Shown here piece by piece: positions 1 to 32,573 of a DNA stretch of 32,573 nt. The position numbers were made by a program, and so were the translations under genes. Origin of the DNA: Flavobacteriaceae bacterium (lineage in GTDB: Bacteria > Bacteroidota > Bacteroidia > Flavobacteriales > Flavobacteriaceae); NCBI GenBank assembly GCA_021648195.1, contig JAKITG010000004.1:1-32573 (forward strand). Reading direction: 5' to 3'. Position 1 is the stretch's first letter. Each line of letters begins with the position of its first letter. The notes under the pieces were generated by a model. It did no database searches. It saw only the letters and a program-made list of their open reading frames with translations, and was not told the origin of the DNA.

Positions 1-171
1 CAAAAAAATCAGAATATTCACTTGGTTTTTAGAAACTGACGTAAAAAAATTATGAAATTATCAGCAACCGAGATTTTTTTTAAATTACAATCCTAATTTT
101 TAAACTTATTCGCACGATGAATAATACAGGTTAATTCTTTTAAAAAAAATCTGAAAATTCAATTAGAAGCA

Positions 172-204
172 AGACCTAGTAGGTTTTTAAAACCTACTAG
201 GTCT
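172..204. repeat. 33-bp near-perfect palindrome AGACCTAGTAGGTTTT-T-AAAACCTACTAGGTCT
   Basis: 16-bp perfect arms around one centre base, downstream of the S9 peptidase; may act as a terminator. Confidence 0.75.
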
Positions 205-263
205 GAAAAAATAAAATTTATACAGAATAGTATGTGTAATTTAATAATAAACCATTATAACAT

Positions 264-2900
264 CTATTTTAAAGTACTTATTATTTTAGCATTACCCATA
301 GCAGGAACAACTTGTTCAAGATAGGTTGCCATTTTTTTAGACCCATCTATCATTAAAATTGTTTCTTCTTTTTCATTTTCAACATTCACTATTTTCACTT
401 TCCAGTTCCCTTCTTCTTTACCTACAACTTCCAATTTCATAATTTTTAACTTTTGAGTCATTACATCTAAATTGTAAAATGAAGTTGTATAACCCTCAGT
501 TAAGGGAAATCTAGCAATTAACATATCATAACCCGCACCACTGGTAAGTAAAGCGCTATCAACTGGAAAATCTTTTGTTTTTCCCATCATAGTAACCGAA
601 ACTTTTTTAGGAGCATACACCACTTCTGTAGTTTGTCCACCTTGAATTATAATTCTTTTTACAGGTATCATATTTTCTAAATAAACCACATCTTCACTAT
701 TTCCCATAGCCGAAGTTGAAACATCTTTAATAACCCATTGTAAACCTTCTTTTTTAATTGTTCTGGTAGATTGCATAGGGATATTTTGCCCTTGTACTGC
801 AATTTTTATATCATATCCAAAAGTTCCTTCTTTTAAATCATTACTTAATGTTGGTAAAGCTGCTGCTACTTTAATGGCCTTGGCTTTTTTATAAACTACC
901 TTAGAGACATCTTGAGTAATTTCTCCAAGTCTTTTTGCCACTTCTTCCGACATTGTTTCTTGATATCGCCCACCTAAATGTTTAGCTAGAAATTTTTCAG
1001 TAGTTACCCACATTGCCATTTGATTATTGGGTTTTCTAAATCCGTGACCTTCATCATCTGCTAAGAGATATTCTACTTCTTTGCCAGAATCACGCATAGA
1101 CACAACAATTTGATCACTTTCTGCTTGTTTTACTCTTGGGTCATTTGCTCCTTGAATAATTAATAAGGGTTTGGTAATTTTATCTACACTGAATAAAGGA
1201 CTTGCTTCTCTTATCAGTTTTCTTCCTTCTTCAGTTTCTGGATCTCCTGTCATTTCGTACAGACTTTTTCTAAATGATTCCCAATATGCAGGAATTGATT
1301 CTAATAGCGTAAATAAATTACTTGGCCCTACAATATCAACACCACAAGTATAAACTTCTGGAGTAAAAGCTAAACCTGCTAGTGTTGCATACCCACCATA
1401 GCTTCCTCCCATAATGGCTACACGTTTTTTATCGACAATACCCTCAGCTACTAAATGCTTTACACCCCAAGTAATGTCATCTTGCATTTTTTTACCCCAT
1501 TCTCTATCTCCAGCATTTAAAAATGATTTGCCATAACCGCCACTAGCTCTAAAATTAGGTTGTAAAACAGCATAACCTCTATTGGCTAACATTTGTGCAT
1601 AAGAATTATAACCCCAATAATCTCTAGGTCCTTTTGGTCCACCATGTACAAGTACTACCAAAGGAAGGTTTTCTTTTTTTGCTCCATAAGGAATAGTTAA
1701 ATAACCTGGAATTTCTAAACCGTCGCTACTTTTAAATGAAATAGACTCCATTTTTGCCAAATATTGCTCTACTTCTTTTAAACGAGGTCTTGGTGTATAT
1801 TGATGAATTAATTTTTTGGTATCCCTATTAAAATAATAGGTTTCAGAAGCTGATTGATCACTACTCACATAAATTAACATTTGTTTGTAATCTTTAGTAA
1901 AACTTGTAAAACCTATTTCTTTGCCTTTGAATTTACTTTGTAGGTATTTGTACATTTCACCCCATTCTTTATTTTTCCAATCTCTTTCTCTTTTATCATA
2001 GATATATGAAGTGTATAAAACTTCTCTTGTATTGTCATCAATAAGCATACCTCCAAAGTCAACTTTATTTTTTTGGTCACTTTCAATTTTTTCAATTTTT
2101 TCTGTTTGATCATCAAATGAATAAAGTGTAGAAAAGTTTACATCACCTTTATTTGATACTAAATAAGTTTTAGTATTGTCTTTATTCCAACCTGCTATAT
2201 GTGCTTTTTCTTGAAGATTTGTTTCGTATATTTTAGTAAATTTATTATCGCCATCAACACGAAGAATTTCAGAAAAACCTTCTTCATTGGTGCGATATGC
2301 CAAACGTGCCTTTTCATCCCAATCAAAATTCCAGCCCGTAATTCGATTCTTATTTTCAAATAATAAATCCAATTTACCTGTTGCGATATTTAATTTATAC
2401 AAATCGTGCCATGCTTTATCTCTATCATTAATCCCAACCATCATAATATTTGGATCTTTCCTACTTACTTGATAAATCATCACTCTAACATCTTTCATCG
2501 GACTTAAATTCTTAAAGACAGGAACTCCTGTTTCTTTTACAGCTTTGTCTTTAGGATCAACAGCATAAACATTATAATTCTCATCTCCTTTATTGTCTTT
2601 TACAAAAAGAATATACTTACTGTCATAGGTCCAAAAATAACCACCAAGAGGTCTTTCATTATTAGTTAATGGTCTTGCTTTTTCAAAAGGTTCGTCAAAT
2701 TTTTTAACCCAAATATTCATAATGCCATTGTATTCTTTTTGAAAGGAAATCCAATTTCCATCAGGACTTAATTGTCCAGCAGAAATTTCAGGATTACCAA
2801 AAAAGATATCTCTATCGATTATAGGTGCATTTTTTTGTTGACTAACGACTTGCAATGAAATCATTGCAATTAGCATAAAAAGTAGTTTTGTAGTTTTCAT
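264..2900 (-). CDS. S9 family peptidase (prolyl oligopeptidase / acylaminoacyl-peptidase type), secreted
   Basis: 878 aa ORF with signal peptide, N-terminal propeller-like region, and catalytic motifs [30 protein letters not shown] (Ser nucleophile), GANDPRV and DDEGHGF. Confidence 0.93.
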
Positions 2901-2959
2901 ATATTTAAATTTAATTATTATTATTATTTGACACTAAAAATGAATTATTGTTATATGTT

Positions 2960-3736
2960 TTATTTAAAAATAGCTTTTCTTTTTTCTAAAAATGCTGTTG
3001 TTCCTTCTTCAAAATCTTCTGTACCAAAACAATTACCAAATTGTGCTATTTCTACTTGATAGCCATTTACTCCATCTTTAAAATTTGCATTGATTGCTTT
3101 TATTGCTGAAGCTATAGCTAAAGGTGAATTGTTTATAATTTTACTTGCTAATTTTTTTGCTAATAGTAATAGTTCCTCTTGAGAAACTACATGATTTACC
3201 AATCTGTTTTGTAAGGCATCTTCTGCCGAAATCATCCCTGCAGTTAGTATCATTTCCATCGCTTTTCCCTTACCAACTAACTGAGGTAATCGTTGTGTAC
3301 CTCCATAACCTGGTATTACACCTAAACTCACTTCGGGCAAACCCATTTTTGCATTATCACTTGCAATTCTAAAATGGCATGACATTGCTAATTCTAAACC
3401 TCCGCCAAGAGCGAAACCATTAATTGCTGCTATAACAGGAGTTGATAAATTTTCAATAAAATCAAAAAGTAATTCCTGTCCTTTTTTAGAAAGGTTAGCT
3501 CCTTCAACAACATCAAAATATGCAAATTCAGAAATATCTGCACCTGCTACAAAAGCTTTATCTCCACTTCCTGTTAAAATAACAACTCTAATGTTTTTAT
3601 CCAAATCTACTTCCGCGAAAGCGTTATGTAACTCTTGAATAGTTTCTCTATTTAATGCATTTAACTTTTTTGGTCGATTGATTACAATCGTTGCTATACT
3701 TTTATCTGTTGTAACTAATATATTGTTATAGCTCAT
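2960..3736 (-). CDS. Enoyl-CoA hydratase/isomerase family protein
   Basis: 258 aa; crotonase motifs AFVAGADISEF, NGFALGGGLELAMSCHFRIAS and GLPEVSLGVIPGYGGTQRLPQLVGKG. Confidence 0.95.
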   Translation of the reverse strand: MSYNNILVTTDKSIATIVINRPKKLNALNRETIQELHNAFAEVDLDKNIRVVILTGSGDKAFVAGADISEFAYFDVVEGANLSKKGQELLFDFIENLSTPVIAAINGFALGGGLELAMSCHFRIASDNAKMGLPEVSLGVIPGYGGTQRLPQLVGKGKAMEMILTAGMISAEDALQNRLVNHVVSQEELLLLAKKLASKIINNSPLAIASAIKAINANFKDGVNGYQVEIAQFGNCFGTEDFEEGTTAFLEKRKAIFK

Positions 3737-3769
3737 AATATCTATTTAAAATAATTTATTGATTAAGTT

Positions 3770-5230
3770 TTAAGGTTTTTCTAAAGGTAAAGTTACAGTA
3801 AAAACTGTTCCTTTATTCAATTGTGATTCAAAAGTTATGATACCGTTATAAGTCTCAACTATATTTTTAACTATTGGCAATCCGAGTCCCATACCACTTG
3901 ATTTTGTAGTGAATTTTGGTTCAAAAATTTTATCTTTATCCTCATCTAAAATTCCTGTTCCATTATCTAAAACAGTAATAATAACATTCGTATTTGCTTC
4001 ACTTACAGTTACCAATATTTTAGGGTTTTCATTATCTTTTGAAGCATGAATTGCATTGGTAATTAAATTGGTAATCACCCTTGTTAACTGAATTTTATCC
4101 AGTTTTGCAATAATTTCATTCTTATCATGATGATAATCAATATATTCTTCATGGAAAATATCTAAAGCCAATTTTACTTGCTGAACAACATTTAATGCTT
4201 CTCTTTTTTGAGTTGGCATTTCTGCAAAATTTGAAAAAGCTGAAGCTATAGAACTCATCGTATCTATTTGCTGAATTAATGACTCACTATATTCATGAAG
4301 TTTTTGTTTAATATTTGGATCTTTAGGGTCAAACTTATGTTCAAAACTTTGCACTGTTAAACGCATTGGAGTTAGCGGATTTTTAATTTCATGAGCTACT
4401 TGTTTTGCCATTTCTCTCCAAGCTTGTTTCCGCTCAATCTTTGCCAATTGAACTGCACTGTCTTCCAATTGATCAATCATAACATTATATGCATTAACCA
4501 AATTGTATATTTCTTGACTAGACTCCTTTAAAATTATTTTTTTATTGGTTTTATCTAAAGCTGTTTCTCGCATTTTATTACTAATATACTCTATAGGTTT
4601 GGTAATATATTTTGATAAAAAATACGCTATTACAACGGCTATCAATAAAATAAGCAAATACACAATTGACAAACGTTTTAAAAATGAAATTAGCTCTTCA
4701 TCTTGAAAGGTATTATCTTGTAAATAGGGTACTCCAATAATACCAATAGGTGTTGAATTCACATCGTCTAAATACGAAAAAGATGATGTAAATTGCTTTC
4801 CATCAGTTGATTTTCTGGGCAAAACTGTACGATGAAACGGACTATTCGTGATTTTATCTAAAATAGATTTCGACAAACTGGTATTGGCTGTGTCTTTAGA
4901 AGAACTTGAATGTGAACTAAGAAGTAATGCTCCTTCTAAATTATATAAATTAATATCTAAATTATGGATATCAGAGATTTCATTTATTTTTTTATCTAAA
5001 ATTCCAGATAAAAAATTCCCCTTCAATAAATCATCATCATTTCTATTTAGCTCATAAGAAATAGCAGATTTGATTGCTTCTTCTTTACGTTCTAATCTTC
5101 TTTCGTGATAATCTTCTGTTTGTTGCTTATATTGATAAACACTTATAGCAGCAATTAAAATAGAGGCAAGAAGCACTAAAAAAAGTATGCTAATAAAAAT
5201 TCGTAAACGTAAAGAAAGTTTGTTTTTCAT
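3770..5230 (-). CDS. Sensor histidine kinase, NtrY-like (two TM segments, HAMP, HisKA, HATPase_c)
   Basis: 486 aa; QVAHEIKNPLTPMRL H-box, NLITNAIHAS N-box, GMGLGLPIVKNIVE G-box. Confidence 0.92.
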   Translation of the reverse strand: MKNKLSLRLRIFISILFLVLLASILIAAISVYQYKQQTEDYHERRLERKEEAIKSAISYELNRNDDDLLKGNFLSGILDKKINEISDIHNLDINLYNLEGALLLSSHSSSSKDTANTSLSKSILDKITNSPFHRTVLPRKSTDGKQFTSSFSYLDDVNSTPIGIIGVPYLQDNTFQDEELISFLKRLSIVYLLILLIAVVIAYFLSKYITKPIEYISNKMRETALDKTNKKIILKESSQEIYNLVNAYNVMIDQLEDSAVQLAKIERKQAWREMAKQVAHEIKNPLTPMRLTVQSFEHKFDPKDPNIKQKLHEYSESLIQQIDTMSSIASAFSNFAEMPTQKREALNVVQQVKLALDIFHEEYIDYHHDKNEIIAKLDKIQLTRVITNLITNAIHASKDNENPKILVTVSEANTNVIITVLDNGTGILDEDKDKIFEPKFTTKSSGMGLGLPIVKNIVETYNGIITFESQLNKGTVFTVTLPLEKP

Positions 5231-5270
5231 TTAAATATATACCTAGTACCAATTTAATTTTAAAATACTT

Positions 5271-5432
5271 AAGACCGTTGCAATATTGAGTAAAATTAAG
5301 ATTTAAAGCTTTTTTACTTCGAATTACTTCCTTCTCTAAAAAATTTAAGTCCTCATAAACAAAGGTTTACTGCGGGTTAAATTTTTATCGAGCGTCATAC
5401 TTCTTTGTCAAAAGAGCTTTTGCAACGGTCTT
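5271..5432. mobile_element. MITE-like element, copy 1 (13-bp perfect TIRs)
   Basis: AAGACCGTTGCAA...TTGCAACGGTCTT; 72-bp left arm and 57-bp right arm match the copy at 28059-28264 (arms essentially identical), with an unrelated 33-bp centre. Confidence 0.85.
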
Positions 5433-5433
5433 T

Positions 5434-5509
5434 ATACCAATTTAACATCATAATGTCGCATTGAGATTGTTTAATTCAATTATACGACATTATAAAATTA
5501 AATTGGTAT
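5434..5509. repeat. 76-bp imperfect palindromic repeat, copy 1 (ATACCAATTTAA...TTAAATTGGTAT)
   Basis: One mismatch by eye relative to 30490-30565; 12-bp inverted termini. Confidence 0.85.
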
Positions 5510-5575
5510 TACTTGTATAAATGTAAGGATATTTTCAATACCAATGAAAATAAATTATGCTATATCAAATAATTT

Positions 5576-5588
5576 AAGACCGTTGCAA
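5576..5588 (+). repeat. Solo 13-bp TIR AAGACCGTTGCAA between 10-bp inverted arms
   Basis: Exact match to the MITE-like TIR; flanked by AAATAATTTA (5567-5576) and TAAATTATTT (5589-5598). Confidence 0.75.
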
Positions 5589-5599
5589 TAAATTATTTG

Positions 5600-6055
5600 C
5601 TACCCTCTAATTTGCCTCAAACCTTCATAAACAACAATACCTACAGCATTTGCCAAATTTAAACTTCGCACATACTTACTATATAGTGGAATTTTATAGA
5701 GCTTGTTAGAATATTTTTTTAGAATCAATTTTGATAAACCTACAGATTCCTTACCGAAAATAAGGAATAATTCATCTTCAAAATTTATTGACCAATGATC
5801 TTCTTTACCATGACTAGAAAAAAAAACCATGGCTACATCTTTATTTTTATTAAGAAAATCTTCAATATTTTCATAAATAGTTACCGATAAGTGTTGCCAA
5901 TAATCTAAGCCTGCACGTTTTAATCTTGCGTCATTGATTTCAAAACCAAAAGGTTTTACCAAATGTAAGTTTGAACCTGAAGCTAAACTTAAGCGACCAA
6001 TATTACCTGTATTATTAGGAATTTCAGGTTCAATTAAAACAATATTTAATGCCAT
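5600..6055 (-). CDS. trmL: tRNA (cytidine(34)-2'-O)-methyltransferase (SPOUT family)
   Basis: 151 aa; LIEPEIPNNTGNIGRLSLASGSNLHLVKPFGF, SVGLSKLIL, IPLYSKYVRSLNLANAVGIVVYEGLRQ. Confidence 0.93.
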   Translation of the reverse strand: MALNIVLIEPEIPNNTGNIGRLSLASGSNLHLVKPFGFEINDARLKRAGLDYWQHLSVTIYENIEDFLNKNKDVAMVFFSSHGKEDHWSINFEDELFLIFGKESVGLSKLILKKYSNKLYKIPLYSKYVRSLNLANAVGIVVYEGLRQIRG

Positions 6056-6819
6056 TACTTTAGTATCGTTTTTACAAATTCATCTATATTTTCAATACCT
6101 TTTTCTGTTAGATACTTGATAAATGCAGAACCAATTATTGCTCCTTTTGTATGTTTAGTGACTTGTAAAAAGGTTTTATTATTTGAAATACCAAAACCAA
6201 TAATTTGTGGATTGTTCAATCGCATAGCTTCAATGCGTTTAAAATATTCAGTTTGTGCTGCACTAAACCCTGATTGACTTCCAGTTACACTTGTACTACT
6301 TACCATATAGATAAATCCGTTAGAAATAGAATCGATATAGCGAATTCTTTTTTCTGAGGTTTGCGGAGTAATTAAAAATATATTTTCTAAATTATATTTT
6401 TTAAAAATAGCTTTATAATCTTGATGATAAATATCAACTGGTAAATCGGGTACAATCAAACCATCGATACCAATTTCTGCACATTTTTTGCAAAAAGCCT
6501 CTACACCATATTGCATCATCGGATTAAAACAACCCATAATAATTAACGGAATACTTACTGTTTTTCGAATGTCTTTCAATTGTTCAAAAAGTAGTTTAGT
6601 TGTCATTCCGTTTTGTAAAGCTTTGGTGTTACTCTCTTGAATTATTGGTCCGTCAACCAAAGAATCTGAGAATGGTAAACCTATCTCTATCATATCCACA
6701 CCAGATTTTTCTAGACCTTGAATAATGCTAACTGTATCTTCTAATTTAGGATACCCCGCAGTCAAGTATATGGATAAAATCTTGTTACTTTCTTTTAGTT
6801 TTTTATTTATTTTGTTCAT
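6055..6819 (-). CDS. trpA: Tryptophan synthase alpha chain
   Basis: 254 aa; LTAGYPKLEDT, MIEIGLPFSDSLVDGPIIQ, GLIVPDLP, GFGISNNKT. Confidence 0.97.
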   Translation of the reverse strand: MNKINKKLKESNKILSIYLTAGYPKLEDTVSIIQGLEKSGVDMIEIGLPFSDSLVDGPIIQESNTKALQNGMTTKLLFEQLKDIRKTVSIPLIIMGCFNPMMQYGVEAFCKKCAEIGIDGLIVPDLPVDIYHQDYKAIFKKYNLENIFLITPQTSEKRIRYIDSISNGFIYMVSSTSVTGSQSGFSAAQTEYFKRIEAMRLNNPQIIGFGISNNKTFLQVTKHTKGAIIGSAFIKYLTEKGIENIDEFVKTILK

Positions 6820-6841
6820 TTAATTATAGTGTTGAGTACAG

Positions 6842-6864
6842 AGTATTGAGTCGTTCTCAATACT
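6842..6864. repeat. Stem-loop in the trpB-trpA gap within a heptad-like GAGTATTGAGT stretch
   Basis: AGTATTGAG (6842-6850) / CTCAATACT (6856-6864), 9-bp perfect stem, 5-nt loop. Confidence 0.6.
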
Positions 6865-6883
6865 AACTTCTCATTTTTTATTA

Positions 6884-8110
6884 CTACTTTAGGTTAAAAT
6901 AATCAATATAAGTATTCAAATCTTTATCTCCTCTACCTGATAAATTAAGAACAACTATATCTTCTTTTTTAAATTTCATTTTGTTTAATGCTGCTAATGC
7001 ATGCGCTGATTCAATGGCTGGAATAATCCCTTCCAATTTACATAATTCCAACCCTGATTGCATCGCTTCATCATCGGTTGCATTTAAATATTTTGCTCTT
7101 TTAGATATAAATAAATGTGCATGTTGTGGACCTACCCCAGGGTAATCCAATCCAGCAGAAATGGAATAGGGTTCAATAATTTGTCCATCATCGGTTTGCA
7201 TTAATAAGGTTTTACTTCCGTGAATTATACCTTTTTTACCCAAAATACTTGTTGCTGCCGATTTGCCTGAATCCACACCTTTTCCTGCAGCTTCAACTGC
7301 AATTAATTTTACATTTTTATTATCTAAATAATGATAAAATGCTCCAGAAGCATTACTTCCTCCTCCAATACAGGCAATAATATAATTTGGATTTTCTGTA
7401 CCTTCATGTTCCTTTAATTGCCATTTGATTTCTTCTGAGATTATAGATTGAAATCGCGCCACCATATCTGGATAAGGATGAAAACCAACAACAGATCCAA
7501 TGATATAATACACATCAACAGGGTTATTGATCCACGCTCTAATTGCTTCATTTGTGGCATCTTTTAAAGTTCTACTTCCAGATTTTGCAGGAACAACCGT
7601 TGCGCCTAACATTTTCATACGAGCAACATTTGGAGCCTGACGAGCAATGTCTATTTCGCCCATATAAATCGTACACGGAATTCCTGCTAATGCGCAAACC
7701 GTTGCCGTAGCTACACCGTGCTGACCAGCTCCAGTTTCGGCAATGATTTCTTTTTTACCCAAACGCTTTGCCATTAAAATTTGACCAATTGTATTATTAA
7801 TCTTATGTGCACCAGTATGATTTAAATCTTCTCTTTTTAAATAGATTTTAGTATTGTATTTTTTGGACAACCGTTTAGCTAAATACAAGGGAGAAGGTCG
7901 ACCCACATAATCTTTTAATAAGGATTGAAATTCTTCTTTAAAAGAAGCTTCATTCATTATTTCTAAATATTTATTTTGAAGTTCTTCTACATTTGGATAT
8001 AACATTTCTGGTACAAATGAACCTCCAAATTCTCCGTAATAACCTTTCTCGTTTATCCCCCATCCTAAACTTCCCTCAATAGGGGAAGGAATATTTTCTT
8101 GATTAATCAT
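6884..8110 (-). CDS. trpB: Tryptophan synthase beta chain
   Basis: 408 aa; [51 protein letters not shown]; unusual N-terminal leader [12 protein letters not shown]. Confidence 0.97.
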
Positions 8111-8718
8111 TTTAGTTGCTTTATAAAATTTGTTAATTTTTCAAGATCTTTTAACCCCGCTTTTAGTTCAAACTTGCTGTTCACGTCAATGGCATAGCAA
8201 TATTTAGATTTCTGCCTACGCAGAAATGACAAAACTTTATCAATTTCATTTAATCCAATACCTCCACTTAAAAAATAAGGTTTCTTACTTGGGTATTTTT
8301 CTAACAGTTTCCAATCAAATACAACTCCGTTCCCTCCTTTTTCTTTTCCTTTGGTATCAAATAGAAAATAATTACAAACATTTTCATACGGATCCAACAT
8401 CTTAAAATCAAATGTTTCTCCAACAGGAAATACTTTAATTACCTCAACATTTTTAAAAATTTTACAAAACTCTGGAGATTCATCTCCATGTAATTGAATT
8501 GCATCTAAATTGTGTTTTTCTATTTTAGATAACACTTCTTCTACATCTGCATCAACAAAAACACCTACTTTTTTAATGTTTTTAGGTAACTCTGCAATAT
8601 TTCCTTCAAAATTTCGTTTAGATTTATTATAGAATATAAAACCTAGGTATTCAGGATGCAATTTTGCAACCTTCTGAATGTTAGTTTTATATTTCATTCC
8701 GCAAATTTTTAGCCTCAT
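8107..8718 (-). CDS. trpF: Phosphoribosylanthranilate isomerase
   Basis: 203 aa; [59 protein letters not shown]; overlaps the trpB start by 4 nt. Confidence 0.96.
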
Positions 8719-8752
8719 CTAATCTTATTTTTTGATTAATCTAAATGTGATT

Positions 8753-8854
8753 TTATCTTGATTTTTTACTCATCATTTGATGAATTATTCCTGTTTTATT
8801 TGATGAATACTTTTCTTCAATTTGTTTAAAATTAAAACTCTTATAAAATTTCAT
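8753..8854 (-). CDS. Possible 33-aa small ORF between trpC and trpF
   Basis: ATG...TAA translating as MKFYKSFNFKQIEEKYSSNKTGIIHQMMSKKSR; starts 3 nt after the trpC stop. No homology evidence. Confidence 0.3.
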   Translation of the reverse strand: MKFYKSFNFKQIEEKYSSNKTGIIHQMMSKKSR

Positions 8855-8857
8855 TAC

Positions 8858-9634
8858 CTACAATTTCTTAATAAATTCTTTACATGCAAATTTAGGATCA
8901 TCCGTTTTCATGAAATTTTCTCCAATTAAAAAACCTTGAAATCCATATTTTTTTAGTTCTTGAATTGCTTCAACGGAACTAATTCCGCTTTCTGAAATTT
9001 TTATTTTCTCATCAGGAATTAATTTTGACAAACCTTTACTTGTTTCCAAGGAAACTTCAAATGTTTTTAAATTTCTATTATTAACACCTACCATATGGAC
9101 ATAGGTTAAATCAGCTTTTTTTAACTCATCTTCGTTATGAATTTCTAATAAAACTTCCAACCCAAATTTATTGGCTAGACTTGAAAATTGAATTATTTCA
9201 GCTTCACTTAAAATAGCTGAAATCAATAAAACGACATCTGCTCCAAAAGCTTTTGCTTCATAAATTTGATAAGAATCAATAATAAAATCCTTCCTTAAAA
9301 TGGATGTTTTAACCGTATTTCTAGCTTGTAATAAATCATCTAAAGCTCCTCCAAAATATTTAGTATCTGTTAAAACTGAAATTCCTGAAACGCCAGCTTC
9401 TTCATATCCTTTTACAACATCAATCACATTGCTATTTTGATTGATTATTTGTTTTGAAGGCGAGCGACGTTTAAACTCAGCAATAATCCCACTTCCTGAT
9501 TTTATACTTGCCACTAATGAATTCGTTTTACGTAAAAACATTGGCGATTGTTGTAAAAAATCAATCGGAATCACTTCCTTTTTTGCTGCAACCTCTTGTT
9601 GCTTATCTATTATAATTTTATCTAAAATATTCAT
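8858..9634 (-). CDS. trpC: Indole-3-glycerol phosphate synthase
   Basis: 258 aa; IIAEFKRRSPSK, VSVLTDTKYFGGALDDL, LRKDFIIDSYQIYEAKAFGADVVLLI, GVNNRNLKTF, SESGI. Confidence 0.97.
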   Translation of the reverse strand: MNILDKIIIDKQQEVAAKKEVIPIDFLQQSPMFLRKTNSLVASIKSGSGIIAEFKRRSPSKQIINQNSNVIDVVKGYEEAGVSGISVLTDTKYFGGALDDLLQARNTVKTSILRKDFIIDSYQIYEAKAFGADVVLLISAILSEAEIIQFSSLANKFGLEVLLEIHNEDELKKADLTYVHMVGVNNRNLKTFEVSLETSKGLSKLIPDEKIKISESGISSVEAIQELKKYGFQGFLIGENFMKTDDPKFACKEFIKKL

Positions 9635-9665
9635 TCTTATTTTTGTAAAAAATATTCTCTTTTTT

Positions 9666-9881
9666 AAAATACTATTGTCCGATTAAAATTTACTTAAATG
9701 CTTCAAGCTATATCTAATACCAAATTAACCATAAAATAGATCAAATGTTTTTATAAAAGAGATACCTTGATTTTTTATTTTTTCCTATTCTCGTCTTTTT
9801 ACTGAAAATACTATTTTAAAACAACTGTTTATCAGTTCGTTTAAAACAATTTTTTCATCTTGTATCGGACAATACTATTTT
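9666..9881. mobile_element. Putative MITE-like element inside the trp operon (18-bp inverted termini)
   Basis: AAAATACTATTGTCCGAT (9666-9683) versus ATCGGACAATACTATTTT (9864-9881): inverted repeats with one mismatch; non-coding interior. Confidence 0.5.
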
Positions 9882-9910
9882 TAAAATTTACTTATATTTC
9901 ATTTATTAAT

Positions 9911-9940
9911 ACCTACAAAGTTATAAAAACCTTGCAGGAT
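9911..9940. repeat. Imperfect palindrome ACCTACAAAGTT..AAACCTTGCAGG
   Basis: CCTACAAAGTTA versus reverse complement CCTGCAAGGTTT, just downstream of the trpD stop. Confidence 0.45.
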
Positions 9941-9942
9941 AA

Positions 9943-10935
9943 CTATTTATTTAACTCTTGTAATTTTTTAAATGTATTTAAGGCACTTTTACTTTCTAGA
10001 GCTTCTTTTGCCAAAAGAAAACCTTCGATATGGGATATTTTTTTTGAAACAGAAATTGCCAAACCAGCATTGGCACAAACTACATTATTTTGTGCTTCTG
10101 TACCTTTTCCATTTAAAATATCCATAAAAATTGATGCACTTGCTTCTACGGTTCTTCCTCCGTAAATATCTTTTTTATTTATGGTTTTGATTCCTAATTC
10201 ATCAGGACTAAAAATTTTATCTTCTTTATTGCTAATCATCTTTGTTTTACCCGTTAATGAAATTTCATCATAGCCTGCCAAATCATGTAAAATGGTATAA
10301 TTTCTATCCGTATTTTGATATAGATAGCCATACATTCTTGCCAATTCTAAATTAAAAACTCCTACAATTTGATTTTGAGGAAATGATGGGTTTACCATCG
10401 GTCCCAACATATTAAAAAATGTTTTCACCCCTAATTCTCTTCTAATTGGCGCTACATTTTTCATGGCAGGGTGAAACAACGGTGCGTGTAAAAAACAAAT
10501 CCCTACTTTATCAATGGCTTCTTCTAATTTACTTTCTTGATTTGTGAATTGGATTCCTAAAAACTCTAAAACATTTGATGATCCGCAAGAAGATGAAACT
10601 CCATAATTTCCATGTTTGGCTACTTTAACATTTGCTCCTGCTGTTACAAAAGAGGACAAAGTTGAAATATTAAAGGTGTCTTTTCCATCACCTCCAGTTC
10701 CACATAAATCAATAGTGTTGTATGCTGATAAATCTATCGGTAAACACAAATCTAACAATGCTTCTCTAAAGCCATCTAATTCTGCTACAGAAACACTTCG
10801 CATCATATAAACCGTTAAAAATGAAGCTATTTGACTATTATTATAATTTCCTTTTGAAATATTTACCAAAACATTTTTAGCCTCTTCTTTGGTAATTCTC
10901 TCATGATTTATTAATCTGTTTAGTATTTGTTTCAT
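9943..10935 (-). CDS. trpD: Anthranilate phosphoribosyltransferase
   Basis: 330 aa; CGTGGDGKDTFNISTLSSFV, KHGNYGVSSSCGSSNVLE, LGPMVNPSFPQNQIVGVF. Confidence 0.97.
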   Translation of the reverse strand: MKQILNRLINHERITKEEAKNVLVNISKGNYNNSQIASFLTVYMMRSVSVAELDGFREALLDLCLPIDLSAYNTIDLCGTGGDGKDTFNISTLSSFVTAGANVKVAKHGNYGVSSSCGSSNVLEFLGIQFTNQESKLEEAIDKVGICFLHAPLFHPAMKNVAPIRRELGVKTFFNMLGPMVNPSFPQNQIVGVFNLELARMYGYLYQNTDRNYTILHDLAGYDEISLTGKTKMISNKEDKIFSPDELGIKTINKKDIYGGRTVEASASIFMDILNGKGTEAQNNVVCANAGLAISVSKKISHIEGFLLAKEALESKSALNTFKKLQELNK

Positions 10936-10969
10936 CTGTCTATAATATTTGTTAAACTGGTCACATGCT

Positions 10970-10986
10970 GCCTGCCCGCCGCAGGC
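10970..10986. repeat. GC-rich palindrome GCCTGC-CCGCC-GCAGGC in the trpD/trpG gap
   Basis: 6-bp perfect arms; isolated GC-rich island in AT-rich intergenic DNA. Confidence 0.55.
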
Positions 10987-11110
10987 TGGTTAATCATCTC
11001 CTTAGGTGAAAAAATTTTTAACATGCTCGCTTCATATTTTTAGTATTAAAAAGTGAGTAATTTAGTAATGAGTTAATTTTTCAAGGTATTTCAGTACTCA
11101 ATACTAGTTT

Positions 11111-11677
11111 CTAATTTTTTACCCAATTCTCTAATATTTTTTTTCCTTGTGGGGTTAAAATTGATTCAGGATGATACTGTACTGCTCTCACATCAAGATT
11201 TTTATGCCTTAACGACATAATCTCTCCTTTTTTATCTATTGAAGTTATCATTAACTCTTCTGGAAGATTTTTAGAAACTACCCATGAATGATATCTTCCT
11301 ACTTCTATTTTTTTGGGAATTTCTTTATATAAAACCTCATCGTTATTTATCAATTCAATTTCTGTAGAAACTCCATGATAAACTTCACTTAAATTTTCAA
11401 TTTCTCCTCCAAAAACCTCAGCGATAGCTTGTTGACCTAGACAAATACCCAAAATACTTTTGGTGGTTGCATATTGTTTTATAATTGGTTTTAACAAACC
11501 TGCTTCATCGGGAATTCCTGGTCCAGGAGAAAGTAATATTTTATCATAAGCTTCTACTTCATCTAAAGTTAATTTATCGTTTCGTTTTACCGTTACATCA
11601 CAAATTAAATCATGCAAATAATGCACTAAATTATAAGTGAAAGAATCGTAATTATCTATAACTAATATTTTTTTCAT
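11111..11677 (-). CDS. trpG: Anthranilate synthase component II (glutamine amidotransferase)
   Basis: 188 aa; DNYDSFTYNLVHYL, LSPGPGIPDEAG, ILGICLGQQAIAEVFGG, VQYHPESILTPQG. Confidence 0.96.
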   Translation of the reverse strand: MKKILVIDNYDSFTYNLVHYLHDLICDVTVKRNDKLTLDEVEAYDKILLSPGPGIPDEAGLLKPIIKQYATTKSILGICLGQQAIAEVFGGEIENLSEVYHGVSTEIELINNDEVLYKEIPKKIEVGRYHSWVVSKNLPEELMITSIDKKGEIMSLRHKNLDVRAVQYHPESILTPQGKKILENWVKN

Positions 11678-11843
11678 TATTATTCTTAACCCTTTTCAAA
11701 GGAAAGGGAATTTTTATTTATATTACTTCTGTTAAATCAGAAATCTTACTGTTTATAATTCTTAGTTTTATTTTTTATCTGAATTTCTCACTCCTAATCC
11801 TGCTAAAACTAACCCATAACAAGCTTCTTAAAAGGAGAATTTA

Positions 11844-13241
11844 CTATATTTTTTCTGCCAACTCTAAAGCTGTTTTTAAGGCTCTTAATTTATTATACAC
11901 TTCTTGCAATTCATTTTCGGCAGTAGATTTGGCTACAATACCTGCTCCTGCCTGATAAAATAATCGATGATTTTTACTTAAAAAAGATCGAATAATAATT
12001 GCATGATTAAAATTACCTTCAAAATCCATAAATCCAATAGCACCTCCATAAAAAGCTCTATTTGTTGTTTCATATTTTTCTATCAACTGCATGGCTTTAT
12101 GTTTGGGTGCTCCAGATAAAGTTCCTGCAGGGAAAGTATCGGCAACAATTTGAAATGTGATAGCATCTTTATATTTCTTACCAACAACTTTAGATACCAA
12201 ATGAATTACATGCGAAAAAAACTGAATTTCTTTATAATTTTCAATTTGAACATCATATCCATTTCTGCTCAAATCATTTCTAGCCAAATCTACCAACATT
12301 ACATGTTCGGCATTTTCTTTTTCATCATTTGTAAGTAATTTTGCAACTTCTAAATCTTTTTCATCATTTCCTGTACGCTTAAAAGTACCTGCTATAGGAT
12401 GAATTTCAGCCTTACCTTTATTAACTACTAATTGAGCTTCGGGAGAAGAACCAAAAATTTTGAAATTTCCATAATCAAAATAAAATAAATATGGTGACGG
12501 GTTTATTGACCGTAAGGCTCTATATACATTAAATTCGTCTCCTTTAAATCCTTGAGAAAATCGTCGCGATAAAACCAATTGAAAAACATCTCCTCTAAAA
12601 CAATGTTTTTTTCCTAATTCAACAAACTCTTTAAACTCTTGATCTGTTAAGTTAGAAGCTTCATCTGTACAATTGGAATAAGAATAAGATGCAAAATTTT
12701 TATTCTCAATTAGTTGAATAATTTCATCAATATTACTTTCATTCTCATAACAATGGGAAAAAATATGTGCTTCGTTTTTAAAATGATTTATTGCAATAAT
12801 ATTTTGATAAACGGCATAATAAATATCTGGAATTTCAACATCATTTTCCTTTTTTCGAATTGAGACATCTTCAAAATATTGTACTGCATCATAATTTATA
12901 TAACCAAACAAGCCATTATTAATAAATTTGAAATCTTGATTTTCTGTATCAAATTTCTGACTAAAATCATGAATAACTTTAGGAATACTGGTTTCACTTG
13001 TTATTTCGGTTTTTTTATTCTTCCCATCAGGAAATGACTCTAATATTTTACCAGTATTTATTGTAATACTAGCAATAGGGTTACAACAGATATATGAAAA
13101 ACTGTTTTCATTTCCATGATAATCAGAACTTTCTAACAGAATGCTATTAGGGTATTTATCTCTAATTTTTAAGTAAATACTAACGGGTGTTATTGTATCT
13201 GCTAGTATTTTTTTAGAATATGTTTTTAATTTATAATTCAT
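11844..13241 (-). CDS. trpE: Anthranilate synthase component I
   Basis: 465 aa; LLESSDYHGNENSFSYICCNPIA, GDVFQLVLSRRF, NPSPYLFYFDYG, SSPEAQLV, PIAGTFKR, DTFPAGTLSGAPKHKAM, YGGAIGF, QAGAGIVA. Confidence 0.97.
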   Translation of the reverse strand: MNYKLKTYSKKILADTITPVSIYLKIRDKYPNSILLESSDYHGNENSFSYICCNPIASITINTGKILESFPDGKNKKTEITSETSIPKVIHDFSQKFDTENQDFKFINNGLFGYINYDAVQYFEDVSIRKKENDVEIPDIYYAVYQNIIAINHFKNEAHIFSHCYENESNIDEIIQLIENKNFASYSYSNCTDEASNLTDQEFKEFVELGKKHCFRGDVFQLVLSRRFSQGFKGDEFNVYRALRSINPSPYLFYFDYGNFKIFGSSPEAQLVVNKGKAEIHPIAGTFKRTGNDEKDLEVAKLLTNDEKENAEHVMLVDLARNDLSRNGYDVQIENYKEIQFFSHVIHLVSKVVGKKYKDAITFQIVADTFPAGTLSGAPKHKAMQLIEKYETTNRAFYGGAIGFMDFEGNFNHAIIIRSFLSKNHRLFYQAGAGIVAKSTAENELQEVYNKLRALKTALELAEKI

Positions 13242-13281
13242 TTTTATTCCAAATTTAATTCAGTAACGTTTGCTTTATGAG

Positions 13282-13303
13282 ATGCTGAAATAGAATTCAG
13301 CAT
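13282..13303. promoter_or_regulatory. Second hairpin between the trp attenuator terminator and the trpE start
   Basis: ATGCTGAA-ATAGAA-TTCAGCAT, 8-bp perfect stem. Confidence 0.5.
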
Positions 13304-13308
13304 AAACT

Positions 13309-13339
13309 AAAAAAGGCTTGTCGTGAAGACAAGCCTTTT
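13309..13339 (-). terminator. Rho-independent terminator of the trp attenuator
   Basis: Minus strand AAAAGGCTTGTC-TTCAC-GACAAGCCTTTTTT: 12-bp perfect stem followed by a T-run. Confidence 0.9.
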
Positions 13340-13369
13340 GATATTATAATATACAAGGTACTACTTCAC
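13323..13369 (-). promoter_or_regulatory. Predicted antiterminator of the trp attenuator
   Basis: GTGAAGTAGTACCTT (13355-13369, overlapping the leader stop) pairs with AAGGCTTGTCTTCAC (13323-13337) via GUGAAG:CUUCAC and CCUU:AAGG, disrupting the terminator left arm. Confidence 0.7.
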
Positions 13370-13422
13370 AAATTTATTTTTTGTAAAGACCACCACCAAG
13401 TATTTAATTTTTGTATTTTCAT
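13366..13422 (-). CDS. trpL: trp operon leader peptide MKIQKLNTWWWSLQKINL
   Basis: ATG AAA ATA CAA AAA TTA AAT ACT TGG TGG TGG TCT TTA CAA AAA ATA AAT TTG TGA; three consecutive Trp codons (13390-13398), immediately upstream of antiterminator/terminator and trpE. Confidence 0.88.
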   Translation of the reverse strand: MKIQKLNTWWWSLQKINL

Positions 13423-13433
13423 ATTTATGTCAG

Positions 13434-13463
13434 CAAATTTATAAAAAAAAATTAATTATCAAA
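13434..13463 (-). promoter_or_regulatory. trp operon promoter (Bacteroidota type)
   Basis: Minus strand TTTG (13460-13463) - 18 bp - TAAATTTG (13434-13441), matching TTG...TAnnTTTG. Confidence 0.65.
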
Positions 13464-13529
13464 GTAATTTTGCATTATTTATAAAAAAATTGACTTTTTG
13501 ATAAAATTATTAATCTCTTTTAAATATTC

Positions 13530-14555
13530 TTACGGAACCAATTGTACTTCTTTCCAAGCTGTTCCATTATGAAAATATAACTTATTATCTGTTCCAACAT
13601 ACAAATCGCCTAAAGCTCCAGAAGGTGCTGTAGCTTGTGCTTCTAAACGCATCACTCCATTAATATGCACTTTTTGTTGAGGTGAAGTTGTACCAATACC
13701 AATATTTCCGTTAAAATAAGAATCGGCATCAGAAAGAGAATAAATTGAAAAATTTTCAGATGTCCCTTTATTAAAAGACCCGTCAATATATATTGCATAA
13801 CTATTCGCTACAGTTCCAGTACCTAAATATTGAAAAACCAACCCATTTACCTCACCTATAGTTCCATCATTTCTAACAACACTTCTAAATCCAGCACCAT
13901 AATTTAAAGTTCCTGAATTATTTAACTCAGACCATACTCCAGCACCCTCGGCTACAGTTCCAATATTAACTAATTCTGAATAGCTACTCATAGCATTATT
14001 AAGAGTTCCTCCAACATTTGAGTTTTCAGCAAAACTTACCGTTCCGATGGCATAATCAATAGTTGCACTGCTACTATTTTTAGCAAATGCAGCCAATGCA
14101 TAGGTAGAAACATTCGTGCCTGTACCTTCATAAGTTGCATTTATTCTAGTTGCAGTATTTGCCCCATCAGTATCTTTTATACTTTCTACATATAATTTAT
14201 GTGCGCCAGTAGAGAAATTATCTCTTCCAATTCCAACACTACCGTTATAATAGGCAATATTAGAACTTGCTCCATCCACAAACTTTCCTGTTCCACCACC
14301 AGCTTCAACCCAACTAGTATCATTATAGTTCCAAACAGATTTTGTTTCTGTATCATAAACCTGTAAGCCCATTGCTGGACTGACAATAGCAGTTCTTTGA
14401 GCTGTAGTCATTCTTGGCATTAAAAAGCCTTTATCTGTGGCAGTAATATCTAATGCAGCAGATGCATCTGGTGATGTTGTACCAATCCCTACTTGTGCAA
14501 AACTCACACTTGATATGATAAACATTAAAGAAAAGAATTGTATTTTTTTATTCAT
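13530..14555 (-). CDS. Secreted protein with repetitive GIGTTSP-type motifs (tail-fibre-like, common in flavobacteria)
   Basis: 341 aa; signal peptide; VGIGTTSPDASAALDI..KGFLMPRMTTAQRTAI; NGSVGIGRDN; GNIGIGTTSPQQKVHINGVMRLE. Confidence 0.8.
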   Translation of the reverse strand: MNKKIQFFSLMFIISSVSFAQVGIGTTSPDASAALDITATDKGFLMPRMTTAQRTAIVSPAMGLQVYDTETKSVWNYNDTSWVEAGGGTGKFVDGASSNIAYYNGSVGIGRDNFSTGAHKLYVESIKDTDGANTATRINATYEGTGTNVSTYALAAFAKNSSSATIDYAIGTVSFAENSNVGGTLNNAMSSYSELVNIGTVAEGAGVWSELNNSGTLNYGAGFRSVVRNDGTIGEVNGLVFQYLGTGTVANSYAIYIDGSFNKGTSENFSIYSLSDADSYFNGNIGIGTTSPQQKVHINGVMRLEAQATAPSGALGDLYVGTDNKLYFHNGTAWKEVQLVP

Positions 14556-14569
14556 AACTATATTAATTT

Positions 14570-15523
14570 TTATTCTATTATTATTTTTTTAACGCCTTGT
14601 TTTCCTTCGTGGCTAAATTTCAATAAATAAACTCCACTTGGTAAATTTGGTTTTTGTAATGTTCCTATTCCATTTTGAATAGATACATTTTGATACAAAC
14701 GTAATTGCCTACCTCTTAGGTCATAAAGTGAAATTTCTAAATTATTTAAATTATTTTCTGATCTGAATTGAATATTATTTTTGCCTGATTTTATAGGGTT
14801 AGAAAGAATACTTATTCCATTAAACAAAAACAAATCATTTACTGTTAAAAGTATTTGATGGTCTATTCCAAAGGTGAATTGAGAAAACCCATTTAAAGCA
14901 ACTTCATTACTTGCATCACTAGTAGTATTCCCTGTTAAAAGATCTCCAGAAACAATATTTGTTCCTACTGCACTTACTAAATTCCATGTACCATTATCGT
15001 TACCAACAATAGCAATAGAATTTAACGCTCCACCATTATCATTCACCAAAGAAGTAATACCACTTGCATTGTTCCATGGTAAAGTTATTATTGCATTTCC
15101 AGTAAGTTTCCAGTATTCTACATTAGAAACTGCATCTACACCTGCTCCATTTGATCCATTGGTTGGTGTGGCATTAAAATACGATCCAACAATGTTTCCT
15201 GTATGATTTGCAAAAACTGGAGCATATACACCATTGTTTCCAACAGGTAATTTTGTTTCTCCATTTCCGTATGCGGTAACTTCTCCATCTACATATTCTT
15301 GTGCAAATCCCCAATCACTACCTGCTTCTACAGAAAATTTTCCAGAAGTATTTACTGTAACTACTGTATTGCTTGTAGTGAAATCTGTATTGCTTTTCAG
15401 GTAAAATTCTGAACTAGCACCTATATATAAGTCTTGAGAAAATGTGTTTTGAACTAAAAGAAAGAAAATAAGAAGAAGAAAGCTTAATTTAATTCCTTTA
15501 AAAATGTGTAAAATTTTTGTCAT
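14570..15523 (-). CDS. T9SS type A sorting domain-containing protein
   Basis: 317 aa; signal peptide and C-terminal sorting-domain pattern NPIKSGKNNIQFRSENNLNNLEISLYDLRGRQL...LPSGVYLLKFSHEGKQGVKKIIIE. Confidence 0.85.
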   Translation of the reverse strand: MTKILHIFKGIKLSFLLLIFFLLVQNTFSQDLYIGASSEFYLKSNTDFTTSNTVVTVNTSGKFSVEAGSDWGFAQEYVDGEVTAYGNGETKLPVGNNGVYAPVFANHTGNIVGSYFNATPTNGSNGAGVDAVSNVEYWKLTGNAIITLPWNNASGITSLVNDNGGALNSIAIVGNDNGTWNLVSAVGTNIVSGDLLTGNTTSDASNEVALNGFSQFTFGIDHQILLTVNDLFLFNGISILSNPIKSGKNNIQFRSENNLNNLEISLYDLRGRQLRLYQNVSIQNGIGTLQKPNLPSGVYLLKFSHEGKQGVKKIIIE

Positions 15524-15584
15524 ATTTCTTAATTTTTATCAAATTTATAAAAATATTTAATACTTTGATTCTTTTAGCCTACTT

Positions 15585-15842
15585 TTATTTGTATTTGATT
15601 TTAAAATAAATAAGTATTGCTGACAAAAAAGCTGTAACACTATTTGCTAAAATCATGGCTAAGCTATCAATATAGAAACCATAATACAACCAAGCTATAA
15701 CGCCTATAAAAAATAATGAAAACATACTTAAAGAAAGGTTTTCTGCTGATTTTTCTTTCCATGTTTTATATACTTGAGGTACAAATGAAGATGTTGTTAA
15801 TACTCCTGCCAACAAACCTACAATTTCGATGTTAAATATCAT
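15585..15842 (-). CDS. SemiSWEET / PQ-loop family small transporter
   Basis: MIFNIEIVGLLAGVLTTSSFVPQVYKTWKEKSAENLSLSMF...: PQ motif and three TM segments; ORF track extends to 15941 but ATG at 15842 is the likely start. Confidence 0.85.
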   Translation of the reverse strand: MIFNIEIVGLLAGVLTTSSFVPQVYKTWKEKSAENLSLSMFSLFFIGVIAWLYYGFYIDSLAMILANSVTAFLSAILIYFKIKYK

Positions 15843-15960
15843 ATTTGTAATTTTTTCAGGCGCGAAAATACGACCTTTTTTCAATTGCAAACGAAAAAAT
15901 AAATAAATATTACAATTGGTAGATTCAACTAACAAACACAACTTTTAGATTTTCAATTAA

Positions 15961-18900
15961 CTAACCAACTATATTTACAATCTTTCCCAGCACTACAATT
16001 ACCTTTTTAGGCGTACGCCCTTGCAATTGATCTTGAGTTTTTTCATGAGCTAGTACAGCTGCTTCTATTTCATCTTTACTTAAATCTAAAGAAAGTTCCA
16101 TCGTAAAACGCATTTTACCATTAAAAGAAATAGGGTAAATTTTTGAGCTTTCTACCAAATATATTTCTTCAAATTTAGGAAAGGCTACTGTTGAAATAGA
16201 TTCACTATTACCTAATTTATTCCATAATTCTTCGGCAATATGTGGAGCATAAGGTGAAATTAATACCAATAAGGGTTCTAAAATTTCTCTGCTTGTACAT
16301 TTCTGAGCAGTTAACTCATTTATAGCAATCATAAAGGTTGAAACCGAAGTATTGAAGGAGAAATTATCAATGTCTTCTTCTACTTTTTTGATGGTTTTAT
16401 GTAATATCTTCCACTCCTCTGCTGCAGGTTCTTTATTGGTTACATGAAAAGTACCACCTGCTCCTGTATGATACAGTTTCCATAACTTTTTAAGAAAACC
16501 ATGCACACCTGTAATACCAGCTGTATTCCAAGGTTTGGCTTGTTCTAGCGGACCTAAAAACATTTCATACAAGCGTAAACTATCTGCACCATACTGTTCA
16601 CAAATGGCATCTGGGTTGACGACGTTGTATTTTGATTTGGACATTTTTTCGACTTCGCGACCGCAAATGTATTTATCATTATCTCCATCAATAATTTCTC
16701 CTTTTTCTCCTATAAAAATAGCATCTTTATATTCAGGTCTCCATTTTTTAAAGGCTTTGATGTCTAATTCATTAGAAGCATTTACAAAAGATACATCAGT
16801 GTGAACATCATCAATTGCAAATGAAATAAAATCGTTTGATGAATAATCATTTAAAAAACTATCTTTATCAAAATGATATAAGGAAATCTCTTTGATTTTT
16901 TCTTCAACATGTTTTGGGAAACTATTGCTTTTCCAAAAATCAATTAAGGATATTAATTCAAAATTGTTTTTAAGATTAAAAGATATAAAAAATGACTTTT
17001 TATTTAAAAGTGTGGATTCCTGCCCTCCTCTTAAACTTTTATTAATTATAGGAGTAACTCTATAAACAAACGCGCTTGTTCCTAAAATCATTCCTTGGTT
17101 GATTAGCTTCTTTGCATATTCATCTACTGGTACAATGCCTTTATCAAATAAGAATTTTTGCCAAAAACGAGAGTATAATAAATGCCCTGTGGCATGCTCG
17201 CTACCGCCAATGTATAAATCTACTTCTTTCCAGTAATTTATTACTTTTTGAGAGAATATTTCATCCTCATTATGAGCATCCATATAGCGGTTAAAATAGA
17301 AGGAACTTCCTGCCCAGCCTGGCATGGTATTCAATTCTAAAGAAAACACCGTTTCATTATCTACCAACTGATTACTGACTACTGCCGACCTTTTTGTATC
17401 CCACGCCCAAACTTCGGCATTTCCCAAAGGTGGTTTTCCATCTTCGGTAGGTAGGTATTTTTCTACTTCGGGTAATTTGATAGGTAAATACTTTTTGTCT
17501 ATCATTTGTGGCATTCCATCTTTATAATAGACTGGAAATGGCTCACCCCAATAACGTTGGCGACTAAAAACAGCATCACGTAATCTATAGTTGATTTTAC
17601 CTTTTCCTTGCCCTAGTTTTTCTAGCTCATAAATAGCCAATTTGGTGGCTTTTTTATAACTTAATCCATTTAAAAAATCGCTATTTGCAATGATAGTATT
17701 TTCTTTATCAGCATAAGCTTCTTCGCTAATATCTACACTTTCAAAAATATTGGGAATATCTATATCAAAATGCTTGGCAAAATCATAATCACGTTGATCA
17801 CCACAAGGCACAGACATTACAGCTCCTGTTCCGTATCCTGCCAAGACATAATCTCCAATCCAAATAGGAATTGGTTTTTTGGTAAAAGGATGTTCTGCAT
17901 AGGCACCTGTAAACACACCTGAAATGGTCTTTACATCTGCCATTCTTTCGCGTTCGCTACGTTTTGTTGTAGCAGTTATATAAGCTTGTACCGCTTCTTT
18001 TTGTTCTGGTGTTGTAATTTGTGACACCAACTCATGTTCTGGAGCAAGAGTCATAAAACTGACTCCGAAAACGGTATCAGGTCTTGTAGTAAACACACCA
18101 ATTCTGAATTCTGAACTCTGAACTCTGAACTCAACCATCGCCCCCACAGATCTTCCAATCCAATTGGTTTGTGAATCTTTGAGCGGTTGTGGCCAGTCAA
18201 TGGTGTTTAATCCATCTAATAAACGTTGTGCATAAGCGGTAATTCGCATAGACCATTGCTTCATTTTTTTACGAACTACAGGATGTCCACCACGCTCTGA
18301 AATACCATTTATAATTTCGTCGTTAGCTAAGACTGTTCCTAGAGCTGTACACCAATTTACTTCGGTTTCTGACAAATAAGTTAAACGGTATTTTAATAAT
18401 ATTTCTTGCTGTTCTTTTTCAGAAAAGACATTCCATTGTACTGCAGTAAATTGTTGAATATCTTCATCCGCGGAAGCGTTAACTTTATCATTTCCTTCTT
18501 TATTAAATATGATTACTAAATCAGAAATATCTTCTGCTTTACCACTATCTTTATTATACCAAGAGTTGTAGAGTTGAATAAAAATCCACTGTGTCCATTT
18601 GTAATAATTGGGATCTGAAGTTCGGATTTCTCTACTCCAATCGAAAGAAAAACCTATTCCATCTAATTGACGCCTATATGTTTTAATATTAGTTTCGGTT
18701 GTAATTGCTGGGTGCTGACCTGTTTGAATAGCATATTGCTCAGCGGGTAAACCAAAACTATCGTAACCTTGGGGATGTAATACATTAAAACCTTTATGAC
18801 GTTTGTATCGTGCGTAAATATCTGAAGCAATATATCCTAAAGGATGACCGACATGTAAACCTGCTCCTGATGGATAAGGAAACATGTCTAATACATAATA

Positions 18901-18996
18901 CTTTGGTTTTTTAGAAGTATTTGAAGCTTGAAAAGTTTTATTTTCTGCCCAATATTTTTGCCATTTGACTTCTATTTCTCTATGCTTATAACTCAT
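15961..18996 (-). CDS. leuS: Leucyl-tRNA synthetase
   Basis: [22 protein letters not shown] (HIGH-type motif), [38 protein letters not shown] (KMSKS). Likely start [13 protein letters not shown] at 18996 rather than 19050. Confidence 0.95.
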   Translation of the reverse strand: [1011 protein letters not shown]

Positions 18997-19159
18997 TATT
19001 CTTGTCTGTACTTTAAGATTGGCAAAGTTACATTTAAAGTAGGAAATCACAAAGGAGAATATTTTCCAAAATTATTTTGAAATTCAAGTTACATTAAAAA
19101 TGACAATTTAATAAAGAGAGTAATTTACATTGCTTATTCTAATTTTAAAATTACCTATT

Positions 19160-19711
19160 CTATTCTTTTACAATAATAATAGGAACTTTCACTCTAGTCG
19201 TATCCCAAGCTAAAACCATATCAACACGCTTCCCTTTGCTCTTAAAACCTATTGAAAAAATTTCAATGGGTTCGGATTTACTTACTTTTGCTTTGACTCT
19301 GGCAACATCAAATTGTTTTTTATATTTAAACGCCCCCCATGCATCTATACTTGAACTCAAAATAAGTGTCCATTCTTTTTCTCCAGGAATAGCAAATAAT
19401 ACATAAGTTCCTGCTTTTACTTTTTTTTCACCAAAAATAACATCTTTATAAAACCTTATTTCTGTTGCTTCATTGGCACCAACACGCCAAACTTTATTAT
19501 ATGGAATTAATGATCCAAAAATATCTCTTCCTTTTTTTTGTGGCCTTCCATAAAGAACCTTTATAACTGGAGGTGAAATTTTATTAGCACGGAAATAAAC
19601 TATATCATGTGGACTTTTATCTATTTCATTAAAATTTTGAGCATTACTTGACAGGCTTAAAAAAAATGAAAGAACAAAGAATAATATGGTTTGAAAATAT
19701 ATATTTTTCAT
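19160..19711 (-). CDS. DUF2911-like secreted protein (paralogue A)
   Basis: 183 aa; signal peptide; KVLYGRPQKKGRDIFG..VWRVGANEATEIRFYKDV..VKAGTYVLFAIPGEKEWTLIL. Confidence 0.8.
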   Translation of the reverse strand: MKNIYFQTILFFVLSFFLSLSSNAQNFNEIDKSPHDIVYFRANKISPPVIKVLYGRPQKKGRDIFGSLIPYNKVWRVGANEATEIRFYKDVIFGEKKVKAGTYVLFAIPGEKEWTLILSSSIDAWGAFKYKKQFDVARVKAKVSKSEPIEIFSIGFKSKGKRVDMVLAWDTTRVKVPIIIVKE

Positions 19712-19736
19712 AGCAATGAATTTATTATAAAGATAT

Positions 19737-19790
19737 AAGGCTCTTCAATATTAAATAAAATTAAGATTTAATGCTTTTGCAACGGTGCTT
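19737..19790. repeat. Degenerate, internally deleted copy of the MITE-like element
   Basis: CAATATTAAATAAAATTAAGATTTAATGC resembles the left arm and is fused to CTTTTGCAACGGT, which resembles the right end. Confidence 0.6.
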
Positions 19791-19862
19791 GATATATAAA
19801 AAACGAATACTCCTATATATTATTGTTAAGCTAAATTAGTTATTACTAAAACGTTGCCTCTA

Positions 19863-19920
19863 ACTTCAAATTTCCTTTAGATTCCCTTTAGATTCTACTT
19901 AGATTCTATTTTTATATTTG
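19863..19920 (+). promoter_or_regulatory. Promoter/operator: four tandem 11-bp repeats, 6-bp gap, -7 TATATTTG
   Basis: ACTTCAAATTT CCTTTAGATTC CCTTTAGATTC TACTTAGATTC (19863-19906), gap 19907-19912, TATATTTG 19913-19920. Confidence 0.8.
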
Positions 19921-19960
19921 GATTATAATTTATTATTAACAATTAAAAACATTTAGAATT

Positions 19961-20254
19961 ATGAAAAAGCTTATTTATTTATTAATGATTGGAGCATTTA
20001 GTTTAACTAGTACAACTATTTTTGCTCAAGAGGTAAAAGAAGCCCAAGAAACCGTTCAAGACAAAGTTGAAGTTCAATTAAGTGACTTACCAGAGGCTGT
20101 CACAAAAGCTTTAGGCGAAAACTTTGCTGGATATACTGCTGAAAAAGCTTACAAAATTATGCATAATGAAAAAGAAATTTATTACGTTTACATGGTAAAA
20201 GATGATGAATCTATTAGAGTTATTATTGATGCTGATGGTAATATACAAGAGTAA
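19961..20254 (+). CDS. Small secreted PepSY-like protein
   Basis: 97 aa; signal peptide MKKLIYLLMIGAFSLTSTTIFAQ; LPEAVTKALGENFAGYTAEKAYKIMHNEKEIYYVYMVKDDESIRVIIDADGNI resembles PepSY-like domains. Confidence 0.75.
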   Translation: MKKLIYLLMIGAFSLTSTTIFAQEVKEAQETVQDKVEVQLSDLPEAVTKALGENFAGYTAEKAYKIMHNEKEIYYVYMVKDDESIRVIIDADGNIQE

Positions 20255-20315
20255 TTCTGTTTAATGTAAGATTTTGGAATAGTGTTGTATAACACTCTTA
20301 AATTAAACAAATCGG

Positions 20316-20350
20316 CACACTTTTTTTTAAAAAAAAGTGTGTCTTTTTTT
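20316..20350 (+). terminator. Terminator between the PepSY-like gene and DUF2911 paralogue B (convergent)
   Basis: CACACTTTTTTTT/AAAAAAAAGTGTG perfect 13-bp arms followed by a T-run. Confidence 0.7.
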
Positions 20351-20360
20351 AGACCTTATC

Positions 20361-20909
20361 TCAAATTCTATTACAAGTTTGCAACGGAATATTTACTCGT
20401 GTTGTATCCCAAGCTAAAACCATATATGTATTTTTCAACTTATGCTTAAATGCTATTGAAAAAATTTCTAATTCTTTAGCCTTTTTGGCAGAAACTTTTA
20501 TTCTAACAACATCTTTAGTTTCATCATAAAAAGATGTTCCCCATGTATCTACATTGCTATTTAAAATAATTGTCCATTCTTTTTCTCCAGGAATAGTATG
20601 TAATATATAGGTGCCTGCTTTTACAACCTTATTTCCAAATCTCACATCTTCATAAAATTTAACTTCAGTTGCTTCATTAGCTCCTGTTCTCCAAATTTTA
20701 CCATACGGAACTTGTTCACCAAACACTTCTTCACCATCCTTTTTCGGTCTTCCATAGACTACTTTTACCAATGGTTCTTGTATTTTATTTTGACGCAAAT
20801 AAGTAATGTCTGTTGGTGTTTTATCTATGTTATTAAATCTTTGAGAATACAATTGATTCTGAGAAATAAAGACATAAAAAAAAACAGTGATAAAACAAAC
20901 TTTTTTCAT
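20361..20909 (-). CDS. DUF2911-like secreted protein (paralogue B)
   Basis: 182 aa; KVVYGRPKKDGEEVFG..IWRTGANEATEVKFYEDV..VKAGTYILHTIPGEKEWTIIL; closely similar to 19160-19711. Confidence 0.8.
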   Translation of the reverse strand: MKKVCFITVFFYVFISQNQLYSQRFNNIDKTPTDITYLRQNKIQEPLVKVVYGRPKKDGEEVFGEQVPYGKIWRTGANEATEVKFYEDVRFGNKVVKAGTYILHTIPGEKEWTIILNSNVDTWGTSFYDETKDVVRIKVSAKKAKELEIFSIAFKHKLKNTYMVLAWDTTRVNIPLQTCNRI

Positions 20910-21481
20910 AGCAATTGATTTTAGTTGTTTAAACTGAAAAAAACATAACGTTAAATTTTTAATTTTATTTTAAATACGAAATGAATGAATTTAATTTTTT
21001 ATTCCCACTCCCTAAATTTCGGGAGGTTTAACACTCCGACGCTTGCGTCAAAATATAAAAGATGAATTCCTTTTAAATACCTCGTAGGCTTACCCCGAGA
21101 TAGTTTGCTTAAAAATGTATGTGAATAAAATTTTTCTAACTCTTACCACTACTTCATTATATGTTATCAATTATATAATTTTAAATAAATTATGTCTAAC
21201 CAAAAAATACTGTAAATTGAAATTCTTAAAAGAAGAGGCTCAATACCTTTTGAGTTTAATTTTTAATTATTTTTATAAAACGACCTGTTTGTTTGTGTTA
21301 AATTCAATTTTTTTCATAATTCTTTATTTTTTATTCTTATTTTATTATAAATTACAATTAAATTACAATTTTTCTACCCTAAGAATTACTAATTGAATCT
21401 ATTTTGCATGATTTTTTAAAAAAAAGTAAGTGATTTTTAGCTTAACACTTATAATCACAACTTTTAAATGATTTTTTATAG

Positions 21482-21643
21482 TATATTTGCATTTGAACTC
21501 ACTCAGAGAATTAACATTATACTGACTCGTACAATTTTAAAATGAGTATAGAAACATTAAAAATGTAATTACCAATTATAAAAAAATATTATTTTTATTT
21601 GAGTTGACAAAAGCTCTTCTTTAACTTTTAAGAAGGGCTTTTT
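21482..21643 (+). ncRNA. Candidate small RNA: -7 TATATTTG to terminator
   Basis: TATATTTG (21482-21489); AAAAGCTCTTCTT-loop-AAGAAGGGCTTTTT (21609-21643); no convincing ORF between. Confidence 0.4.
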
Positions 21644-21711
21644 CATTTTACGATATGTCATTTTAAAACACTATTTTTGTATAATCACTTAATAATTAAT
21701 TCAACATACAA

Positions 21712-22389
21712 ATGAAAATTCTAATTGTAGAAGATGAAATAGAACTACTTAACTCCATGAGTAGTTTCTTGCAAAAAGGAGATTTTGTATGCGAAACATC
21801 ATCAACTTTTTTTGAAGCCGAAGATAAATTCATTTCCTATAATTATGACGTTATCATATTAGATATAAATTTACCTGATGGAAATGGCTTGGATCTTTTA
21901 AAACAAATTAAAAAAACCAAACCAGAAACTGGTGTTCTAATAGTTTCTGCAAAAGACTCATTAGATGATAAATTAAAAGGATTGGATTTAGGAGCAGATG
22001 ACTATATTACTAAACCTTTTCATTTAGCCGAATTAAACTCAAGAGTAAATTCCATCATTAGACGAAGAAAATTTGAAGGAAATGAGAAAATCACCTTCAA
22101 TGAAATTGAAATAAATCCTGATGCAAAAACGGTAATAGCAAATCAAAAAATAATAGAATTAACCAAAAAAGAGTATTATTTACTTTTATATTTCATTACC
22201 AATAAAAACAGAGTTTTAACAAAAGAAGCTATTGCCGAACATTTATGGGGAGATAATATTGATTTGGTTGATAATTTCGACTTTATTTATACTCATATGA
22301 GAAATTTAAGAAAAAAAATAAAGGAAACTGGCGCTAGTGATTATTTAAAAACTATTTATGGTCTTGGCTATAAATTTAGCGACCAATGA
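21712..22389 (+). CDS. OmpR/PhoB-family response regulator
   Basis: 225 aa; MKILIVEDEIELL, DVIILDINLPDGNGLDLL, LDLGADDYITKPFHLAEL receiver; winged-helix C-terminus LTKKEYYLLLYF..YIKTIYGLGYKF-type ending. Confidence 0.95.
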   Translation: MKILIVEDEIELLNSMSSFLQKGDFVCETSSTFFEAEDKFISYNYDVIILDINLPDGNGLDLLKQIKKTKPETGVLIVSAKDSLDDKLKGLDLGADDYITKPFHLAELNSRVNSIIRRRKFEGNEKITFNEIEINPDAKTVIANQKIIELTKKEYYLLLYFITNKNRVLTKEAIAEHLWGDNIDLVDNFDFIYTHMRNLRKKIKETGASDYLKTIYGLGYKFSDQ

Positions 22390-23633
22390 GGTTAATTCAA
22401 AAATCAAAACAAACTTATATAATTTATTCAATAATAATTTTTATTGTTTCTAGTATTGTCATTTTCTTTACTTTAAAAAATGTTTTTACAGAAAAACAAG
22501 ATGAAAGACTAAATTTTCACAAAGAACTTATTGCTAAAAAAATAAAATACGACTACCCTTTGCCCATTTTTGAAGTCGATGATTTTGAAAGTAAAACTCA
22601 CATAAAAGACACTTTATATTATAAAGATACTACATTTTTACATATTGTAAATGGTGTAGAAGTACGCGAAAGATATAGACAACTTACCTCCTATGAGACC
22701 TTACATGGCAAAACCTATAAAATAATAACGCGAGATTCTCAAGTTAAAAATGAAGATTTTATTTTAGTAATTACAATATCAGTTGCTATTGTTATTTTTT
22801 TATTAATTTTAACTATATTTCTTGCAAATACAATCGTTTTAAAAAATGCTTTGCATCCATTTTATGAAAACTTAGAAATTTTAAAAAACTTTTCTGTAGA
22901 AAACAATCAGCCTATTTTCTTACAAGAATCAGAAATTGATGAATTTCAAGAATTAAACTCTTCCTTAATAAAATTAACAAACAAAATTAATTCTGATTTT
23001 AATAATCTAAAAGAGTTTACAGAAAATGCTTCACACGAAATGCAAACTCCATTGGCAATCATGCAATCAAAATCTGAATTACTAATGCAATCAGAAGGCT
23101 TAAACAGCTCACAGAAAAAACAAATAAAATCTATTTATTTAGCCACGCAACGTTTATCTAAGCTCAATAAAACTCTACTTTTACTTTCTAAAATTGAAAA
23201 TCAGCAGTTTAGTGAAAAAGAAGATATTTCAATTAACAAAACCATTGACAGACAACTTGAAATTTTTGAAGATTTCATAGACAATAAAAAAATTAAAATA
23301 ACTAAAAAATATACTGAAAATGTAATAAAACCTACTAATTCAATGCTCTTTGATATGGTAATTTCTAATTTAATAAGCAATGCCATTAAACACAACTTCA
23401 AAGGAGGAAATATTAACATCACAACCTCTAATGACTTTATTACTTTTTCCAATTCTGGAGAAGCACTCAAGCTCTCTTCGAAATCTTTATTTGAAAGATT
23501 TAAAAAAGAAAGTAACTCATCAGACTCTTTCGGACTAGGTCTTGCTATTGTAAAAAAAGTTTGCAATCTGAATGATTGGAAAATAGAGCATAATTACATT
23601 GAAAATCAACATAATTTTTCTATCTATTTTTAA
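22386..23633 (+). CDS. Sensor histidine kinase, partner of the upstream regulator
   Basis: 415 aa; two TM segments; ENASHEMQTPLAIMQSKSELL (H-box), NLISNAIKHN (N-box), FGLGLAIVKKV (G-box); 4-nt overlap with the regulator gene. Confidence 0.94.
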   Translation: MRLIQKSKQTYIIYSIIIFIVSSIVIFFTLKNVFTEKQDERLNFHKELIAKKIKYDYPLPIFEVDDFESKTHIKDTLYYKDTTFLHIVNGVEVRERYRQLTSYETLHGKTYKIITRDSQVKNEDFILVITISVAIVIFLLILTIFLANTIVLKNALHPFYENLEILKNFSVENNQPIFLQESEIDEFQELNSSLIKLTNKINSDFNNLKEFTENASHEMQTPLAIMQSKSELLMQSEGLNSSQKKQIKSIYLATQRLSKLNKTLLLLSKIENQQFSEKEDISINKTIDRQLEIFEDFIDNKKIKITKKYTENVIKPTNSMLFDMVISNLISNAIKHNFKGGNINITTSNDFITFSNSGEALKLSSKSLFERFKKESNSSDSFGLGLAIVKKVCNLNDWKIEHNYIENQHNFSIYF

Positions 23634-23670
23634 TAAAAATTAAGTATTCATAAACAAAAATTTACAACGA

Positions 23671-23706
23671 ACTTCAGATTTACTTTAGATTTTATAAATA
23701 TATTTA
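23671..23706 (+). promoter_or_regulatory. Operator/promoter A: two 11-bp repeats, 6-bp gap, TATATTTA
   Basis: ACTTCAGATTT ACTTTAGATTT (23671-23692), gap 23693-23698, TATATTTA 23699-23706. Confidence 0.75.
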
Positions 23707-23710
23707 CGGT

Positions 23711-23792
23711 ATTCTAAATTATGTTAACAACATCTATTTGAATACTTTAATTTGCGTAAATAAGCCTATTATGACGCTCATAATGGGCTTTT
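23711..23792 (+). ncRNA. Candidate small RNA A (about 80 nt)
   Basis: Between promoter A and terminator AAGCCTATTATGA-CGC-TCATAATGGGCTT (23762-23790) plus TT; no credible ORF. Confidence 0.55.
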
Positions 23793-23819
23793 AAAAACTT
23801 TTTAAAAAAACTAAGTGAA

Positions 23820-23855
23820 ACTTCAGAATTCCTTTAGAATTACAAATTAAATTTA
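23820..23855 (+). promoter_or_regulatory. Operator/promoter B: two 11-bp repeats, 6-bp gap, TAAATTTA
   Basis: ACTTCAGAATT CCTTTAGAATT (23820-23841), gap 23842-23847, TAAATTTA 23848-23855. Confidence 0.75.
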
Positions 23856-23859
23856 CCTT

Positions 23860-24056
23860 CGTTAGTTACAGTTCTATTCAAAATATATTTTATATTTAGA
23901 ATACACTATAAATTAGCAAAAAAGTTTTTTTAAAATATTAAACTGAGGGGAATAATATTTTTATTAAAATTAACATTCTGCAAATAAATTTATTAAGCTA
24001 TTTTCGTTTGCAATAAGTAAAAAGCCCATTCAATCATGTTGAAATGGGCTTTTTTT
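23860..24056 (+). ncRNA. Candidate small RNA B (about 195 nt)
   Basis: Between promoter B and terminator AAAGCCCATTCAA...TTGAAATGGGCTTTTTTT (24021-24056); no credible ORF. Confidence 0.55.
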
Positions 24057-24217
24057 ATTGCCTTATCTTATCCTAAATAAGTTAACTTATATTTAAAAAA
24101 ATCAGGCAAACACAAATCAGCAAAAAACCCAAGAGTTATTTCATTTTTTAAATTAAAATGTTGATAACTTACCCACTTAAATACAACAAAAAACATCCTT
24201 AAAAGCGACTGTTTCAT

Positions 24218-24225
24218 TATATTTG
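24218..24225 (+). promoter_or_regulatory. Putative gyrB -7 element TATATTTG
   Basis: TAnnTTTG match about 40 nt upstream of the gyrB ATG. Confidence 0.5.
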
Positions 24226-24233
24226 TGCGTTAA

Positions 24234-26201
<1,968 letters not shown>

Positions 26202-26254
26202 AGCCCATCTCCTTGAGAGATTAGTAAATAAAATAAATTTAAAATAAAAACAAA

Positions 26255-27181
26255 ATGAAAGTAACAATCATAGGTGCAGGTGCCGTAGGCGCAAGTTGTG
26301 CAGAGTATATCGCCATAAAAAATTTCGCTTCAGAAGTTGTAGTTTTAGACATTAAAGAAGGTTATGCCGAAGGTAAAGCTATGGACTTAATGCAAACAGC
26401 TTCATTAAATGGGTTTGATACTAAAATCACAGGTAGCACAAGTGATTATTCTAAAACAGCAAATAGCGATGTTTGTGTAATAACTTCTGGTATTCCTCGC
26501 AAACCAGGAATGACACGTGAAGAACTTATTGGTATTAATGCTGGAATTGTAAAAACAGTATCCTCTAGTTTATTAGAACATTCTCCAAATACCATCATAA
26601 TTGTGGTAAGTAACCCTATGGATACGATGACTTATTTGGTTCACAAAACAACGGGAATAGCAAAAAATAGAATTATTGGAATGGGTGGGGCATTAGATTC
26701 TGCTCGTTTTAAATATCGTTTAGCAGAAGCTTTAGAAGCTCCAATATCAGATGTTGATGGAATGGTAATAGGTGGTCATTCTGATAAAGGAATGATTCCT
26801 TTAACACGTATGGCGACAAGAAATAGCGTTCCAGTAACTGAGTTTTTATCTAAAGAAAGGCTAGAAAAAGTAGCTACTGACACCAAAGTAGGTGGAGCTA
26901 CATTAACTGGCTTACTAGGAACTTCTGCTTGGTATGCTCCAGGTGCAGCTGTTTCATCTATGGTTAGAGCTATTGCTTGCGATTTAAAAAAAATGTTTCC
27001 ATGTTCAGCATTATTAGAGGGTGAATATGGTTTAAATGATATTTCAATTGGAGTTCCTGTAATTTTAGGAAAAAATGGAATTGAAAAAATCGTAAAAATT
27101 GATTTAACAGATGCCGAAAAATCAAAAATGCAAGAAAGTGCCGCCGCAGTTAAGAAAACAAATGAATTGTTAGAACTTTAA
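26255..27181 (+). CDS. mdh: Malate dehydrogenase
   Basis: 308 aa; VTIIGAGAVGASCAEYIA, TSGIPRKPGMTREELI, VVSNPMDTMTYLV, GMGGALDSARFK, GGHSDKGMIPL. Confidence 0.96.
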   Translation: MKVTIIGAGAVGASCAEYIAIKNFASEVVVLDIKEGYAEGKAMDLMQTASLNGFDTKITGSTSDYSKTANSDVCVITSGIPRKPGMTREELIGINAGIVKTVSSSLLEHSPNTIIIVVSNPMDTMTYLVHKTTGIAKNRIIGMGGALDSARFKYRLAEALEAPISDVDGMVIGGHSDKGMIPLTRMATRNSVPVTEFLSKERLEKVATDTKVGGATLTGLLGTSAWYAPGAAVSSMVRAIACDLKKMFPCSALLEGEYGLNDISIGVPVILGKNGIEKIVKIDLTDAEKSKMQESAAAVKKTNELLEL

Positions 27182-27203
27182 ATTAATCTTATAAAAAATA
27201 ATT

Positions 27204-27866
27204 ATGAAAAAACTTATTTTAATATTACTAATAACACTTAATTTTAGTGTATTTGCTCAAAAAGAATTTAAAGAAGGTGTAATTTATACAAAAATCACCA
27301 TGAATAGTGACAATGAGCAAATGAAAGCTTCATTTGCTATGTTAAGTAACTTATCTACAACAACATATTTTAAAGGAAATAAATCTAGAACAGAAATGGA
27401 CAACCCCATAGCTGGAAAAACAACTTCTATTGTTAATAATGACACCAAAGAAATGCTAGTTTTGATGGATGACCCTATGTTAGGTAAAAAATTTATGAAA
27501 AAGAGTATAGCTGTATCAGAAGAAGAGTTAAAAGATATTAAAGTTACTCCAAATGGAGAAACTAAAACTGTAGTTGGCTATGAATGTAAAGGCTATGATG
27601 TTGTCACTAAACAAGAAGGTATTGAATTAAAAATAAAAATGTTTGTAACCAATAAAATTTTAGCACAAGAACAATATAGTGCAATGTTAGGTGGGAAAAT
27701 AAAAGGATTCCCTATGTACATGGTAATGGATGTAAAACAAGAAGGAATGCCAATAATTACGACTATGGAAGTTACTGAAGCAAAAAAGGAAACTGTTGAC
27801 GACGGTAAATTTGAAATGATTATACCAGAAGGTTATAGTGAAATACAAATACCATCAGAAAAATAA
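27204..27866 (+). CDS. Secreted DUF4412-like protein
   Basis: 220 aa; signal peptide; YTKITMNSDNEQMKASF..YFKGNKSRTEM..KMFVTNKIL..GFPMYMVMDV. Confidence 0.65.
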   Translation: MKKLILILLITLNFSVFAQKEFKEGVIYTKITMNSDNEQMKASFAMLSNLSTTTYFKGNKSRTEMDNPIAGKTTSIVNNDTKEMLVLMDDPMLGKKFMKKSIAVSEEELKDIKVTPNGETKTVVGYECKGYDVVTKQEGIELKIKMFVTNKILAQEQYSAMLGGKIKGFPMYMVMDVKQEGMPIITTMEVTEAKKETVDDGKFEMIIPEGYSEIQIPSEK

Positions 27867-27872
27867 CAATCG

Positions 27873-28055
27873 TTAACCCCGAATTATGTATTAGAAAACA
27901 TATTACATCTTGAAGTTACTGCAAAATATACCTCCGCCTCAGGCAAATACTTTTTGAATTTTAACTGTAGCGATGCTATGTTAAAACTACTAAAAATCAT
28001 ACTTTGTTGTATTTTCAAGCCTTATTACGTTTCTTTAATATATAATTCGGGTTAA
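27873..28055. repeat. MITE-like inverted-repeat element
   Basis: TTAACCCCGAATTATGTATT (27873-27892) versus reverse complement of AATATATAATTCGGGTTAA (28037-28055): about 19-bp inverted ends with one bulge and one mismatch. Confidence 0.5.
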
Positions 28056-28058
28056 TCT

Positions 28059-28264
28059 AAGACCGTTGCAATATTGAGTAAAATTAAGATTTAAAGCTTT
28101 TTTACTTCGAATTACTTCCTTCTCTAAAAATTAACTGCAATATAAAAATTATTCACCCGCTTACTATATCTGTAATAGATATAGTAAGCGGGTGAATGAC
28201 TAATTTTGTTAAATTTTTATCGAGCGTCGTACTTCTTTGTCAAAAGAGCTTTTGCAACGGTCTT
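28059..28264. mobile_element. MITE-like element, copy 2, with 47-bp palindrome in its centre
   Basis: 13-bp perfect TIRs, same 72-bp and 57-bp arms as 5271-5432, flanked by direct repeat AATCT; centre contains ATTCACCCGCTTACTATATCT-GTAAT-AGATATAGTAAGCGGGTGAAT (28151-28197). Confidence 0.88.
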
Positions 28265-28270
28265 AATCTT

Positions 28271-28303
28271 AATAAAAAAATTCTGCTTTAAGCAGAATTT
28301 TTT
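28271..28303. terminator. Bidirectional terminator between convergent genes
   Basis: AAAAAATTCTGCTTTAAGCAGAATTTTTT. Confidence 0.8.
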
Positions 28304-28354
28304 ATAACTTCAAATTAATATTTATTTTACTCAGTTTTTATACAGCAAGTTTAC

Positions 28355-30247
28355 TTACCCTTTTAACCAAGCTTTTCTTAAATCTTTTTGCTTGTCTGTT
28401 GAACCTTCCTTTTCTTGTAATTTTTTTCCTGTAGTATAAGATTGAGTTAGGATAGTTTTTATCACAACTTCTTTACCATTTCTATCTAATTTTATTTCAA
28501 CTTCTTTTCCTGACTGCCAAGAAAACATTTGTCCGAAAATTTGATTTGCACTCTGTAAGGTAACCTTAACTCCTTCTACTTCTTTAATTACATCGTTTGG
28601 CAAAACTCCTTGTTCATTCCAAAAACTATTTTCTGTAACTAAATCAGTAAAATAAATCGTACCTTTTTCTCTATTCCCTGTTACAATTAAAGCTCCAGCA
28701 TTTTGAATATAATTTGTTTTAACTTTACCTTCTACTATCTCTAAGCCTACTTTTTCAAAAAAAACATTGTAGTCAATTGGTGTTGTACCAATAACATGTG
28801 TATTTAAAAATTTGCCAATAGCTGGATAAGTCATTGCTATAATTTCTTCAATTAGCTTATCATCTTCAAAAGGTTTGTTTTTACCATATTTTAATGATAA
28901 CTCCTTCATTAAGGATAAAATTCCTCTAGTATTATTACTTTTTTCACGCAGTATAATATCCATGCACATACCTATTAAAGCACCTTTTTGATATACATTT
29001 AAATAATTATCTGCATAAGGTTTATCTAAAATATTCTCACTCATCACAGTAAAACTCATCGTATCATCTAAACTAGAAGCTTGTTGAATTTTTCCTAAGA
29101 TTTTGGTGTAAAATTCTTCTTCAGAAACCAAATCTTGATCTACTTGAAACAGGCTTGCAAAATATTCTGTCACACCTTCATACATCCATAAATGTTTAGA
29201 AAAAGTAGGATTATTATAATCAAAATAATGTATATCTTCTGAGTGCACACTTAAAGGTGATACGATATGAAAAAATTCATGCGATACTACATCAACCATA
29301 CTTTCTGCTAGAGCTTCTTCTGGCATTGCCTCTGGCAATACTACAACTGTGGATGTATGATGTTCTAAAGCTCCAAAACCTTTAGGGGCCTTTTCGTCTT
29401 GCCTTGCTAAATATAAAAAAATATCATATCGAGGTGTACTATTAATATCTCCTAAATATACTTTTTGAGCTAGCATCATTTTATGCATAGTCTCTTTAAT
29501 TTTCTTTGCGTTATGTATTTTGTTTGGAGAATATACACTTAACACTATTTTTATATCACCTACTTGAAACTCTTCAACATCTAACTTACCATACATCATT
29601 GGGTTATCTGTAATATCAAAATATCTGGGTGCAAAATAACTTGTAGTAACTTTTAATCCATCTTCACTAGGCTTTGTTCCTGTATTTTGCAATGCTGATG
29701 AACGCTCAAAAGTAGCTGGCGCAGTGATATTAAGTTTATATTGATTGTTTTTGAGTGAATCAAAATAACCTATAAAACCGTGAAGGTTTAATACATAATT
29801 TTCTAATTCAATATTTGTTCCTGCTGGAGAAAACGGTACTTCTTTGCCAATTCCTCCTGAAACTTCAATATCAAAAGTATCGTTTACGTTATATTCAATT
29901 TTATCTAAATTACTTGCATTGCTAATTATCCAAGAATTGGTGTCTATTTTTGAAACTTGTAACTCATTACCTTTATAATCTATAGCTTTAAAATCATCAA
30001 TATAATTCCCAAAATCACTTACAGAATATGTGCCTGGAATTACTTTAGGCAAACGGTAGGTAACAGTTTCTGATGTAAACCTTCCTGGGTTAATTATTAC
30101 AGGAACCTTATCATCTTTAACTTGGGTTAAATCAATAGCAGTTATAATTGGTGTACTTATTGCAAGATCATTAATTGTATTTTTTGTTGTATTACAACTA
30201 ATAAGTAGCAAGCCAGTAAATAGTGTAATTAGTATTTTTTTATTCAT
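28355..30247 (-). CDS. M61 family peptidase (glycyl aminopeptidase-like) with C-terminal PDZ-like region
   Basis: 630 aa; lipoprotein-like N-terminus (LLISCNTTK); zinc motif VSHEFFHIVSPL; LWMYEGVTEYFASL. Confidence 0.88.
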   Translation of the reverse strand: MNKKILITLFTGLLLISCNTTKNTINDLAISTPIITAIDLTQVKDDKVPVIINPGRFTSETVTYRLPKVIPGTYSVSDFGNYIDDFKAIDYKGNELQVSKIDTNSWIISNASNLDKIEYNVNDTFDIEVSGGIGKEVPFSPAGTNIELENYVLNLHGFIGYFDSLKNNQYKLNITAPATFERSSALQNTGTKPSEDGLKVTTSYFAPRYFDITDNPMMYGKLDVEEFQVGDIKIVLSVYSPNKIHNAKKIKETMHKMMLAQKVYLGDINSTPRYDIFLYLARQDEKAPKGFGALEHHTSTVVVLPEAMPEEALAESMVDVVSHEFFHIVSPLSVHSEDIHYFDYNNPTFSKHLWMYEGVTEYFASLFQVDQDLVSEEEFYTKILGKIQQASSLDDTMSFTVMSENILDKPYADNYLNVYQKGALIGMCMDIILREKSNNTRGILSLMKELSLKYGKNKPFEDDKLIEEIIAMTYPAIGKFLNTHVIGTTPIDYNVFFEKVGLEIVEGKVKTNYIQNAGALIVTGNREKGTIYFTDLVTENSFWNEQGVLPNDVIKEVEGVKVTLQSANQIFGQMFSWQSGKEVEIKLDRNGKEVVIKTILTQSYTTGKKLQEKEGSTDKQKDLRKAWLKG

Positions 30248-30489
30248 GAGGTAAATATTTTAGATTAAGTTATTTGTTGTTATTTTTATTATGATTTTGT
30301 ATGACAAGCAAAAATAAATTATGTTACATAATTATTTACTTAAGTATTTGTTAAATTTTTAAGGTTCTACAACTATTTTAATGGGTAATGTCATTAACTC
30401 CATCCTTTTTATTTATCTTAAAAGAGTCGTTGTATCTTCGATTTCTTACAGAGCGACCAAGGGAGCGACGAGGAGTCTAAATACTTATT

Positions 30490-30565
30490 ATACCAATTTA
30501 ACATCATAATGTCGCATTGAGATTGTTTAATTCAATTATACAACATTATAAAATTAAATTGGTAT
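30490..30565. repeat. 76-bp imperfect palindromic repeat, copy 2
   Basis: One mismatch by eye relative to 5434-5509. Confidence 0.85.
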
Positions 30566-30809
30566 TACCCCAGCCCTTTGTCAAGCCTGTGAAGTTTTGT
30601 TTTATAAAATAAAGGGGTCACATATAAAAATTGTAAAATTTAAATTGAGTAATTGACATAAATAACCTGTATAAAAAAAAAATAGTAGCGGTTTGAATAT
30701 GGTGCATTTGGAATTTTAACTCTCCATTTTTCAAATACTACTATGTTTATTTATTTATTACTATAAGATTCATTTTTAGCGATATATATCAAATATGCTA
30801 TCTATTTTG

Positions 30810-31490
30810 TTATGTGGTGTTTTTTTTTATAGTCATTAATACCCAAGGGCTTTGACTAATCCAATTTCGTAATCTAAATATATTTTCAAAGTATTCGAAG
30901 AAAGAAACAAATCTACTGTTTGAACTAAGTGGAAGTGGGATCCAGTTCATCCCTACAGCTTTCTCAACATATAAATTATGCTTTCCCATCAAGTCTATTA
31001 ATACTTTGTATTCTACCTCATTATAATGATACGGTCCCTTTTTCCAGTGTCGCAATTTTCGCAATAAAAATCGCCAACTTTTCGGGTTCTGGTATGTGAT
31101 TATTAAGCTTCCATTGTTTGTGAGAAGTTTACTTATTTTTTTAAAAAACAATTCTAAATCGAAAAAGTAACCCAATGCTTCAATACAAAGAATTAATGAA
31201 AATTTTTCGTTAATATCTATTTTTAAAAAATCACCTTCGATTGATTTAATAACATCATCTCTTTGCTTTAATAATTGTAATGCCGTATGATTAATATCAA
31301 TAACAACAATATTTTTGGAATAACGCCTTAATGGTAAAGCAAATCTACCAGAACCTCCTGCAATATCCAATATACTACTATAATCACATTTATTTTCATT
31401 AATAATGAAATCAAACTCTCGCTTAAATTTGTATTTACCAGTTCTATTATTATAGGTTTTTTTATTAGTATAATCCCAATTGTAACTCAT
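30810..31490 (-). CDS. Class I SAM-dependent methyltransferase
   Basis: 226 aa; ILDIAGGSGRFALPLRRYSKNIVVIDIN (motif I), FSLILCIEALGYFFDLELFFKKISKLLTNNGSLIITYQNP. Confidence 0.8.
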   Translation of the reverse strand: MSYNWDYTNKKTYNNRTGKYKFKREFDFIINENKCDYSSILDIAGGSGRFALPLRRYSKNIVVIDINHTALQLLKQRDDVIKSIEGDFLKIDINEKFSLILCIEALGYFFDLELFFKKISKLLTNNGSLIITYQNPKSWRFLLRKLRHWKKGPYHYNEVEYKVLIDLMGKHNLYVEKAVGMNWIPLPLSSNSRFVSFFEYFENIFRLRNWISQSPWVLMTIKKNTT

Positions 31491-31530
31491 TTTTTAGTCT
31501 TTTAAATACCGTATAATGGCAAATTATTTT

Positions 31531-32328
31531 TTATTTTTCAAGTTCTATTTTTGGTAAAATCTCTCTGTTTTTCCATTCTAATTCTCGACTCACTTTATTA
31601 ATTTCAACCCAATTTGTTTCTTCATCTATATATTCACCAAGTTCTTTTTGATAAATTATTTTGCCTTTTATTCCTTTTTCGTCTGTTGGAAAAATTAAAT
31701 CTTCTATTAACCAATAAACTCCACTATCAGAAATTTGTATTATTTCAAAGACTTTTTTTAATTCATTTTCAGTTTGAAAAAAGAATATTCCACCACCATT
31801 AATTCCGCAAGCTTCTGCCAAATAGTTTACAAATACAATGTTTTTTATATCTTCAATTCCTTTGTTTTCAAAAATATCAATAGAAAATTCATAAGTATCT
31901 AAATTAGAAATTGATTCAGTTAGTTCAGATTTTTCATTTAAATGCCGGATAATAATAGAGTAATTATTGTCCGTTTTTTTATAAGTGAATAAATATTTTG
32001 ATTTATTAAATTCCTTTTTTTCTAATGATATTAATCCTCCTAGAATATAACCAACTTTTCCTTTATATTTAACCTTATAAAATGGCGATTCAATTCCGTT
32101 ATAATTTAGTTTTTTGTCAGTTTTGTTAACTATTTGTATTTCTGCTCCAATTTTAAGCAATCCAATTACTTCGGAGTTTGTGTTTGGGAGTTATCTAAAC
32201 TCTATATCATTACCAAATAAGTAATAATATTCTCCACTTTTCAAATCCAAATTTGGATTATGATATTTTGTTTCTTGACTAAAAGAAAAACTTGTTGCTA
32301 AAAGAAAAAATAGTGTTAATTTGTTCAT
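31531..32328 (-). pseudogene. Secreted SH3-like protein gene interrupted by an in-frame TAA
   Basis: ATG at 32328 gives MNKLTLFFLLATSFSFSQETKYHNPNLDLKSGEYYYLFGNDIEFR, TAA at 32191-32193, then the same frame continues LPNTNSEVIGLLKIGAEIQIVNKTDKKLNYNGIESPFYKVKYKGKVGYI... Confidence 0.7.
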
Positions 32329-32573
32329 CAGTTCAAATGATTGCCAATGGTAAATGTATGATTTTGTTTCGATTTCTATGCAATTAAATCACTAAACTTT
32401 CAAGAACCTTTGTGAAAATTCACAGGATTTTTTCAAGTACAAACCGAACTAAGGGTCTGTTACAAAATAAAGTTTACAGAATTGGCGACGTTATTTTGTG
32501 CAATAACGAGGCAAAAAACGCAGGTATAGCCTTAGCTAAAGTGAGTATTTTTAACACTGTTAGTGTGCAAAAG

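Follow-up and report, generated by a model that had tools for sequence, protein, structure and literature searches.

The interval between a sensor histidine kinase gene and gyrB in this marine Flavobacteriaceae genome of the genus Lutimonas very probably encodes a real small RNA, B, an intact member of a previously undescribed RNA family that is absent from Rfam, and the adjacent two-component system probably switches it on. We analyzed the whole stretch of 32,573 nucleotides (the window; Table 1), in which two tandem units lie between the kinase gene, ending at 23633, and gyrB, starting at 24264. A first-pass annotation had read both units as candidate small RNAs. The reading is supported for B, which falls in a conserved, covarying family; the upstream unit, A, has no core and is probably a copy in decay, not a second functional small RNA.

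Table 1. Features of the kinase–gyrB locus and related elements in the window
Feature	Position	Strand	Basis or remark
Further operator array	19864–19907	+	four repeats at 11-nt spacing, then TATATTTG box
PepSY-like small secreted protein, putative regulator target	19961–20254	+	label by eye; homologous to outgroup post-kinase gene
Response regulator, OmpR/PhoB type	21712–22389	+	Pfam Response_reg and Trans_reg_C
Sensor histidine kinase	22386–23633	+	Pfam HisKA/HATPase; NCBIfam PorY family
Operator A, CTTCAGA-N4-CTTTAGA	23672–23689	+	pattern search
-7 box A, TATATTTA	23699–23706	+	9 nt past operator A
Transcript A (predicted)	23711–23793	+	core-less derivative; operator joined to 3' end as in unit 2 of G002
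Hairpin closing A, short T tract (TTTT)	23762–23790	+	
Operator B, CTTCAGA-N4-CTTTAGA	23821–23838	+	pattern search
-7 box B, TAAATTTA	23848–23855	+	9 nt past operator B
Small RNA B, about 197 nt, intact family member	23860–24056	+	BLAST, model R1, folding
Core stem-loop of B	23923–23971	+	covariation; single-sequence folds
Conserved loop GAGGGGAA, putative site of pairing or binding	23945–23952	+	
Second hairpin of B, GCAAAU..GUUUGC	23980–24011	+	loop UUAAGC (23993–23998)
Intrinsic terminator of B	24019–24056	+	12-bp perfect arms and T tract

The two units share a 38-nt operator/promoter repeat (23670–23707 and 23819–23856) with 79% identity between the copies, and the pattern CTTCAGANTTNCTTTAGAWTT, at up to 3 mismatches, occurred 4 times in the window against 0.14 expected, namely at operators A and B and as two overlapping matches at 19864–19895. 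The proposal of tandem units with one operator type was thus borne out. Judged by its sequence, the operator is a direct repeat of the PmrA/CiaR type, placed exactly 9 nt from a Bacteroidota -7 box; the known PmrA/BasR site is a similar direct repeat. The arrangement CTTYAGA-N4-CTTYAGA, 9 nt and -7 box was present in most units of the family, and 48 of the 58 sites listed for 22 intervals, some of them overlapping secondary matches, had the operator, the 9-nt spacing and a -7-like box. Since the flavobacterial sigma-A box TAnnTTTG spans -12 to -5 (PMC9723704), the -7 boxes predict transcription starts at 23711 and 23860, in agreement with those first annotated.

The module also recurs in front of envelope genes. 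When we searched 15 genomes for it with up to two mismatches, it was found upstream of an OmpA-family lipoprotein, a DUF4382 lipoprotein, a beta-helix protein and a short ORF without an assigned role, while reversed-pattern controls gave 0–3 matches per genome. Within the window, operator and -7 box also precede the gene of the PepSY-like secreted protein, and two less closely related genera carry the module both 5' of the regulator gene and 3' of the kinase gene, ahead of envelope-type genes. The response regulator has DrrD and PmrA/BasR as its nearest solved full-length relatives (PDB search). These recurrences favor the first-pass view of control by an envelope two-component system as the best reading of the sequences, with the adjacent regulator presumably binding the operator directly. 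The kinase scores 411.9 bits against the NCBIfam PorY family (NF052314; cut-off 350) and in this respect resembles that of PorXY (type IX secretion), but its partner here is a DNA-binding OmpR-type protein and not PorX. The gene order DUF2911-DUF2911-regulator-kinase-gyrB is conserved in the Lutimonas genomes with long enough contigs. The two DUF2911 genes adjoining the two-component system (19160–19711 and 20361–20909, both - strand) are paired in all genomes of the genus with enough contig. Upstream of the regulator, 21490–21643 (+) may be a further short transcript, marked by a TATATTTG box and, at 21609–21642, by a hairpin resembling a terminator; this hairpin was left out, as its counterpart was found only in G007 among the genomes compared.

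For B itself, the predicted fold was more stable than those of all shuffled sequences (z -3.7), and BLAST gave 74–82% to its closest relatives. Indeed, the DNA of the interval matched all 21 other genomes of the genus, with a best match of 82% over about 144 nt, mostly in the body of B. As the annotation had held, there is no credible ORF: none of at least 20 aa occurs in 23640–24060. Rfam 15 had no match in the interval at the gathering score, and at E ≤ 10 the top score, 27.3 bits, stayed below the cut-off of 59. The only Rfam match in the whole window lies elsewhere, a Bacteroidete trp leader RNA (RF01692) at 13328–13442 (-), with 50.7 bits, slightly above its cut-off. The related 3' ends seen at first reading were confirmed, with AATGGGCTTTT arms common to both units. 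Each unit does end in a terminator-like hairpin as annotated, but the hairpin of A is followed by four Ts only, and neither unit was called by the terminator-prediction rule, the loop of B exceeding the length that the rule allows.

A covariance search in relatives, the check that had been named for this interval, found the RNA in 22/22 Lutimonas genomes and in 0/38 others of the relatives set. The model used, R1, was built from 28 of the units that it then recovers, among them B, which it matches at 23915–24017. The family also occurs in the sister genus (G182, G356 and G377), and among 301 genomes of the taxonomic family G182 was the sole further convincing match to the model; weak R1 matches in G192 and G307 were set aside, as they lie off the locus and have no operator. 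A tight pattern scan of 84,980 species gave 19 stretches, of which 18 are at the Lutimonas locus, including the named species Lutimonas halocynthiae and L. saemankumensis, and one in Acinetobacter was taken as chance; none was found in viral contigs scanned with the same pattern. The units always sit between this kinase and gyrB, mostly in 2–4 tandem copies, and usually consist, in this order, of the operator, the -7 box, a variable 5' part, (C/T)TGAGGGGAA, GCAAAT..AAATATTAAGCTATTTT..ATTTGC and a terminator. An own operator is usual and most units have their own terminator, while some have no recognizable operator, terminator or second hairpin.

The cores were located by a search for GAGGG(G/A)A, which leaves out units that lost the core, such as A, so that the presence of GAGGGG in 52 of the 53 cores is partly true by definition. 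Not given by that definition are the occurrence of at least one core in every genome of the genus and the nearly fixed T and AAT at its flanks. Throughout the family, the covarying stem presents the loop GAGGGGAA, and the second hairpin the loop UUAAGC. The loop CUGAGGGGA is invariant in the 28 aligned units, which were selected for CTGAGGGG. In most units, single-sequence folding puts the core into a long hairpin whose tip is the G-rich loop. When the structure was applied to the 28-sequence alignment, 84.5% of the cells were paired, against 40–50% when it was slid, and both-side changes were seen in 51 cells, compared with 24.8 ± 3.7 after shuffling; because the structure had been drawn up by hand from the folds, this count leans somewhat towards them. 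Pairs with a change on both sides numbered 10, not more than in shuffles (8.7), so the covariation draws its weight from the cell counts and from the control with slid structures. RNAalifold on a MAFFT alignment found four pairs only, because the stems vary in length. Family, structure, operator/promoter geometry, synteny, copy number and duplication are shown by the sequences themselves. With a conserved, structured, non-coding and terminator-ended RNA and, in most units, its own promoter with an operator at activating distance to which the adjacent regulator would bind, the family is most aptly classed as new within a known functional kind, the two-component-activated small RNA genes.

Unit A departs from this architecture. 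It is 83 nt long without the GAGGGG core, against about 240 nt for first units elsewhere, and R1 gave no significant match to it on the + strand, while its folding has z -3.85. At the 3' end, A can be aligned with the last part of unit 2 in G002; pairwise alignment with other units was strong for G002 and G012 and weak or absent for several others. On this uneven support, A is likely a deletion derivative that kept the operator and terminator hairpin and lost the core.

Duplication of the units, also part of the first reading, is supported by the unit tree, in which the gyrB-proximal units including B form one clade (95/84; 99% of bootstraps), and by a perfect 284-bp tandem copy in G182 of the sister genus, which gives two identical copies. 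The divergent bodies described there turned out to be mostly loss, A being without the core. A possible source of the units lies in the PepSY-like gene, whose protein in the window had no Pfam or NCBIfam match at E ≤ 0.001. In two outgroup genera (g132 and g230), the post-kinase slot holds an operator-driven PepSY gene together with operator-driven non-coding units. In G335 (g132), the slot before gyrB combines a PepSY gene driven by an operator, a truncated PepSY with an operator of its own and, likewise behind an operator, a non-coding unit; the 3' part of this unit repeats 44 nt of the PepSY 3' UTR at 95%, and the sequence around the last operator resembles the promoters of several gyrB-proximal Lutimonas units. 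In G254 (g230), a non-coding operator unit is followed by the operator-driven PepSY gene. The post-kinase non-coding units of these two genomes (L241 in G335, L246 in G254) have their own terminators and no GAGGGG core. The PepSY gene was found in G000, G008, G335 and G254, not in 12 other genomes searched, including the near-complete Lutimonas genomes G004, G012 and G014, nor was it detected in two RNA-bearing genomes of the sister genus. Together these arrangements suggest that RNA units may have replaced the protein gene in the post-kinase slot. We tentatively consider that an operator-driven PepSY-like gene was duplicated in tandem next to the kinase that controls it and that the family arose when the coding part was lost, although this is rather doubtful. 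Outside the promoter, the Lutimonas RNA bodies had no clear homology to the PepSY units. If it is true, the slot passed from a protein to an RNA output of one two-component system, with G335 as an intermediate stage, and the locus may record a protein-gene slot turning into an RNA-gene slot.

As for the mode of action, we infer transcription, activation by the adjacent regulator and antisense action, and we regard the following explanation as likely overall. The kinase–gyrB interval would be an array of small RNA genes, each with its own promoter, which the OmpR-type regulator would activate by binding the tandem CTTYAGA half-sites directly 5' of the -7 box. The B RNA would end at its terminator and present the loop GAGGGGAA on a long, sequence-variable stem and UUAAGC on the second hairpin. 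Pairing of the G-rich loop with C-rich stretches in envelope-protein mRNAs, the most likely, still putative mode, would make the small RNA a repressing arm of the envelope system beside the lipoproteins which that system would activate; A would be the deletion derivative, with promoter and terminator hairpin and no core. The pairing is the weakest step. The exact loop complement TTCCCCTCA was not enriched over its reversed control, and the loop-seed search gave no convincing target set: matches in start regions were few and mostly not conserved across species. One seed complement, located 13 nt inside a gene, is shared by the close relatives G014 and G018, and two matches touch the start codon of single, different genes. 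Duplex energies between the loop and the regulon leaders were not exceptional. The recurrent TTCCCCTCA sites fall in the 3' UTRs of two genes, just past the stop codon and ahead of a hairpin resembling a terminator, with three genomes for each gene (L175, L186 and L228; L176, L207 and L226).

A strict loop on a free stem would fit a binding site as well as a pairing site, and the RNA might act by binding a protein through the G-rich loop, as a Csr/Rsm-like sponge or with another RNA-binding protein, instead of pairing with mRNA. The invariant GGGGA in the apical loop, the freely varying stem sequence, the multiple copies and the two-component control would suit such a role. However, each RNA has a single such loop, and CsrA was found in 0/5 genomes, three of them near complete, by a search that recovers it in E. 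coli, B. subtilis and T. maritima; we judge this mode unlikely, though an RNA-binding protein other than CsrA might still be the partner.

That the units are 3'-UTR elements of the kinase, 5'-UTR elements of gyrB or an attenuator, and not free small RNAs, is quite improbable. They do lie between co-directional genes and the terminator of A is weak, but the units, present 2–4 times, finish with a terminator and in most cases have an operator and -7 box of their own, and gyrB has its own -7 box (TATATTTG, 24218–24225), conserved in relatives, downstream of the terminator of B. Equally, the series of intact, truncated and non-coding units in G335 and the decayed A could indicate that duplicated operator-PepSY genes left the units behind as non-functional remains; such remains may be their origin, but would not keep the core loop and second hairpin with compensatory changes in 22/22 genomes, which makes their being remains and nothing more very improbable. 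A small peptide encoded by the units is extremely improbable, since the likeness of GAGGGGAATG to a ribosome-binding site with a start codon is limited to some copies, its ATG varying between units (AATA, AATT and AACA), and the interval in the window has no 20-aa ORF.

Among known systems, the proposed array of regulator-activated small RNAs would work most like the CiaR csRNAs of streptococci, in which one OmpR-family regulator activates several related small RNAs, each ending in a terminator; its direct repeats are TTTAAG-N5-TTTAAG, and 10 nt separate the second of them from the -10 box (PMC3091779). Here, CTTYAG-N5-CTTYAG is followed after 10 nt by the -7 box, in parallel to that spacing. 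Unlike the csRNAs, the units belong to another phylum, directly follow the gene of their own kinase and, in place of a motif complementary to SD/AUG, have the conserved loops GAGGGGAA and UUAAGC, as judged by inspection. The likeness is one of description, and membership in that family is not claimed. OmrA/OmrB and other envelope small RNAs of Enterobacterales are likewise tandem, related and under an OmpR-type envelope regulator. They depend on Hfq, whereas Hfq was found in 0/5 genomes here, three of them near complete, and there was no Rfam match. CsrB/RsmY/RsmZ share two-component control, GGA in hairpin loops and several copies, but they have several GGA loops, against one loop per unit here, and CsrA was not detected. 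Rfp18 of Flavobacterium psychrophilum, a conserved flavobacterial small RNA with a strong structure and predicted mRNA pairing, is similar by description in its strong structure, whereas two-component control, proposed here, is not mentioned for it in the available text (PMC9723704).

The mapping of regulatory RNAs in Bacteroidota is poor, and for this phylum our search of the published literature found no array of small RNAs under two-component control. If the proposed reading is true, the locus would provide a small RNA arm of envelope signaling without detectable Hfq or CsrA, and the clear operator, the clear conserved loop and the two named species make it directly testable. Finally, the region upstream of gyrB (24165–24230) contains a DnaA box-like TGTTGATAACTT and the TATATTTG -7 box, and the same elements were found in the intervals of relatives.
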